A stretch of 64,000 bases of DNA from Tsukamurella sp. 1534 (GTDB taxonomy: Bacteria; Actinomycetota; Actinomycetes; Mycobacteriales; Mycobacteriaceae): NCBI RefSeq assembly GCF_000312385.1, contig NZ_HE997628.1:357744-421743 (forward strand), in the 5' to 3' direction. Positions 1-64,000 of the stretch are shown here, one piece after another. The translations under genes were made by a program, and so were the position numbers. The notes below the pieces were generated by a model. That model saw nothing but the letters and a program-made list of their open reading frames with translations, was not told the origin of the DNA and ran no database searches. Every line of letters begins with the position of its first letter. Within the stretch, counting starts at the first letter, position 1.

Positions 1-617
1 GCCGGAGCCGACGATCGCGAGCACTCCGCCGACGGCGATCACGTCGTCCTCGTTGGCCTTGATCTCCAGCAGCGTGCCGGCGACGGGGGACGGGATCTCG
101 GTGTCCACCTTGTCCGTCGAGACCTCGAGCAGCGGCTCGTCGACCGCGATCTCGTCGCCGATCTCCTTGAGCCAGCGGGTCACGGTGCCCTCGGTGACGG
201 ACTCGCCCAGCTCGGGCATCTTCACCTCGGTGCCCGACGCGGGAGCCGACGGGGCGGCGGGTGCGGCGGGAGCGGCCGGGCGGCGGCTTCGGCGGGCGCG
301 GGCTCCGCGGCCGGTGCGGGCTCCGCGGGAGCCTCTGCGGCGGGGGCGGGATCCGCGGCCGGCGCCGAGGACTGCTCGCCGGCTTCGCCGATCTCCGCGA
401 GGTCGCCGCCGACCTCGACCACGTCGTCCTCCTGGGCGACGATCTTCAGCAGCACACCGGATGCCGGGGCGGGAATCTCGGTGTCGACCTTGTCGGTCGA
501 GACCTCGAGCAAGGGCTCGTCGACGGTGACGGTGTCGCCCTCCTGCTTGAGCCACCGTGTGACGGTTCCCTCGGTGACGCTCTCGCCGAGTGCCGGCATC
601 TTGACGGAGAAGGCCAT
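1..617 (-). CDS. sucB: Dihydrolipoamide acyltransferase (E2), N-terminal part, apparently frameshifted
   Basis: This is the start of the E2 component of a 2-oxoacid dehydrogenase complex; the gene runs off the left edge. Two lipoyl domains are visible. The first covers residues 1-80 (ATG at 617) with the lipoyl-lysine motif [10 protein letters not shown]. The second, read from 219 to 1, carries the same motif. An Ala/Pro-rich linker separates them. The domains lie in different frames: the first frame continues into Pro/Arg-rich nonsense and stops at 222, while the second domain is open leftward to the edge. The switch lies at about 277-285 in a GC-only stretch and needs one missing base or two extra. 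Catalytic and E1/E3-binding domains lie outside the window. The position matches Mycobacterium dlaT (Rv2215), which serves pyruvate dehydrogenase and peroxynitrite reductase, so the exact substrate is open. A sequencing error is as likely as a real lesion. Confidence 0.85.
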
Positions 618-775
618 GTCCTCGTCACTCCTCGTGTGTTTTGTCTGCTGTGATCTGCACTGCTGAACGTGGGCTTCGGCTGGTGGCCTCCACCGGTCAC
701 AAACCCTACCCTCACGCCCGCGATCCGCGCGGGGGTTGGGGGCTTACTGGTCGGTAACCCCGGGCCGCGGTCCGG

Positions 776-2293
776 TCAGCCGCGCTGCGCGACGTCGCGG
801 AGCACCGCGAGCATCGTGCGAACCGGTACGCCCGTACCACCCTTGCCGGTGTATCCCCACGGCCCCGAGGTGTTGAAAGCCGGTCCGGCGACGTCGATGT
901 GGGCCCACTGCACGCCCTCGGCGACGAACTCCTTGAGGTACACGCCGGCCACGAGCATCCCGCCCCACCGGTGCGGGCTCACGTTCGCGAGATCGGCGAC
1001 CCGGGAGTTGAGGTCCGCGCGCAGCTCCTCCGGGAAGGGCATCGCCCAGCCGTTCTCGCCGGTCCCGCGCGAGAGCTCGGCCACGCGGTCGCGGAACTCC
1101 TCGGTCCCCATCACACCGGGGGTGCGGTTGCCGAGCGCCACCATCTGCGCGCCGGTCAGCGTCGCCGTGTCGATCAGGTAGTCCGGGTCGTCCTCGCACG
1201 CGCGCACGATCGCGTCGGCCAGGATCAGTCGCCCCTCCGCGTCGGTGTTGATCACCTCGACGGTGGTCCCGCCGTACTGGGTGAGAACGTCGCCGGGGCG
1301 CTGCGCGGTGTCCGACGGCATGTTCTCGGCCATCGGCACGGTCGCGGTGACGTCCACGCCGAGCCCCAGCTGCGCCGCGAGGATCACCGTGGCGATCACG
1401 GCCGCCGCGCCGCCCATGTCCGAGGTCATGTTCTCCATCCCGGCGGCGGGCTTGATCGAGATGCCGCCGGTGTCGAAGGTGATGCCCTTGCCCACGAGGG
1501 CGACGTGCTTCGCGCCCTCGACGCCCGCGACGTGCTTGAGCCGCACCAGGCGCGGCGGGCGCGAGCTGCCCTGGCCGACGCCCACGACGCCGCCGTAGCC
1601 GTTGGCCGCGAGGTACTCCTCGTCGAAGACCTCGACCTGCAGGCCGGCGTCGGTGCCGAGCCGCTGCGCGCGATCGGCGAACTCGCCGGGGGACAGGACG
1701 TTCGGCGGGGTGTTGACGAAGTCCCGGGCCAGCGCCACCGCCGCGGCGGTGAGACGCGCCTGCTCGACGGTGCCTCGCGCCTCGGCGGCGAGGGCCTCGC
1801 CGCCCGGACGGGCGAGCAGCGCGAGCGTGCCCAGCGGCGCCTTCGTCGGCGCGGAGGTGTTGCGGAACTCGGCGAACCGGTAGGCGCCCAGGTACGCGCC
1901 CTCGACGGTGGCCGCCAGGTCCAGCCGCGACAGGGTCGTGGCCGCCGCGGCCACACCCTCCAGCGCGCGGCCCGCGACGCCCGCGGCCCGGCGGACGGTC
2001 TCGGCGGGGACGGGCGCACCGTCGGACGGGGCGGGGCCGAGCCCGACCCCGAGGACCGACGCCGCGCCGAGGCCGGAACCGGCCGGGGAGGGGACGCGTA
2101 CCGCGTCGCCGGCCTTGCCGGTCGCCCCCACGAGGACGAGCGCGTCCGCGACGGGCCCGCGCGCGGCCTCGGGGACCGCATCGTCGAGGGCGATGCCGTC
2201 CTCGCCCGAGAACACGCCCACCACGAGCACCTCGGTGGTCGCCGTGAGGTCGTCGGTCAGGGAGAACTCGGGTCCGGCGAACGGGGTGCTCAA
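776..2293 (-). CDS. pepA: Leucyl aminopeptidase (M17 family)
   Basis: This is a cytosolic two-metal aminopeptidase that removes N-terminal residues from peptides. The product is 505 residues, the normal M17 length. The C-terminal catalytic half holds the family signature NTDAEGRL, and upstream of it the metal and Lys region [10 protein letters not shown]. The N-terminal third is the less conserved macro-like domain. I chose TTG at 2293 because GAGAGGAA sits about six bases upstream and the encoded start ([10 protein letters not shown]) resembles actinobacterial homologues. The much longer open frame reaching 3772 overlaps a convincing opposite-strand gene and is not credible. The gene diverges from the AraC regulator and corresponds to Rv2213 (pepB) in position. 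Confidence 0.93.
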
Positions 2294-2395
2294 GGGGGTT
2301 CCTCTCGTCTGGGGCGCGGCGGATGGTGCCGTGGTCGGATGGTACGCCGACCGGGATCGGATGCCGCGGCGCGCGGGGTGTCCTACTGTGATCGC

Positions 2396-3460
2396 GTGGC
2401 GCCGCTCCCGACCGAGTCCGTGTTCGACGGTCACGTGCTGCCGCCGCCCGGGGTGAAGGACCACGGCACCGCGTTCCCCGCACCGGTGATCGCCTACCTC
2501 GCCGAGAGTCTCGGGCGCGAGGGCTTTCCGGTGGGCGAGTGGGCGGACAGGGCCGGGATGCCGTCCGCGAACCTCACGCCGGACCTGGTGGCCACCTTCC
2601 CGCAGGCCGTCGAGTTCATCGCGCAGGTGGTCCGGGCGATGCCCGAGCGGCCGATCGGGCTGCAGGTGGGCGCGCGGCCCCTGCTGCAGTCGTTCGGGAT
2701 GCTGGGCGTCGCGGTGCAGACCGCGGAGGACGTGGGCACGGCCATCGGCGTGGGGCTGCAGTACCACCAGGCCGCGGGCAGCCTCGTGGACTTCGATCTC
2801 GAGATCGCCGGCGACGCGGCGTCGATGAAGGTGGTGCCGCGCACCGCCGACGGCACCGTTCTCCCCTTCGTGTGCGAGGAGACCCTGCTGAGCTCGCTGA
2901 CCCTGCTGCGGTCCGCGCTCGCCGACGAGCACCTCGTGCCCCGCGAACTGCGGCTCGCGTATCCGGCGCCGCCCTACGCGGCGGCCTATGCGGAACACTT
3001 CGGCTGTCCCGTGCGCTTCGGCGCGCAGGACTGCCGGATGACGATGCCCCGGGACCTGCTGGGCCGCCGGCTCCCGCGGAGCGAGCCCCATGTGCACGCG
3101 GCCGCCCTGACCGTGTGCCGCACCGTCGTCGACACCCGGGCCGCGGCCCCGGAGGTCGATTTCGCCTGGGCCGTGGAGCAACTGCTCCGGTCGGACGTCA
3201 AGCGCGCGGTGACGATGGCGGCGGTGGCCCGGCAGCTCCGCACCACCGAGCGCACCCTGCGCCGCCACCTCGCCGAATCGGGTGAGACCTTCCGGTCCAT
3301 CCACACCCGGGTCCGCCTCGAACGGGCCGAGCGGCTCCTGCTCACCACCGACCTGCCGATCCGGGTGATCGCCGACGAGGTGGGCTTCGGGGACGCCCGG
3401 GACTTCCGCAGGGCGTACATCGCGTGGACCGGGCGCACCCCGGCGGAGGCCCGGGCGTGA
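2396..3460 (+). CDS. AraC-family transcriptional regulator with arabinose-binding-like N-terminal domain
   Basis: This is a 354-residue regulator. Residues about 25-210 fit the Arabinose_bd-type sensor domain of the OruR/ArgR-like AraC subfamily. Residues about 265-350 form the double helix-turn-helix, with the first helix pair around [20 protein letters not shown] and the typical second-HTH segment [18 protein letters not shown] chose GTG at 2396 because it is the first start after the divergent pepA region that leaves an intact N-terminus. It lies 102 bases from the pepA start and is transcribed away from it. Regulators of this subfamily often control fatty-acid, sterol or amino-acid catabolism; no target is evident here. 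The downstream deaminase/oxidase pair is a possible one by proximity only. The equivalent M. tuberculosis position carries an adenylate cyclase gene instead, so this is a local replacement. Confidence 0.88.
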
Positions 3461-3519
3461 TGCGGGACACCGAGGGGGGATGTTCGGCCAGCGGTCCCCG
3501 CCCGTCGGCGCAGCGCACG

Positions 3520-3525
3520 TACGAT
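3520..3525 (+). promoter_or_regulatory. -10 hexamer TACGAT, probable leaderless promoter
   Basis: TACGAT ends eight bases before the ATG at 3534. With the usual 6-7 base gap to the transcription start, the deaminase/aldolase mRNA would begin at or next to its start codon. No clear -35 element is visible. The hexamer supports choosing ATG 3534 over upstream in-frame starts. Confidence 0.4.
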
Positions 3526-3533
3526 CGGTGCCC

Positions 3534-4850
3534 ATGACAGCGAACGGCACTTCGGGCCCCGAGGCGGGGGTGGACGGACTCGACCTGGGTGCGCCACCGT
3601 CGACCATCGACCGGCCGTGGGAGACCGACCCGCAGGGGTACTGGGCCACGATCGACGCCGCCACGCACGCGCTGGACGCGCCGATCTTCGCGGCCGACCT
3701 GGACGCGTTGCGGTACAACGTCGCCGACATGCGTCGCCGTGCGGCGGGCACGCCGATCCGGGTGGCGTCCAAATCGATCCGCTCGCGGCCCGTGCTCGAC
3801 GCACTGCTGCGGGTTCCCGGCTACGCCGGGGTGCTCGCCTACGACGTGGCCGAGGCGCACTGGCTCGCGGCCGACGGGCCGTCGTTCGACGGTGCCGACC
3901 GCCCCGGGTGCCCCGACGTCCTGGTGGCCTATCCGAGCGCCGACCTCGGCGCCATCGCCGCCCTCGGTGCCGACGAGGCGGCCGCCTCCCGGGTCACGCT
4001 GATGATCGACGACGCCGCGCAACTGGACCTCATCGACGCGGCCGTACCGCCGAGCCGCCGGCCCGATCTGCGGGTGTGCATCGACATCGACGCCTCGTTC
4101 CGCGCGCCCGGCATCGGCGTGATCGGCGCGCGGCGCTCGCCCGTGCGCAGCCGCGAGGAGGCATCCGTGCTGGCGGCGACCGTCGTGGGGCGCAAGGGAT
4201 TCCGTCTGGTGGGCGTGATGACGTACGACGCGCAGATCGCGGGCGTCGGCGACCTCAGCATCCGTCGCCCCGGTGCGGGCGCCCTGCTGCGCACGATGCA
4301 GCGCGCGTCCTGGGACGAGCTGGTGGCCCGCCGCCTGGAGATCCTCACCGACCTGCGGCGGATCGCGGACCTCGAGTTCGTCAACGGCGGCGGCACAGGG
4401 TCTTTGGAGCGCAATGCCGAGGACCCGAACATCACCGACATCGCGGCCGGCAGCGGCCTGTACGGCCCGCACCTGTTCGACGGCTACTCGCATTTCCAGC
4501 CCGCGCCGGCCGCCGGGTTCGGCCTCGCGGTGGTACGCAGGCCCGCGGAGGACATCGTCACCTGCCACGGCGGCGGCTGGATCGCCTCCGGCGCGATGGG
4601 CGACGACAGGCTGCCCGAACCCGTGTGGCCGGCCGGGCTCGCACTGACAGGGCGCGAGGGCGCCGGCGAGGTGCAGACGCCGCTGCGGGGCGACAGGGCC
4701 GGGCGGATCTCCCTCGGCGACCGGGTGTGGTTCCGGCACACCAAGGCCGGGGAACCCGCCGAGCACGTCACGCACCTGACGATCGTCTCCGACGGGTCCG
4801 TGCTCGACCGGCTTCCGACCTACCGCGGCGAGGGAAGGTGCTTCCTGTGA
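3534..4850 (+). CDS. PLP-dependent amino acid deaminase/aldolase (alanine racemase-like fold III)
   Basis: This is a 438-residue fold-type III PLP enzyme of the family annotated as amino acid deaminase/aldolase, related to D-threonine aldolase and D-serine dehydratase. The Schiff-base lysine is probably K80 in [12 protein letters not shown] barrel segment VNGGGTGSL, typical of phosphate-binding loops, follows near residue 290. The C-terminal beta domain contains [13 protein letters not shown] 3534 is preceded by a -10 hexamer. The stop overlaps the GTG of the next gene (GTGA), so translation is coupled to the lactone oxidase. The same pairing recurs in other Actinobacteria in my recollection (compare Rv1770-Rv1771). 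The physiological substrate is unknown, and neither gene's neighbours reveal it. Confidence 0.8.
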
Positions 4851-6187
4851 CCAACAAGTGGATGCCCGGGCTCGACGAGCTCACGGGCCGGGTCGGCGAG
4901 TGGCGCAACTGGGGCCGGACGGCGGTGGCCACCCCGTCGTACGTGTCCCGCCCCGGCAGCATCGAGAACGTCGTGCGGACCGTCGAGCGGGCGCGCGAGC
5001 GCGGGGGCACCGTCAAGGCGCTCGGAGCCGGCCACTCGTTCACCGCGATCTCGGCGCCGCGCGACGTGGCGATCTCGCCGCAGCACCTCGGCGGCCTGGT
5101 GACCGTGGACGTGGACCGCAAGCGGGTCACGTTGCGCGCGGGGACCCGCCTCTACGAGGTGCCCGCACTGCTGGAGCCGTACGGCCTGGCGATGGAGAAC
5201 CTCGGCGACATCGACAAGCAGACGATCGCCGGCGCGATCTCCACCGGCACCCACGGCACCGGGCTGGGGTTCGGCGGCATCGCCACACAGGTGGTGGGCG
5301 CGACGCTGGTGAGCGGCACCGGCGACGTGGTCACGATCGGCGAGGACGATCCGCGGCTCGCGGCCGTGGCGCTGGGGCTCGGCGCGCTCGGCGTGCTGGT
5401 CGAGGTCACCGTGCAGTGCGTGGACCGGTTCGTGCTCGAGAACACCGAACACCGTGTGCCCCTGGCGGAGACCGTCGAGGGCTTCATCTCCACCGTGCGC
5501 GAGCGGGACCACTTCGAGTTCTTCTGGTTCCCGGGCACCGACGTGGCGCTGACCAAGACCCTGACGCGGCACCCGGGCGATCACAAGCGCGCGCCGGTGG
5601 GAGCGGTGCGGCGGTTCGTCGACGACGGGCTGATCGGCAACGGGGCCCTGCTCGCGGTGTGCGAACTGGGCCGCGCCGTACCGTCGCTGACCCCGCGCCT
5701 GCTCTCGCTCGCCACGTCGGTCGCGGGGGAACGGAAGGCGACCGACTACTCCGCCGACGTGTTCGCCACCGACCGCGGCGTGCGCTTCCGGGAGACGGAA
5801 TGGGCCGTGCCGCTGGAGAACACGATGTCGGCGTTCGCGGCGGTACGGGAGCTGACCGAGTCCCGCGACTGGAACCTCACCTTCCCGATCGAGGTGCGCA
5901 CCGCGGCGGCGGACGACCTCATGCTGTCCACCGCGAGCGGCCGCGACGTGGGGTACATCGCCGCGCACCGCTACTACCGCGACAAGGACCGCGAGTTCTT
6001 CGGCGAGGTGGAGCGGATCATGATCGATCACGACGGCCGCCCGCACTGGGGCAAGATGCACACCCGCACCGCCGACTACTTCCGCGCCGCGTACCCGCGG
6101 TTCGGCGAGTTCCTCGCCGTGCGGGACGAGCTCGACCCGGACCGCGTGTTCGCCAACGACTACCTGGACGCGGTGCTCGGACGCTGA
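4847..6187 (+). CDS. D-arabinono-1,4-lactone oxidase / L-gulonolactone dehydrogenase-like flavoprotein
   Basis: This is a 446-residue FAD enzyme of the VAO/aldonolactone oxidase family, which oxidises aldono-1,4-lactones to ascorbate-type products. The N-terminal FAD-binding segment contains KALGAGHSFT with H63, the residue that is flavinylated in many members. The C-terminal ALO domain ends with the conserved HWGKMHT and an FANDYL tail. GTG 4847 overlaps the previous stop, with GGGAAGG just upstream as ribosome binding site. It probably forms an operon with the deaminase/aldolase. The closest positional analogue I recall is the Mycobacterium L-gulono-1,4-lactone dehydrogenase (Rv1771). Whether oxygen or cytochrome is the electron acceptor cannot be decided by reading the sequence. 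Confidence 0.88.
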   Translation: MTNKWMPGLDELTGRVGEWRNWGRTAVATPSYVSRPGSIENVVRTVERARERGGTVKALGAGHSFTAISAPRDVAISPQHLGGLVTVDVDRKRVTLRAGTRLYEVPALLEPYGLAMENLGDIDKQTIAGAISTGTHGTGLGFGGIATQVVGATLVSGTGDVVTIGEDDPRLAAVALGLGALGVLVEVTVQCVDRFVLENTEHRVPLAETVEGFISTVRERDHFEFFWFPGTDVALTKTLTRHPGDHKRAPVGAVRRFVDDGLIGNGALLAVCELGRAVPSLTPRLLSLATSVAGERKATDYSADVFATDRGVRFRETEWAVPLENTMSAFAAVRELTESRDWNLTFPIEVRTAAADDLMLSTASGRDVGYIAAHRYYRDKDREFFGEVERIMIDHDGRPHWGKMHTRTADYFRAAYPRFGEFLAVRDELDPDRVFANDYLDAVLGR

Positions 6188-6193
6188 CCCGGC

Positions 6194-7468
6194 ATGATCG
6201 CCGCCATGAAGACATTCGGCTGGACGCCGATCTCCGACGGCGGCACCGGCGGCCGGGACGTGGTGGCCCCCGATGAGCGGCTGAGTTGGCCCAAGACCTT
6301 CGGCATCGGCGTGCAGCACGTGGTGGCGATGTTCGGCTCCACCTTCCTGGTGCCGGTGCTCACCGGTTTCCCACCGGCCACCACGCTGCTGTTCTCGGGT
6401 GTCGGCACCCTGCTGTTCCTGGTGATCACCGGGAACCGGCTGCCCAGCTATCTGGGATCGAGCTTCGCCGTGATCTCGCCGATCACGGCGGCCACCGCCG
6501 CCCACGGGACCGGGAGCGCGCTCGGCGGCATCGTGGCGGTGGGCCTGCTGCTCATCGTGGTGGGGGCGGTGGTGCACTTCGTGGGCACCGCCTGGATCGA
6601 GAAGCTCATGCCGCCGGTGGTGACGGGCGCGATCGTGGCGCTCATCGGCCTGAACCTGGCTCCCGCGGCGAAGGCGAACTACGAGAAGGCGGCGGTCACC
6701 GCGACCATCACGCTGATCTGCCTGATCGCCTCGCTGGCCCTGTTCAAGGGGATGCTCGGCCGGCTCGCGATCTTCACGTCGGTGCTGATCGGCTACGCGG
6801 CGGCGTCGTTCCGGGGCGAGGTGGACACGTCGCAGATCGCGGCCGCGTCCTGGGTGGGCTTCCCGGAGTTCTCGGCACCGTCGTTGAACTGGTCCGTGCT
6901 GCCGATGTTCCTGCCCGTGGTGCTCGTGCTCGTGGCCGAGAACGTGGGGCACGTGCGGTCCGTCGCCCAGATGACCGGGCGCGACTACGACCCGGTGATG
7001 GGGCGGGCCATCGCCTCCGACGGCCTCGCGACGGTCCTCGCGGGCGCGGGCGGCGGCTCGGCCACCACGACGTACGCGGAGAACATCGGTGTCATGGCCG
7101 CGACCCGCGTCTACTCCACGGCCGCCTACTGGATCGCCGGCGTGTCCGCGATCCTGCTGGGGCTGTCGCCCAAGGTCGGAGCCGTGATCGCGTTGATCCC
7201 GCCCGGGGTGCTCGGTGGCGTGACCACCGCGCTGTACGGCCTCGTCGGGATCCTGGGCGTGCGGATCTGGGTGGACGCGCGCGTCGACTTCTCCCGGCCG
7301 ATCAACCAGCTGACCGCCGCCGTCCCGCTCATCATCGGCATCGCCGACTTCACCTGGTCCCTGGGGCAGGTCACGTTCACCGGCATCGCGCTCGGGTCCG
7401 TCGCGGCGATCGTGATCTACCAGGGGATGCGCCTGCTGGGACGCACCGGGAGCGCGGCGCTGGACTAG
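6194..7468 (+). CDS. Uracil-xanthine permease (NCS2 family)
   Basis: This is an integral membrane nucleobase transporter of 424 residues, the usual NCS2 size, with about 14 hydrophobic segments. Diagnostic stretches are the N-terminal [19 protein letters not shown] (membrane segment 1), the substrate-site region [20 protein letters not shown], and [20 protein letters not shown] in the second repeat, where NCS2 proteins carry their family signature. The substrate could be uracil or a purine; the signature reading favours uracil-type but not decisively. Start choice is uncertain: ATG 6194 or ATG 6206, which would give [10 protein letters not shown]. The gene begins six bases after the lactone oxidase stop, so cotranscription is likely. 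Confidence 0.9.
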
Positions 7469-7478
7469 CGCTCTGGAC

Positions 7479-7484
7479 TAGAGT
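7479..7484 (+). promoter_or_regulatory. -10 hexamer TAGAGT upstream of gcvT
   Basis: TAGAGT lies seven bases before the gcvT ATG at 7492, spacing expected for a leaderless transcript. It sits directly after the permease stop codon, so gcvT probably has its own promoter. Confidence 0.5.
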
Positions 7485-7491
7485 GCCCGGC

Positions 7492-8592
7492 ATGACTGAG
7501 TCGCTGATCGAGGGCCCCCTGAACGCAGTCCACACCGAGCTCGGCGCGTCGTTCGCGCCGTTCGGCGGCTGGTCGATGCCCGTCAAGTACGCGGGCACCG
7601 TCGGAGAGCACACCGCGGTCCGCGAGGCCGTGGGGATCTTCGACGTCAGCCACCTCGGCAAGGCCACCGTCGCGGGCCCCGGCGCCAAGGACTTCGTCAA
7701 CGGCGTGTTCACCGCCGACATGGGCAAGATCCGTCCCGGCAAGGCGCAGTACACGCTGTGCACCAACGAATCCGGCGGTGTGATCGACGACCTCATCGTG
7801 TACTACGTGTCCGACGAGGAGCTCTTCCTCGTACCGAACGCCGCGAACACCGCCGCCGTCGTGGCGCACCTGCGCGAGCGCGCGCCGGAGGGGGTCACCA
7901 TCACCGATCAGCACCGCGACTACGCCGTGCTCGCCGTGCAGGGGCCGAAGTCCGCCGAGGTGCTGCAGGCCGTCGGGCTGCCCACCGACATGGAGTACAT
8001 GGCCTACGAGGACGCCTCCCTCGGCGGCACCCCGGTACGCGTCTGCCGCACCGGCTACACCGGCGAGCACGGCTACGAGCTCGTCCCCGCCTGGGGCGAC
8101 GCCGAGACGGTGTTCCGCGCCCTGCTGCCCGAGATCACCTCCCGTGACGGCCAGCCCGCCGGCCTGGGCGCGCGCGACACCCTGCGCACCGAGATGGGCT
8201 ACCCCCTGCACGGGCACGAGCTCACCGTGGACATCACGCCCGTCCAGGCCCGCGCGGGCTGGGCCGTGGGCTGGAAGAAGCCCGAGTTCGTGGGCCGCGA
8301 GGCCCTCCTGGCCGAGAAGGAGGCCGGTCCGGCCCGGCGGCTCTGGGGCCTGCGAGCCACCGGTAAGGGCGTCCTGCGCGCCGAGCTCACGGTGCTCGGG
8401 GCCGACGGTGCGCCGATCGGGACCACCACGTCGGGCACCTTCAGCCCCACCCTGAAGGCCGGGATCGCGCTGGCGCTCATCGATTCCGAGGCCGGCGTGC
8501 AGAAGGGCGACCAGGTGAGCGTCGACGTGCGCGGCCGCGCGATCGAGTGCGAGGTGACCCTGCCTCCGTTCGTCGAGGCGAACACGAAATAG
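7492..8592 (+). CDS. gcvT: Glycine cleavage system aminomethyltransferase (T protein)
   Basis: This protein transfers the methylene group from aminomethyl-lipoyl H protein to tetrahydrofolate, releasing ammonia. It has 366 residues, normal for GcvT. The N-terminal half shows the folate-binding barrel region ([11 protein letters not shown], then the segment around [20 protein letters not shown]). The middle carries [19 protein letters not shown], and the C-terminal beta-barrel ends with [12 protein letters not shown]. The other gcv genes are not nearby, as in mycobacteria where Rv2211c is also separate from them. It is followed by a 7-bp hairpin and then ilvE. The orientation relative to ilvE matches the Rv2211c-Rv2210c pair. 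Confidence 0.95.
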
Positions 8593-8604
8593 GGCCGAGG
8601 ACCG

Positions 8605-8623
8605 CCCCGAGAAATACTCGGGG
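8605..8623 (+). terminator. Short hairpin after gcvT
   Basis: CCCCGAG and CTCGGGG pair perfectly around an AAATA loop, 12 bases after the gcvT stop. There is only a weak T run after it. It may terminate gcvT transcription or slow read-through into ilvE. Confidence 0.5.
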
Positions 8624-8665
8624 TTCCTACTGATTGGTACGGGCATCGCGCGCGGGCGCGGGTCG

Positions 8666-8671
8666 TAGAAT
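8666..8671 (+). promoter_or_regulatory. -10 hexamer TAGAAT upstream of ilvE
   Basis: TAGAAT ends eight bases before the ilvE ATG, consistent with a transcript starting at or one base before the start codon. No good -35 element stands at the expected distance. Confidence 0.5.
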
Positions 8672-8679
8672 CTTGTGCC

Positions 8680-9783
8680 ATGACAACTGGCACGGCCTTC
8701 GCCCTCACCCGCAACGACCACCCCCGCTCTGCGGCTGAGCGCTCCGAGATCCTGGCGAACCCGGGATTCGGCAAGTACTTCACCGACCACATGGTGTCGC
8801 TCCGCTGGAGCGAGGAGAAGGGCTGGCACGACGCCGAGGTGATCCCGTACGGGCCGATCCCGATGGAGCCCTCCGCCGCCGTGCTGCACTACGCGCAGGA
8901 GATCTTCGAGGGGCTCAAGGCGTACCGCCAGCCCGACGGTTCCATCGCCACCTTCCGTCCCGACGCCAACGCCGCGCGCTTCCAGCGCTCCGCCGAGCGC
9001 CTCGCGATCCCGCCGCTCCCGGAGGACGTGTTCGTCGAGGCCCTGCGGCAGCTCACCGCGGTCGACGGTGACTGGGTGCCCGCGTCCGGTGGCGAGGAGG
9101 CCCTCTACTTCCGGCCGTTCATCTTCGCCGACGAGGAGGCGCTCGGCGTGAAGCCGTCGAGCAGCTACCGCTTCCTGGTGATCGCCTCGCCCGCCGGCGC
9201 CTACTTCGCGGGCGGCGTGAAGCCCGTGTCCGTGTGGCTCTCGCGGGAGTTCGTGCGCGCCGCGCCCGGCGGCACCGGCTTCGCCAAGTGCGGCGGCAAC
9301 TACGCCGCGTCGCTGGTGGCGCAGGCCCAGGCCGCGCAGCAGGGCTGCGACCAGGTGGTGTGGCTCGACGCGATCGAGCACGAGGCGATCGAGGAGATGG
9401 GCGGGATGAACCTGTTCTTCGTCCTCGGCTCCGGGCCCGGCGCGAAGATCGTCACCCCCGAGCTGTCCGGCTCGCTGCTGCCCGGCGTCACCCGCAACTC
9501 GCTGCTCCAGCTGGCCCGCGACGCCGGGTTCGAGACCGAGGAGCGCCGGATCACCGTGGCCGAACTCAAGGAGGGGGCCGCCTCCGGCGCGATCACCGAG
9601 GTGTTCGCGTGCGGCACCGCGGCCGTGATCACCCCCGTCGGGCACGTGAAGGGCTCGGACGAGGACTTCCTCATCGCCGACGGTGAGCCCGGCGAGATCA
9701 CCATGGCCCTGCGCGAGACCCTCACCGGCATCCAGCGCGGCACCGTCGAGGACCAGCACGGGTGGATGACCACGCTGAGCTGA
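8680..9783 (+). CDS. ilvE: Branched-chain amino acid aminotransferase
   Basis: This fold-type IV PLP aminotransferase interconverts Leu, Ile and Val with their 2-oxo acids using glutamate. It has 367 residues, matching mycobacterial IlvE (Rv2210c). The PLP lysine is K203 in [14 protein letters not shown]. Substrate-side signatures include [14 protein letters not shown] near residue 70 and YFRPF near 145. The C-terminal half contains [10 protein letters not shown] and the phosphate-binding region [11 protein letters not shown]. The ATG at 8680 is set by the -10 hexamer just upstream. It is the last plus-strand gene before a tail-to-tail junction with the DUF2236 gene, with 27 bases between the ends. 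Confidence 0.96.
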
Positions 9784-9810
9784 CCCGCGGTCGACCGGAA
9801 GGTTGTCGGG

Positions 9811-11025
9811 CTACGCCGTGACGTGCTGGGCCGAGTGGCCGATGGCGGCCTCCTCGTTGAGCATGCGCATGAACGCGGCCTGGCTGCGGTCGCCGCGGCG
9901 GGCGGCGCGCTCGCGGCCGCCGGGCAACTGATTGACGACGGATTCCACGAGGTGGTACGGGATCCGCAGGGCCGGGTACCAGGGGAGCGTCGACGGTACG
10001 CCGAGCTCCTTCATCGCCGCCGTGCCCAGGTACGCGGTGGCGATCGACAGGTGCTGCGAGCGGGCGATCCGGCGGCGTAATCCGCTGAGGTTCGGGTACT
10101 TCCACCGCATCGGGTCCTCCGCCATCGGTTGCGCGAGGGCGCGGCTGGTCTGGTCCGGCGTGGAGAGCGCACGCGACGTCTGGAACAGGATGCGCAGGCT
10201 GTCGCGGTAGCTGTGCGGCAGGAAGTCGTCGGTCACGCCCATCAGCCGGCCCACGTAGCGGGTGAGGTGCGCGGCGGCCTCGTACTCGCGCGGGTTCGCG
10301 ATCATGCCGAGCCCCATCCCGGTGGCGACCGGGGCGATGAGCGCGCCCACCAGCGTGGCGGCCATGTCCGTCTGATTGATCGGCAGCCCGTGCGCCTCGG
10401 CGTCCCAATCGGGAAGTGCCGTCACGTGCCGGCGGACCATCGAATGGATGAACCGCACGTGCAGCGTGGAGCGGTAGCCCACGCCGCCCGGCCGCAGACC
10501 CTCCGGGACGATCACGTCGAGCGCCCACTGCGAGGTCTCGGCGAACCGCTTGTTCGATCCCTTCTCCAGCGCACCGGTGCGGAGCAACGTCTGGTTGAAG
10601 CCCGAGAACAGGTAGCCGCCCATGAGCGCCACATCGCGCGCCACCGCGAATCCGTCGGCGCCGCCGCTGCGCATCAGCCGGCCGCCGAGCAGGATCGCGT
10701 CCCAGTCCACCCACTCGGGGACGGCTTCCATCTCCTCGAAGAACTCGCGAAGCTCCGCCGGCGCGTCGGGAACCGCCGCGATGCCCTTGTTCAGGGCCCG
10801 GTGGAACTGTGCCTTCCGCGAGTCCGTGTCGTCGCGGTAGATCCAGTCGACGAGGTCGTCCATCTGCGGATCGCCCACCGTCAGAAGCTCGCCGAAGCGG
10901 GCGAACTCCGCCGCGGTGGGCTCGGGCAGCCTCAGCAGGCGGCTGACCATCCAGATCCCCGGCGGCACGCGGCGGGGTGCGTCGGGGTGTCGCGCGGGGA
11001 TCCGCGGGGGAGCGGCTGCGGTCAT
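9811..11025 (-). CDS. DUF2236 protein (MpaB/latex-clearing oxygenase family)
   Basis: This 404-residue protein belongs to the DUF2236/MpaB-type family, which includes rubber oxygenase Lcp and the fungal mycophenolate oxygenase MpaB. The core shows GYRSTLHVRFIHSMVRRHV, where the His residues of the RxxHxxVR pattern are the expected haem-region residues, followed by a mainly helical domain. No signal peptide is evident, unlike secreted Lcp. I chose ATG 11025, with GAGG upstream, rather than the in-frame TTG at 11049, because the TTG lies inside a 20-bp palindrome abutting the -10 box. Substrate is unknown; many actinobacteria carry several paralogues linked to lipid or terpenoid metabolism. The clear promoter and operator suggest inducible expression. 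Confidence 0.8.
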   Translation of the reverse strand: MTAAAPPRIPARHPDAPRRVPPGIWMVSRLLRLPEPTAAEFARFGELLTVGDPQMDDLVDWIYRDDTDSRKAQFHRALNKGIAAVPDAPAELREFFEEMEAVPEWVDWDAILLGGRLMRSGGADGFAVARDVALMGGYLFSGFNQTLLRTGALEKGSNKRFAETSQWALDVIVPEGLRPGGVGYRSTLHVRFIHSMVRRHVTALPDWDAEAHGLPINQTDMAATLVGALIAPVATGMGLGMIANPREYEAAAHLTRYVGRLMGVTDDFLPHSYRDSLRILFQTSRALSTPDQTSRALAQPMAEDPMRWKYPNLSGLRRRIARSQHLSIATAYLGTAAMKELGVPSTLPWYPALRIPYHLVESVVNQLPGGRERAARRGDRSQAAFMRMLNEEAAIGHSAQHVTA

Positions 11026-11042
11026 GACGGCCTCGCGATCGA

Positions 11043-11062
11043 TTGACAACGGTCGTAGTCAA
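11043..11062. promoter_or_regulatory. Near-perfect 20-bp palindromic operator for the DUF2236 gene
   Basis: The half sites TTGACAACG and CGTAGTCAA (reverse complement TTGACTACG) match at eight of nine positions around a two-base centre. The site lies immediately downstream of the -10 box and covers the expected transcription start, a typical position for a TetR-like repressor. No regulator gene adjoins it. Confidence 0.65.
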
Positions 11063-11091
11063 ATCTATTCCCGGTCTGTCCGCGGCGTCAA
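11062..11091 (-). promoter_or_regulatory. Strong sigma-70-like promoter of the DUF2236 gene
   Basis: On the minus strand a -35 TTGACG (11091-11086) is followed after 18 bases by a -10 TAGATT (11067-11062). This is one of the best canonical promoters in the window, and the operator palindrome begins right after the -10. Confidence 0.65.
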
Positions 11092-11103
11092 GGGTGGGTC
11101 TCG

Positions 11104-11207
11104 GCTCCCAGCCGGGAGAAGGCGTCCCCCACGTTTTTCGACGTCCCCGCTGCTGCAGCCTGAGGGAGGCCGAAATACCCGGGGGAGGCCGTCTCCCGGC
11201 TGGGAGC
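11104..11207. repeat. 16-bp perfect inverted repeat bounding a 104-bp element
   Basis: GCTCCCAGCCGGGAGA at 11104-11119 is repeated in exact reverse complement at 11192-11207, with 72 bases between. Each arm can also fold on itself (CTCCC with GGGAG). The interior holds two GGGAGGCC copies and a T5 run. It sits between the cobS stop and the DUF2236 promoter. It could be a terminator of the cob operon, a small mobile repeat or a structured leader; the sequence alone does not decide. Confidence 0.5.
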
Positions 11208-11229
11208 GGGATTGCGGGTGGAGCCGGGG

Positions 11230-11985
11230 TCAGTGCACGCAGAGGCCGACGAGGGTCAGCACCGTCGTCACCTCGATGCCGAAGCCGAGGACGTCGCCGC
11301 TCACGCCGCCGAACCGGCGCACGCAGTGCCGCATCCCGGCCGCCGCGGCCGCCAGCGCGACGAACAGTGCGACGGGACCCTGCCACGGAACGCCCGGGAC
11401 CGCGAACGCCGCCGCGCCGAGCGCGACGACGAGCCAGAACGCCTGGACCGGGACGCCCTGGGTGCCCGCTGTGAGGGCGCCGAAGCCGTCGGGATTCGCC
11501 GCGCTCCACCCGCGCCGGCAGCCGAGGACCGCGGCCACCCGCGCCGCGCCCACCGCCACGCCGACGGCCGGCCACAGGCCCCGCTCCGCCAGCGCGCCCA
11601 CCGCGGCCGCCTCCGCCGTCAGCAGCAGCGCCAGCGCCGCGGCGCCGAACGGTCCGACGGTGCCCTGTCGCATGATCTCCCGCGCGCGTTCGGGCGGGCC
11701 GTAGCTGCCCAGCCCGTCCACGCAGTCGGCGAAGCCGTCCAGGTGCATGCCGCGGGTGAGCAGCCCGGACGCCGCCACGGCCAGTACTCCCACCAGAAAG
11801 GCGGGCAGTCCCGCCGCGTTCCCCGCCCACGCGACGGCGACGACCGCGGCCGCCACGACCGCCCCGGCAACGGGGACCAGCGCGATGACGCGCGCACCGT
11901 CGTCGCGGGTGAACGGATCCGGCATGCGCCCCCGGGGCACGGGCAGCACCGTCATCCAGGCGACGGCCGCGATGAGGTGCCGCAT
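11230..11985 (-). CDS. cobS: Adenosylcobinamide-GDP ribazoletransferase (cobalamin synthase)
   Basis: This membrane enzyme joins adenosylcobinamide-GDP to alpha-ribazole (phosphate), the last assembly step of cobalamin. It has 251 residues with about six to seven hydrophobic segments, normal for CobS. The signature GMHLDGFADCVDGLG near residue 80, rich in metal-binding Asp, is intact, followed by MRQGTVGPFG. It begins one base after the CobU-CobT stop and so is coupled to the enzyme that supplies both its substrates. Position matches Rv2208. Confidence 0.95.
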   Translation of the reverse strand: MRHLIAAVAWMTVLPVPRGRMPDPFTRDDGARVIALVPVAGAVVAAAVVAVAWAGNAAGLPAFLVGVLAVAASGLLTRGMHLDGFADCVDGLGSYGPPERAREIMRQGTVGPFGAAALALLLTAEAAAVGALAERGLWPAVGVAVGAARVAAVLGCRRGWSAANPDGFGALTAGTQGVPVQAFWLVVALGAAAFAVPGVPWQGPVALFVALAAAAAGMRHCVRRFGGVSGDVLGFGIEVTTVLTLVGLCVH

Positions 11986-11986
11986 G

Positions 11987-13633
11987 TCAGGTCCGGGAGA
12001 CCCCGGCGGAGTCGAACGTCGCCATCTCGCCGAGCACGGCCACGGCCGACCTCACGATCGGCAGCACGAGCGCGGCGCCGCTGCCCTCGCCGAGGCGCAG
12101 GCCGAGGTCCACCAGCGGCTCGATGCCGAGCCGGTTCAGCGCCAGGGCGTGTGCCGGCTCGGGGCTGAGATGCCCTGCGGCCCACCAGGTCAGGGCGCCG
12201 GGCGCCAGATCGTTCGCCACCAGCGCGGCCGCCGTGACCACGACGCCGTCGAGCACCACCGGCGTGCGGCGCACCGCCGCCTGCGCCAGGAAGCCCGCCA
12301 TCGCGGCGATGTCCGCACCGGAGACGGTGCGCAGCAGCGCCTTCGGGTTCCGGGTGTGCGGGCGGGCGCGGTACATGGCGTCGCGGATCGCCGAGGCCTT
12401 GCGCATCCAGGCGTTGTCGTCGATCCCCGTGCCGCGGCCCACCACGAGCACGGGTTCCGTCTCGGTGAGCGCGCCGATCAGCGCGGCCGCGGGGGTGGTG
12501 TTGCCGATCCCCATATCGCCCACGATGAGCAGGTCGGCGCCGGAGTCCACCTCGTCGTCGGCGATCCGGCGGCCGGCCGCGATCGCCGCGATCGTCTCCT
12601 CGTCCGTCATCGCGTCGGTCGCGGAGATGTCGCCCGACGATCGGCGGATCTTGTTGCGGCTCAGCTCCTCGCGGGTGTCGCCGGCCACGGCCAGGTCCTC
12701 GACGCGCACCGTCGCACCGGCCTGCGCGGCGAGCACGTTGATCGCGGCCCCGCCCTCGGCGATGTTCGCCACCATCTGCGCGGTGACCTCCGGCGGATAC
12801 GCGGAGACGCCGTCCGCGGCCACGCCGTGGTCGCCCGCGAACACCACGATCCGCGCCCGCTCGAACTGCGTCGGCGGGCAGGCGCCCTGGCACGCCGCGA
12901 CCCACTCGCCGACCTGCTCCACGCGGCCCAATGCGCCCGAGGGCTTCGTCAGCAGCAGCTGGCGGTCGCGGGCCTGCTGCGCGACGAACGCATCGGGCGG
13001 GGTGATCGTGGGGAACGACAACGGGTCCGCACCCGGCTCGAACGGCGGCAGTTCGACCGGGGGGAGGGGAGCGGCGGCAGGGATCGGCGCCGGGACGACC
13101 GCCGGGGCCGGCGGCGCACCGTCGAGCGCCACCGGGATCCCGGCGACGACGAGCTCCGCACGGTCGGCCACCGCGGCGAGCCGCGCATTGAGGTCGCCCA
13201 GCAGGTCCTGGAACACCCGGCCCGCGTGCGTGGCGGGGACGACCGACAACCCCACCTCGGGGCTGACGATCACCAGATCACCCGGGTACGCCTGCGCGTC
13301 CGACACCAGCGCGGCCACGTCGTCGGCCACCGCGTCGGGCGTGTCCCAGCCCGCCGCGTCGAGACGGGCTGCGATCCAGGCGCCCAGGTCGTCGACGAGG
13401 GTGGGGGCGGCACCGTCGGACAGCACGGACCGCAGGTCCTGCGTCTCGACCGTGGACCACGTCTCCGGCCGGCGCGCTCGATGCGCGGCCACCCGGGCGA
13501 CGAGGTCGCGGTCGCCCGGGGAGGGCGCCGTCGCGACGTACCGCACCGGCCCCGTGGCGGCCGCGGTGATCAGCTGCTCGGCGCGAGCCGACTTGCCCGA
13601 GCGGACACCGCCGAGGACCAGGGTGAGCGCCAC
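11987..13633 (-). CDS. cobUT: Fused adenosylcobinamide kinase/guanylyltransferase (CobU) and NaMN:DMB phosphoribosyltransferase (CobT)
   Basis: This 548-residue protein joins two cobalamin tail-assembly enzymes. Residues 1-172 are CobU: P-loop GGVRSGKS at 8-15 and HRARRPETW with H51, the residue equivalent to the guanylylated His. Residues about 173-205 are a Pro/Ala-rich linker. From about 206 onward is Cob[12 protein letters not shown], the FAGDHGV and [12 protein letters not shown] regions and the late LGEGSGAAL, containing the catalytic Glu. CobU makes adenosylcobinamide-GDP; CobT makes alpha-ribazole phosphate from dimethylbenzimidazole. GTG 13633 lies three bases after the DUF3043 stop and cobS follows, so one operon makes all three late steps. 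In M. tuberculosis cobU is, as I recall, elsewhere (Rv0254c), making the fusion notable. Confidence 0.92.
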
Positions 13634-13636
13634 GGA

Positions 13637-14323
13637 CTAGACCGCGTCGCCGGGCTTGACCCGGGGCCGGGGGATGCGCATGCGGCGCAGCTGCGTGGTG
13701 CGCATGAACGCGTACCAGCCGAGGCGGAAGCCCGCCTCCGTGGTGTCGGGGAACTTCTCCCGCACCCGGTTGTTGATCCGGCGGCCGGTGAAGTAGCCCT
13801 CGACCGCCATGATGATCACCAGCAGGATGAGGAGCGGCATCGCGAGGGCGCTCAGCGTGGGGCTCTGCACCGTGACGAACATGTACACCATGATCACCAC
13901 GGCGATCGGGATGAACATCGTGGAGATGTGGCGCTTGGCGTCGACCAGATCGCGGACGAACGCCTTCTCCTGGCCCTTATCGCGGACGGGCAGATAGCGC
14001 TCGTCGCCCTGCATCATCAGCTCGCGGCGCTCGGCGGCCAGCGTGCGGCGCTCGGAGGCCGCGGCCTTCCGCTCCTCCTTGGACATGGAGTTCTTGAGTT
14101 CCTTGCGGCGCGCTCGCGCCTCGGCGCGCGTCTGCGGCGCCGGGGTCACGGGGCCGCGCTTGCGCCCCTCGGCCTCGCGGCGCGACGGGGTGGGGCGGCC
14201 CTTGCCCGGGGTCTGCGCGGGCTTGGAGGCGGTCTCGGCGGCGCCCGATTCCGCGGTCGCGCCGTCCGCGGAATCCGCGGTCTCGGCGTTCGAGTCGTCG
14301 GCCTTCTGCCAGGGGAGTTTCAC
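13637..14323 (-). CDS. DUF3043 membrane protein
   Basis: This 228-residue protein of the actinobacterial DUF3043 family has no known function. Residues 1-60 are acidic and Ala-rich, followed by a highly charged segment of about 70 residues with coiled-coil character (TRAEARARRKELKNSMSKEE). Two hydrophobic segments in about residues 135-185 carry the membrane anchor, and a basic C-terminal tail ends in the cytoplasm by inference. GTG 14323 gives the family-typical start VKLPWQK and has a -10 TAGGCT seven bases upstream. It precedes cobUT with only three bases between, and corresponds to Rv2206. Confidence 0.85.
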   Translation of the reverse strand: MKLPWQKADDSNAETADSADGATAESGAAETASKPAQTPGKGRPTPSRREAEGRKRGPVTPAPQTRAEARARRKELKNSMSKEERKAAASERRTLAAERRELMMQGDERYLPVRDKGQEKAFVRDLVDAKRHISTMFIPIAVVIMVYMFVTVQSPTLSALAMPLLILLVIIMAVEGYFTGRRINNRVREKFPDTTEAGFRLGWYAFMRTTQLRRMRIPRPRVKPGDAV

Positions 14324-14330
14324 GATGTCC

Positions 14331-14336
14331 AGCCTA
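14331..14336 (-). promoter_or_regulatory. -10 hexamer TAGGCT upstream of the DUF3043/cob operon
   Basis: On the minus strand TAGGCT ends seven bases before the GTG at 14323. It supports that start and suggests a leaderless transcript covering DUF3043, cobUT and cobS. Confidence 0.45.
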
Positions 14337-14458
14337 GAAGATCGGAGGCGGTGCCCGGCGACGTGGGTGACGGCGCACACGGACGGCGGGGACTGCCGGG
14401 AATGTGGGACGGGGGAGTACCGTTGAAGCAGACACCGAAGCGTGTGAGGAGAACGTGA

Positions 14459-14806
14459 ATGACTACTGCTGAGACCGAGACCACCGGTGTGGTCCTGACC
14501 GAGGCTGCCGCATCGAAGGCCAAGGCCCTGCTGGACCAGGAGGGTCGTGACGATCTGGCGCTGCGCATCGAGGTGCAGCCGGGCGGTTGTGCCGGCCTGC
14601 GCTACCAGCTGTACTTCGACGATCGGACCCTGGACGGCGACGTGGTCTCGGAGTTCGGCGGCGTGAACCTGTCGGTGGACAGGATGAGCGTCCCGTTCCT
14701 GATCGGCGCGAAGATCGACTTCGTCGACACCATCGAGAAGCAGGGTTTCACCATCGATAACCCGAACGCCACCGGCTCCTGCGCCTGCGGCGACTCGTTC
14801 AACTGA
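14459..14806 (+). CDS. erpA: HesB/IscA-type iron-sulfur cluster insertion protein (ErpA-like)
   Basis: This A-type carrier of 115 residues delivers [Fe-S] clusters to target enzymes. The three conserved cysteines are present: one in QPGGCAGLRY near residue 44 and two in the C-terminal SCACGDSFN. An ideal GAGGAG ribosome binding site stands eight bases before ATG 14459. The gene is monocistronic, diverging from the DUF3043 gene. It matches Rv2204c. A functional connection to the Rieske and other respiratory Fe-S proteins encoded further right is plausible but inferred. Confidence 0.93.
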   Translation: MTTAETETTGVVLTEAAASKAKALLDQEGRDDLALRIEVQPGGCAGLRYQLYFDDRTLDGDVVSEFGGVNLSVDRMSVPFLIGAKIDFVDTIEKQGFTIDNPNATGSCACGDSFN

Positions 14807-14864
14807 CGCACCGCTGACGGGCGTCCAGGCGCCCGGAGGACCGCCGGAACCCTCCCGCGACTAG

Positions 14865-15896
<1,032 letters not shown>

Positions 15897-15935
15897 TCCC
15901 GGCGGCGCCACGCGTGCGAGTGCGTCACAAACACT

Positions 15936-15966
15936 GTTACCGGCGAGTAACCTACGGTATCGTAGG
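15936..15966. promoter_or_regulatory. Two abutting palindromes in the hemolysin III promoter
   Basis: GTTACCGGCGAGTAAC (15936-15951, 5-bp arms) runs directly into CCTACGGTATCGTAGG (15951-15966, 6-bp arms). The second overlaps the TATCGT -10 candidate (15958-15963), six bases before the ATG. The arrangement looks like one or two repressor sites covering the core promoter. Confidence 0.5.
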
Positions 15967-15969
15967 TTC

Positions 15970-16626
15970 ATGACGGTCGTAGGGACACCCGAGGTCAAGC
16001 CGCGGCTACGCGGAGTGATCCACCAATTCGGAGCCATCGGCGCCGTGGTGGCGGGCGTGCCACTGGTCGCCGCGGGGTTCGCCCACTCGATCCCCGCCGG
16101 CGTGGCGCTGCTGATCTACGCCGTCACCGTGCTCGGCGTGTTCGGCGTCAGCGCGGCGTATCACCGCGGCCGCTGGACCGAGGCGCAGCGGATCTGGATG
16201 AAGCGCGCCGATCACTGCATGATCTTCGTGTTCATCGCCGGCAGCTACACGCCGATCGCCGTGCTCGCGCTGCCGCCGTCCGTCGCTCGCTGGGTGCTCG
16301 CCGTCGTGTGGGGAGGGGCGCTCGCGGGCGTCGCGCTCAAACTGCTGTGGCCGCACGCACCGCGCTGGGTCGGCGTGCCGCTGTACATCGCCCTGGGCTG
16401 GGTGGTCGTCGCCGTCGCCGGGGACCTCGTGCAGGGCGCCGGCTGGCCGGCCGCGATCCTGCTCGCCGTCGGCGGCGTGCTCTACAGCGGCGGCGCCGTC
16501 CTGTACGCCACCCGCTGGCCCGATCCCTGGCCGGGCGTGTTCGGGCACCACGAGTTCTTCCACGCCGCCACCGTGATCGCCGCGGCCTGCCACTACGCCG
16601 CCATGTGGATCACCCTGCTCCGCTGA
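15970..16626 (+). CDS. Hemolysin III family membrane protein (TrhA/YqfA-like)
   Basis: This 218-residue protein has seven hydrophobic segments, as in the PAQR/hemolysin III family. Conserved polar residues of the family are visible: SAAYHRGRW, RADHCMIFVFIAGSYTPIAV and the C-terminal HEFFHAATVIAAACHYAAM, whose His residues with the earlier His/Asp form the predicted zinc site. Bacterial members affect membrane energetics and lipid homeostasis; haemolytic activity is not implied. The start is set by the -10 TATCGT six bases upstream. It converges with the synthase gene, with seven bases between the stops. Confidence 0.9.
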   Translation: MTVVGTPEVKPRLRGVIHQFGAIGAVVAGVPLVAAGFAHSIPAGVALLIYAVTVLGVFGVSAAYHRGRWTEAQRIWMKRADHCMIFVFIAGSYTPIAVLALPPSVARWVLAVVWGGALAGVALKLLWPHAPRWVGVPLYIALGWVVVAVAGDLVQGAGWPAAILLAVGGVLYSGGAVLYATRWPDPWPGVFGHHEFFHAATVIAAACHYAAMWITLLR

Positions 16627-16633
16627 GTCGCCC

Positions 16634-19600
16634 TCAGGAGCGGCAGAGGTGATCGACCAGGCGGGTCCGTGTGGGATGCGCGAACACGTCGGTCGCGGTC
16701 AGCTCGTCCAGGTCGAACGTCGACCGGATCGTCTCCACGAGCTCCACGACCTGGATGGATGTTCCGCCGGCCTCGAAGAACGACTCGTCCGATCCGATGC
16801 GCGTTCCCAACGCCTCCGCCCAGAACTCGTCGACCGCCCGGGCGATCGACGGCCGGTCGGGCACGGCCGCATACGACGCGCCGTCGTCCTCGGCGCGCCG
16901 GGCGAGCAGGTTCCGGTCCGCCTTTCCGCTCGGTCCGGTGGGGATCGCGTCGATCGCGAGCACTCGAGCCGGGCGCAGGTGCGCGGGAAGCCGGGAGTGC
17001 AGCCGGCCGGCGATCGCGTCGACGTCGTGCGTGCCGTCCGTGAGGACGACGAAGGCGACGAGCCGCCGGTCGAGGTCCTCGCCGACCGCGACGACCGCGA
17101 CCTCCGCGACCCGCGTGTCCGCGGCGAGCGCGGCTTCGACCTCTCCGGGCTCCACGCGATGGCCCCGCACCTGGACCTGGTCGTCCCCGCGGCCGACGTA
17201 CACGAGGTCGCCGTCCGGCCTCCGGTACACCAGGTCGCCCGTGCGATACCCGGCGTAGGTCCGCCCGTTCCGGGTGATCGGCGCGAACGCCGCACGGTCG
17301 GCGGCGGCGTGCCCGAGGTATCCGGAAGTCACGTGCGGCCCGTACACCAGCAGCTCGCCCGTGACGCCCGGTGGCACCGTGCGCCCGGCGGAGTCGACGA
17401 CCGCGGCGCCGGTGTGCGGCAGCGGGATACCGATCACGGCCTCCGGATCCGATTCGGCGGTCGCGAGGTCGATCTCCGCCATCGTGGTGAGGATCGCCGC
17501 CTCGGTCGGGCCGTACAGGTTGAACACCCGGGTCCGGGGCGAGGCCGACAGGATCCGGCGCACCGTGGCGGGGCGCAGTCGCTCCCCGCCCAGGAACACC
17601 ACCCGCGGGGACACCGACGACCAGTCGTCGTCCGTCGCCGCCGCGTTCAGCATCCCGAGTGCGCTCGGGGTCAGGCACACGACGTCGGCCCGCTCCGCGC
17701 GCAGCCACGCGAGGTACCCCGCCGGATCGCGACGCAATCGGTGCGGCGGAATCAGGACGGTACCACCGTCCAGGAGTGCCCCGAATACCTCCCACACGCT
17801 GAAATCGAAAGCGGGGGAGTGGAAGAGCGGCCAACGGCCGCCCGGAACGCGGGCGGTGCGGGTCGCGTCGAACAGAGCGGTGATCGATCCGTGCGTGATC
17901 GGTACCGCCTTCGGCCGGCCGGTGGAACCGGAGGTGAAGATGACGTACGCCGTGTCGCCCGGCGCCGGAGCCGACGGCGCGGTGCCCTCGCCGGTCAGCT
18001 CCTCGATCGGATGATGGTGCAGCCCGGGCGAATCGGGCCAGGGTGCGGCGCCGGCGGTGATGACGTCCATCCCGCCCACGTCCGCGACCATCGAGAGCAC
18101 CCGGTCCCGCGGGGTCTCCACGTCGATCGGGACGTAGGTCCGCGACGCGTACAGCACGGCGACCATCGCGACCACGAGCTCCGCCGACGGCGGGATCGCG
18201 ACCCCGACGAACGGCCCGTCGATCCGTGCGGCGATTCCGTTCGCGACCGTGCGCGCCCGGCGGTCCAGCTCCGCGTAATCCAGCGTGGCGTTCGGCGTCG
18301 CCACGGCGACGGCGCGCGGTGAGCCGCGCACGACGGCGCGGAACAGGTCGACGAGGGTGGTCGCGGCCGCGGCGCGGGCGGGAGGGCGGTCCGCCGCCGG
18401 CGGGCCGGGGACCGCGGGGTGCGACCACCCGATGGAGGCGAGCGCCGCGCCCGGGGCGTCCGCCGCCGACCGCAGCACCGACGCGTAGACGGCGCCCACG
18501 TCCGTACCGCGCAGCGCGTCGCACTGCTCGACCCGCACGGCCAGCTCGGTGCCCGAGCACTCGACCACCACGGACAGCGGGAACTGGACGTGCCGGCGGC
18601 GCAGGACGTGCGTGACCGCGGTGACGCCGCCGATCGACGGGGCGAGCGGACGCGGATACACGGTGAACGAGCTGGGCGCGCCGGCGGCCGCGGCCGCCCC
18701 CGGTATCCGGTCGGCGTAGCGCAACAGGTCGAACGATTCGAACCCGATCAGGGCAGCGACCTGTCCGTCGACGTCGCGCGCCAGATCGGCGAACGTACGG
18801 CCAGGCGCGGACAGATCAACGCTCACGGGAAGCGAATTCACCAACACGCCGCGGTGATTCGCGGCATCGGCGGTGGACCGGCGATTCGACAGCGGTACCG
18901 ACACCACGACGATCGGTCCGGCGCCGAGGAGCCCGGTGGTGACGGCGTGCGCCGCGAGGAGGAACGAGAAGGTGCGCACGCCGAGCTCGCGGCTCGCGGC
19001 GACGACGCGCGCACCGTCGACGGTGGCCGACGACGCCGAGCCGGCCAGCGGCGCGTTGCCGGCGCGCCGCGCCCACGACGGTGCGTCGGGCGTGGTCGGG
19101 AGGGTCGCCCGGAAGTGCGCCACAGCCTCCTCGGCGTTCACCCCGCCCGTTGCGAGCGCGTGCGGCGCGACGTCCGGCGGCGGCTCCCACGCCTCTCCGT
19201 CCCGATAGGCGCCCGCGATGTCGAGCACCATGAGATACCACCCGAAGACGTCGGTGACCAGGTGGGAGGTGACGAGAACGGCGAACGTGCGCGGGCCGCA
19301 CACCGCGACCTCGAGATGGAACTGGGGCCACACGTGCGGCGGGAACACCGCGTCGTACACGGCCTCCGCCGCCGCCAGCACGGCGTCCAGGTCCGCGTAC
19401 GGCACGACGGGGACCCCGGGCCGCGCGCCCGGGTGCGGTACCCGCACGAGCTCGCCCGCCGCCCGGGACACGGTGTCGTTGACCGCACCGGTCGCCGTCG
19501 CGACGGCCTCGATCGCCGCCGCCAGGCGCCGCGGATCGAGCCCGGTGAACTCCATCACGGCGCCGATGTTCGCACCCGGGTCCGAGGGGCGCGCGAACTG

Positions 19601-22267
19601 TGCGGCGGCGATCCGCGCCTGCGCGGGCGAGGGTGGACGGACCGCATCGGGGCGGTCGTCGGGCAGCGCCGCGCGCCACCGCCGGAGCAACGCCGCGCGG
19701 TGCTCGTCGTCCGCGAGGATCGAGTAGTGGTCGCCGGGGACGTCCACGACCGCGACGGGGCCGGCCGTGTGCGGCGTCCAGTCGTGCGCGGGCCGCACTC
19801 CCAGTGCCGCGAACACGCCCGACGGATCGTGCTCGGTCGCGCGGAAAACCGTGACCGGTGCGGTGATCCGTCCCACCGGTCGGTGCTCCATCAGTGCGCG
19901 GTGGTGCCGGCTCCAACGTTCGGCGAACTCGGGTGCGCGCCCGTCGGGTACGTCGGCGAACCGTCGCAGGACGCGGTCGGCGGCCGCACGATAGGCGGCG
20001 CTCCCGAGCGGCTGCGCGGGGACCGGGTACGAGGCCGGGGACAGCGCGTCCACGAGAGCGACGTGCGCCACCGGGCGCCCGGCGTCCTCCGCCAGCAGCG
20101 CCATCGCCATCGCGACGTTGCCGCCGAAGGAGTAGCCGCCGAGCCACAGCGGGCCGCGGACGTCCGCCGGGATCGCGGCGAGGGCGTCCGCCGCGATCTG
20201 GGGAATGGTCCGCTCGCCGGCCGGCGCGGTGAACACGCCGATCGGGGCGTCGCCGAGGTCGTGGGCGAGTCGCCGGTAGACGAGGGTCGTGCCGCCCGCG
20301 GGAGGATGCAGCAGCCACCGCGGCCCCGGCCGGCTCCAGTCCCCGTACCGCACGAGGGTCACCCGCTCGGGGGATGCGGCACCGTCGATCTGCGCGGCGA
20401 GCACGTCGACCATCTCGCCGACGGTCGCCACCGCGTCGAGCGCGTCGAAGTCGATCCGGCACCCGTATCCGGCCTCGAGTTCGGCGACCAGTTCCACGAG
20501 CATCACCGATTCGCCGCCCGCGTCCATGAAATCGGACGCGAGCAGGTCCGCCCCGACCTCCGCGCCGAGCGCGGACGCGAAGGCGGCCCGCACCGTGTCG
20601 TGGACCGATTCCGGGGAGGAGGACGAGGACGGAGCAGGGACGGCGTCCGGGGCCGGTGGCGTCTCGACGATCGGAGGCAGGTCGACCCACGTCTCGTCGA
20701 AGGGCGCCGGTGGCAGCAGTACGAACCGGCCCGCGTCGCCGGAGCGGGGGCCGGCGGGCCCCGACGGGGCCTCACCCGGCGCTTCGAGCGCGCGAACGAG
20801 GCCCGGGATCGTCGCCGCGTGCAGTGCGACGGTGCGATCGCCGGATTCGGCGCGCTGTCGCAGACTCCGGGCGACGTCGGCGACGCTGATGTCGGTGCGC
20901 CCGCGCACCGCCTCGGCCAGACGCGAACGGTACGCGCGGAGCGCCGCATCCGAGGACGCGCGGACCTCGACCGTTCCGCCGTGCGTGGTGGGCGCGGCGG
21001 GCCGCGGCGGCGCGGGCACCAGGACCGCGGACACGTTGCCGCCTCCCATGCCGAAGGAACTGACGGCGACCGCCGCACCGTCGGGCAGTGTCGATGCCGC
21101 GTCCGCGACCCGGAACCTGGTGCGGTGCAGCCCGAGTTCCGGGTGGGCATCGCCGAAATCGGGCTGGGCGGGCACGATCCCGTGGCGCAGCACCATGGCG
21201 GCCTTGAGGAGCCCCGTCACGCCCGCCGCCGCGTCCAGGTGGCCGAAGTTCGCTTTCACGGCGCCCAGCAGGCACTCCGGTCCGGCTCCGTGGGCGAGGT
21301 GCAGGCCGCGGACCTCGATCGGGTCGCCCAGAGCCGTGCCGGTGCCGTGCGTCTCCACGTACCGGATCCGGCCCGGATCGACACCGGAGCGCGCCATCGC
21401 CGCGACCTGGACCGACGCCTGGCCGTCGGGGTGGGGGTGGGTGAACGAGCCGGCCGCGGCACCGTCGTTGTTGGCGGCGGTACCCGCGATCACGGCCAGG
21501 ACGTCCGAACCGTGCTCCGCCGCACGGGAGAGGCGAGTCAGCACCACCGCGGCTCCACCCTGCCCCGGAACCACGCCGTCGGCGCGGGCGTCGAACGGCC
21601 GGCACCGCCCCGACGGCGAGAGCACATCACCCGCGGACGCGATGTACCCGGAGGCGCCCGGGACCGCGAGCGAGGCGGCGACGACGATCGCGGCATCGAT
21701 ATCGCCCTGCGCGAGAGCGGAGGCCGCCTGGTGGACGGCCATCAGCGATGAGGAGCACGCGCTCTGGACCGCGAGGGCCGGACCCGTGAGACCGAGCTTC
21801 CGCGCCACCCGGGCCGCGGCGAACGCCGGATCGCTGCCCAACAACGCGGGGTAGGGGATGGCGGCGCCGGAGTCCCGGAGCCGAGGGGCCACGCGCCGCA
21901 GGAGGTAGGTCGGCGCCGACACCGAGCCGAACGTGCCGACCACGGCCTCCGCGGGGTCCAACCCCGAACTCTGCAGGGCCTCGGCGGCGAGCTTGAGGAT
22001 CAAGCGGTGCTGCGGGTCGATCAGTTCCGCCTCGCCGCGGGTCAGCCGGAACCTGTCCAGGTCGATCGCGCCGGCATCGCCGATCCGGGTGCCGACGGGG
22101 ACGTAGCGGGGATCCGCGACATCGGCGGCGGAGGCACCGTCGGCGAGGGCCTCCCGGTCCGGGATCGTCTCGGTCCCGACCCGGCCCGCGCACAGCGAAT
22201 CCCAGAAGTCGCCGAGGGTGTTGCAACCCGAAAGTCGTACTGCCGCACCGATGATCGCGAGGGCCAC
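16634..22267 (-). CDS. Hybrid polyketide/nonribosomal peptide synthase, KS-CP-TE-C-A-CP
   Basis: One 1877-residue megasynthase. Domains in order: ketosynthase 1-425 with C171 (QSACSSSL), H307 (VETHGTGTALGDP) and H343 (KANFGHLDAAAG), so the catalytic triad is intact; linker 430-540; carrier protein 553-628 with S587 (DAGGESVM); thioesterase 645-870 with S713 (GYSFGG), a candidate D740 and H847 (PGDHYS); condensation-like domain 880-1285, where the active motif reads SHLVTDV instead of HHxxxDG, keeping the second His (1002) and Asp (1006), with a late C motif VLVNSLPV; adenylation 1305-1790 with FTSGSTGRPK, FDFSVWE, NLYGPTEA, YRTGDL and K1782 (PSGKAD); carrier 1805-1877 with S1837. No acyltransferase, reductase or terminal thioesterase is present. 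My hand reading of the adenylation code is D-F-W-C-F-G-L-I-L-K, which I cannot assign to a substrate. It lies 39 bases after asnB and has its own -10. The product is unknown. Confidence 0.93.
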   Translation of the reverse strand: MALAIIGAAVRLSGCNTLGDFWDSLCAGRVGTETIPDREALADGASAADVADPRYVPVGTRIGDAGAIDLDRFRLTRGEAELIDPQHRLILKLAAEALQSSGLDPAEAVVGTFGSVSAPTYLLRRVAPRLRDSGAAIPYPALLGSDPAFAAARVARKLGLTGPALAVQSACSSSLMAVHQAASALAQGDIDAAIVVAASLAVPGASGYIASAGDVLSPSGRCRPFDARADGVVPGQGGAAVVLTRLSRAAEHGSDVLAVIAGTAANNDGAAAGSFTHPHPDGQASVQVAAMARSGVDPGRIRYVETHGTGTALGDPIEVRGLHLAHGAGPECLLGAVKANFGHLDAAAGVTGLLKAAMVLRHGIVPAQPDFGDAHPELGLHRTRFRVADAASTLPDGAAVAVSSFGMGGGNVSAVLVPAPPRPAAPTTHGGTVEVRASSDAALRAYRSRLAEAVRGRTDISVADVARSLRQRAESGDRTVALHAATIPGLVRALEAPGEAPSGPAGPRSGDAGRFVLLPPAPFDETWVDLPPIVETPPAPDAVPAPSSSSSPESVHDTVRAAFASALGAEVGADLLASDFMDAGGESVMLVELVAELEAGYGCRIDFDALDAVATVGEMVDVLAAQIDGAASPERVTLVRYGDWSRPGPRWLLHPPAGGTTLVYRRLAHDLGDAPIGVFTAPAGERTIPQIAADALAAIPADVRGPLWLGGYSFGGNVAMAMALLAEDAGRPVAHVALVDALSPASYPVPAQPLGSAAYRAAADRVLRRFADVPDGRAPEFAERWSRHHRALMEHRPVGRITAPVTVFRATEHDPSGVFAALGVRPAHDWTPHTAGPVAVVDVPGDHYSILADDEHRAALLRRWRAALPDDRPDAVRPPSPAQARIAAAQFARPSDPGANIGAVMEFTGLDPRRLAAAIEAVATATGAVNDTVSRAAGELVRVPHPGARPGVPVVPYADLDAVLAAAEAVYDAVFPPHVWPQFHLEVAVCGPRTFAVLVTSHLVTDVFGWYLMVLDIAGAYRDGEAWEPPPDVAPHALATGGVNAEEAVAHFRATLPTTPDAPSWARRAGNAPLAGSASSATVDGARVVAASRELGVRTFSFLLAAHAVTTGLLGAGPIVVVSVPLSNRRSTADAANHRGVLVNSLPVSVDLSAPGRTFADLARDVDGQVAALIGFESFDLLRYADRIPGAAAAAGAPSSFTVYPRPLAPSIGGVTAVTHVLRRRHVQFPLSVVVECSGTELAVRVEQCDALRGTDVGAVYASVLRSAADAPGAALASIGWSHPAVPGPPAADRPPARAAAATTLVDLFRAVVRGSPRAVAVATPNATLDYAELDRRARTVANGIAARIDGPFVGVAIPPSAELVVAMVAVLYASRTYVPIDVETPRDRVLSMVADVGGMDVITAGAAPWPDSPGLHHHPIEELTGEGTAPSAPAPGDTAYVIFTSGSTGRPKAVPITHGSITALFDATRTARVPGGRWPLFHSPAFDFSVWEVFGALLDGGTVLIPPHRLRRDPAGYLAWLRAERADVVCLTPSALGMLNAAATDDDWSSVSPRVVFLGGERLRPATVRRILSASPRTRVFNLYGPTEAAILTTMAEIDLATAESDPEAVIGIPLPHTGAAVVDSAGRTVPPGVTGELLVYGPHVTSGYLGHAAADRAAFAPITRNGRTYAGYRTGDLVYRRPDGDLVYVGRGDDQVQVRGHRVEPGEVEAALAADTRVAEVAVVAVGEDLDRRLVAFVVLTDGTHDVDAIAGRLHSRLPAHLRPARVLAIDAIPTGPSGKADRNLLARRAEDDGASYAAVPDRPSIARAVDEFWAEALGTRIGSDESFFEAGGTSIQVVELVETIRSTFDLDELTATDVFAHPTRTRLVDHLCRS

Positions 22268-22274
22268 TACGGGG

Positions 22275-22280
22275 ACCCTA
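22275..22280 (-). promoter_or_regulatory. -10 hexamer TAGGGT upstream of the synthase gene
   Basis: On the minus strand TAGGGT ends seven bases before the GTG at 22267, inside the 39-base gap after asnB. It suggests an independent leaderless transcript for the synthase. No convincing ribosome binding site is present, which fits. Confidence 0.4.
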
Positions 22281-22306
22281 CCGATGCGGCGGCCTTCCGG
22301 CGGCGA

Positions 22307-24271
22307 CTACAGCCGGACCGGGTACACCGGCTCCTCGATCTGCGGGTGGATGCGGTCCTCGACGAAGATGCCGTGCCACACCATGAACACGAGAACGGTC
22401 CAGATGCGGCGCGAGTGATCCGTGCCGCCCGGCCAGCCCTCGGAGGCCTTCGCCTTGTGCTCGTCGAGCATGGCCAGCACCGCGCGACGGTCGATGAACT
22501 CGTCGGTCTGCGAGTCCTCGATCGTCTGGCGCGCCCAGTCGTACAGCTCCGGGCCGGCCAGCCAGTGCCGCAGCGGTACGGGGAAGCCCAGCTTCTTCCG
22601 GTGCAGCACGTGCGGCGGGATGATCTCCTCCAGCGCGCGACGCAGCGCGTACTTCGACGTGCCGCCGGCCAGCTTGAGGTCCGCGGGCAGGGTCTCCGCG
22701 ACGCGGAAGACCTCCTTGTCCAGGAACGGCACGCGCAGCTCGAGCGAGTTGGCCATCGTCATCTTGTCGGCCTTGACCAGGATGTCGCCGCGGAGCCAGG
22801 TGAACTGGTCCAGGTGCTGCATCCGCTCCACGGGGCCCCAGCCGCGGGTCTTCGCGTAGATCGGGGCGGTGACGTCCGTGTGGGTCCACTCCGGCCGGAA
22901 GTCGCGGAGCACGGCCTGCAGCTGCGCGTCGTTGAACGAGCGCGCGTTGCCGTAGTACCGCTCCTCCAGCGGGATCGACCCGCGCTGCAGCAGCGACTTG
23001 CCGCGCTGCCCCTCCGGCATCCGGTCGCCGATCCGGCCGGCCGTCCGCCGCGCCCACGCGGGCAGCCTGTCGAAGGGCGCGAGCGACAGCGGCTCCTTGT
23101 AGATGGTGTAGCCGCCGAACAACTCGTCGGCGCCCTCGCCCGAGAGCACCACCTTGACGTGCTTACGGGCCTCCTTGGCCAGGTAGTAGAGGGGCACGAG
23201 GGAAGGATCGGCGACGGGGTCGTCGAGGTACCAGACGATGGCGGGGATCGCGTCCCGGAACTCCTCGGGCGAGACGGTCTTGATCACGTGCCGCGCGCCG
23301 ATCGCCTCGGCCGACTCGGCGGCCACGTCGACCTCGCTGTAGCCCTCGCGCTGGAAACCGGTGGTGATGGTGATGAGGTCCGGGTTGTGCTGGATCGCCA
23401 GCGCGGCGACGGCCGTGGAGTCGATGCCGCCCGAGAGGAAGGACCCGACGGTCACGTCGGCGCGCATGTGCATCTTCACCGAGTCGCGCAGCGCATCGGC
23501 GATGTCGCGGTACACGGCCTTCGCCTCGGCGGACTCCAGGCCACCGGTCACGGGCTTCACGGGGAAGCGGGGCTCGAAGTAGCGCCTGCCCTCGACCGTG
23601 CCGCCCGGCGCGACGGTCGCGTAGCAACCCGACTCGAGCCGGCGGATCCCTCGATGCAGGGACTCGGGCTCGGGCACGTACTGCAGCACCGTGTAGTGCT
23701 GCACGGCCCGGGCGTCGACGCCGGGCTCGAGGCCGGCCTCGTCGGCGAGCGCGAGCACCGACTTCTTCTCCGACGAGAAGACGGTGCCCTTCGTCCCGGT
23801 GGCGACGTACAGCGGCTTGATGCCGAACGGATCGCGCGCCAGCGTCAGCTCGCGGCGCTCGGTGTCCCAGATCGCGAAGGCGAACATACCGCGCAGGCGG
23901 GGGAGGACCCCGTCGATGCCCCAGTGGTGGAAGCCGGCGACGATCGGCTCCCCGTCGCCCTCGGTGCGGAACTCGGCGCCGAACTCCTCGGCGAGCTGCG
24001 CCCGGAGCTCCAGGTAGTTGTAGACCTCACCGTTGAAGGTGAGGGCGTACCGCTCGGGGTTCTCCGGCGGGCCCCAGCGCAGCGGCTGGTGCGCGTGCTC
24101 GATATCGATGAACGAGAGCCGGTTGAACGTCATAGCCAGGTCGGCGTCGTGCCACGACCGGCCGAACTCGTCCGGACCCCGGTGCCGCATGCACCGGCCG
24201 GCCGCGGTCACCGCGTCGACGACGTCGCCCGCGCGTTGGTCGGCGGACAGGAATCCCAGGAGGCCACACAC
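22307..24271 (-). CDS. asnB: Asparagine synthase (glutamine-hydrolysing)
   Basis: This 654-residue enzyme makes asparagine (or amidates another carboxylate) from glutamine and ATP. The start is fixed biochemically: GTG at 24271 is followed directly by TGT, giving the N-terminal Cys nucleophile in CGLLGFLS after Met removal. The glutaminase domain (about 1-220) includes RHRGPDEFG and FNGEVYNYLEL. The synthetase domain shows the PP-loop SFLSGGIDSTAVAAL and GEGADELFGGY. Length equals mycobacterial AsnB (Rv2201, about 650). A chain-modifying amidotransferase role for the neighbouring synthase is conceivable, but synteny argues for the ordinary housekeeping enzyme. It diverges from ctaC; the 197 bases between them hold no promoter I can call with confidence. 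Confidence 0.95.
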   Translation of the reverse strand: MCGLLGFLSADQRAGDVVDAVTAAGRCMRHRGPDEFGRSWHDADLAMTFNRLSFIDIEHAHQPLRWGPPENPERYALTFNGEVYNYLELRAQLAEEFGAEFRTEGDGEPIVAGFHHWGIDGVLPRLRGMFAFAIWDTERRELTLARDPFGIKPLYVATGTKGTVFSSEKKSVLALADEAGLEPGVDARAVQHYTVLQYVPEPESLHRGIRRLESGCYATVAPGGTVEGRRYFEPRFPVKPVTGGLESAEAKAVYRDIADALRDSVKMHMRADVTVGSFLSGGIDSTAVAALAIQHNPDLITITTGFQREGYSEVDVAAESAEAIGARHVIKTVSPEEFRDAIPAIVWYLDDPVADPSLVPLYYLAKEARKHVKVVLSGEGADELFGGYTIYKEPLSLAPFDRLPAWARRTAGRIGDRMPEGQRGKSLLQRGSIPLEERYYGNARSFNDAQLQAVLRDFRPEWTHTDVTAPIYAKTRGWGPVERMQHLDQFTWLRGDILVKADKMTMANSLELRVPFLDKEVFRVAETLPADLKLAGGTSKYALRRALEEIIPPHVLHRKKLGFPVPLRHWLAGPELYDWARQTIEDSQTDEFIDRRAVLAMLDEHKAKASEGWPGGTDHSRRIWTVLVFMVWHGIFVEDRIHPQIEEPVYPVRL

Positions 24272-24468
24272 GAGGGACAAGTATGCCTGAACACGAGTGA
24301 TGGACTGCGACGCGCCATTTGCCGCCCCGGGAGCGTGCACGGGGCCGCGTTGGTCTACGCTGCGTAGTACAAGGGGAACGTGCAGCCCCGGCCGCTAGTT
24401 CCCACCCGGGATCACCGGCCGAGCCGAGCCCCGCAGCACTGACCGTGTTTCAGCAGGAAGGCGCGACA

Positions 24469-25557
24469 TTGGCACCCGGAAACAACGCCCACGGTGGGGC
24501 CACGTCCTGGCGTAAGCGCCTGGTTCTGGCCGCCGGGCTGGTTGCTGGCATGTTCGCTCTCGCGGGCTGCTCGGCCGACGAGGTGATGCGTTTCGGTTGG
24601 CCCGAGGGTGTGACCCCCGAGGCCCGGGACATGACCACTCTGTGGAGCTGGTCCGTGGTGGCCGCCCTGATCATGGGCGTCCTGGTGTGGGGCCTGACCT
24701 TCTGGACCATCACCTTCCACCGGCGGAAGGCCGATTCGCCGGACTTCCCGCGGCAGACCGCGTACAACGTGCCGCTCGAGCTGCTGTACACGGCGGTTCC
24801 GTTCCTCATCATCGCGGTGCTCTTCTACTTCACCGTGATCGTGCAGACCAAGGTCGAGAAGCTCGAGGACAACCCGGACGTCACGATCGACGTGACCGCG
24901 TTCCAGTGGAACTGGCGCTTCGCGTACCGCGAGGTCACCCTCGCCGACGGCACCAAGGTCAGCCTCGAGCGCCCGAACCCGTACGGCCAGCAGCCGGACA
25001 TCGCGAAGCTCAACGAGGAGGCGGCGAAGGAGAAGGAGGAGACCGGCGAGATCGAGCACCAGCCCGAGCGCGGTCCGAACCACGGCCGCTTCCAGGAGAT
25101 CCGCGACTACCTGAAGTTCAGCTCCGTCGAGGTCCAGGGCTCCACCGCCGAGATCCCCGTCCTGGTGCTCCCCACCGGTGCGCGCGTGCAGTTCGATCTC
25201 GCGTCCGCCGACGTGGTCCACTCCTTCTACGTTCCGCAGTTCGCGTTCAAGCGCGACGTGATGCCGAACCCCAAGGAGAACCACTCGCAGAACAAGTTCC
25301 AGATCTCCGAGATCGAGCGCGAGGGTGCCTTCGTCGGCCGGTGCGCCGAGATGTGCGGCGACTACCACTCGATGATGAACTTCGAGATCCGTGCCGTCTC
25401 GCCGGACAAGTTCAGCCAGTACGTCAAGGCCCGCCAGAGCGGTAAGGACAACGCCGCGGCGCTCGAGGCGATCGGCGAGCCCGGCGTCTCGACCAGCACG
25501 CACCCGTTCGACACCCGTCGCACCGCGTCCCCCGTCAGTGCAGAAGGAGCGAACTGA
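24469..25557 (+). CDS. ctaC: Cytochrome c oxidase subunit II (aa3 type)
   Basis: This is the CuA subunit of the aa3 oxidase in the actinobacterial III2-IV2 supercomplex. From TTG 24469, with AGGAAGG eight bases upstream, the product is 362 residues, matching Rv2200c. Features in order: signal/lipobox LALAGC with C34, two membrane segments (about 58-82 and 105-128), an insertion rich in Glu and Lys (about 180-215) typical of actinobacteria, then the cupredoxin domain. The CuA ligands are visible: His in HSFYVPQFAFK, then CAEMCGDYHSMM with two Cys, His and Met. Upstream in-frame starts as far as 24319 lack ribosome binding sites. ctaF follows after three bases. Confidence 0.93.
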   Translation: MAPGNNAHGGATSWRKRLVLAAGLVAGMFALAGCSADEVMRFGWPEGVTPEARDMTTLWSWSVVAALIMGVLVWGLTFWTITFHRRKADSPDFPRQTAYNVPLELLYTAVPFLIIAVLFYFTVIVQTKVEKLEDNPDVTIDVTAFQWNWRFAYREVTLADGTKVSLERPNPYGQQPDIAKLNEEAAKEKEETGEIEHQPERGPNHGRFQEIRDYLKFSSVEVQGSTAEIPVLVLPTGARVQFDLASADVVHSFYVPQFAFKRDVMPNPKENHSQNKFQISEIEREGAFVGRCAEMCGDYHSMMNFEIRAVSPDKFSQYVKARQSGKDNAAALEAIGEPGVSTSTHPFDTRRTASPVSAEGAN

Positions 25558-25560
25558 CCC

Positions 25561-25992
25561 ATGAAGGTCGAAGCGAAACTCTTCGAGTTCCTCACGGCGT
25601 TCTTCTTCCTCGCCGGGATCATCTACACGGTGGTCACCGCGCTCTGGGGGCCGGGCTACGGCTACGGCGCCGTGGAATGGGTCGGCGTCACCGGGATGTT
25701 CCTGACCGGCGGCCTGACGCTGATCGTCGGCACCTACTTCCGGTTCGTCGCCAACCGCGTGGACACCCGTCCCGAGGATTACGAGGACGCGGAGATCTCC
25801 GACGGCGCCGGCGAGCTCGGCTTCTTCAGCCCCCATTCGTGGTGGCCGATCCTGCTGTCCGGTGCCGTGGCCGTCGTCGGCTTCTCCGTGGCGCTGCAGC
25901 TGTACTGGCTGTGGATCTTCGGCGGCTTCCTCGTCGTCGGTGCGGCGTGGGGCCTCGTCTTCGAGTACCACAAGGGCCCCGAGAAGCACTGA
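25561..25992 (+). CDS. ctaF: Cytochrome c oxidase subunit IV (CtaF)
   Basis: This small membrane subunit of the actinobacterial aa3 oxidase has 143 residues with four hydrophobic segments (about 10-30, 38-60, 92-110 and 112-130). The N-terminus [19 protein letters not shown] and the loop [20 protein letters not shown] are typical of the family (Rv2199c). It is cotranscribed with ctaC, separated by three bases, and followed by a strong terminator. It has no catalytic cofactor; it stabilises the oxidase within the supercomplex whose other subunits are encoded at 27-31.6 kb. Confidence 0.93.
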
Positions 25993-26003
25993 GAGACCGT
26001 TCG

Positions 26004-26043
26004 AGCGGCGCCCGTCCCGGAATTCACCGGGGCGGGCGCCGCT
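26004..26043 (+). terminator. Terminator after ctaC-ctaF
   Basis: A 15-bp stem with one G-T wobble (26004-26018 and 26029-26043) encloses a 10-base loop and is followed by TGTTTCGT. It starts 12 bases after the ctaF stop. Confidence 0.85.
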
Positions 26044-26104
26044 GTTTCGTCGGCGTTCAGCACGCGGCTCCCCACGGGTCGTTCCGCCCTGGTTGCATGC
26101 AGCC

Positions 26105-26839
26105 ATGACGCAGGCGAAGTCCGGGCTGTCCGTACGCAAGCTCACCGCCGACGAGATGCGGGGGCGGGGCGCCGACCCCGTCGTTCCCCGTCCCGCCAAG
26201 CTGGACTTCACCGCCGCCGAGCCCGACGCCTACGGCGACGGCCCGTACGCGCAACCGGGCCACATCGACGTCGTGGCGACCCCTGAGCGCGCCTACCTCG
26301 CCGTGACCACCGAGGGCAGCCCCCGCACCTCGGAGGACTACCGAGTGGCCGCTGAGGCGCTGTTCGCGGCCGCCTACGGCGTCAAGGTGCGCAACAAGGC
26401 GCTCGCCCGCAAGGGCGTCGCGGGCGCCGACGACGCGGAGCGCAGCGACTTCCGCGTGCCCCCGCTGGAGCGGCTGCGCGGCGAGCTCAGCGCCCACACC
26501 GCTGCGGACGCCTCCTGGACCCTGCTGCTCCGCCGCCCGGACTGGATCGACGACGCCGAAGTGGGCGACGTGCTCGAACACCTCGAGGTCAGCAAGGGAC
26601 TGAAGAACCTGTCCCGGGTGCGCTGCCTGGACCTGCCGTCGGCGTCGTACCTGCAGACCCGCGTCGACGGGCGCTGGTCGGTCGCGCTCACGCCCACCGC
26701 CAAGGTGTTCGGGGTGCAGCTGCGCGAGCGCGGGCTCACCCCCGTCGACGGTCCGCGGCCCTGGCACGAGGTGTGCCTGGGCGAGCCCGGCGCGCCCGTG
26801 GGGGAGAACAGCTACCTGCTGCGCCTGCGGCTCGCCTGA
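26105..26839 (+). CDS. GyrI-like small-molecule-binding protein
   Basis: This 244-residue protein resembles the stand-alone GyrI-like (COG4832-type) ligand-binding family. The N-terminal region has the family's KLDFTAAEPDAYGD opening, then HIDVVATPERAYLAVTTEG and the segment SEDYRVAAEALFAAAYGVKV, where members show YxxAxxxLYxxxY patterns. A later WTLLLRRPDWIDD matches the conserved W-x-LMIMQPD block. No DNA-binding domain is present. Some family members bind or hydrolyse cyclopropanoid genotoxins, others have no known ligand. The gene is monocistronic, ending one base before the convergent nitroreductase-like remnant. ATG 26105 is the first good start; no strong ribosome binding site is seen. 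Confidence 0.65.
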   Translation: MTQAKSGLSVRKLTADEMRGRGADPVVPRPAKLDFTAAEPDAYGDGPYAQPGHIDVVATPERAYLAVTTEGSPRTSEDYRVAAEALFAAAYGVKVRNKALARKGVAGADDAERSDFRVPPLERLRGELSAHTAADASWTLLLRRPDWIDDAEVGDVLEHLEVSKGLKNLSRVRCLDLPSASYLQTRVDGRWSVALTPTAKVFGVQLRERGLTPVDGPRPWHEVCLGEPGAPVGENSYLLRLRLA

Positions 26840-26840
26840 G

Positions 26841-27185
26841 TCAGGCGGGCTCCGTCCCGCCGGCACTCGCTTCGCGGTCCCGGGCCCAGGTGACGTCGTC
26901 GCGGCTGCGCCGCTCGCGCAGGACCTCGCCCGCCGATCCGTCGGCCACCCCGAATGCGGTCATCGACGTGACCTCCCACTGCCGCGGCACGCCGAACTCG
27001 GCCGCCACGGCGTCCCGGTCGAACGCGCGGAACTGGTGCGCATCGACGCCGATCGCCATCGCCTGCAGGGTCATGTGCGCCACGCGCTCGCCGATCACCG
27101 CGTCGGGCCGGAACGTCGCGGGGCTGCGGCGGCGGAGGAGTACGGGGTGGACCGCCGGGGCGGCCGGCACCGGGCAGCGGCTCAT
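26841..27185 (-). pseudogene. Nitroreductase-like remnant with central deletion
   Basis: This 114-residue frame pairs a nitroreductase-type N-terminus (HPVLLRRRSPATFRPDAV, the FMN-phosphate Arg region) with a nitroreductase-type C-terminus (MTLQAMAIGVDAHQFRAFD, then FGVPRQWEVTSMTAFGV). The middle 80-100 residues expected between these blocks in the roughly 200-residue family are missing, including most of the dimer core. There is no internal stop or frameshift, so the deletion is in frame. The gene might be a decaying paralogue or a minimal protein; I favour a remnant. It ends against the GyrI-like gene and starts 78 bases from the qcrB stop, upstream of the terminator of that operon. Confidence 0.55.
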
Positions 27186-27210
27186 GCGTCCCAGTCTCGT
27201 CGCACAGACG

Positions 27211-27249
27211 ACTGCGGCCCCTCCCCGGGGTGGGGGGAGGGGCCGCAGT
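27211..27249 (-). terminator. Strong terminator of the ctaE-qcrCAB operon
   Basis: A perfect 16-bp stem (27211-27226 with 27234-27249) and a 7-base loop lie 15 bases after the qcrB stop. The stem is almost all G-C; it is probably bidirectional. Confidence 0.85.
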
Positions 27250-27263
27250 GCGGACTTCGGGCC

Positions 27264-28889
27264 CTACTCGACGTCGAGCTTGCCGCCGTTGTCCTGGACC
27301 TTCTTGATGGCCTCGAGCGCCTTCATCTCGTTCTCGTGATCGCGCTCGGCGTTGGCCTTCTGCTCCTCGATCGGGTCACCGCGGAGGAACGAACCGGTGC
27401 CGGGCTGACCGGCCGCACCCAGCTGGTTCGCCTTGGTCGGGACGACCGCGCCCTCGTACGGGAGCGGGACGGCGTGACCGTGATCGTCGACCGGGCCCAG
27501 CGGCTGGTGGAGCTCGATGAACTCGCCGTTCGGGCGGCGGACGATGATGCCCGTCTCGATGCCGTGCTCCAGCACCGCGCGGTCGGCGCGCTGCAGGCCG
27601 ATGCAGAACCGGTAGGTCAGCCAGTACGCGACGGGCGGCAGGATGACCAGGCCGATGCGGCCGATCCACGTCATCGCGTTGAGCGAGATGTGGAACTTCA
27701 GCGCGATGATGTCGTTGATGCACGACAGCGTGAGCACGATGTAGAACGACAGCGCCATGGCGCCGATCGCCGTTCGCACCGGCACGTCACGGGGACGCTG
27801 CAGGATGTTGTGGTGCGCATCGTCGCCCGTGAGCTTCTTCTCGATCCACGGGTAGCTGAACATCAGGGTGACGATCACGCCGATGATGATCGCCACGAAG
27901 GCGGCGCCCGGGACGGTGTGACCCCAGAAGTACAGCTCCCAGGCCGGCCACAGGCGGGCCAGGCCGTCCGTCCACATCATGTAGATGTCGGGCTGCACGC
28001 CCGCGGACACCTTCGCCGGATCGTAGGGGCCGATCGTCCACACGGGGTTGATCGTGAAGACGCCCGCCATGACGGCGATGATGCCGAAGGTGGCAGCGAA
28101 GTAGGCGCCGGTCTTGACCGCGAAGACGGGGAGGATGCGCACACCCACCACGTTCTCCTCGGTGCGGCCGGGGCCGGCGAACTGCGTGTGCTTCTGGTAC
28201 CAGACCAGGGCGAGGTGGCCCGCGATGAGCGCCAGGATGATGCCCGGGAACAGCAGGATGTGCAGCACGTACAGGCGGGGGATCAGGAGCTCGCCCGGGA
28301 AGTCGCCCCCGAACAGCGCCCAGTGCATCCAGGTGCCGATCACCGGAAGGCCGACGACGATGCCCGACATGGCGGCGCGGACGCCGGTGCCGGAGAGCAG
28401 GTCGTCCGGGATCGAGTAGCCGAAGAAGCCCTCGAACATCGCGAGCAGGAGCAGCGCGCAGCCGATGACCCAGTTGGCCTCGCGCGGGCGGCGGAACGCG
28501 CCCGTGAAGAAGATGCGGGCCATGTGGATGATGATCGACGCCGCGAACATCAGCGCCGCCCAGTGGTGGATCTGGCGGACGAACAGGCCGCCGCGCACCT
28601 CGAACGAGATGTCCAGGGTGGTTGCGTAGGCGCGCGACATCGCGACGCCGTGCAGGGGCTCGTACGCGCCCTCGTAGTGGACCTCCGCCAGCGAGGGGTC
28701 GAAGAACAGCGTGAGGTACACACCCGAGATCAGCAGGATCACGAAGCTGTACAGCGCGATCTCGCCCAGCATGAAGGACCAGTGCGTGGGGAAGACCTTG
28801 TTGATCTGGCGGCGGATACCGGCCGCGAGGTGGTACCGCGAATCCACCTCGTTGGCCTGGTGCCCGACGCGCTCGCCGAGTGTCGTCAT
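27264..28889 (-). CDS. qcrB: Cytochrome bc1 complex cytochrome b subunit
   Basis: This is the membrane core of menaquinol oxidase complex III, binding haems bL and bH and hosting both quinone sites; it is the target of imidazopyridine inhibitors in mycobacteria. It has 541 residues. ATG 28889 gives [10 protein letters not shown] and overlaps the qcrA stop by one base. About nine hydrophobic segments are present. Haem ligand His pairs lie in [21 protein letters not shown] and in the [20 protein letters not shown] region. A charged C-terminal extension (residues about 460-541) is typical of actinobacterial QcrB. It is the last gene of ctaE-qcrC-qcrA-qcrB, and corresponds to Rv2196. Confidence 0.96.
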
Positions 28890-30070
28890 CAGTGCGTCGC
28901 CTCCCAGAAGGCCGGTCCGACCTGTTCGATGAAGTCGCCGTTGGCGACCATGTAGCCCTGCTCGTTGACCGAGATCGGCAGCTGCGCGAGGGCACGGGCG
29001 GCGGGGCCGAAGACCGGCTTGCCGTACTCGAGCGCGTTGAACTGCGACTGGTGGCAGGGGCAGAGGATGCGGTTCGTCTGCTGCTCGTACAGCGAAGTGG
29101 GGCAACCGAAGTGGCTGCACACCTTCGTGTAGGCCCAGTAGTCGCCGAAGTTGAAGCTCTCCTGGCCCTTGCGCTTGATCGCGCGGGCGCTGTCCTCCGG
29201 GCGGAGGCGGATGAGCATGACCGGGTTACGGATGCCCTTGAGGCCGTGCAGCAGCTTGAGGCGCGACTCCTCGGTCTCGCCGAAGCCGTCCGACGCACGC
29301 CACGGGAAGACGGTCATCATGCCGCCGGCGTCCATGTCCTCCGGCTTGACCAGCTTCACCTTGTACGGATCGCCCACGTCGTTGCGCAGGAACACCGGCT
29401 CGTGGTTCTGCTCGCTGCTGAAGTCGTTCTCCAGCGAGTTCCAGTACGGCGACCAACCGGTGTGCCACAGCGGCGACGCCTCGCGCTTGGCCCACGGGTT
29501 CTTGACCAGGCCGCCGAGGACGCCGACCGCGGCACCGAGGCCGAGCACGCCCACACCGAAACCGGCCGAGGCCAGGATCATCTTGCGGCGGGGGAGCGTG
29601 GAGGTCTCGAGCGCGTCCTTGAACAGGGCGCTCGTGGTCAGCTTGTCGACCTTGGCCGAGCCGCCGGCGTCGTGCCGCTGCTGGACCGCGATCTCCTCGG
29701 GGATGAACTTCTTGGTGAACAGCACCGCGCCGACGAACACCGACAGCAGCGAGAGGCCGCAGGTGATGCCGAGCATCGGGGTGTAGAGGGTGTACCACCA
29801 GTAGTGGTCGTCCTCCATGCCCTGGTAGTGCCAGGGCCAGAACAGGAACACGCCGAGGAAGGCGAGGGCGAAGACGCCGCCGAGCGTGAACGACACGGCG
29901 ACCGAGCGCGCAGCGCGCTTCTCGGCGCGGGTGTCGTGCTCGGGCCAGCGCGGCTCGCGGTAGACCAGCTCGACACCGTCGAGGTTGGTACCGAGCTTCA
30001 CCAGCTCGTCGTGGGACAGGCTGTCCAGTTCGTCGTCCGACGGGACGTTGTTCAACGGCTTGGCGGTCAA
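28889..30070 (-). CDS. qcrA: Cytochrome bc1 complex Rieske iron-sulfur subunit
   Basis: The actinobacterial Rieske protein has three membrane segments and carries electrons from menaquinol to cytochrome cc. It has 393 residues from TTG 30070, which overlaps the qcrC stop (TTGA) and has GGGAGCAGGAA upstream. Membrane segments occur in the N-terminal half (about 65-85, 100-125 and 180-205). The C-terminal Rieske fold carries CSHFGCP and CPCHQSQF, supplying two Cys and two His ligands to the [2Fe-2S] cluster. A charged N-terminal tail precedes the first segment. Corresponds to Rv2195. Confidence 0.95.
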
Positions 30071-30984
30071 TTCCTGCTCCCAACCCACATCGCGGCGCCG
30101 ATGACGGCGATCATCCCGGTGGCCCACATCACCATGCCCTCAGCAGCGGGACCGAATCCGCCGATGGCGCTGCCGCCGGGAGACTGGGTCTCGCCCGCGT
30201 TCTTGATGAAGCCGATGATGTTCTTCTTCTCCTCCTGCGACAGCTGGCGGTCCGAGAACTTGGGCATGTTCTGCGGGCCGGTCAGCATCGCGGCGTAGAT
30301 CTCCTGCTCGTTCGCGGGATCGAGCGGAGGCGCGAACTTACCGCCGGACAGGGCGCCGCCCCGGCCGGTGAAGTTGTGGCACGAGGCGCAGTTCAGGCGG
30401 AACAGCTCGGCGCCGGCGCCGAGGTTCTTACCGCGGAGCGACTCCTGGGCGATGACCCGGTTGCCGTTCTCGTCGCGCTTGATCGAGCCGTCCGGGTTGT
30501 ACTCCCAGACGATCGACGGTCCGCCGCCGATCGACTGGATGTACGCGCCCATGGCGTCGATCTGCTTCGCGTCGAACTTGGCGGGCTTGCGCACGATCTG
30601 CGCCGAGTTGACGGTCGCGGGCATGCGGCCCGAGTGCACCTGGAAGTACACCGCCGCGTCGCCCACACCGACCAGGCCGGGGCCGCGGTCCTTGACGCCC
30701 TCGAGAGCGGCGCCGTGGCAGCTGATGCAGGACGTCTCGTAGAGACGCTTACCCTCGGCGACCTGGGCGGAATCGTCACCGTCGGCGACCGCGACCTGCG
30801 GGGTCGGGCTGAGCACGGTGGCGGCACCTCCGGCGGCCAGGAGGCCGCCCAGCAGCAGGGCGGCGCTGGTCACCTTCCGGCGCATCTTGCGCTGCTTGCG
30901 GGCCTTGCTCGCCTCGGCGACGGGGCGCCCGGCACCGTCGGGCTCGCCTCCCTCGCTGGCGGGCTCAAAGTTGGCTGAACTCAT
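30067..30984 (-). CDS. qcrC: Cytochrome bc1 complex dihaem cytochrome c subunit
   Basis: This is the fused dihaem cytochrome cc, which passes electrons directly from the bc1 complex to the aa3 oxidase and replaces soluble cytochrome c in Actinobacteria. It has 305 residues. A cytoplasmic basic N-terminus ([11 protein letters not shown]) precedes a membrane segment at about 41-60. Two haem sites follow, CISCH (86-90) and CASCH (199-203), and a C-terminal membrane anchor is present (about 283-303). It sits between ctaE and qcrA, with the qcrA start overlapping its stop. Corresponds to Rv2194. Confidence 0.96.
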
Positions 30985-31023
30985 CTGCTATCCCTCTGTG
31001 ATGGCGACTGCTGATGGAAGTGC

Positions 31024-31638
31024 TTAACGGATGATGTAGATGACGGCGAAGAGGCCGATCCACACCACGTCGACGAAGTGCCAGTAGTAACTGACCACGA
31101 TCGCCGAGGTCGCCTGAGCGGGCGTGAACTTGGAGACCCGGCTGCGCGCCAGGATGAAGATGAAGGCCACGAGGCCGCCCATCACGTGCAGGCCGTGGAA
31201 ACCGGTGGCCATGTAGAACACCGAGCCGTACACCGACGAGCTGAGCGTCAGGCCCTCGTGGATCAGCGTCTTGTACTCGTTGAGCTGGCCCAGGATGAAG
31301 GCGAAGCCCATCAGGAACGACACGAAGTACCAGATGCGGAACTTGAAGACGTCGCCGCGCTCGGCGGCGAACACACCGAGCTGGCAGGTGACCGACGACA
31401 GGATCAGCACGATGGTCGGCGGCAGGGCCGCGGCCAGGCTGATGTTGGCGTCTGCCGGGGGCCAGCCGTTCTCTCCAGCACCGGCTCGGGCCACGAAGTA
31501 CATGGCGAAGAGCCCGGCGAAGAACATGAGCTCGCTCGACAGCCAGACGATGGTCCCGACGCTGACCATGTTGGGCCGGTTGAGTGAGTGCACGCGCTGG
31601 GTGATGGCTGTAGCTGAGGTCGGTGCGGCGCTAGTCAC
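31024..31638 (-). CDS. ctaE: Cytochrome c oxidase subunit III
   Basis: This is the membrane subunit of the aa3 oxidase, 204 residues with five hydrophobic segments as in actinobacterial CtaE. Recognisable stretches include [20 protein letters not shown] near the N-terminus and [18 protein letters not shown], with the conserved His, in the C-terminal half. GTG 31638 is the first gene of the ctaE-qcrC-qcrA-qcrB operon; qcrC starts 39 bases downstream. A CATACT hexamer six bases before the GTG may be its -10. Joint transcription with qcrCAB reflects assembly of the III-IV supercomplex. Corresponds to Rv2193. Confidence 0.95.
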
Positions 31639-31799
31639 CTCGCAAGTATGACCGGTCGTAGTATCGAATGCCTACCCGGGTCGCAGATTGGGCGCGTCGA
31701 ATATCGCGGGCAGGCTCAGGGCCTCCCGCCACGTCCGATGAAGTGCCACGTCAAGGACCTTTTCGAGCCGCAGTCCGCTACACCGAAGGGAGCGTTGTC

Positions 31800-32231
31800 G
31801 TGCCCTACGACCTCAACGGGCGCCCCGAGCGCCGACCCCGCCTGCACCGGTTGCTCCGCCGCACCGTCGAAGAGTTAACGCCCGGGGACCCCGGTTTGGT
31901 TCCCGTGGCCGAATCGGACGACGACACGGCGGCCGCCTCGGCGGTCCTCGACGCCTCGCCGGGGTTCGATCCGGAGGTGCAGAGCGTGCTCTGGCACCTC
32001 CTCGAACTTCCGGACGAATCGGTCACCGAGGTGCTGCGTCTCGTGGCCCAGGACAACTACGAGCGGATGCCCGTCCCCGACGGGCTCGACGGAGCCGGGC
32101 GGCTCGCGGTCGCCCGGGTGCAGCGGGTCGACGCGCTGCACGTCTCGCAGGAGCGCTCGCGGATGGCCGGCGTCACCGCCCGGCACGGCGGGCGGGCGCT
32201 CCGCTGGCGGGTGCTCCAGATACCCGGTTGA
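31800..32231 (+). CDS. Conserved hypothetical protein, 143 residues
   Basis: I do not recognise this gene. GTG 31800 has a good AAGGGAG site seven bases upstream. The protein is soluble, acidic in the middle and Arg-rich at both ends. The central part (FDPEVQSVLWHLLELPDESV) looks helical, and the last 40 residues contain many Arg and His (HVSQERSRMAGVTARHGGRA). No metal, nucleotide or membrane motif is visible. It diverges from ctaE across 161 bases and is followed by trpD with its own promoter. Codon use is like the neighbours, so it is likely real. Confidence 0.6.
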   Translation: MPYDLNGRPERRPRLHRLLRRTVEELTPGDPGLVPVAESDDDTAAASAVLDASPGFDPEVQSVLWHLLELPDESVTEVLRLVAQDNYERMPVPDGLDGAGRLAVARVQRVDALHVSQERSRMAGVTARHGGRALRWRVLQIPG

Positions 32232-32241
32232 TCGCCCCGAT

Positions 32242-32247
32242 TACGCT
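32242..32247 (+). promoter_or_regulatory. -10 hexamer TACGCT, decides the trpD start
   Basis: TACGCT ends directly before ATG 32248 and six bases before ATG 32254. If transcription starts 6-7 bases after the -10, the first ATG is not in the message and ATG 32254 is the leaderless start. Confidence 0.45.
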
Positions 32248-32253
32248 ATGGCC

Positions 32254-33300
32254 ATGGATTGGCCCACGGTTCTCACCGAGCTCACCTCCCAGCGCGACCT
32301 GAGCGTGGAGCAGGCGCAGTGGGCCATGGGCGAGATCATGAGCGACGGTGCCACCCCGTCGCAGATCTCCGCGTTCGGCGTCGCCATGAAGATGAAGGGC
32401 CCGTCGCCGGTCGAGGTGCGCGCCCTGGCCGACGTGATGCTGTCGCTGACCACCCCGGTGCCGTTCGAGGGCCGCGCCGTCGACATCGTCGGCACCGGCG
32501 GTGACCGCTCGCACTCCGTGAACATCTCCACGATGAGTTCGATCGTGGTGGCGGCCGCCGGGGTGCCGGTGCTCAAGCACGGCAACCGGGCCGCGTCGTC
32601 GAAGTCCGGCGGCGCCGACTGCCTCGAGGCGCTCGGCGTCGCGATCGGGCTCGACGCGGACGGCGTCGCGCGCACGACCGCCGAACTGGGAATCGGCTTC
32701 TGCCTCGCCTCCGTCTTCCACTCCGGCCTCCGGTTCGCGGGCGCCACCCGCAAGGAGATCGGCATCCCGACCGTGTTCAACGTGCTCGGCCCGCTCACCA
32801 ACCCGGGCCGCCCGTCCGCCGGGCTCGTCGGCTGCGCCTTCCCCGACCTCGCGCCCGTCGTGGCGCAGGCCTTCGCGGACCGCGGCGGCCAGGACCACGT
32901 CATCGTCGTCCGCGGCGACGACGGCCTCGACGAGTTGACCACCACGTCGACCACGACGGTGTGGCGCGTCCAGGAGGAGGGCGTCGGCGTCGAATCCGTC
33001 GACCCCACCCGGCTCGGTCTCGCCCGCGTGTCGCTCGACCAACTGCGCGGCGGCGACGCGGCCGCGAACGCCGCCATCGCGCGGACCTTCCTGGCCGGCG
33101 AGCCCGGCCCGGTGCGCGACGCCGTGCTGCTCAACTCCGCCGGCGCCGTGGCCGCCTACGAGGGGCTCGTGGCGGGGGAGACCGTCGAGGACTCGCTGGC
33201 GGCGCACCTGCCGCGGGTCGCGGAGGCCGTGGACTCCGGCGCGGCGGCCGCGCTGCTCGACAAGTGGGTCGGCCTGAGCCGGGAGATCGCGGGCGCGTGA
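32254..33300 (+). CDS. trpD: Anthranilate phosphoribosyltransferase
   Basis: This enzyme joins anthranilate and PRPP in tryptophan synthesis. It is 348 residues from ATG 32254; 32248 is an alternative adding two residues. The PRPP-binding loop GTGGDRSHSVNIST is intact, followed by KHGNRAASSKSGGADCLEALG, typical of the family. The second metal region lies around VRGDDGLDELTT. Other trp genes are absent from the window, as for the M. tuberculosis orthologue Rv2192c, which also lies beside ctaE. The stop overlaps the start of the YbaK-type gene. Confidence 0.95.
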   Translation: MDWPTVLTELTSQRDLSVEQAQWAMGEIMSDGATPSQISAFGVAMKMKGPSPVEVRALADVMLSLTTPVPFEGRAVDIVGTGGDRSHSVNISTMSSIVVAAAGVPVLKHGNRAASSKSGGADCLEALGVAIGLDADGVARTTAELGIGFCLASVFHSGLRFAGATRKEIGIPTVFNVLGPLTNPGRPSAGLVGCAFPDLAPVVAQAFADRGGQDHVIVVRGDDGLDELTTTSTTTVWRVQEEGVGVESVDPTRLGLARVSLDQLRGGDAAANAAIARTFLAGEPGPVRDAVLLNSAGAVAAYEGLVAGETVEDSLAAHLPRVAEAVDSGAAAALLDKWVGLSREIAGA

Positions 33301-33770
33301 GCGACGACGATCCGGGCCTCGCCCGCATGCGAGCGGACGCCGAGGCCCGCGGGCTGCCGGTGACGGTGCGCGCCCGGCCCGCCGCCCGCAGCCTCCCGGA
33401 GGCCGCCGAACTGATGGGGATGGCACCGTCGAACCTGGTGAAGTCCCTGGTCGTGCGACGGGGCGAGGGCGAGTACCTGTTCGCCCTGGTGCCCGGCGAC
33501 CGGTCGATCGCCTGGCCCAAGCTGCGCGCGGTGATCGGGGTGAACCGGCTCGCGATGCCGCCCGCCGGCGAGGCGCTCGAGGCCACCGGATACGAGCGCG
33601 GGACCATCACGCCCGTCGGCGCCCGGGGTGATTGGCCGGTGTACGTCGACACCCGGATCCCGGGAGGGACAGTCGCGCTCGGCGCCGGCGCACACGGCTA
33701 CAGCGCGGTCATGGAGGCCGACGACCTGGTGGCCGCGTACGGCGCGATCGTCGCCGACATCGCCGATTGA
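33297..33770 (+). CDS. YbaK/ProX-type aminoacyl-tRNA deacylase
   Basis: This 157-residue single-domain protein of the YbaK/prolyl-tRNA synthetase associated family hydrolyses mischarged aminoacyl-tRNAs in trans. The conserved Lys lies in PSNLVKSLVVR, and the motif GARGDWPVYVD and the glycine-rich GGTVALGAGAHGY complete the pocket. GTG 33297 overlaps the trpD stop (GTGA), so the gene is translationally coupled to trpD, an unrelated enzyme. Which tRNA it proofreads cannot be told from sequence reading. Confidence 0.85.
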   Translation: MSDDDPGLARMRADAEARGLPVTVRARPAARSLPEAAELMGMAPSNLVKSLVVRRGEGEYLFALVPGDRSIAWPKLRAVIGVNRLAMPPAGEALEATGYERGTITPVGARGDWPVYVDTRIPGGTVALGAGAHGYSAVMEADDLVAAYGAIVADIAD

Positions 33771-33867
33771 CGGCGGCCGGCGGACCCGCGCGAAACGCGC
33801 GGGAGTGGAAAGTATGCACACAAATCCCGTTCCGCCGGATCGGGCGCGCGGGCTCCCTAGACTCCGC

Positions 33868-34722
33868 ATGGTGAGTGCCCGAACCGTTTCCCCGCAGATC
33901 GCCCGCTCCTGGCTCCTCGTGCCGGCCTCGCACCCCGAGGACTTCTCCAAGGCGCAGGCCAGTGAGGCCGACGCCGTGATCATCGACCTCGAGGACGCCG
34001 TCGCCGCCAACGACAAGAGGCAGGCCCGGGCCGACACCGTCGAATGGCTCACCACGGGGCACCGCGCCTGGGTGCGCATCAACGACGCGTCGAGCGATTT
34101 CTGGAGCGAGGACTGCGCCGCCCTCAAACAGTGCGAGGGGCTCGAGGGCGTCATGCTCGCGAAATCCGAATCGTCCAGTCACCTCGACGACACCGCGGAC
34201 CGGCTGCCCGACGGTACGCGGATCCTCGCCCTCGTGGAGACGGCGCGCGGGATGCAGAACGTCGCGCAGATCGCGTCCGCGCCATCGACCTTCCGGATCG
34301 CCTTCGGCACCGGCGATTTCAAGCGGGACACCGCGGCCGGCGACGATCCGGTGGCGCTGCTGTACGCCCGCTCGCAGCTGGTGATCGCCTCCCGCGCGGC
34401 CCGGCTGCCCGCGCCGATCGACGGGCCGACCCTCAACATCGCGCACCTGCCGACGGGCACCGCGCACGCCAAGGAGATGGGGATGTCGGGCAAGCTCTGC
34501 CTCACGCCCGACCACGCCGCGGTGATCAACGAGGGGCTCAGCCCCGCCGAGAACGAGATCGCCTGGGCGCACGGGTTCATCGCGGCGTTCGAGCAGTCCG
34601 GCGGCAAGATCACCGACGGCTCCGATCTGCCGCGGCTGGCCCGCGCGCAGAAGATCGTGCAGCAGGCCGAGGACTTCGGTATCGAGGTGGACGCCGCCGA
34701 GGTCAGTCACAGCGGGTACTGA
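33868..34722 (+). CDS. CitE-like CoA-ester lyase (HpcH/HpaI aldolase family)
   Basis: This 284-residue barrel enzyme cleaves or forms CoA thioesters (citryl-, malyl- or citramalyl-CoA type). Motifs: RSWLLVPASHPEDFSKA at the N-terminus, DAVIIDLEDAVAANDK with the metal-linked Glu/Asp, ALVETARGMQN with the catalytic-site Glu, and GTGDFKRD, where family members carry the second metal Asp. There is no citrate lyase alpha or gamma subunit nearby, so it is a stand-alone CitE homologue. A TAGACT -10 at 33858-33863 is 4 bases before ATG 33868 and 7 before GTG 33871, so the GTG could be the real start. Confidence 0.85.
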   Translation: MVSARTVSPQIARSWLLVPASHPEDFSKAQASEADAVIIDLEDAVAANDKRQARADTVEWLTTGHRAWVRINDASSDFWSEDCAALKQCEGLEGVMLAKSESSSHLDDTADRLPDGTRILALVETARGMQNVAQIASAPSTFRIAFGTGDFKRDTAAGDDPVALLYARSQLVIASRAARLPAPIDGPTLNIAHLPTGTAHAKEMGMSGKLCLTPDHAAVINEGLSPAENEIAWAHGFIAAFEQSGGKITDGSDLPRLARAQKIVQQAEDFGIEVDAAEVSHSGY

Positions 34723-34745
34723 CCCCGGCCCGGCAACGCCCGGGG
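34723..34745. terminator. Bidirectional hairpin between convergent genes
   Basis: CCCCGG and CCGGGG form a 6-bp stem with an 11-base loop, filling almost the whole 26-base gap between the stops of the CitE-like and Lrp-type genes. No T run follows. Confidence 0.4.
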
Positions 34746-34748
34746 CGG

Positions 34749-35024
34749 TCAGTTGCCGATGTCGAAGCCCGCGTCGACGTCCGCCGACGCGTACTCGCGG
34801 AAGGCGATGTGCGTAGAGGTGCTGACCACGCCGTCGAGGCGGTTGATCTTCTCGGTCACCACCGCGGCGATCTGATCGTGTTCGCGCACACGCACCTTCG
34901 CGATGAGGTCGATGTCTCCGGCGCACGAGTACACCTCGGAGACCCCGTCGATGTTCGCGACTTCCTGCGCGGTCTCGGGGATGCGGTGCACGTTCGCGTT
35001 GATGAGGACGATCGCGGTGATCAC
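34749..35024 (-). CDS. Stand-alone Lrp/AsnC ligand-binding (RAM) domain protein
   Basis: This 91-residue protein corresponds to only the ligand-binding alpha/beta domain of Lrp/AsnC regulators (ITAIVLINANVHRIPETA through SEVYSCAGDIDLIAKVRV to GVVSTSTHIAFREY) and lacks the helix-turn-helix. Such single-domain proteins sense amino acids and can assemble with full-length Lrp proteins. It starts 24 bases after the nuclease gene ends and is probably the second gene of that transcript; whether it is functionally linked to the nuclease is unknown. Confidence 0.85.
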   Translation of the reverse strand: MITAIVLINANVHRIPETAQEVANIDGVSEVYSCAGDIDLIAKVRVREHDQIAAVVTEKINRLDGVVSTSTHIAFREYASADVDAGFDIGN

Positions 35025-35048
35025 TGCGGGGCCTTTCGATTGCGGAGC

Positions 35049-36872
35049 TCACGCGGCGTGCGTGGTTCCCTCACTGTATTGCCTGTCCCGGTCGCGCGGA
35101 TGCGCCGCGGCCGCACGCGCGTCCCGGCCGGCGGTGACGGCCCGGTCCGCCCATGCGAGCCACGGGCCCGCGCCGCAGGCCGGCTCGGCCCACTCGCCCT
35201 GCACGTCCACGATGCGGGTGCCGGGCCGCAGCGCCCACCGGCGCAGCAGGGAGGCCTCCTCGGGGCTCGCGCCGTGCAGTGTGTCGGCCGGGAAAAGCGT
35301 CTCCGGGACGTCGGGGGTCGACGGTGCGTTCGCCTCGTACGCCGTCTCCGCGCCGGCCCGGAGCCGGTCGAACACCGGCATCGGCGGCACCCCGCGCGGC
35401 GCCGTCCCGGCGGCCGCGAGGCGGCCGTGCCGCACGATCGAGAGCTCCCAGCCGCCGGCACCGTCGGGGTGCGCGAGCGAGAGCTCGGGCAGATCCGCGA
35501 ACGCGAGCAGTGCGTGCGTGCGGGCGACAGACTCCACGAGCCGCGCCGTGCGGTCCCGTAACCGTGCGGCGGATTCGAAGAACTCCCGCTCGACGAGCGA
35601 CTCCAGCCGGAGGTGCAGCGCCGCGAACACGTCCGGCGACCGGCCGGTGAGCGCCTCCGCCGCGTGCTCGGCCCGCCGCCGGTACAGGCCCGCGGGCTCG
35701 GGGACCGCGACGGCCGCGTGGCACCCGCCGAGGGGGCGCGCACCGTCGGGTCCCAGGGCGCACGCGTGCGCGGCCCCGGCCCGCAACTTCGACGTGCACG
35801 TCCGGAGGCCGCAGGCCTCGGCGAGGAGGTCGGCGACGTCCGCGGCGTCGGTGCGGGAGCGGATCGGGCCCAGACAGGGCGCGCCCGAAGGCGCCGCCCG
35901 GCGCACCACGAGCCGGGGGAACGGCTCGGCGGTGAGGTGGATCCACCAGCCGCGCTTGGGGTACTTGGACCGGCGGTTGTACGGGGGAGTGTGCGCCGCG
36001 ATGAGCCGGAGCTCGCGCGCCGCGGCCTCGAGCGCGTGCGCGCACTCGACGTGATCGACCCGCTCCGCGAGCCCCACCATCTCCTTGATCCGGCCGCGCG
36101 TCTCCCCGGAGGTGAAGTAGCTGCGGACCCGGCGCCGCAGGTTGCCCGACGTGCCCACGTAGAGCACCTCGTTCCCGGGGCCGCGGAACAGGTAGACGCC
36201 CGGGCGCTCCGGCAGCGGATCCGCGAGGGAGCGCTTGGCCCGCTGCTGCGGGGTGACGGCGGGCAGGTACCCGCGCAGCTCCGCGAGCGTGCGGATGCCG
36301 AGGTTGCCCACACGGCCGATCAGCCCGTGCAGCACGTCCACGGTGGCCCTGGCGTCCTCCAACGCCCGGTGGTTGGGCGTGGTGTCCGCGCGGAACAACC
36401 GCGCCAGCTCGCTCAGCTTCACCGACGGGGCCTCGTCCCGGGTGAGCACGCGGCGCGCGAGCTGCACGGTGCACAGCGACTGCGGCTTCGGCCACGGCGT
36501 CCCGGTGGACGCGGCGGCGGCGCGGAGGAAACCGAGGTCGAACCGCGCGTTGTGCGCCACCAGGACCGCGCCGTGCGCGAACTCGAGGAACGAGGGGAGG
36601 ACCGAGGCGATGGTCGGGGCCCCGGTGACCATCGCGGTGGTGATGCCCGTGAGGTGCGTGATGTGCGGCGCGATGCCGCAGCCGGGGTCGACCAGCGTGG
36701 CGAACTCGCCCAGCACCTCGCCGCCGCGCACCTTCACCGCGCCGATCTCCGTGATCGCGTCCCCGTTCCTCGGGGAGCCGCCCGTGGTCTCCAGATCCAC
36801 CACGACGAACGTCACGTCGCGGAGGTCCGGGTCCGTGGCGCCGTTCTCGCAGTCGTCGAGGGTGAGCTGCAT
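35049..36872 (-). CDS. DEDDh 3'-5' exonuclease fused to a UvrC/Cho-like GIY-YIG nuclease
   Basis: This 607-residue two-nuclease protein is the Rv2191 counterpart. Residues 20-190 are a DnaQ-type DEDDh exonuclease: D26 and E28 in VVDLETTGG, then VAHNARFD near 110 and HRALEDARATVD near 174. Residues about 222-300 form a GIY-YIG domain (RPGVYLFRGPG, VLYVGTSGNLRRRV). The C-terminal half resembles UvrC/Cho-associated regions and contains a UVR-like stretch around SLVEREFFESAARLRDRTARL, which in UvrC contacts UvrB. It probably incises and trims damaged DNA. A RecA-NDp promoter lies six bases before ATG 36872, predicting a leaderless, damage-induced mRNA. Confidence 0.88.
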   Translation of the reverse strand: MQLTLDDCENGATDPDLRDVTFVVVDLETTGGSPRNGDAITEIGAVKVRGGEVLGEFATLVDPGCGIAPHITHLTGITTAMVTGAPTIASVLPSFLEFAHGAVLVAHNARFDLGFLRAAAASTGTPWPKPQSLCTVQLARRVLTRDEAPSVKLSELARLFRADTTPNHRALEDARATVDVLHGLIGRVGNLGIRTLAELRGYLPAVTPQQRAKRSLADPLPERPGVYLFRGPGNEVLYVGTSGNLRRRVRSYFTSGETRGRIKEMVGLAERVDHVECAHALEAAARELRLIAAHTPPYNRRSKYPKRGWWIHLTAEPFPRLVVRRAAPSGAPCLGPIRSRTDAADVADLLAEACGLRTCTSKLRAGAAHACALGPDGARPLGGCHAAVAVPEPAGLYRRRAEHAAEALTGRSPDVFAALHLRLESLVEREFFESAARLRDRTARLVESVARTHALLAFADLPELSLAHPDGAGGWELSIVRHGRLAAAGTAPRGVPPMPVFDRLRAGAETAYEANAPSTPDVPETLFPADTLHGASPEEASLLRRWALRPGTRIVDVQGEWAEPACGAGPWLAWADRAVTAGRDARAAAAHPRDRDRQYSEGTTHAA

Positions 36873-36878
36873 GGGGCG

Positions 36879-36901
36879 AACGTACGGCGGAGCACTGACA
36901 G
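36879..36901 (-). promoter_or_regulatory. RecA-NDp (PafBC-type) DNA-damage promoter of the nuclease gene
   Basis: On the minus strand CTGTCAGTG (36901-36893), an 8-base spacer and TACGTT (36884-36879) match the mycobacterial RecA-independent damage promoter consensus tTGTCRGTG-N8-TAnnnT at all but the first, weak position. The -10 ends six bases before the nuclease ATG. Confidence 0.8.
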
Positions 36902-36937
36902 ATTCCGGCGCGGAATCGAACGTGCTCGCGAGAGAAC

Positions 36938-36960
36938 TTGTCGGTGGGCCCGCCTAGCGT
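36938..36960 (+). promoter_or_regulatory. RecA-NDp (PafBC-type) DNA-damage promoter of the Cys-rich gene
   Basis: TTGTCGGTG (36938-36946), exactly eight bases, then TAGCGT (36955-36960): a full match to tTGTCRGTG-N8-TAnnnT. It faces the 74-residue Cys-rich gene, 58 bases upstream of its ATG, and is back-to-back with the nuclease promoter, with 36 bases between the boxes. Confidence 0.85.
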
Positions 36961-37018
36961 CGCCGTCGACGAGGGCGACACCGCGCCTCGACGACGAATC
37001 GAGAGAGGTAACGCCGCC

Positions 37019-37243
37019 ATGACACTGCACGTCGACTGCTCGACCTGCCCCGGCGCGCCCCGCGCCTGCGGCGACTGCTCGGTGGGCCTCCTGCTGGGGC
37101 CGGTCCTGAGCGTCGCGCCGCCCCCGCGGCCGGTCACGGAACACCCCGAGCCGGGTCTCAACGACGCCATCGCGACATTCGCGGGCGCAGGAATGTTGCC
37201 TGGATTACGTGTGGTGCCTGACCAGGAGAAACGCGCCGGATGA
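37019..37243 (+). CDS. Small Cys-rich conserved protein, 74 residues
   Basis: ATG 37019 has GAGAGAGG nine to ten bases upstream. The N-terminal 22 residues hold four cysteines and a His in the pattern HVDCSTCPGAPRACGDCS, a plausible zinc or Fe-S knuckle; the remainder is Pro-rich, then a short helix (LNDAIATFAGAGMLPGL) and an acidic-basic tail. I recall similar unnamed small proteins beside NlpC/P60 genes in Mycobacteriales, but no function. Its promoter is a full RecA-NDp match, so it is predicted to be induced by DNA damage together with the divergent nuclease. Downstream is the riboswitch-led NlpC/P60 pair. Confidence 0.75.
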   Translation: MTLHVDCSTCPGAPRACGDCSVGLLLGPVLSVAPPPRPVTEHPEPGLNDAIATFAGAGMLPGLRVVPDQEKRAG

Positions 37244-37371
37244 AACCGGGCGATCCGGGCGATTCGGGTCGTTGTCGGCGCGTCCGGCTAGACAGGCGCG
37301 TTTCCGTTTCGTAATCTTTCCGAGACCTTGTGGAGGAGCCCGGGCCGAAATCCGTCCCGTCTCCCGAGGTC

Positions 37372-37500
37372 ACCGCCTAAGGGGCCACACGGCCCCGCCG
37401 GGGACCCACACGCAGTATCCGGGGTGAATCGCCGGAGGTCTCGACCTCCGGGGTAGGGCATCTTCCTCGCCCGAACCCGTCAGCTAACTCGGTCGGCGGT
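37372..37500 (+). ncRNA. c-di-AMP riboswitch (ydaO-yuaA type) before the NlpC/P60 gene
   Basis: Closing stem ACCGCC (37372-37377) with GGCGGT (37495-37500). Inside are hairpins GGGGCC/GGCCCC (37381-37396) and CCGGAGGT/ACCTCCGG (37432-37451), plus conserved blocks GGGGTGAATCG, GGGTAGGGC and CCCGAACCCGTCAGCTAA, which I recognise from the actinobacterial ydaO consensus. The element ends 27 bases before the GTG of a cell-wall peptidase gene, the usual actinobacterial target. High c-di-AMP is known to switch such genes off. Confidence 0.85.
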
Positions 37501-37526
37501 CAGGAAGACATTAGGAGACTCCCTTC

Positions 37527-38255
37527 GTGGCGAAACACCGACTTCAGCCGCAGCCGAGCCGTGGCGCGACCGCAGCACGCGGCGCCCTGGCAGCTGGCGC
37601 AGTCACCATCGGTACTCTCGCGGCTCCGGCCGCCACCGCACTCGCGGCTCCGGCGCCCGCGCCCGCTCCCGGCCAGCCGGCGCTGAAGGCCAAGCCCGCG
37701 CCGCAGGTCAAGCCGGCGAACGTCGCCCCCAAGGCGAAGCCCGCCCCGGGTGTGAAGCCGGCTCCCGGCGTCAAGCCCGCGCCGGGTGTGCAGCCCGCGC
37801 CGGCGGGCCAGCCCGTGGCGTCGCACAGCAACGCCGCACGCCCGAACGTGATCGGCGGTGTGTCGATCGCCCCGCGTCCGGGCCAGACCACGGTCGCCGG
37901 CGCGCAGGCCGGCGGAGCGAAGGCGCAGGCCGTGCAGGCCGCGCTCTCGCGGACCGGTATGCCCTACTCGTACGGCTCCGCCGGGCCGACCGCGTTCGAC
38001 TGCTCCGGCCTCGTCTACTGGTCGATGAAGCAGGCGGGCATCTCGGTGCCGCGTGACAGCTACGGCCAGCTCGGTGGCGGCCGCTCGGTCTCGGTCAAGG
38101 ACCTGCAGCCCGGCGATGTCGTCATCTACAACGGCGGCAGCCACGCCGCGGTGTACATCGGCGGCGGCAAGGTCGTCCACTCGGTGAACTACGGCGTCCC
38201 CGTCAAGGTGAGCCCGCTCAACGAGATGTCGGTTTACGCTGCTCGTCGCTACTGA
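37527..38255 (+). CDS. Secreted NlpC/P60 peptidoglycan endopeptidase with KPAPGV repeats
   Basis: This 242-residue exported hydrolase cleaves peptidoglycan stem peptides. GTG 37527 has TTAGGAGACT upstream. Residues 1-41 form a signal peptide with a Tat-neutral, Ala-rich core ending near ALA-AP. Residues 42-95 are a low-complexity Pro/Lys linker with tandem KPAPGV units (about 71-90), which probably spans the wall. The NlpC/P60 domain (130-242) has C159 in FDCSGLVYW, H206 in GGSHAAVYIG and H218 in KVVHSV as catalytic triad candidates. Expression is controlled by the c-di-AMP riboswitch. A second NlpC/P60 gene follows 79 bases later. Confidence 0.92.
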   Translation: MAKHRLQPQPSRGATAARGALAAGAVTIGTLAAPAATALAAPAPAPAPGQPALKAKPAPQVKPANVAPKAKPAPGVKPAPGVKPAPGVQPAPAGQPVASHSNAARPNVIGGVSIAPRPGQTTVAGAQAGGAKAQAVQAALSRTGMPYSYGSAGPTAFDCSGLVYWSMKQAGISVPRDSYGQLGGGRSVSVKDLQPGDVVIYNGGSHAAVYIGGGKVVHSVNYGVPVKVSPLNEMSVYAARRY

Positions 38256-38334
38256 CGTATTCTGGGCCGGGTTGCGATAGCAACCGCGTCCGCAACCTCT
38301 CGTCGACGTCAGGCCTGGAAGGACCCCAACGCTC

Positions 38335-39378
38335 GTGCCCCCGTTCAGTTCCGCTCGCGCCCTCGCTCGGCGCGGCGTCGTCGCCTCGTCCGCACTCGCC
38401 GTCGTCGCGGGATTGACCGTGGTCGGGAGCGCGACGGCGGACCCGGACAACGCGGACGCGGCGCTCAAGCAGTACAAGGCGCTGTCGGAGCAGGCGTCGG
38501 CCACGAACGAGGCCGCGAAGGCCGCGCAGGACGACGCCGAGAAGGCCGGGGCCGCGAAGCGCGCCGCGGACTCGACCCTCGTCGCCGCGAAGCGCGAGGT
38601 GTCGTCCGTCGCCGGCCGTCGCGCCCAGCTGCAGCCGCGGGTCGACGCGGTGGTCAAGGCCAACTACATGGGCGCGCGGACCAACCGCACCTACGCCCTG
38701 CTGGTCAGCGACTCGCCGCAGCAGATGCTGGACCAGATGTCGACGCTCGATTTCGTCAACCGCGACGTGGTCGCCACCGTCGACGAGTTCAAGAAGGCCA
38801 AGTCGGCCGCGGATTCCGCGGAGAAGCGCGCGTCCGACGCCGCGACCGCCGCGGACAACGCCAAGAACGACGCCGAGAAGAAGAGCTCGGACCTGCGCGA
38901 GAAGAAGTCCCGTCTCGCGTCCGAGGTCGCGCGCATCAAGGCGATCTACGACCGGCTCACCGGCGCCCAGCGCGGCAGCCTGGTCGGCCCGGACGTCCCG
39001 TTCGACCCCAGCAAGGTGCCGGCGGGCAGCTCCCCGGGGCTCGTCGCCGTGCGCGCCGCCCTCACCCGCGTCGGCATGCCCTACGCCTGGGGCGGCACGG
39101 GCCCCGGCCAGTTCGACTGCTCGGGCCTCACGTCGTGGGCGTTCAAGCAGGGCGGGAAGTCGCTGCCGCGCACATCGCAGGCGCAGCTGTCGGGTGGACA
39201 GCAGGTTTCGCGGGGCGATCTGCAGCCGGGCGACATCATCGTCTACTACCCGGGCGCCACCCACGTCGGCATGTACGTGGGCGACGGCAAGGTGGTGCAC
39301 GCCTCCACGTACGGCGTTCCCGTGCAGGTGGTTCCGCTCGATTCGGCGGGCCCGTTCAACTCGGCCGTCCGCTTCTAG
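38335..39378 (+). CDS. Secreted NlpC/P60 endopeptidase with coiled-coil domain (RipA-like)
   Basis: This 347-residue exported peptidase resembles Rv2190c and RipA. Residues 1-36 are a signal peptide (ending SATA-DP). Residues 40-215 form a long charged coiled coil (for example EATNEAAKAAQ and AKNDAEKKSSDLREKKSR), which in RipA-type proteins regulates or positions the enzyme. The catalytic domain (about 235-347) has C262 in QFDCSGLTSW and His residues in ATHVGMYVGDG and KVVHAST. GTG 38335 has GGAAGGA about twelve bases upstream, a long spacing. It lies 79 bases after its paralogue; either cotranscribed from the riboswitch leader or from a weak promoter in the gap. Confidence 0.92.
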   Translation: MPPFSSARALARRGVVASSALAVVAGLTVVGSATADPDNADAALKQYKALSEQASATNEAAKAAQDDAEKAGAAKRAADSTLVAAKREVSSVAGRRAQLQPRVDAVVKANYMGARTNRTYALLVSDSPQQMLDQMSTLDFVNRDVVATVDEFKKAKSAADSAEKRASDAATAADNAKNDAEKKSSDLREKKSRLASEVARIKAIYDRLTGAQRGSLVGPDVPFDPSKVPAGSSPGLVAVRAALTRVGMPYAWGGTGPGQFDCSGLTSWAFKQGGKSLPRTSQAQLSGGQQVSRGDLQPGDIIVYYPGATHVGMYVGDGKVVHASTYGVPVQVVPLDSAGPFNSAVRF

Positions 39379-39379
39379 C

Positions 39380-39413
39380 GCCCGCCGCGCGAGGGACCGT
39401 CGCCGAGGCGGGC
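39380..39413 (+). terminator. Hairpin after the NlpC/P60 pair
   Basis: GCCCGCC (39380-39386) pairs with GGCGGGC (39407-39413), two bases after the stop codon. The loop is 20 bases and no T run follows, so termination is plausible but unproved. Confidence 0.4.
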
Positions 39414-39456
39414 ACCGCGCACCGTCGACCCCCGTCCGATGCCATCGCAAGGGCGA

Positions 39457-39462
39457 TAGCAT
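39457..39462 (+). promoter_or_regulatory. -10 hexamer TAGCAT upstream of the acyl-CoA dehydrogenase gene
   Basis: TAGCAT ends six bases before ATG 39469, the distance expected for a leaderless transcript. The start codon choice agrees with it. Confidence 0.5.
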
Positions 39463-39468
39463 GAGCCC

Positions 39469-41187
39469 ATGCCGGGCCTCCTCCTGAATCCGTCCACCGC
39501 CGACTACGCGCACTTCGACGCCGAGACCCGGCGGCTCCTGCGGGCCACCGTCGAGTTCTTCGAGTCGTACGGCAAGGAGCGACTGCTGCGCGCCGATCTC
39601 GAGGCCGAGTGGGTCGCGGACTTCCTCGAGTTCGAGAAGCGCGAGAAGCTGTTCGCCACGTTCCTCACGCCCGCGGCCTACGCCGCCGGGGACCCGAACC
39701 GCCGCTGGGATGCCGCCCGCAACGCCGCGCTGAGCGAGATCTTCGGCTTCTACGGGCTCTCCTACTGGTACGCGGAGCAGGTCACCATCCTCGGCCTCGG
39801 GCCGATCTGGATGAGCGACAACGAGATCGCCAAGCAGAAGGCGGCGCAGCAGCTCGTCGACGGCGAGGTGATGGCCTTCGGGCTGTCCGAGCGCGCCCAC
39901 GGTGCCGACGTCTACAGCACCGACATGGTGCTCACCCCCACCGGGGACGGCGGCTTCACCGCCTCGGGCACCAAGTACTACATCGGCAACGGCAACGTCG
40001 CCGGGATGGTCTCGGTGTTCGGCCGGCGCGCCGACGTGGAGGGGCCCGACGCGTACGTCTTCTTCGCGGCCGACAGTCGGCATCCCGCGTACCGGCTCAT
40101 CGACAACGTGGTGCACGGCCAGATGTTCGTCTCGACCTTCGAGCTCGTCGACTACCCCGTGACCGCCGACGACGTGCTGCACACCGGGCCGGACGCCTTC
40201 GCGGCCGCGCTCAACACCGTCAACGTGGGCAAGTTCAACCTGTGCCACGGCTCGATCGGCATGTGCGAGCACGCCTTCTACGAGGCGATCACCCACTCCA
40301 ACAACCGGATCCTGTACGGCGACCCGGTCACCGACTTCAGCCACGTGCGCGGCAACTTCGTCGACGCCTACGCACGCATGGTCGCGATGAAGCTGTTCAG
40401 CGACCGGTCCGTGGACTACTTCCGCAGCGCCAGCCGCGAGGACCGCCGGTACCTGCTGTTCAACCCGATGACCAAGTCCAAGGTGACCTCCGAGGGCGAG
40501 AAGGTGATGACGCTCCTGCTGGACGTGGTCGCCGCCAAGGGCTACGAGAAGACCACGTACTTCCACCAGGCGAACCGGTTCATCGGCTGGCTGCCGCGGC
40601 TCGAGGGCACCGTGCACGTGAACGTGGCGCAGATCCTCAAGTTCATGCCCAACTACCTGCTGAACCCGGCGGACTACCCCGAGATCGGGACCCGCCTCGA
40701 GGCCGGCGACGACGCGTTCTTCTTCGCCCAGGGCTCACTCGGGGGCGCGAGCAAGGTGCGGTTCGCCGACTGGACGAGCGCGTACGAGGCGCACGCCGAC
40801 GTCCCGAACGTCGCCGTGTTCTACGAGCAGGCGCAGGCGCTGCGCACCTTCCTGCAGACCGCGGCGCCGAGCCCGGAACAGGCCAAGGACCTCGACTTCG
40901 TGCTCGACGTGGGGCACCTGTTCTCGCTCGTCGTGTACGGCCAGCTCATCCTGGAGCAGGCCGATCTCACCGGGCTCGACCGGGACGTGCTCGCCCGCAT
41001 CTTCGACGTGCTCATCCGCGACTTCTCCGGCTACGCGGTGGGCTTGTACGGCAAGGCGTCCGCGACCGAGGCGCAGCAGCAGTGGGCGCTCGGGGCGGTC
41101 CGCCGCCCGGTGGCCGACGCCGAGGCTTTCGATCGGGTCTGGCAGCAGGTCGCGGCGTACGACGGCGCGTACGAGATGCGGCCCTGA
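39469..41187 (+). CDS. Acyl-CoA dehydrogenase family protein
   Basis: This 572-residue flavoprotein is longer than the roughly 380-residue canonical enzymes and belongs to the larger actinobacterial ACAD group. The N-terminal helical domain is followed by the substrate/FAD middle domain with FGLSERAHGADVYSTDM and GTKYYIGNGNVAGM. The C-terminal domain continues with FNLCHGSIGMCEHAFYEAI and a helical tail of about 150 extra residues. The catalytic Glu cannot be assigned by eye. The substrate acyl chain is unknown. It stands alone between the NlpC/P60 pair and pimB, with no obvious electron-transfer flavoprotein gene nearby. Confidence 0.85.
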   Translation: MPGLLLNPSTADYAHFDAETRRLLRATVEFFESYGKERLLRADLEAEWVADFLEFEKREKLFATFLTPAAYAAGDPNRRWDAARNAALSEIFGFYGLSYWYAEQVTILGLGPIWMSDNEIAKQKAAQQLVDGEVMAFGLSERAHGADVYSTDMVLTPTGDGGFTASGTKYYIGNGNVAGMVSVFGRRADVEGPDAYVFFAADSRHPAYRLIDNVVHGQMFVSTFELVDYPVTADDVLHTGPDAFAAALNTVNVGKFNLCHGSIGMCEHAFYEAITHSNNRILYGDPVTDFSHVRGNFVDAYARMVAMKLFSDRSVDYFRSASREDRRYLLFNPMTKSKVTSEGEKVMTLLLDVVAAKGYEKTTYFHQANRFIGWLPRLEGTVHVNVAQILKFMPNYLLNPADYPEIGTRLEAGDDAFFFAQGSLGGASKVRFADWTSAYEAHADVPNVAVFYEQAQALRTFLQTAAPSPEQAKDLDFVLDVGHLFSLVVYGQLILEQADLTGLDRDVLARIFDVLIRDFSGYAVGLYGKASATEAQQQWALGAVRRPVADAEAFDRVWQQVAAYDGAYEMRP

Positions 41188-41233
41188 CGGGGCGTCCCGC
41201 GGGGGTGTGACGGGGCGGGCGCCGCCCCGCCAG

Positions 41234-41239
41234 TACGGT
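41234..41239 (+). promoter_or_regulatory. -10 hexamer TACGGT upstream of pimB
   Basis: TACGGT ends seven bases before ATG 41247, compatible with a leaderless pimB message independent of the dehydrogenase gene. Confidence 0.45.
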
Positions 41240-41246
41240 TGACCCC

Positions 41247-42377
41247 ATGCCGCGCACGCTGCTGGTCACCAACGACTTCCCGCCCCGCCCCGGCGGGATC
41301 CAGACCTACCTCCAGGCGTTCGTGCGGCAACTGCCCGCCGACGAGCTGGTCGTCTACGCGTCGCGCTGGCGCGGCAGCGAGGAGTACGACGCGGCGCAGC
41401 CGTTCGAGGTCGTGCGCCATCCCACGTCGCTGCTGCTGCCGACTCCCGACGCGTTCGGCCGCGCCCGCGACCTCGTGCGGTCCCGCGACATCGAGACCGT
41501 GTGGTTCGGCGCCGCCGCGCCGCTGGCGCTGCTCGGGCAGCCGCTCACGGAGGCCGGGGCACTGCACACCGTCGCGTCCACGCACGGCCACGAGGTCGGC
41601 TGGTCGATGACGCCGCCGTCGCGGGCCTGCCTGCGCCGGATCGGCGACACCACGGACGTGGTGACCTACGTCAGCAAGTACACGCGCGGCAGGTTCAGCG
41701 CGGCGTTCGGGCGGCACGCCGCCCTGGAGCACCTCCCGCCCGGGGTGGACACCGACGCCTTCAAGCCCGACGACGGTGCGCGGTCCGAACTGCGCGCCCG
41801 GTACGGGCTGGGCGAGGACGAGCCCGTCGTGCTGTGCCTGTCGCGGCTCGTGCCGCGCAAGGGGCAGGACATGCTGATCCGGGCGCTGCCGCGGATCCGG
41901 TCGACGGTGCCCGGCGCGAAGCTGGTGATCGTGGGCGGCGGCCCGTATGCGGAGACCCTGCACACGCTCGCGCGGCAGTCAGGCGTCGACGAGGCCGTGA
42001 TCTTCACCGGCGGAGTGGCCGCCGACGAGCTGGCGTCGCACCACAACCTCGGCGACGTGTTCGCCATGCCCTGCCGCACCCGCGGCGCCGGGCTCGACGT
42101 GGAGGGCCTCGGCATCGTCTTCCTCGAGGCGTCAGCGACCGGGAAGCCCGTCGTCGCAGGCGATTCCGGCGGCGCCCCGGAGACGGTGTGGGAGGGGGAG
42201 TCCGGTCACGTGGTGCCGGGCCGCGACGTGGAGGCCATCGCCGACGCCGTCGCGGGCCTGCTCGCCGACCCCGACCGCGCCGCCGCGATGGGAGCCCGCG
42301 GGCGCGAGCTGGTCGGAGAGCACTTCAACTGGCGCCGCCTGGGCCACCGCCTCCAGACCCTGCTCAACCCTTACTGA
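41247..42377 (+). CDS. pimB: GDP-mannose-dependent phosphatidylinositol-monomannoside alpha-1,6-mannosyltransferase
   Basis: This GT4 retaining glycosyltransferase of 376 residues adds the second mannose to phosphatidylinositol mannosides, precursors of lipomannan and lipoarabinomannan. The acceptor-side N-terminus has NDFPPRPGGIQTYL; the GDP-mannose side has LCLSRLVPRKGQDML, VIVGGGPYAETL and the EX7E-type motif GLGIVFLEASATGKPV. Length and context match Rv2188c (PimB'). It acts at the cytoplasmic membrane surface. Together with mptA at the right end it marks a mannan-making mycobacterial envelope. Confidence 0.9.
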   Translation: MPRTLLVTNDFPPRPGGIQTYLQAFVRQLPADELVVYASRWRGSEEYDAAQPFEVVRHPTSLLLPTPDAFGRARDLVRSRDIETVWFGAAAPLALLGQPLTEAGALHTVASTHGHEVGWSMTPPSRACLRRIGDTTDVVTYVSKYTRGRFSAAFGRHAALEHLPPGVDTDAFKPDDGARSELRARYGLGEDEPVVLCLSRLVPRKGQDMLIRALPRIRSTVPGAKLVIVGGGPYAETLHTLARQSGVDEAVIFTGGVAADELASHHNLGDVFAMPCRTRGAGLDVEGLGIVFLEASATGKPVVAGDSGGAPETVWEGESGHVVPGRDVEAIADAVAGLLADPDRAAAMGARGRELVGEHFNWRRLGHRLQTLLNPY

Positions 42378-42403
42378 ATCGACTGAACCGCCGTCGAGTC
42401 GGG

Positions 42404-42465
42404 GATCCTCGGTGCGTTCCTGCGGTGACACGCCGACGGGCGGCCGCGGGAACGCACCGAAGATC
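42404..42465. terminator. Long bidirectional terminator between pimB and fadD15
   Basis: A 22-bp stem with two imperfect positions (42404-42425 with 42444-42465) encloses an 18-base loop. It lies in the 99-base gap between two convergent genes, ending 12 bases before the fadD15 stop, and would serve both strands. Confidence 0.75.
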
Positions 42466-42476
42466 GGGAGGCGGCG

Positions 42477-44279
42477 CTACTTCGCGTACATGGCGGCGAT
42501 GTCGTCGGCGTACTTCTCCGTCACGACGTTCCGCTTCACCTTCATGGTCGGCGTCATCTCACCGGTCTCCTCCGAGAAGTCGTCGGGGAGGATGCGCACC
42601 TTCTTGATCGCCTCGGCGTGCGAGACGGTCTCGTTCGCGGCGGCGACGGCCCTGTCGACCTCGCCCTTGAGGTCGGCGTCGTCGCGGAGGTCGGCGACGG
42701 TGGCCGATTCCGGCTTGCCGTTCGCGGACTTCCACTGCGGGAAGGCCTCCGGGTCGATGGTGACGAGGGCGGCGATGTAGGGCTGCGCGTCGCCCACGAC
42801 CATCGCCTGCGAGATGAGCGGGTTGGCCCGCAGGGCGTCCTCGAGGCCGGCGGGGGAGACGTTCTTGCCGCCCGCGGTCACGATGAGCTCCTTCTTACGG
42901 CCGGTGATCGAGAGGAAGCCGTCCTCGTCGATCGACCCGAGGTCGCCCGTGTGGAACCAGCCGTCCTCGAGCGCGGCGCCGGTGGCCTCCTCGTTCTGCC
43001 AGTAGCCGCGGAACACCACGGACCCCTTGAGCAGGATCTCGCCGTCCTCGGCGATCTTGGCGGCCTGCCCCGCGAGGGGCCGACCGACGGTGCCGATCCG
43101 CTGCGCGCCCTCCACGTTCACCGTGATCGCGGCGGTCGACTCCGTGAGGCCGTACCCCTCCATCACGGTGACGCCGACGCCGCGGAAGAAGTGCCCGAGA
43201 CGCGCTCCCAGCGGCGCGCCGCCCGAGATGGCCACCTTGCAGTTCCCGCCCAGCGCCGATTTGAGCTTGCCGTAGACCAGCTTGTCGAAGACGGCGTGCT
43301 TGGCCTTGAGCAGCAGGCCCGGGCCGCCCTTGTCGAGCGACTCGCTGTACTCGATCGCCGTCTGCACCGCGGCCTCGAAGATCTTGCCCTTGCCGCCGTC
43401 CACGGCGCTCTGCTGCGCGGACGCGAAGACCTTCTCGAACACCCGGGGAACCGAGAGGATCAGCGTCGGCTGGAAGACGGCGAACTGCGGCACCAGGTTC
43501 CGGGTGTCGTTGAAGTGGCCGACCACCGCGCCGCCCTTGAAGCAGGCGATGTTCACCGCGCGGGCCAGCACGTGCGCCAGCGGCAGGAACATGACGTTGG
43601 AGCCGCCGCGGATCGCGTCGCCGAACGGCGAGCCCAGGATCGCCTCGGCCTCGCTCATGAGGTTGGTGTGCGTGAGCTCGCAGCCCTTCGGTCGGCCCGT
43701 GGTCCCCGACGTGTAGATCAGGGTGGCCAGATCGTCGGCCTTCACGCCCGCGCGGCCGGCGTGCACCTGCTCCTCGGTCACGTCCGCGCCCTCGGCGGTG
43801 AGGGCCGCGATCGCGCCCTGCTCGCCCTCCGCCGGGTCGATCCGCAGCACCCGCTTCACGTTGTGCAGGTCGCTCAGCTCGTCCACCTCGGCGGCCTGCT
43901 TCGGCCCCTCGATGACCATGAGCACGGCGTCGGAATCCTTGAGGATCCAGTCGATCTGGCCGGAGCTGCTGGTCTCGTACACCGGGACGGTGACCGCGCC
44001 GACGGCCCAGATCGCGAAGTCGACGACCGGCCACTCGTAGCGGGTGGAGGAGATCAGCGCGACGCGGTCCCCGGGCTGCACGCCCTGCGCGACGAGCCCC
44101 TTCGCGACGCCCAGGATCTCCTCCGCGTACTGCGCGGAGGTGACCGGCTGCCACGCGTCACCGACCAGCCGCTTGACCCGGACGCTCTGCGGGTCGGTCC
44201 GGGCGACGTCGAAGACGACGTCGACCGTCGACGAGTCCGGGTCGATGGTGAAGTTGGCGGGAACACTGATCTCGCGCAC
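42477..44279 (-). CDS. fadD15: Long-chain fatty acid-CoA ligase (FadD15-like)
   Basis: This 600-residue AMP-forming enzyme activates long-chain fatty acids to acyl-CoA. The ATP loop YTSGTTGRPKGCELTH, the motif MEGYGLTESTAA, then WFHTGDLGSIDEDGFL and the linker GRKKELIVTAGGKNVSP are all intact, as is a C-terminal Lys region. GTG 44279 has CCGGAGGATTC upstream. Length and position match Rv2187. It diverges from the SRPBCC genes; a TAAGGT hexamer about 40 bases upstream may be its -10. Confidence 0.93.
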   Translation of the reverse strand: MREISVPANFTIDPDSSTVDVVFDVARTDPQSVRVKRLVGDAWQPVTSAQYAEEILGVAKGLVAQGVQPGDRVALISSTRYEWPVVDFAIWAVGAVTVPVYETSSSGQIDWILKDSDAVLMVIEGPKQAAEVDELSDLHNVKRVLRIDPAEGEQGAIAALTAEGADVTEEQVHAGRAGVKADDLATLIYTSGTTGRPKGCELTHTNLMSEAEAILGSPFGDAIRGGSNVMFLPLAHVLARAVNIACFKGGAVVGHFNDTRNLVPQFAVFQPTLILSVPRVFEKVFASAQQSAVDGGKGKIFEAAVQTAIEYSESLDKGGPGLLLKAKHAVFDKLVYGKLKSALGGNCKVAISGGAPLGARLGHFFRGVGVTVMEGYGLTESTAAITVNVEGAQRIGTVGRPLAGQAAKIAEDGEILLKGSVVFRGYWQNEEATGAALEDGWFHTGDLGSIDEDGFLSITGRKKELIVTAGGKNVSPAGLEDALRANPLISQAMVVGDAQPYIAALVTIDPEAFPQWKSANGKPESATVADLRDDADLKGEVDRAVAAANETVSHAEAIKKVRILPDDFSEETGEMTPTMKVKRNVVTEKYADDIAAMYAK

Positions 44280-44412
44280 GAATCCTCCGGGTCGCGTTCG
44301 GTGATTTTGTGGTGAACCTTACACCGGGCGAAATCGGTCCCGGAGTGCGACGGCGAGGCCCTGACGGACCCGGCACGGACCATGGAGCCGCGCGATGTGT
44401 GAAGCTTATGAG

Positions 44413-44814
44413 GTGAGCACCATCCAAGTGGCCGACGTCGCATTCGTCGCCGCCCACCCGAGTGCCGTGGCCGCCGCGATGGCGGGCGCGCAGCGGTGGC
44501 GCGGTTGGTTCCCCGATCTGCGCCTGACCGTCACCGAGGACCGGGGCGACCTGGGTATCCGGTGGAAGGTCGAGGGCCCCGTCACCGGGACGTCCGAGTT
44601 CTGGATCGAACCGCACCTGGACGGCTCCCTGCTGCACTACTTCCTGCACGCCGAGCCCGCGAAGCCGATGACGCCCGAGCAGATCGTGGCCGAGGTCGGC
44701 GAGCGCCGCGTCCGCGGCCACGACGTGATGTTCGACGTGAAGTTCACCGCCGAGGACGGCAGGGTTCTCGGCGGCCCGGCAGCGCCGCCGGTCGGGGAGG
44801 TGGAGCGTGTCTGA
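44413..44814 (+). CDS. SRPBCC-fold hypothetical protein
   Basis: This small protein of about 133 residues has a polyketide cyclase/START-like pattern: HPSAVAAAMAGAQRWRGWFPD near the N-terminus, strands rich in Thr and Val, and a C-terminal helix. It resembles Rv2186c-type proteins in position. The start is uncertain: GTG 44413 gives VSTIQVADVAFV, while ATG 44395 adds six residues. The stop overlaps the next SRPBCC gene by eight bases, so the two are coupled. Ligand unknown; lipid or isoprenoid binding would suit the fatty-acid context but is inference. Confidence 0.7.
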   Translation: MSTIQVADVAFVAAHPSAVAAAMAGAQRWRGWFPDLRLTVTEDRGDLGIRWKVEGPVTGTSEFWIEPHLDGSLLHYFLHAEPAKPMTPEQIVAEVGERRVRGHDVMFDVKFTAEDGRVLGGPAAPPVGEVERV

Positions 44815-45271
44815 CGCGGACCGCACCCGCGAATCGATCGTGATCGCCGCACCGGCGGACACGATCATGGACGCGATCTCGGCGTTCGACCGGTACCCGG
44901 AGTGGGTCTCCGCCGCCCGCGAGGTCACCGTCCTCGACACCACCGACGACGGCCGGCCCCAGCGCGTCCGGTTCGTGCTCGAGGAGGGATTCCTCCGCGA
45001 CACCTACGAACTCGAGTACACCTGGGAGCCCGGCGGCCGCTCCGTCGAATGGGAGCTCGCCGCGAGCACCCTGCAGAGCACCCAGCACGGCCGGTACGAC
45101 CTGACGCCCACGGCCGACGGCACGGGCACCACCGTGACCTACACGCTCGAGGTCACGCTGCAGATCCCGATGCTGGGAATGCTGCGCCGCAAGGCGGAGA
45201 AGGCGATCACCGACACGGCGCTCAAGGAGCTCAAGCGCCACGTCGAGGGCGAGCGGGCGGCCGGATCCTGA
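44807..45271 (+). CDS. SRPBCC family protein
   Basis: This 154-residue SRPBCC (START/Bet v 1-like) domain protein matches Rv2185c. Typical elements: SIVIAAPADTIMDAISAFDRYPEWV at the start, ARHEVTV-like strand region REVTVLDTTDDG, and a C-terminal long helix (ALKELKRHVEGE) lining the cavity. It starts inside the previous gene and its stop overlaps the ATG of the ArsA-like ATPase (TGATG), forming a tightly coupled run of four or five genes. No catalytic residues can be named. Confidence 0.85.
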   Translation: MSDADRTRESIVIAAPADTIMDAISAFDRYPEWVSAAREVTVLDTTDDGRPQRVRFVLEEGFLRDTYELEYTWEPGGRSVEWELAASTLQSTQHGRYDLTPTADGTGTTVTYTLEVTLQIPMLGMLRRKAEKAITDTALKELKRHVEGERAAGS

Positions 45272-46494
45272 TGCCCGGGGACGCCGCGACCCGCGTACTG
45301 CTGGTGGCCGGCGCCGGGGGATCGGGCAGGACCACGGTGTCGGCGTCCCTCGCCGCCCGGGCCGCGGCGCGCGGCCGCACCCTGCTGGTCACCGTCGGGC
45401 GGGTGGTGGACCCCCTCGTCGCCGACGGTGCCGGCCCGTTCGACCACGTCCACCTCAACCCCGTCGAGCTGCTCGCATCGTGGTGGGGCACACTCTCGTC
45501 GACCGTCCGGGCCGGACGGGGCGCGGCGGAGGGCGACGGCGGACCGTCGGGCTTCGACCCGTTCGTGCTCGAACCGCCCGAGTTGACCGGGCTCGCGGAC
45601 GCCGAGCACCTGCTGACGCTGCGCGCGATCCGCGGGCACGTGGACTCGGGGGAGTACCGCACCGTCGTCGTGGACGGGCCGGGGTTCGACGCCCTGGCCG
45701 CCCTGCTCACCGCGCCGGCGTCACTCGCCGCGTACCTGGAGCGGGTGTGGCCGCGGCACGTGCGGCTCGCGGGCTCCGCGTCCGGGCCGGTGGCGGGGAC
45801 GCTGGCGGCCCTGCTGCTCGCCGAGCCGCTCGCCGGGACCGCCGAGGCGCTCGCGACGTTCGTGGCCGACCGGTCCGCCCTGGAGATCGTCTACGTGCTC
45901 ACCGGCGACGGCGGCCGGCCCGCCCGCGCCCGGCACGAGCTCGCGGCCCTGGAAGTGCTCGGGATGCGGCCGGTGGCGCTGGTGCTGAACCGGCTCATCG
46001 ACGTCGACGACCGGTTCGCGCTCGACCTGCCGCACCCCGCGGTGCGGTACGTCGGCGCGCACGTCGCGGCGCAGGACGACGCCCGCGAGGCCGTCGCCGA
46101 GCTGGCCGCCGAGCTGGGCCGCCCCGTGCTCGAGCTGGCCGAGGCGGCGGAGCCCCTCACCGGGCTCCCCGGCGCCGCGGCCCTGGCCTGGGACCCCGGA
46201 CCCGTGCTCGACGGTGCGCCCGAGCCGACCCCGGTGCCCGAGGTGCGGCGCGCCGGCGGGGAGGGCCTGGACGCGCGGTACGACTGGGCGATCGCGCTGC
46301 CGCTGGTGGACCCCGCGACGATCGGCCTCGGCCGCGTCGAGGAGGATCTGGTGGTCGATGCGCAGGGTGTGCGGCGCCGGATGCGGCTACCGTCTGTATT
46401 GCGCCGCTGCGTCGTTGCGGGTGCCACGTACACGGAAGGGGAGTTGCGCGTGAGTTTCGCCCCGGATCCGGAGGTGTGGCCGAATGCCCGATGA
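45271..46494 (+). CDS. ArsA/MinD-like P-loop ATPase
   Basis: This 407-residue protein resembles the anion-transporting-ATPase family (Rv2184c). It begins with a deviant Walker A, GAGGSGRTTVSAS, in which an Arg takes the place of the usual second Lys region, so ATPase activity may differ from ArsA. A Walker B-like Asp lies in YRTVVVDGPGFDAL. The middle resembles the ArsA helical region, and the C-terminal 90 residues form a small beta-rich Hsp20/TRC40-like add-on ending in TYTEGELRVSF. No metalloid-resistance genes adjoin it; a role in protein targeting or envelope metabolism is inference. Its stop overlaps the next gene. Confidence 0.8.
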   Translation: MPGDAATRVLLVAGAGGSGRTTVSASLAARAAARGRTLLVTVGRVVDPLVADGAGPFDHVHLNPVELLASWWGTLSSTVRAGRGAAEGDGGPSGFDPFVLEPPELTGLADAEHLLTLRAIRGHVDSGEYRTVVVDGPGFDALAALLTAPASLAAYLERVWPRHVRLAGSASGPVAGTLAALLLAEPLAGTAEALATFVADRSALEIVYVLTGDGGRPARARHELAALEVLGMRPVALVLNRLIDVDDRFALDLPHPAVRYVGAHVAAQDDAREAVAELAAELGRPVLELAEAAEPLTGLPGAAALAWDPGPVLDGAPEPTPVPEVRRAGGEGLDARYDWAIALPLVDPATIGLGRVEEDLVVDAQGVRRRMRLPSVLRRCVVAGATYTEGELRVSFAPDPEVWPNAR

Positions 46495-46918
46495 CCCCTC
46501 CGAGGAGTTCCTCGCCGCGGCCACGCGGCTGTTCGAGACCGCCCGCCCGTGGATCGCGGCGGGCCTCGCCGAGCACGCCGCGCACCCCGACGGCGCCCCC
46601 GGCGGCTGCCGGTTGTGCGCGCTGAACGGTGCCGTCGCCCGGAACCTGGAGCCGTTCGCGGCCGAGGCCTCGAAATCCTTCGGGCATTTCGCCGACGAGG
46701 TGCTCACCGACCTGCTGCGGCTCGCCGAGGAACTGCTCGGCGCTGCCCGCGTCACCTTCGCCGCGGTCGCCGCCGACTACCTGTCGACGGTGCGCGGCGA
46801 GGCGCCCGAGTCGTCCGCCGCGCCCGCGGACAGCGCCGCGCCTCCGTCGTCGCAGACGAACGGGTACGAGCGCATCGACATCCGCCTCGCCGAGGATCTG
46901 GAGGAAGCCGGGGAATGA
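46484..46918 (+). CDS. Conserved hypothetical protein (Rv2183c-like)
   Basis: This 144-residue protein begins inside the ATPase gene (11-base overlap) and ends inside the ROK kinase gene (GAATGA overlap). The first 100 residues are helical with an invariant-looking GGCRLCALNGAVARN block containing two Cys. The C-terminal 45 residues are Ser/Ala-rich then acidic. No domain of known function is visible. The tight overlap and the same order in mycobacteria suggest partnership with the ATPase and SRPBCC proteins. Confidence 0.75.
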   Translation: MPDDPSEEFLAAATRLFETARPWIAAGLAEHAAHPDGAPGGCRLCALNGAVARNLEPFAAEASKSFGHFADEVLTDLLRLAEELLGAARVTFAAVAADYLSTVRGEAPESSAAPADSAAPPSSQTNGYERIDIRLAEDLEEAGE

Positions 46919-47868
46919 CCCTCACGATCGGCATCGACATCGGCGGCACCTCGGTGCGCGCGGGCGTGGTCACGGACGACGGGACCATCGTCGACACGGC
47001 CCGCGCGGAGACCCCGCGCAGCGCCCCCGCCCTCGAGCGCTGCCTCGACCGCGTGGTGCAGGAGCTGTGCGTGGAGCACGACGTGCGGGCCGTGGGCCTC
47101 GCCGTCGCCGGGTTCCTCGACCCCGCGCGGGAAACGGTGTGTTTCGCGCCGCACCTGCCGTGGCGCGACGCCAACGTGCCCGCCGAGATGACCGAGCGGG
47201 TGGGGCTGCCCGTCGTGATGGAACACGACGCCAACTCCGCCGCCTGGGCCGAGTACGAGTTCGGCGGCGCCAAACGCAGCAAGGTCACGTGCGTGGTCGC
47301 GCTCGGCACGGGCATCGGCGCCGGGCTGCTCATCGACGGTGAGCTGTACCGCGGTGCGTTCGGCGTGGCCCCGGAACTCGGCCACCTCCAGGTGGTGCCC
47401 GACGGGCGGCCGTGCGACTGCGGCAAGCGCGGCTGCTGGGAGCGCTACTGCAGCGGTACCGCGCTCGTCGAGACGGCGATAGACCTGATGGGCCCCAAGG
47501 GTTCCCGCGGCGTCCTGCTCGCCCGCGAGCTGGCCGAGGACCCGGGCTCGCTCACCGGCCGGAAGGTGGCCGCGGCCGCCGAGGCGGGGGACCCCGTCGC
47601 GCAGGAGGCCGTGGGAGAACTGGCGCGCTGGCTGGGCGTGGGGCTGGCGATGGTGAGCGACGTCTTCGATCCGGACCTCATCGTGCTGTCCGGTGGCGTG
47701 GGCGCCTCGTCGCGCCTGTTCCTCGACGACGCGCGGGACCACTACGCGCGGATGATGACCGGCGCGACGTACCGGCGTAAGCCGCGCATCCGCGCCACCG
47801 AGCTGGGCGAGCGCGCCGGCATGCTGGGCGCCGCGGCGCTCGCCCGCGGAGCCGTGCCCGTCGGCTGA
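46915..47868 (+). CDS. ROK-family glucokinase
   Basis: This 317-residue sugar kinase phosphorylates glucose with ATP. ATG 46915 overlaps the previous stop. Motifs: phosphate loop GIDIGGTSVRAG, the catalytic-site segment VMEHDANSAAWAE, the ROK signature and sugar site GAPELGHLQV-like FGVAPELGHLQVVP, and the zinc motif CDCGKRGCWERYCSG. Length is standard for actinobacterial glucokinase. In M. tuberculosis, as I recall, the Rv2183c-Rv2182c junction lacks this gene, so it may be a local gain or a loss in mycobacteria. Polyphosphate use cannot be judged. Confidence 0.88.
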   Translation: MTLTIGIDIGGTSVRAGVVTDDGTIVDTARAETPRSAPALERCLDRVVQELCVEHDVRAVGLAVAGFLDPARETVCFAPHLPWRDANVPAEMTERVGLPVVMEHDANSAAWAEYEFGGAKRSKVTCVVALGTGIGAGLLIDGELYRGAFGVAPELGHLQVVPDGRPCDCGKRGCWERYCSGTALVETAIDLMGPKGSRGVLLARELAEDPGSLTGRKVAAAAEAGDPVAQEAVGELARWLGVGLAMVSDVFDPDLIVLSGGVGASSRLFLDDARDHYARMMTGATYRRKPRIRATELGERAGMLGAAALARGAVPVG

Positions 47869-47953
47869 ACCGGGCGGGATCCCCCGGCGACATCCGCGCA
47901 CCCTCGGTAGAGTGAGGCCCAGCACGTCAGGTCGCGACTGGGAGCTGGACGAC

Positions 47954-48664
47954 ATGTGGTGGATGGTCTTCAAATGGGTCCTCATCGGGCCGTTCCTGCG
48001 CCTGCTCGGGCGCCCGCGAGTGGTGGGCGTCGAGAACCTGCCGAAGGACGGGCCGGCGATCCTCGCCAGTAACCACCTGGCCGTCATGGACTCGTTCTTC
48101 CTGCCGCTCATGGTGCCCCGGCCCATCAAGTTCCTCGCCAAGAGCGAGTACTTCACCGGCACGGGCCTCAAGGGCGCGTTCAAGAAGTGGTTCTTCTCCT
48201 CCGTCGGCTGCATCCCCATCATGCGCGGCAGCGCCGACGCGGCGCAGGACGCCCTCAACGCGGGCGTCGGCGCACTCGAGCGGGGGCAGCTGCTGGGCCT
48301 CTACCCGGAGGGCACCCGCAGCCCCGACGGGCGGCTGTACAAGGGCAAGACGGGCATGGCCCGGATGGCGCTCGAGACCGGCGCGCCGATCATCCCGGTG
48401 GCCATGGTGGACACCGAGAAGTTCAACCCGCCCGGGACCACGCTCCCGCGTCCGACCCGGGTGCAGGTGCGCATCGGCAAGCCGCTCGACTTCTCCCGGT
48501 TCGAGGGCATGACGGGCAACCGGTTCGTGGAGCGCGCCATCACGGACGAGGTGATGTACGAGCTCATGAAGCTGTCCGGTCAGGCCTACGTGGACGTGTA
48601 CGCGCAGGACGTCAAGGACGGCGTGGTGGTGCCGGGCGACGAGAGCGGAGTCGACGCCGCGTAG
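47954..48664 (+). CDS. plsC: 1-acylglycerol-3-phosphate O-acyltransferase (PlsC family)
   Basis: This 236-residue membrane-associated acyltransferase of phospholipid synthesis matches Rv2182c. The catalytic motif is NHLAVMD with H41 and D46; the glycerol-phosphate binding motif YPEGTRSPDG follows near residue 117, and APIIPVAM is the third block. A hydrophobic N-terminal stretch (MWWMVFKWVLIGPFLRLL) anchors it. ATG 47954 has GGGAG upstream; an in-frame ATG at 47912 lacks a ribosome site. A TAGAGT hexamer at 47906-47911 may be the -10, giving a leader of about 35 bases. Confidence 0.9.
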   Translation: MWWMVFKWVLIGPFLRLLGRPRVVGVENLPKDGPAILASNHLAVMDSFFLPLMVPRPIKFLAKSEYFTGTGLKGAFKKWFFSSVGCIPIMRGSADAAQDALNAGVGALERGQLLGLYPEGTRSPDGRLYKGKTGMARMALETGAPIIPVAMVDTEKFNPPGTTLPRPTRVQVRIGKPLDFSRFEGMTGNRFVERAITDEVMYELMKLSGQAYVDVYAQDVKDGVVVPGDESGVDAA

Positions 48665-48667
48665 CGT
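48662..48667 (+). promoter_or_regulatory. -10 hexamer TAGCGT upstream of the exoribonuclease gene
   Basis: TAGCGT includes the plsC stop codon and ends eight bases before GTG 48676, consistent with a leaderless message. Confidence 0.4.
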
Positions 48668-48675
48668 CGGGGCAC

Positions 48676-49152
48676 GTGAAATATTTCTACGACTCGGAAT
48701 TCATCGAGGACGGAAGGACCATCGAGCTGGTCTCGATCGGCATCGTCGGCGAGGACGGCCGCGAGTTCTACGCCGTGTCCACCGAGTTCGATCCCGAGCG
48801 GGCCGGGTCCTGGGTCCGCGCCAACGTGCTGCCGAAGCTTCCGCCCCCCGCCAGCAAGTCGTGGCGGTCGCGGGCGGCGATCCGCGACGGTCTCTTCGAC
48901 TTCCTCAGCGCCGGGCCCGGCGACATCGAGCTGTGGGCGTGGGTCGGCGCCTACGACCACGTCGCCCTGTGCCAGCTCTGGGGCCCGATGACGGCGCTGC
49001 CGCGGTCGATGCCGCGGTACACGCGCGAGCTCAAGCAGCTCTGGGACGAGCGCGGCCGGCCGGCGCTGCCCCCGGCACCGTCGGACGCCCACGACGCGCT
49101 CGCCGACGCCCGGCACAACCTGGCCAAGTACCGGGCGATCACGGGCGCGTGA
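48676..49152 (+). CDS. DEDD-family 3'-5' exoribonuclease (Rv2179c-like)
   Basis: This 158-residue single-domain RNase T/DnaQ-fold enzyme belongs to the Rv2179c family that degrades single-stranded RNA 3' overhangs. The metal-binding acidic residues are visible: Asp and Glu in KYFYDSEFIEDG, Asp in WVGAYDHV, and His-Asp plus Asp in SDAHDALADARHNLAKY. GTG 48676 has a -10 hexamer eight bases upstream. It lies between plsC and aroG exactly as in mycobacteria. No partner is obvious. Confidence 0.9.
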   Translation: MKYFYDSEFIEDGRTIELVSIGIVGEDGREFYAVSTEFDPERAGSWVRANVLPKLPPPASKSWRSRAAIRDGLFDFLSAGPGDIELWAWVGAYDHVALCQLWGPMTALPRSMPRYTRELKQLWDERGRPALPPAPSDAHDALADARHNLAKYRAITGA

Positions 49153-50577
<1,425 letters not shown>

Positions 50578-50602
50578 CCCACCCCGCCGGACCGCCGGCT
50601 AA

Positions 50603-50608
50603 TAGGGT
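50603..50608 (+). promoter_or_regulatory. -10 hexamer TAGGGT upstream of prpE
   Basis: TAGGGT ends six bases before ATG 50615, in the 37-base gap after aroG. A leaderless prpE transcript is implied. Confidence 0.45.
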
Positions 50609-50614
50609 CGCGGT

Positions 50615-52489
50615 ATGGGTGCCTACGCCGACGAGTACAGCCGCAGCACGACCGACCCCGAGGGGTTCTGGGCCGAACAGGCCCGGGCGATCGACTGGCA
50701 CGCGCCTCCGTCGACGGTGCTCGACGGGGCGCGGGCCCCGCTCTACCGCTGGTTCCCCGACGGTGAGCTGAACACCTGCGTCAACGCGGTGGACCGGCAC
50801 GTGGCGGCCGGGCGGGGCGATCAGCCTGCGGTGATCCACGATTCGGCGATCACCGGCGAGGTGCACACGCTCACCTACGCGCAGCTGCAGGAGCGGGTCG
50901 CGAAATTCGCGGGCGTGCTCGCGGGTCTCGGTGTGGCCAAGGGCGATCGGGTGGTGATCTACCTGCCCATGATCACCGAGGCCGTGGTCGCGATGCTCGC
51001 GTGCGCGCGGATCGGCGCCGTGCACTCGGTGGTGTTCGGCGGGTTCGCGGCGCCGGAACTCGCCGCGCGCCTGGACGACGCGCAGCCCGCGGTGATCGTC
51101 ACCGCCTCCTGTGGCCTGGAGGGCGACAAGGTGCTGCCGTACCTGCCGATCGTGCACGCAGCGGTCGACGCGGCCGCGGCGAAGCCCGGCGCCGTGGTGG
51201 TGTGGCAGCGGCCCCGACTCACCGCGGAACTCGGCCCGCTGGACCACGATTGGGCCGCGGCGGAGCGGGCGGCGGCGCCCGCGGATCCGGTGCCGGTGGC
51301 GGCGACGGACCCGCTGTACATCCTGTACACGTCCGGGACCACCGGGAAGCCCAAGGGCGTGGTGCGCGACAACGGCGGGCACGCGGTGGCGCTGACCTAC
51401 TCGATGCGCGCGATCTACGACGCGGGGCCCGGCGAGGTGTGGTGGACCGCCTCCGACGTGGGCTGGGTGGTGGGACACAGCTACATCGTGTACGCGCCGT
51501 TGCTGATCGGCGCCACGACGGTGGTGTACGAGGGCAAGCCGGTGGGCACCCCCGACGCGGGCGCGTTCTGGCGCGTGATCGAGCGGCACGGCGTGCGCAA
51601 CCTGTTCACCGCGCCGACGGCGCTGCGGGCCATCCGCAAGGAGGACCCGGATGCGGAATTCGTGGCGGCGTCGGACATCTCGAGCCTGCGCACCCTGTTC
51701 ATGGCGGGGGAGCGGCTGGACCCGGACACCTACGAGTGGGCCGCTGCGAAGCTCGGCGTGCCGGTGATCGACCACTGGTGGCAGACCGAGACCGGGTGGC
51801 CGATCGCCGCGAATCTCCGGGGCGTGGAGCCGATGCCGGTCAAACCCGGCAGCGCCACCGTCCCGGTGCCTGGCTACGGGGTGCGCATCGTCGACGATGC
51901 CGGACGGGACGTACCCGCGGGTACCGAAGGCGCCGTGGTGATCTCGCTTCCCCTGCCGCCCGGGACGCTGCCCACCCTGTGGGGTGCCGACCAGCGGTAC
52001 ATCGACTCCTACCTCACCACCTTCCCCGGCAACTACCTCACCGGCGACGGCGGCTACCTCGACGAGGACGGCTACCTCTTCGTCATGGGCCGCACCGACG
52101 ACGTGATCAACGTCGCGGGCCACCGCCTCTCGACCGGTGCGCTGGAGGCCGCGATCGCCGGGCATCCCGCCGTGGCCGAGTGCGCCGTGATCGGCGTGGC
52201 CGACCAGCTCAAGGGGCAGCTGCCGCGGGCGCTGGTGGCGCTCAAGGCGGGCGGCGACTGGGACGCGGACGCGGTGCGCGCCGAGATCGTGCAGCTGGTG
52301 CGCGACACCGTGGGCGCGGTCGCCGCGCTCAAGGAGGTGGCGATCGTCGCCGCGCTGCCGAAGACCCGCTCCGGCAAGATCCTCCGCCGCAGCATGCGCG
52401 CCATCGCCGAGGGCCGCGACGAGGCGGTCCCGTCGACCATCGAGAACCCCGACGTGCTCGACGACCTGCGGGGCGTGCTCCGGGGCTGA
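50615..52489 (+). CDS. prpE: Propionyl-CoA synthetase / short-chain acyl-CoA synthetase
   Basis: This 624-residue AMP-forming acyl-CoA synthetase has the PrpE-type ATP loop YTSGTTGKPKGVVRDNGGHA and the specificity region WWTASDVGWVVGHSYIVYAPL with WWQTETGWP. Later motifs are GRTDDVINVAGHRLSTG and the acylatable Lys in TRSGKILRR, which in acetyl-CoA synthetases is controlled by reversible acetylation. Propionate is the most likely substrate; acetate is possible. The gene is part of a block (prpE, HNH, YdcF) inserted between aroG and pknL compared with M. tuberculosis. Confidence 0.9.
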   Translation: MGAYADEYSRSTTDPEGFWAEQARAIDWHAPPSTVLDGARAPLYRWFPDGELNTCVNAVDRHVAAGRGDQPAVIHDSAITGEVHTLTYAQLQERVAKFAGVLAGLGVAKGDRVVIYLPMITEAVVAMLACARIGAVHSVVFGGFAAPELAARLDDAQPAVIVTASCGLEGDKVLPYLPIVHAAVDAAAAKPGAVVVWQRPRLTAELGPLDHDWAAAERAAAPADPVPVAATDPLYILYTSGTTGKPKGVVRDNGGHAVALTYSMRAIYDAGPGEVWWTASDVGWVVGHSYIVYAPLLIGATTVVYEGKPVGTPDAGAFWRVIERHGVRNLFTAPTALRAIRKEDPDAEFVAASDISSLRTLFMAGERLDPDTYEWAAAKLGVPVIDHWWQTETGWPIAANLRGVEPMPVKPGSATVPVPGYGVRIVDDAGRDVPAGTEGAVVISLPLPPGTLPTLWGADQRYIDSYLTTFPGNYLTGDGGYLDEDGYLFVMGRTDDVINVAGHRLSTGALEAAIAGHPAVAECAVIGVADQLKGQLPRALVALKAGGDWDADAVRAEIVQLVRDTVGAVAALKEVAIVAALPKTRSGKILRRSMRAIAEGRDEAVPSTIENPDVLDDLRGVLRG

Positions 52490-52542
52490 CGGTGTGGCCC
52501 TGCGGGCCGCTCTGTTCGACGACGTGTTGCGATATCGAAAAC

Positions 52543-52565
52543 TTGTCAGTGGGTCGGCGTAGCGT
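52543..52565 (+). promoter_or_regulatory. RecA-NDp (PafBC-type) DNA-damage promoter of the HNH gene
   Basis: TTGTCAGTG (52543-52551), eight bases, TAGCGT (52560-52565): a full consensus match. The -10 ends six bases before ATG 52572, so the message should be leaderless and damage-induced. Confidence 0.85.
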
Positions 52566-52571
52566 TCGGGC

Positions 52572-53804
52572 ATGGACGAAAACATTGCGGTAGATCAGGA
52601 CCGGCCTCCTGATGGGGCATCGCACGCGGATGTGGTCGAACGCCTGCGTTCGACGGAGCTCCGCCGGTGCCGGCTCGTGCTCGAACAGTACGGACTGGCG
52701 GCCGACCTGCTGCGGCAGCGCGTACTCGAACGGGTGGCGGCGGGGTTGCCGCAGGACCGGTGGCGGCAGGGCGTCGCCGCGGAGGTGGCGCTGGCCTTGC
52801 ACCTCTCGCCTAACGCGGCGGCCAAGATGCTGTCGAGGGCCGTGGAGCTGGAGCGGAACATGCCGCACCTTCGGGCCCGCCTCCACGCCGGTGAGGTCTC
52901 GCCCGACGCGGTGCCGACCATCGTCGGTGGCCTGTCGCATCTGGACGTCGGCGATCGGCAGCAGGCCGACGCGCAGCTGTGTTCGGATCCGGACACGTTG
53001 GCCGGACTGGGAATCCGACAGATCGGCGACAAGGTCGAGCAGGTCGCCTACCGGCTCGACGCCCGGGCGACGGTCGACCGCAGGGCGGCGGCGGAGAAGG
53101 ACCGCACGGTCACGCTGCGGCCACAGCCGGAGGGCATGGCGCGGTTGTCTCTGCTGCTGCCGATGGCGCGGGCCGTCGGCGCGTACGCCGCGCTGCGCCA
53201 CCACGCCGATGCGCTGGTCGGGCGGGATCCGGAGCTGCGGACGCGGGGCCAGATCATGGCCGACACGGCGTTCGCGCGTGTCACCGGTCGCGATGCCGCG
53301 GAAGGGCAGCCGGTCACAGTGAGCCTGACCATCCCCGCGACGGTTCTCCTCGGTGACCGGCCGGGTCCGGCCCACCTCGACGGCGGCGGGACCATGCCGG
53401 GGGAGATCGCCCGCAACCTCATCGGCAAGGCCACCGCAGCCGGCGTCGCCTGGGTCAGGAGGTTGTTCGTCGCACCGGAGAACGGCGCGATCGTCGCGAT
53501 GGACTCCCGGCGGCGGCTCTTCCCAGCGGGGCTGGCCGATCTCATCCGCGTGCGGGACCGGTACTGCCGCACCCCGTACTGCGACGCGCCGATCGCCCAC
53601 ACGGACCACATCGCCCCGCACGCGAAGGGCGGGCCCACCAGTCACACCAACGGGCAAGGACTCTGCGCGGCGTGCAATCACGCCAAGGAGGCGCCCGGTT
53701 GGAGCAGCGCAACCGTTGACGATCCGACCGGACGGCACACCGTCGAGACCCGGACACCGGGCGGTCACCGACACCGGTCCACGGCGCCGCACCAGGCGGC
53801 CTAG
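52572..53804 (+). CDS. HNH endonuclease of the DUF222/13E12 repeat family
   Basis: This 410-residue protein has a helical DUF222 region (about 20-300) and a C-terminal HNH nuclease (about 325-385): VRDRYCRTPYCDAP with the zinc Cys pair, HTDHIAPHAKGG with the catalytic His, and LCAACNHAKEAPGW with the second Cys pair. These multicopy proteins are the REP13E12 family of mycobacteria and relatives; some copies act as phage integration sites. Biological role is unclear. It has a full RecA-NDp promoter, as several mycobacterial 13E12 genes do. Its last four bases overlap the convergent YdcF gene. Confidence 0.92.
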   Translation: MDENIAVDQDRPPDGASHADVVERLRSTELRRCRLVLEQYGLAADLLRQRVLERVAAGLPQDRWRQGVAAEVALALHLSPNAAAKMLSRAVELERNMPHLRARLHAGEVSPDAVPTIVGGLSHLDVGDRQQADAQLCSDPDTLAGLGIRQIGDKVEQVAYRLDARATVDRRAAAEKDRTVTLRPQPEGMARLSLLLPMARAVGAYAALRHHADALVGRDPELRTRGQIMADTAFARVTGRDAAEGQPVTVSLTIPATVLLGDRPGPAHLDGGGTMPGEIARNLIGKATAAGVAWVRRLFVAPENGAIVAMDSRRRLFPAGLADLIRVRDRYCRTPYCDAPIAHTDHIAPHAKGGPTSHTNGQGLCAACNHAKEAPGWSSATVDDPTGRHTVETRTPGGHRHRSTAPHQAA

Positions 53805-54919
53805 CGTTGCAGCAGCGGGGCGCTCCGGTAGGACCAGAGACCGAGGGTGCTCAGGGCGTCGCGGTAGATGCTGCGCATCTCGTCCTCCGACGGCACGGCC
53901 AGCTCGGCGAGCGGCTTGTCCACGGCCGCCACCGAACTCACGGCGAAGGTGCCGGGCAGGTTCTGCCGCGCCGCCAGCGCCAGGTCGACCGCGCCGCGCC
54001 GCACGTGGCTCGCGGAGCTCACCACGATCGCCCGCGACGACCGCTGCGTGGCGAGGACGTAGGAGCTGTACAGCGCGTTCTCGACGGTGGTGCGGGCGAA
54101 GTTCTCGTCGGTGATCCGCCCGGCGTCCAGGCCGTGCTCCACCAGCCAGTTCTTCATCAGCGCACCCTCGGTTCTCCCCGCCTTCTCCACGCCGCCGGTC
54201 ACCACGATCGGCGCCGCGGGCACGGCCCTCGCCACCTCGAGGGTCTTCTCCAGCCGGCTGATCAACGGGGCGTCCATGCTGCCGTCGCTCTTGAGCGCGT
54301 AACCGAGGACCACGATCGCGGTGCCGTCCGGGGCGCCCGCAGGAGCCGCGTCGGTGATCGGGGTGCGCACCGCGTCGTCGACCTGCGCGAACAGCGCCTC
54401 CACCTCCGGGACCCGGTCCGGCGCCGCCTCGCGCAACCGGTCCATCGCCGCGGCGGACCCGCCGGCGTCTCCGAGGAAACGCTTCCACACCGCCAGGTAG
54501 GTCTGCGCGTCGTCGTCCTCCGGCGCGAACCCGAGCACCCTCTCGTACAGTGCAAGCGCGCCCCGCACGTTCTTCTCCGCGATCCGCGCCGATGCCGCCG
54601 TGAACAGCAGGTCGGCGCGGTAGGGCGCGAGCTCCGCGGCGGCGAGCACCTTCTCCTCGACCACGGCCATGCTGTTCACCGTCTTGTCGGTGTTGCCCGC
54701 CGTCGACGTGCGGGTGGGGGAGTCGAAGGCCTGCTTCGCCTCGGCGAGCAGCGCGTCCACCCGGCTCGCGACGCCCTGACCGCCGGCCCCGGCGGACGAC
54801 GGCGCGGCCGAAGAGGACGATCCGGCGGGGCCGCCGGACTGCGCCGAGCACCCGCCGAGAGCGAGGACGCCGACGGCGGTGAGCGCGATGACCCGGACGA
54901 GGGCCGAGCGACGGTTCAT
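53801..54919 (-). CDS. YdcF/SanA/ElyC-type (DUF218) lipoprotein
   Basis: This 372-residue exported protein starts with a signal peptide and lipobox LALGGC (C24), so it is probably membrane-anchored outside the cell. A Ser/Ala/Gly linker leads to an N-terminal helical region with a TPR-like segment (LLFTAASARIAEKNVRGALALYERVL). The DUF218 domain follows from about residue 195: AIVVLGYALKSDG, PIVVTGGVEKAGRTEG, the Glu/Asn block ARTTVENALYSSYVL and SSASHVRRG. Family members influence envelope polysaccharide and antibiotic tolerance; the reaction is not established. ATG 54919 is 26 bases after pknL ends and probably follows it in one transcript. Confidence 0.87.
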   Translation of the reverse strand: MNRRSALVRVIALTAVGVLALGGCSAQSGGPAGSSSSAAPSSAGAGGQGVASRVDALLAEAKQAFDSPTRTSTAGNTDKTVNSMAVVEEKVLAAAELAPYRADLLFTAASARIAEKNVRGALALYERVLGFAPEDDDAQTYLAVWKRFLGDAGGSAAAMDRLREAAPDRVPEVEALFAQVDDAVRTPITDAAPAGAPDGTAIVVLGYALKSDGSMDAPLISRLEKTLEVARAVPAAPIVVTGGVEKAGRTEGALMKNWLVEHGLDAGRITDENFARTTVENALYSSYVLATQRSSRAIVVSSASHVRRGAVDLALAARQNLPGTFAVSSVAAVDKPLAELAVPSEDEMRSIYRDALSTLGLWSYRSAPLLQR

Positions 54920-54945
54920 GCCTTCACCGTAGCCCGCGAGCGGCG

Positions 54946-57135
54946 CTACGGCAGGGCGGTGACGGTGACGGTCGAACCGGCCTTGACCCGGTTGCCCCCG
55001 CCCGGATCCTGCCAGATCACCTGCGAGTTGTCCGAGGCGAAGATGCCGTTCACCTTGACCTGCAGGCCGGCGTCGCGGAGCACCGAACGTGCCTGCCCCA
55101 CATTCATTCCCGTCACCGAGGGCACCGTGACCCGCGCGGCCAGCGTGACCGTGACCCGGTTGTTCGCCGGATCCACCCGCGCGCCCGCGGCCGGGCTGAT
55201 CGAGGTCACCACGGCGCCGCTGCCCGTCTCGCCGCTGAGCTCGGCGACGAGGCCCGCGCGCTGCAGCATCTCCTGCGCCTCCGAGGAGGTCTTGCCCGTC
55301 ACGTCCGGCACCGTCAGCGCGTTCGAGACCAGCAGCGTCACGCTGCCGCCCTTGTTCACCTGCCCCGACGGATCGGTGCCGGCCACCTTGCCGGCCTCGG
55401 TGGACGCGTCGAACTGCTGCTTGGTCTCCTTCACCGACAGGCCGGCGGAGCGCAGGGTCGACGTGGCGTCGTCGGGCGACTTGCCGCGGACATCGGGGAT
55501 GTTCACCGGCTGATTGCCGGCCGACGCGACCACGGTCACCGTCGAGCCGACGGACACGCGCGCACCCGGGGTGGGGCTCAGGCCGACCACGCCGCCCTGC
55601 GGGATGTCGCGGCTGAACTGCGCGGGACCGCGCTTGGACTGGAGGCCGTTGTCGCGCAGCAGCCTCTCCACGTTCTCCGGGGAATCGCCTGCCTTGAACT
55701 GCGGGACCACCGGGCGGCCCTTGGAGTACTCGATGGTGACGCTGCCGAACCTGCTGACCCGCGCGCCCGCCGCCGGCTGCAGGCCCGTGACGGTGTCCTC
55801 GGTGACGTCGTTGCTGTAGCTGCCGCTCAGCTCCACATCGAGGCCCGCGTCCTTGATCGCGCGCTCCGCGGCGGGCCGGTCCATCCCGCCCACCGCGGGC
55901 ACCGTCGTGTACTGGCCCGAGGCGAACCACCAGCCGCCGAACGCCAGCAGCATCGCGATGATCGCCACGATCGCCACGATGATCCAGGACTTCGCGCGGC
56001 CCCGCTTCGGCGGCTGCTCGCCCGCCCACTGCGGGTGGTTCGGCGGCGCCTCCGCGGGCAACGCCTCGTGCATCGTCTCGGCCCGGGTGTGCTGCACGGG
56101 CATCCCTGCCGGGACCGGGGGCACCGCCGCCGGAAGCGTGCGGGGCGGCACCTGCGGCTCGCCCGCGGGCAGCGAGGACGTGGGCTCCGCGGCGGCCGGG
56201 ATGAGCGGCTGGTTGCGGTGCCCGTCGTACATCGCCGCCGCGGCGCGCTGCTCGGCGCTGGAACGCGGTGCGGGCACCGTGAACGGCGGCAGATCCAGCT
56301 TGTCGGACAGCTCGGTGAGTGCCTCGGCCATCACGAAGCCGTCGGTGAACCGGCGCCGCGGGTCCCGGTCGGTGGCGATCGCCACGAACTCGTCGAACTC
56401 CGGCGGCACCCCCGCGATCGCGGAACCCGGGGCGGGCACGTCGTTGTGCAGGCGCTGGTAGGCCAGCGAGATGGCGGTGTCACCGGTGAACGGCACCGCG
56501 CCGGTGAGCAACTCGTAGGCGAGGATCCCGCTGGAGTACACGTCGGAGCGGGCGTCGGCATTGCCGGTCTCCACCTGCTCCGGCGACAGGTAGGCCGCGG
56601 TGCCCAGGATGACGGACGAACTGGTCACCGAGGCAGCCGCGATCGCGCGCACCAGGCCGAAGTCCGCGACCTTCACCTCGCCGCTGTCGGAGATGAGCAC
56701 GTTCTCCGGCTTCACATCGCGGTGCACCAGGCCCGCGCGGTGCGCCGTTCCGAGCGCCGTGAGCACCGGCCCGAGCACGGCGGCCACCGCGTGCGGCGGC
56801 ATCGGGCCGCGTTCGCCCAGCAGCTCGCGCAGCGTGCCGCCGGTCACCAGCTCCATCACGAGGAACGCGAGGTCCCCGTCGACGCCCTGGTCGTACACGG
56901 CCACCAGGCCGGGGTCCTTGAGCTTGGCCACGGCCCGCGCCTCGAACTCGAATCGCGAGACGAACTGGGCGTCCTCCGCGTACTTCGGGTCCATCACCTT
57001 GATCGCGATCGGCCGGTCCAGCCGCAGGTCGAGCCCCATGTACACCGTGGACATACCGCCACGCGCGATCACCGCATCGATGCGATAGCGGCCCTCGATG
57101 CGGGCACCGATCAGGCGGTCGCGGGGCGTGTTCAC
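54946..57135 (-). CDS. pknL: Ser/Thr protein kinase PknL with five PASTA domains
   Basis: This 729-residue receptor-type kinase has a cytoplasmic kinase domain 1-275 with glycine loop GGMSTVY, K46 (IAIKVMD), HRDVKPEN with D140, and the DFG Asp D158. A Pro/Ala-rich juxtamembrane region (280-380) leads to one membrane segment (about 384-404). The outside part (409-729) holds five PASTA repeats, each about 64 residues and each starting with a V-P-x-V/F type motif; these bind muropeptides or beta-lactams in relatives. The M. tuberculosis orthologue (Rv2176, 399 residues) lacks PASTA repeats, as I recall. GTG 57135 has GGAGAGGAA upstream. It diverges from the Rv2175c-like gene. Confidence 0.92.
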   Translation of the reverse strand: MNTPRDRLIGARIEGRYRIDAVIARGGMSTVYMGLDLRLDRPIAIKVMDPKYAEDAQFVSRFEFEARAVAKLKDPGLVAVYDQGVDGDLAFLVMELVTGGTLRELLGERGPMPPHAVAAVLGPVLTALGTAHRAGLVHRDVKPENVLISDSGEVKVADFGLVRAIAAASVTSSSVILGTAAYLSPEQVETGNADARSDVYSSGILAYELLTGAVPFTGDTAISLAYQRLHNDVPAPGSAIAGVPPEFDEFVAIATDRDPRRRFTDGFVMAEALTELSDKLDLPPFTVPAPRSSAEQRAAAAMYDGHRNQPLIPAAAEPTSSLPAGEPQVPPRTLPAAVPPVPAGMPVQHTRAETMHEALPAEAPPNHPQWAGEQPPKRGRAKSWIIVAIVAIIAMLLAFGGWWFASGQYTTVPAVGGMDRPAAERAIKDAGLDVELSGSYSNDVTEDTVTGLQPAAGARVSRFGSVTIEYSKGRPVVPQFKAGDSPENVERLLRDNGLQSKRGPAQFSRDIPQGGVVGLSPTPGARVSVGSTVTVVASAGNQPVNIPDVRGKSPDDATSTLRSAGLSVKETKQQFDASTEAGKVAGTDPSGQVNKGGSVTLLVSNALTVPDVTGKTSSEAQEMLQRAGLVAELSGETGSGAVVTSISPAAGARVDPANNRVTVTLAARVTVPSVTGMNVGQARSVLRDAGLQVKVNGIFASDNSQVIWQDPGGGNRVKAGSTVTVTALP

Positions 57136-57221
57136 CTTCTTCGGTTCCTCTCCACGGTCATCAGTGTCGACAGTTCAGCCTAGCGACCCCCGGGTGGGAA
57201 GGGGTGGATCGTGCGCCTCGG

Positions 57222-57227
57222 TACAGT
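57222..57227 (+). promoter_or_regulatory. -10 hexamer TACAGT, decides the Rv2175c-like start
   Basis: TACAGT ends directly before an in-frame GTG at 57228 and six bases before GTG 57234. The usual distance to the transcription start favours GTG 57234 as a leaderless start. Confidence 0.5.
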
Positions 57228-57233
57228 GTGACG

Positions 57234-57614
57234 GTGAGCTCGATCCCGTACGTCAGCGACGATCTGCTGCCAGAAGGCACTTCCACCTACAGCACCGCGA
57301 CCGTGGCCAAGGGCCTCGGCGTGTCGCAGACCAAGGTTCTGCAGCTGCTCCGCGACCACCATCTCATCGCGGTGCGCCGCGGCGGGGACATGCACGTCCC
57401 GCGCCTGTTCTTCGGGGAGGTCGACGGGGCGTTCTCCGTGGCCAAGCACCTCACCGGCCTGCTCAGCGTGCTCCGCGACGGCGGTTTCCACGACGACGAG
57501 ATCATGCGCTGGATGTTCCAGCCGCTCGACGACCTCGACGGATGCCCGGCCGAGCTGCTGCACACCGATTCGGCGCGCGAGGTCATCCGCCGCGCCCAGT
57601 CGATGGCGTTCTGA
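57234..57614 (+). CDS. Winged/excisionase-like DNA-binding protein (Rv2175c-like)
   Basis: This 126-residue protein matches Rv2175c, a DNA-binding substrate of PknL. A MerR/excisionase-like helix-turn-helix covers about residues 16-50 (STATVAKGLGVSQTKVLQLLRDHHLIAVRRGG). The C-terminal half (HVPRLFFGEVDGAFSVAKHLTG onward) is the conserved Rv2175c-type domain. It diverges from pknL across 98 bases, so PknL control by phosphorylation is likely; the phosphorylated Thr of Rv2175c lies near the N-terminus, where this protein has several Thr and Ser residues. Confidence 0.87.
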   Translation: MSSIPYVSDDLLPEGTSTYSTATVAKGLGVSQTKVLQLLRDHHLIAVRRGGDMHVPRLFFGEVDGAFSVAKHLTGLLSVLRDGGFHDDEIMRWMFQPLDDLDGCPAELLHTDSAREVIRRAQSMAF

Positions 57615-57656
57615 CTCCGCGGACCGTCGGACCGCGCACCGCCGGACCGGGGACCG

Positions 57657-59123
57657 TCAGGCCGTGACGGGCTGCAGCCCGAGCCGCGGGCGCACCCCCA
57701 GCGGGTCCGCCTTCAGCAGGGACCAGCCCGTGAGGGCGCCCAGCGCCGCGGCCAGGGCCACGTTCCACAGGGAGTACAGGCCGATCGAGCCCGTGGGCAT
57801 GAACACCACCATGAGCCACACGGACAGGCCCGCGATGATCGCGAGCGTCCGCCGGGACCAGGTGAACGCGCCTGCGACGGCGAGCGGCCACGTGTAGTAC
57901 CAGGGTAGCGACGCCGGGGAGAGCACGCACACCGCCAGCAGGCCCAGCAGGATGCCCGTCACGTTGCAGCGCTCGTCCTGCCGGAACACCCACCACAGCA
58001 CCGCGAGCGTGATCGCGAGCGCCGCGACGCCCAGCGCGCGGGTGACCACGAGGATCGGCGCCAGGTGCAGATCGGTGAACGGCGACGCGAGGAAGGCAGT
58101 GACCTGTGCGATCGCGGTGGGGATGGTGATGTAGTTGATGATCTTGATCGACCCGGACAGTGCCGACAGCCAGCCCAGCCCCACGCCGGCGATCGCGGAG
58201 AACGCGGCGAACAGGGCCACGAAGATCCCCACCGACGCACCGCCGGCCAGGAGGAAGGAACGCGGTGCCGCCTCCGACGGCGTCTCCTCGCGCCGGTGGT
58301 GGTACCAGATCCACACCACGAACGGCAGGGCGATCGCGGCCGTGCCCTTCACCGCCACCGCCGTCACGAGCACCACGACGCCCCAGAAGTGCCGGCGGTC
58401 CAGGACGAGCGCCAGCCCCGCCACCAGCAGCCCCACCATGAGGGCCTCGTTGTGCACGCCGCCCACGAGGTGCACCACCACGAGCGGATTGAGCACCGCG
58501 AACCACAGGGACACGGCGGGCGAGGCGCCGAAATGCCGCGCCAGCTTCGCCACGCCCCACACCGACAGCGCGATCCCGGGCAGCATCGCGAGGCGCAGCG
58601 CGATGACGCCCGCCAGCACGTTGTCGCCGCACAGCAGGGTGATCCCCTTGGCGATCAACATGAACAGCGGCCCGTACGGCGCCGTGGTGGTGGTCCAGAT
58701 GCCGCTCACATCGTCGAGGAGGCCGTTCGGGTTGACCACCGGACCGTCCACGTACGGGTCGTAGCCGTCGCGCAGCAGCGCGCCCTGCGCGAGATAGGAG
58801 TACGCGTCGCGGGAGTACAGGGGAACCGCCACGAGCAGCGGTGCCGCCCACAGGGCGACGGTGCGCCCCACCTCGCGCGCCCCGATCCCACCGGCGAGCG
58901 CGGTCCGTCCGATCCGCACCCACGCGATCACGAGCAGCGCGATGCCCGTCCAGAACAGCACCGAGCTCAGTACGAGCCCGTGGCCCCACCGCAACCACGA
59001 CAGGTGCAGCGCCTCGAGCTGGACGTCGTGCACGCGGATCGCGCCCGCGCCGAAGCTGCCCAGCGTGGTGAGCACCGCGCCGAGCAGGCCGAGGTATGCG
59101 GGGGACTTCAGGGATCCGGACAT
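57657..59123 (-). CDS. mptA: Polyprenol-phosphomannose-dependent alpha-1,6-mannosyltransferase
   Basis: This 488-residue GT-C type membrane glycosyltransferase has about 12-13 hydrophobic segments. The first extracytoplasmic loop carries YSRDAYSYLAQG, the GT-C acidic motif. A second signature is HLVGGVHNEALMVGL, and near the C-terminus SPASLPWYYTWPL. By synteny it is MptA (Rv2174), which elongates the lipomannan alpha-1,6 backbone using C35/C50-P-mannose; the paralogue MptB cannot be excluded by sequence reading alone. A TAGAAT -10 lies seven bases before ATG 59123. It converges with the Rv2175c-like gene. Confidence 0.85.
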   Translation of the reverse strand: MSGSLKSPAYLGLLGAVLTTLGSFGAGAIRVHDVQLEALHLSWLRWGHGLVLSSVLFWTGIALLVIAWVRIGRTALAGGIGAREVGRTVALWAAPLLVAVPLYSRDAYSYLAQGALLRDGYDPYVDGPVVNPNGLLDDVSGIWTTTTAPYGPLFMLIAKGITLLCGDNVLAGVIALRLAMLPGIALSVWGVAKLARHFGASPAVSLWFAVLNPLVVVHLVGGVHNEALMVGLLVAGLALVLDRRHFWGVVVLVTAVAVKGTAAIALPFVVWIWYHHRREETPSEAAPRSFLLAGGASVGIFVALFAAFSAIAGVGLGWLSALSGSIKIINYITIPTAIAQVTAFLASPFTDLHLAPILVVTRALGVAALAITLAVLWWVFRQDERCNVTGILLGLLAVCVLSPASLPWYYTWPLAVAGAFTWSRRTLAIIAGLSVWLMVVFMPTGSIGLYSLWNVALAAALGALTGWSLLKADPLGVRPRLGLQPVTA

Positions 59124-59130
59124 CCCTGGA

Positions 59131-59136
59131 ATTCTA
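59131..59136 (-). promoter_or_regulatory. -10 hexamer TAGAAT upstream of mptA
   Basis: On the minus strand TAGAAT ends seven bases before ATG 59123. The 24-base gap to the ABC operon is too short for both a terminator and a leader. Confidence 0.5.
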
Positions 59137-59147
59137 GGCGCAGCCGG

Positions 59148-59951
59148 TCAGCGCCGGTCGAGGCCCGCGTACACGGCCACGGGCATGCCCTCGACGGTGT
59201 GCACGGCGACGGTGGTCTCGAAGACACGGGTGAGCAGCTCGGAGGTCATGATCTCGGCGGGGGAGCCCGACGCCGCGATCGTTCCCTCCTTGAGCGCGAC
59301 GATCCGATCCGAGTACGCGGCGGCGAAATTCAGGTCGTGCACCACCAGGATGATGGTCTTGCCCAGCTCGTCGGCGGCGCGGCGCAGCTGGGCCATCATG
59401 CCCACCTGGTGCCGCATGTCGAGGTTGTTGAGCGGCTCGTCCAGCAGGATCACCTCGGTGTCCTGGGCCAGCGTCATCGCGACGTACGCGCGCTGGCGCT
59501 GCCCGCCGGAGAGCTCGTCGAGGAAGCGGTCCGCCAGGTCGGTGAGGCCGAGGAAGCCGAGCGCGTCGTCGATGTACCGCACGTCATCGGCGGTGAGCCG
59601 GCCCCGGCTGTGCGGGAACCGGCCGAACGCCACCAGATCCCGAACCGTGAGCCGGGCGTTGACGCCGTTCTCCTGCCGCAGGATCGCGAGCCTGCGCGCC
59701 ACCTCGGTGGGCTTCATCTTCCGCACGTCCCGCCCGTCGAGGAGCGCCGTACCGGATTCCGGCTCCAGCAGCCGCCCCAGGATGGTGAGCAGGGTGGACT
59801 TGCCCGCGCCGTTCGGGCCCACCAGGGCCGTCACGCCGCCGCGGTGGAACTCGCCGGACACCGGCCCCAGCACCACGGTCTCGGCGTACGACTTGGTGAG
59901 GTCCGTGAAGGCGATCGCGGGCCCTGCGGTGGTGGTGGCGGATTCGGTCAC
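59148..59951 (-). CDS. Iron-siderophore ABC transporter ATP-binding protein
   Basis: This 267-residue ATPase belongs to the FepC/FecE class. Walker A GPNGAGKSTLL near residue 45, Q-loop LAILRQENGVNARLTV, signature LDELSGGQRQRAYV, Walker B VILLDEPLNNLD and the switch His in VVHDLNFA are all intact. GTG 59951 overlaps the stop of the second permease (GTGA). It is the last gene of a four-gene import operon (binding protein, two permeases, ATPase) read leftward from the iron box at 63.0 kb. Confidence 0.93.
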   Translation of the reverse strand: MTESATTTAGPAIAFTDLTKSYAETVVLGPVSGEFHRGGVTALVGPNGAGKSTLLTILGRLLEPESGTALLDGRDVRKMKPTEVARRLAILRQENGVNARLTVRDLVAFGRFPHSRGRLTADDVRYIDDALGFLGLTDLADRFLDELSGGQRQRAYVAMTLAQDTEVILLDEPLNNLDMRHQVGMMAQLRRAADELGKTIILVVHDLNFAAAYSDRIVALKEGTIAASGSPAEIMTSELLTRVFETTVAVHTVEGMPVAVYAGLDRR

Positions 59952-60985
59952 ATCGTCCCCCTTCGGCGGAACAGGATGGCGAGGAACAGGATCCCGCCGC
60001 AGAACTCGATGATCACCGTGAGCATGCCCGCGGCGTAGAACACGTTGTGCAGGACGAACTGCCCGACGGTCAGCATGATCACGCCGAGCAGGACGGCCAT
60101 CGGGAGAGTGGCCCGGTGCCGCCAGTCGCCCGCGAGCTCGTAGGCGAGGGTGGCGATGATGAAGCCGAAGAACACCATCGGGCCCACCAGCGCGGTGCTG
60201 ATCGAGATGAGCAGGGCGATGATCATGAGCGCGCGGGTCAGTTCGCGCCGGTGATCGACGCCGAGGCCGATCGACGGTTCGCGGCCCAGCAACAGCACGT
60301 CGTACACGTTCCGGTTGCGCCACACCAGGATCGCGACCAGCACGCAGGCCGCGATGCAGTACGGCAGCAGTTCCTCGTTGACGGCGCTCACCCGGCCGTA
60401 CAGCTTGATCATCAGCGCGTCGAACTCCGTGGGGGAGAGCAGCCGCTGCAGGAACTCCGCGACCGCCCGGAACGCGAGGCCCAGGACGACACCCACCAGC
60501 AGCAGGAGGAACAGGCTCGCGAAACGCCCGGAGAACAACCAGCGGTACAGGATCGAGGCGAACAGCACCATGGCCGTGGTCTGGGCGAGGAACTGCGGCA
60601 CGCTGTCCGAGTTCGACACGAAGCTGCCGCCCACCAGCACCACGCCCACCGTCTGGATGAGCACGTACAGGTAGTCGAGCCCGATGATCGACGGGGTGAG
60701 GATGCGGTTGTGGGTGACCGTGTGGAACAGGACCGTCGCGATGCCCTGGCAGAACGCGGCGATCACGATCGCGGTCAGCGTGCGCAGCCGGCGCTCGAAC
60801 GAGAGACCGAAGGTGAAGTCCCACTTGAGCACGTCGTCCGCGCCGGTGCGCAGCACCAGGAACAGGACGGCGACGAGCACGGCCGCCGCGGCGGCGACGC
60901 CCAGCCGCGCCCGCCAGCCGACGCGCGACGTGGTGGCGTCGGTCGCGAGCGCGGGGGCGGCGGTGGCGGCATCAGAGGGCGACAC
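59948..60985 (-). CDS. FecCD-family siderophore permease (second subunit)
   Basis: This 345-residue permease has about nine hydrophobic segments. Family marks include the segment HNRILTPSIIGLDYLYVLIQ near residue 95 and VFFGFIIATLAYELAGDWRH in the C-terminal half, where FecCD proteins contact the ATPase. A 40-residue Ala-rich cytoplasmic N-terminus is unusual in length. GTG 60985 overlaps the end of the first permease by 14 bases. Together the two permeases form a heterodimeric channel. Confidence 0.92.
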   Translation of the reverse strand: MSPSDAATAAPALATDATTSRVGWRARLGVAAAAAVLVAVLFLVLRTGADDVLKWDFTFGLSFERRLRTLTAIVIAAFCQGIATVLFHTVTHNRILTPSIIGLDYLYVLIQTVGVVLVGGSFVSNSDSVPQFLAQTTAMVLFASILYRWLFSGRFASLFLLLLVGVVLGLAFRAVAEFLQRLLSPTEFDALMIKLYGRVSAVNEELLPYCIAACVLVAILVWRNRNVYDVLLLGREPSIGLGVDHRRELTRALMIIALLISISTALVGPMVFFGFIIATLAYELAGDWRHRATLPMAVLLGVIMLTVGQFVLHNVFYAAGMLTVIIEFCGGILFLAILFRRRGTM

Positions 60986-61943
60986 GGTTGCTCCTGGTGA
61001 GGATGATCGCGAGGAAGGTCGCCGCACCCACCACGCCCATGATCACGGACACGGGGATCTCCATGGGCCGCACCAGCACCCGGCCCAGGAGGTCGCAGCC
61101 CACGATGAGCACGGTCGACAGCGCCGCCACCCAGGGCAGGCCCGAGCGCACGTCGTCGCCGCGGAGCGCGCTGATGATATTGGGCACCACCAACCCCAGG
61201 AACGGGATGAAGCCGACCACCACGCTGGTGACGCCGGAGGCCAGCGCCACCATCGTGACGCCGAGCCCCATGGTCAGCCCGTAGCGCAGCCCGAGGGACG
61301 TCGCCACGTCGCGGCCGAGGCCGGCGATGGTGAAGTAGTTCGCCAGCAGGTACGTGGCGACGGCGATGGCGGCCACGGCCCACAGCGGCTCGTAGAAGCC
61401 GCGCACGACGTGCGCGAAACCGCCTGAGCGCCAGGACACCACGGACTGCAGCAGGTTCGTCTCCACCGCGAGGTAGGTCGAGACGGCGCTCACCACGGCG
61501 CCCATCATGAGGCCGACCAGCGGGACGATCGCGGACCGTCGGGCGCGGATCCGGGACAGGAAGCCCAGGAAGAGCATCGTGCCGAGGAACGCGGTCGCCG
61601 TGGCGTAGAGCATCTTCACCAGCGGGGGAGCGCCCGGAGTGAGGATCAGGCAGAGCAGCACGCCCAGGCCGGCCCATTCGGCGGTGCCGGCGGTGGTCGG
61701 TTCGACGAACCGGTTCTGCGTGAGTCGCTGCATGATCACTCCGGAGAAGCTCATGGCGAGACCGGCGAATATCAGTGCGAGAGTGCGGGGTACCCGCGAG
61801 ACGAAGAACATGCGCCACATCTCGTCGTCGCCGGCCAGCAGTCCGGCGGCGGTGATGTGGTACTCGCCCGTCATCAGCGACAGGGCCACCAGCACCGCGC
61901 ACGCCACCGCGATGAGCGGCAGCGCGACGCGGCGGCGGGTCAC
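60972..61943 (-). CDS. FecCD-family siderophore permease (first subunit)
   Basis: This 323-residue membrane permease has about nine hydrophobic segments, RVPRTLALIFAGLAMSFSGV at the start (the FecCD RxPR motif) and the ATPase-contact loop GFIPFLGLVVPNIISALRGDD near residue 230. GTG 61943 overlaps the binding-protein stop (GTGA), so the transporter is translated as a coupled unit. The sequence places it with iron-siderophore rather than vitamin B12 importers because of the operon's iron box, an inference from regulation. Confidence 0.92.
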   Translation of the reverse strand: MTRRRVALPLIAVACAVLVALSLMTGEYHITAAGLLAGDDEMWRMFFVSRVPRTLALIFAGLAMSFSGVIMQRLTQNRFVEPTTAGTAEWAGLGVLLCLILTPGAPPLVKMLYATATAFLGTMLFLGFLSRIRARRSAIVPLVGLMMGAVVSAVSTYLAVETNLLQSVVSWRSGGFAHVVRGFYEPLWAVAAIAVATYLLANYFTIAGLGRDVATSLGLRYGLTMGLGVTMVALASGVTSVVVGFIPFLGLVVPNIISALRGDDVRSGLPWVAALSTVLIVGCDLLGRVLVRPMEIPVSVIMGVVGAATFLAIILTRSNRVAL

Positions 61944-62932
61944 TTCTTGGCGGCGAGCGCCTCGGCGAGGCGCTGGTAGTTCTCGCCGTAGTCCTGGATG
62001 CCCTCGCGGATGTAGAAGAAGTCGTCCAGGTAGTAGATGCGGTCCTGCTCGAAGAACGCCTTGCCCTTGAAGGCCTCCTGGGACTTGAAGACGGCGGCGG
62101 CGGGCTGCGGGGTTGTACCGGGCTCGGGCTCGACGGACGCGTCGCGGTCCATCACGATGACCCACTGCGGGTCGGCCTGGGCGATCGCCTCCGGCGTGAG
62201 CCCCGAGTTCTGGTGGTGGTCACCGGCGTTGCCCGCGAAGACGTCCTTGAGGTTCAGCGGCTCGACGAACGGTTGCATGCGCTTGGCGCCGTTGTCGATC
62301 TTGCCGCCGTTGACGATCGAGAGGAACACCGTCTGGCCGGTGGCCTGCGCCTTGGCCGCGTTCAGCTTGGTGTCGAAGTCCGCCACGATCTGCTTGGCCT
62401 GCTCCTGCTTGCCGAAGATCTCGCCCAGGGTGGCGGTCTGGTCGCGCATCGTGTCCACGCGGTTCTTCGGCGCGCCGTCCTCGGCCGCGATGTCGATGAA
62501 CGCGGCGCCGGTCTTCTCGGCGATCTTCGTGAGGTCGCCCTCCTGCTTGGCGAACCGGTAACCGCCGATGATGAGGTCGGGCTTCACGTCCTCGATCACG
62601 TCGAGCTTCGGCTCCGCGTGCGTGCCCACGTCCTTGATGTCCGCGTCGTCGATCCACTCGCCCAGCACGTTCTTCGCGTACAGCTTCTTCGGGATCGCGA
62701 CCGGGGTCACCCCGAACGCCTTGAGGGTCTCGGCGCTGGTGTTGTCCAGGGCCACGACGCGCTTCGGGTTCTTCGGAACCTCCACCTGCCCCTTGTTGGT
62801 GGTGACGGTGATCTTCTCGCCGGCGGCGGGCTTCTCCTCGTCGGCGCTTGTGGTCGAGCAACCGGTGAACACCAGGCTCGCTGCCACCAGCGCGGCGGCC
62901 ACGGGGGTCGCGGTACGGAAGCGGTTCAACAT
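61940..62932 (-). CDS. Iron-siderophore ABC transporter substrate-binding lipoprotein
   Basis: This 330-residue FecB/FhuD-type binding protein is exported. The signal peptide ends in lipobox VFTGC (C25), giving a membrane-anchored lipoprotein. The two lobes are seen as PKRVVALDNTSAETLKAFG and DVIEDVKPDLIIGG, joined by a long helix, then QADPQWVIVMDRD in the second lobe. ATG 62932 has TAAGGAGT eight bases upstream. It is the first gene of the import operon; an IdeR/DtxR-like box lies about 90 bases upstream. The imported siderophore is unknown. Confidence 0.92.
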   Translation of the reverse strand: MLNRFRTATPVAAALVAASLVFTGCSTTSADEEKPAAGEKITVTTNKGQVEVPKNPKRVVALDNTSAETLKAFGVTPVAIPKKLYAKNVLGEWIDDADIKDVGTHAEPKLDVIEDVKPDLIIGGYRFAKQEGDLTKIAEKTGAAFIDIAAEDGAPKNRVDTMRDQTATLGEIFGKQEQAKQIVADFDTKLNAAKAQATGQTVFLSIVNGGKIDNGAKRMQPFVEPLNLKDVFAGNAGDHHQNSGLTPEAIAQADPQWVIVMDRDASVEPEPGTTPQPAAAVFKSQEAFKGKAFFEQDRIYYLDDFFYIREGIQDYGENYQRLAEALAAKK

Positions 62933-63018
62933 GCGGACTCCTTACTCGGTCTCCAGGCCAAGACTCCGTAAGTCGATCGCAAAGGGTCTTAGGCAATGGA
63001 AACCATACCGAGGAGTGG

Positions 63019-63037
63019 CTAGGTTTGCCTAACCCGG
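63019..63037. promoter_or_regulatory. IdeR/DtxR-like iron box
   Basis: CTAGGTTTGCCTAACCCGG matches the 19-bp consensus TTAGGTTAGSCTAACCTAA at about 14 positions, including both central TAGG and CTAACC cores. It lies upstream of the siderophore import operon and next to the polyprenyl synthase stop. Iron-loaded repressor would switch the operon off. Confidence 0.75.
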
Positions 63038-64000
63038 TCAGGCGGCCCGGTCCACCAGCACCGCGGCGAGCCGGGCCAGCACCGGCCGCGCACCGTCGGC
63101 GACCGGCGCCCCGTCGATCGCGGAGGTGGCCCGGGCCGTCAGCTCCTGCACCCTGTCCTGCATGGCCGACGGGGCCCCCGTCGCCCGCAGCGCAGCCCGG
63201 GCGCGCTCCACGCCCGCGTCGTCGAGGTCCGTCCCCACCAGGGAACGCAGCTCCGCCGCGGCGTCGCCGCCCGTCGCGAGCGCGTGCGCCAGCATCGGGG
63301 TGTGCTTACCGGACCGCAGGTCGTCGCCCGACGGTTTGCCCGTGACCGCCGGATCGCCGAACGCGCCCAACAGATCGTCGCGCAGCTGGAAGGCCACGCC
63401 CAGGTCCACGCCGATCGCCCGGAGTGCGGCGACCGCCTCGTCGGACGCCCCGGCGAGCGCCGCCCCCACGTGCAGCGGCCGCTCCACCGTGTAGCCCGCG
63501 GTCTTGAACCGCACCACCCGCTCGGCGGCCTCCGCGGACTCGTCCCGCGACGCCTCGCTCACGATGTCCAGCAGCTGCCCGCCCAGCACCTCCGTCCGCA
63601 TCGCCGCCCACGCCCGCGCCGCCCGGAGGTACCGCTCCGGCTCCAGGCCGGCGCCCAGGAACATGTCGTCCGCCCACGCCAGGGCCAGGTCGCCGAGCAG
63701 GATGGCCGTCGCCTCGCCGAACCGGTCCGGCGAGCCCGACCAGCCCCGCTCCGCGTGGATCGCGGCGAACTCCCGGTGCGTCGTGGGGAAGCCGCGCCGG
63801 GTCAGCGAGGCGTCGATGATGTCGTCGTGGATCAGCGCGCACGCCTGCACCAGCTCGAGCGACGAACAGGCCCGCAGCGCCGCCCTCGCCACATCGCCCT
63901 CGGCCGCCCCGCCGCCCGCCAACCACCCCGTCCACGCGAACGCGGGGCGAATACGCTTACCGCCGCGCAAAATGAAGCGCTCCAGCCCGGAGGTGGCCTC
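63038..64000 (-). CDS. idsA2: Polyprenyl (geranylgeranyl/farnesyl) diphosphate synthase, partial
   Basis: The gene runs off the right edge; the frame is open from 64000 with no start in view (an in-frame TTG at 63970 is not the start, because the conserved region begins earlier: SGLERFILRGGKRIRPAF). About 320 residues are visible. The first Asp-rich motif DDIID lies in LIHDDIIDASLTRRG and the second in QLRDDLLGAFGDP, both binding Mg-diphosphate. It is the Rv2173 (idsA2) counterpart and makes short-chain isoprenyl diphosphates. Chain length is set by residues before the first motif, partly outside easy judgement here. It would be cotranscribed with genes to the right. Confidence 0.9.
   Translation of the reverse strand, partial: EATSGLERFILRGGKRIRPAFAWTGWLAGGGAAEGDVARAALRACSSLELVQACALIHDDIIDASLTRRGFPTTHREFAAIHAERGWSGSPDRFGEATAILLGDLALAWADDMFLGAGLEPERYLRAARAWAAMRTEVLGGQLLDIVSEASRDESAEAAERVVRFKTAGYTVERPLHVGAALAGASDEAVAALRAIGVDLGVAFQLRDDLLGAFGDPAVTGKPSGDDLRSGKHTPMLAHALATGGDAAAELRSLVGTDLDDAGVERARAALRATGAPSAMQDRVQELTARATSAIDGAPVADGARPVLARLAAVLVDRAA

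Follow-up and report, generated by a model that had tools for sequence, protein, structure and literature searches.

What might a single protein that joins a ketosynthase (KS), a carrier (CP) and a thioesterase (TE) to a condensation-adenylation-carrier (C-A-CP) module be making, when its gene stands alone among housekeeping genes? The question is raised by a locus in Tsukamurella sp. 1534, within the 64,000-nucleotide stretch of contig NZ_HE997628.1 analysed here as a whole (the window), where the original prediction had described a six-domain orphan synthase, KS-CP-TE-C-A-CP, in one frame and had likened its architecture to no known assembly line. The six domains are confirmed by Pfam, homology and active residues, but the architecture is less foreign than was thought: its halves match MucE (KS-ACP-TE) and MucD (C-A-PCP), and homologues encoded by two genes occur in other actinobacteria. 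With slightly more confidence than doubt, we predict a one-protein PKS-NRPS of the MucE/MucD kind without its own acyltransferase (AT), and our best reading is that one chain serves as an N-acyl-tetramate synthase, or as a near relation of one that closes its ring differently.

The gene occupies positions 16634..22267 of the minus strand as a single intact open frame of 1877 amino acids, starting with GTG and ending with TGA. Pfam matches, with E values from 1.3e-66 to 5e-10, cover the ketoacyl synthase (residues 4-249, with its C-terminal part at 257-369), the thioesterase (654-865), two PP-binding stretches (the best at 557-622) and the AMP-binding enzyme (1309-1651, with its C-terminal part at 1709-1782); catalytic residues were located by their known motifs. 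From Pfam and motifs, the KS spans residues 3-420 (21008..22261, minus strand like all that follow), with a Cys-His-His triad formed by C171/H307/H343, and carrier 1 spans residues 557-622 (20402..20599; S587). Alignment additionally places the thioesterase at residues 654-865 (19673..20308; S713/D740/H847) and carrier 2, the second PP-binding stretch, at residues ~1800-1870 (16658..16870; S1837). The adenylation domain, found by Pfam, covers residues 1309-1782 (16922..18343), with K1782 and, through alignment, the code DFWCFGLILK. The condensation domain at residues ~881-1290 (18398..19627; motif SHLVTDV, H1002/D1006) rests on homology to the C domains of loci L009, L026 and L155: no Pfam Condensation call was obtained in the synthase at E <= 1e-3, while the region aligns full length with six homologues, the one from L009 being itself a Pfam Condensation match at 4.8e-29. 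Its sequence has diverged too far for Pfam to report it here. The active residues of all six domains are present.

An AT had been said to be missing from the synthase, and Pfam indeed shows none; the AT motif G[HQ]SxG is likewise absent from 10 of 10 KS-CP-TE proteins (the synthase part and nine relatives). The check for an AT elsewhere in the genome, proposed together with that claim, yielded a FabD-like frame of 321 amino acids about 48.5 kb outside the window (G000:C3:308396-309226), a candidate for an AT acting in trans, and two further AT matches lie in frames of 1729 and 3105 amino acids. The additional claim that neither a phosphopantetheinyl transferase (PPTase) nor an exporter lies nearby holds for the PPTase among 20 of the 55 other called genes of the window, the 20 to which Pfam was applied; on the side of transport, an ABC ATPase and a periplasmic binding protein are found at 59148-62932, 37 kb from the synthase, and look like an importer. 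A PPTase is assumed to be present in the cell, as is general in mycolic-acid bacteria. No mucABC-like genes adjoin the synthase, its neighbours being asnB and an HlyIII-family gene.

These two neighbours, identified by Pfam and synteny, form the edges of an insertion. The stop of asnB (22307..24271, minus strand) lies 39 bases before the synthase start, and the HlyIII-family gene (15970..16626, plus strand) is convergent and ends 7 bases from the synthase stop; beyond asnB, Pfam identifies COX2 (ctaC) and cytochrome b genes and, beyond HlyIII, PfkB kinase (adoK), Fe-S, CobU/CobT and CobS genes. While asnB is found in all 16 same-genus genomes, 14 of them lack a synthase match (E <= 1e-8) within the 8.1-8.4 kb that follow it, and 13 have no match anywhere at E <= 1e-20 to synthase residues 420-1300. 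A clean empty site, with the asnB and HlyIII frames ending 1-4 bases apart, is seen in five of the 14 (L148, L150, L151, L153 and L154), and the other nine have small variable genes at the site or, in L147 and L149, no HlyIII match in the stretch examined. One genome (G009) has a synthase copy at the same site, followed by a MerR gene, and another (G011) has a more distant copy in two frames on a separate 11-kb contig, with a GC content of 0.643 against 0.699 at its asnB locus. With 14 of 16 genomes lacking a copy there and G009 carrying one at the same site, the proposed lineage-specific insertion between conserved genes is supported. A tree built from three flanking genes does not make the window genome and G009 sisters, and the distribution therefore implies several losses or transfer within the genus. 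Recent arrival of foreign DNA was rejected on composition, the GC content of the synthase gene being 0.744 against a mean of 0.715 (SD 0.030) for 49 other called genes of more than 400 bases.

The gap between asnB and HlyIII (16627-22306 in the window; L141-L154 elsewhere) is a variable spot in its own right. Of 14 genomes, 5 have it empty and 3 have a MerR gene in it, and most of the remaining gaps hold other small genes, the one that was checked being an MPAB/Lcp-type oxygenase; the asnB-side stretches of G001 and G011 contain no HlyIII match.

Across the family, 7 of 301 genomes match synthase residues 420-1300 at E <= 1e-20: the window genome, G009, G011, G022, G090, G178 and G283. The last five each encode KS-CP-TE and C-A-CP in two neighbouring genes, KS-CP-TE upstream. 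A scan of genome contigs (at least 592 confirmed stretches, 80 kept) adds, among the matches listed, Streptomyces roseolilacinus (L009) and an uncultured Isoptericola (L026), both with a two-gene pair in which C-A-CP comes first. In overlapping samples of the order and the class, one of 249 and one of 246 genomes match, in both cases the window genome itself; the family, order and class searches scored three candidates per genome, with misses possible. A plasmid-borne form of the same architecture was rejected, as 0 of 2819 matching plasmid records cover at least 80% of the whole query (for 17 records, among the pieces listed). The two-gene actinobacterial pairs (G011, G022, G090, G178, G283, S. 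roseolilacinus and Isoptericola) are the closest relatives among the matches listed; they have the same domain content and intact motifs and differ from the window synthase in being two genes. The possibility, raised at the outset, that this is a well-described family thus applies to the two halves, which are of a known kind, and not to the single-chain, PKS-first fusion, which among the relatives listed is confined to the window genome and G009. Likewise, the search for the same six-domain order elsewhere succeeded at the same locus of G009, in broken frames, the other relatives among the matches listed being two-gene.

The adenylation codes, read from the alignment, vary among these proteins. 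That of the window synthase matches none known to us, and G009 has DFWCFGLVLK, differing only by I to V. G011 has DFWNIGMVHK and S. roseolilacinus and Isoptericola have DFWNVGMVHK, a pattern (DFWN[IV]GMVHK) that we take to be of the threonine type; G022 has DIWGVCLIHK, G090 DIVSVCCMYK, and G178 and G283 DIVSLCCMYK. Since the homologues differ both in this code and in their neighbouring genes, the products of the family are probably diverse. Beside the pairs of G022, G090, G178 and G283 lies a membrane protein that has no Pfam hit and that we call UbiA-like from its DDxxD-type motif; it scores high in exactly these 4 of 301 genomes and has no match in G009 or G011 at E <= 1e-10. A UbiA-like partner gene in the window genome was rejected, the best match there being weak (29%, E 7e-11).

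The pairs of these four genomes (L116, L117, L118 and L119) lie within larger clusters that variously include HMG-CoA-reductase-like, metallo-beta-lactamase-fold, AMP-ligase, free ACP and reductase genes; the cluster of G178 also has a PanD-like decarboxylase and that of G022 a PPDK-like protein ending in a carrier domain. The locus of G011 (L101:6245-10998) has MMPL transporter, nitronate-monooxygenase-like and KAS-III-like genes, and an HXXEE-family protein is found near the synthase genes both there and in the distant cluster of Priestia (L159:1358-1846). In S. roseolilacinus (L009:5961-19903), the flanks hold aminotransferase, SDR, aldehyde dehydrogenase and acyl-CoA-dehydrogenase-like genes, together with class III aminotransferase and LPG-synthase-like genes. 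Another, distinct group of KS domains, with 41-42% identity to that of the window synthase, occurs at L091-L095 (G001, G002, G007, G010 and G014), close to further PKS frames on the same contigs.

Kinship with MucE/MucD and RtcK/RtcN was read via homologues from L. plantarum and Priestia, not from the S. mutans and L. reuteri proteins. When the KS-CP-TE protein of G178 (L118) was compared with plasmids, 2 of 1072 matching records reached at least 80% cover, L. plantarum pLQ801 (L155) and Priestia megaterium (L159), and both pairs sit in muc/rtc-like sets with HMGS/KASIII-like, thiolase, zinc ribbon, NRPS and PKS genes; the rtc-like set of pLQ801 comprises HMGS/KASIII-like, thiolase, zinc ribbon, C-A-CP, KS-CP-TE and PPTase genes. 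The cited passages do not report that L. plantarum pLQ801 makes reutericyclin. The KS-CP-TE part of the window protein aligns end to end with that of pLQ801 at 28% over 928 (E 4e-131) and the C-A-CP part at 25% over 1045 (E 3e-102), the E values coming from a comparison with four sequences only; at this identity of 25-28%, the L. plantarum pair has a different A code, DYFTLGLVVK. In a domain scan from which 17 repeats had been dropped beforehand, the family C model, applied to 335 C domains, ranked eight family rows first, followed by L026 (181 bits) and L155 (164) and then a drop to 119; the family TE model, applied to 41 TE domains, ranked eight family rows, L026 (182), L155 (157) and Priestia (128.5), the next score being 88. 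At E <= 1e-10, the family C model does not recover the C domain of Priestia, which is split.

Trees were built after dropping repeats and short hits and allowing at most two domains per non-family locus. In that of the best 60 of the 335 C domains, seven family rows form a clade with L026 and L155, the only rtc-like row, at SH-aLRT 100, and the value is 99 and 100 when either long row is left out. In the TE tree of 19 rows, the clade with L026, L155 and Priestia has 94, where the tool's star is at 95, and comes with long-branch warnings. The KS clade has 97 in 25 rows by a quick method and 82/68 in 33 rows, including 8 further KS controls, by a careful one, the latter with repeats and short hits dropped only. 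Taken as comparisons of sequences, these results argue strongly for common ancestry of the C domain with its MucD homologues, fairly for that of the TE with its MucE homologues and weakly for that of the KS, which alone would be no proof; the L. plantarum pair thus appears related in C, TE and weakly KS, and Priestia in TE and weakly KS. All 10 KS-CP-TE proteins examined have the same TE motif, GYSFGG. For the C domain, the motif is SHLVTDV in both fused copies, SHEICDV in L. plantarum and HHIIFDV in Priestia, with D-V common to all; the absence of the glycine is thus no sign of decay on its own. The H-x3-D spacing is that of H135/D139 of MucD, as given in the part of PMC10161427 used here.

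How does the synthase compare with described systems? Its KS resembles that of Pks13 from mycolic-acid bacteria, scoring 307 bits in NCBIfam against a cut-off of 2100. Pks13 has its own AT and a domain order unlike that of the window synthase, and we take the separate KS-AT frame of 1729 amino acids (G000:C1:1062439-1065042) to be Pks13. Other NCBIfam systems were rejected, as no equivalog cut-off was reached among the 25 of 117 families listed; the A-domain subfamily model TIGR01733 scored above its cut-off. In the sections of PMC10161427 drawn on here, MucE and MucD have published roles in the mutanocyclin/reutericyclin pathway, where these tri-domain proteins form the tetramic acid ring, the C domain of MucD is reported to be a starter C domain, and mucA-E clusters are mapped in 63 strains, 60 of Firmicutes and 3 of Bifidobacteriaceae. 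MucE is a trans-AT PKS without its own AT according to an excerpt of PMC6694145; the pathway is also treated in parts of that paper, PMC5116633 and PMC8210680, a review that assigns the TE to RtcN instead. MucE with MucD (Streptococcus mutans, muc) and RtcK with RtcN (L. reuteri) have the same six domains and no AT; the window synthase differs from these two-protein systems in its one chain of 1877 amino acids, with the PKS half first and no adjoining mucABC acetylation genes. The nearest single-protein precedent in the passages seen is the fungal TAS1 (tenuazonic acid synthetase 1), also a tetramate synthase composed of an NRPS module and a KS: it is described there as C-A-PCP-KS, with a Cys-His-Asn KS cyclase and nothing after the KS (PMC4640141), whereas the window KS is Cys-His-His and is followed by a carrier and a TE. 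The chalkophomycin NRPS-PKS is different, having an AT and no TE in the portion of PMC11085572 consulted. Titles and abstract openings of the tetramic acid and muc/rtc literature, largely non-subscription, contained no report of a fused KS-CP-TE-C-A-CP protein. The feature that stays unusual is that both halves share a single chain and that the PKS half leads.

The reaction order, substrate, ring closure and product of the synthase are what we infer from these comparisons. The A domain would load an amino acid onto the C-terminal carrier, and a starter-type C domain would N-acylate it, drawing the fatty acyl group from the pool of the cell. From there the chain would return to the N-terminal KS, which would add one malonyl unit from carrier 1, itself loaded by an AT acting in trans, for which the cell's FabD-like enzyme is the candidate. 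The most likely order would be C-A-CP2, KS-CP1 and TE, against the direction of the chain, with AT and PPTase borrowed from the cell. The full proposal, a single-polypeptide tetramate synthase formed by reverse fusion of muc-type proteins, its chain moving backwards or across a dimer, and standing as an orphan beside asnB with a need only for the cell's AT, PPTase and acyl pool, is one that we put forward tentatively and with somewhat more doubt than conviction. Against the best reading stand the low identity to rtc-like proteins, the differing A code, the absence of adjoining mucABC-like genes, the lack of a Priestia match to the family C model and a domain order that runs opposite to the proposed reactions. 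On this last point, the order of the two genes varies among the relatives, with KS-CP-TE first in the five family genomes and C-A-CP first in Streptomyces, Isoptericola and L. plantarum; since either order occurs, transfer between the two proteins seems not to require collinearity, which makes a fusion in reverse plausible.

The same variation bears on a collinear alternative, in which a beta-keto acyl chain would be built by KS-CP1 and coupled by C to an amino acid on CP2; release by the internal TE, or by a spontaneous Dieckmann reaction, would then yield either an N-(3-oxoacyl) amino acid or a 3-acyl tetramate. It has the merit of reading the domains as they are written, and the two-gene relatives in the family all share its order; yet Streptomyces, Isoptericola and L. 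plantarum have proteins of the same kinds in the opposite order, and the order of the genes is thus no guide to that of the reactions. The TE also stands directly after CP1, as in MucE, and the C domain groups with the MucD-like one of L. plantarum, MucD-C being a starter C domain in the part of PMC10161427 used; we consider the collinear route unlikely. Another possibility keeps the order of the best reading and has the TE hydrolyse the beta-keto thioester, or cyclise it through the hydroxyl of a side chain, so that the product would be an amino ketone or a lactone. The differences among the homologues in A code (three of them Thr-like) and in neighbouring genes would agree with such an outcome, but the TE groups with muc-like TEs (94) and its GYSFGG motif does not vary in the 10 proteins examined, and we regard this ending as rather improbable, if worth keeping in view. 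We know of no residue that would tell lactamisation from hydrolysis.

Could the gene be a relic, or silent, and make nothing today? Several frame breaks interrupt the G009 copy, the distribution in the genus is patchy and no partner genes adjoin, all of which would fit. The window frame, on the other hand, is intact with every active residue in place, and in G009 the assembly is 83% complete and asnB is broken too, so sequencing error is likely behind the frame breaks. Comparison of the two copies gives dN 0.22 and dS 0.75 (dN/dS ~0.3), with mismatches of 386/321/806 by codon position, and the synthase is thus kept by purifying selection, its divergence being somewhat higher than that of the flanking asnB (dN 0.05, dS 0.38) and adoK (dN 0.08, dS 0.60). 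We hold a relic to be very improbable. The G009 copy also bears on the fear that the frame is an assembly fusion of two genes: the stretch matching residues 418-943, across the TE-C junction, is one uninterrupted, stop-free frame there, and such a fusion is therefore unlikely and was rejected.

Overall, if the best reading is true, the ring-closing route, which the sections of PMC10161427 cited here place in mucA-E clusters only, would reach other actinobacteria with two core proteins and, at this locus, would do so without adjoining acetylation genes. The synthase would then provide a compact, single-protein model for chain transfer against domain order, and those of its two-gene relatives that sit in larger clusters offer starting points in the search for new compounds.
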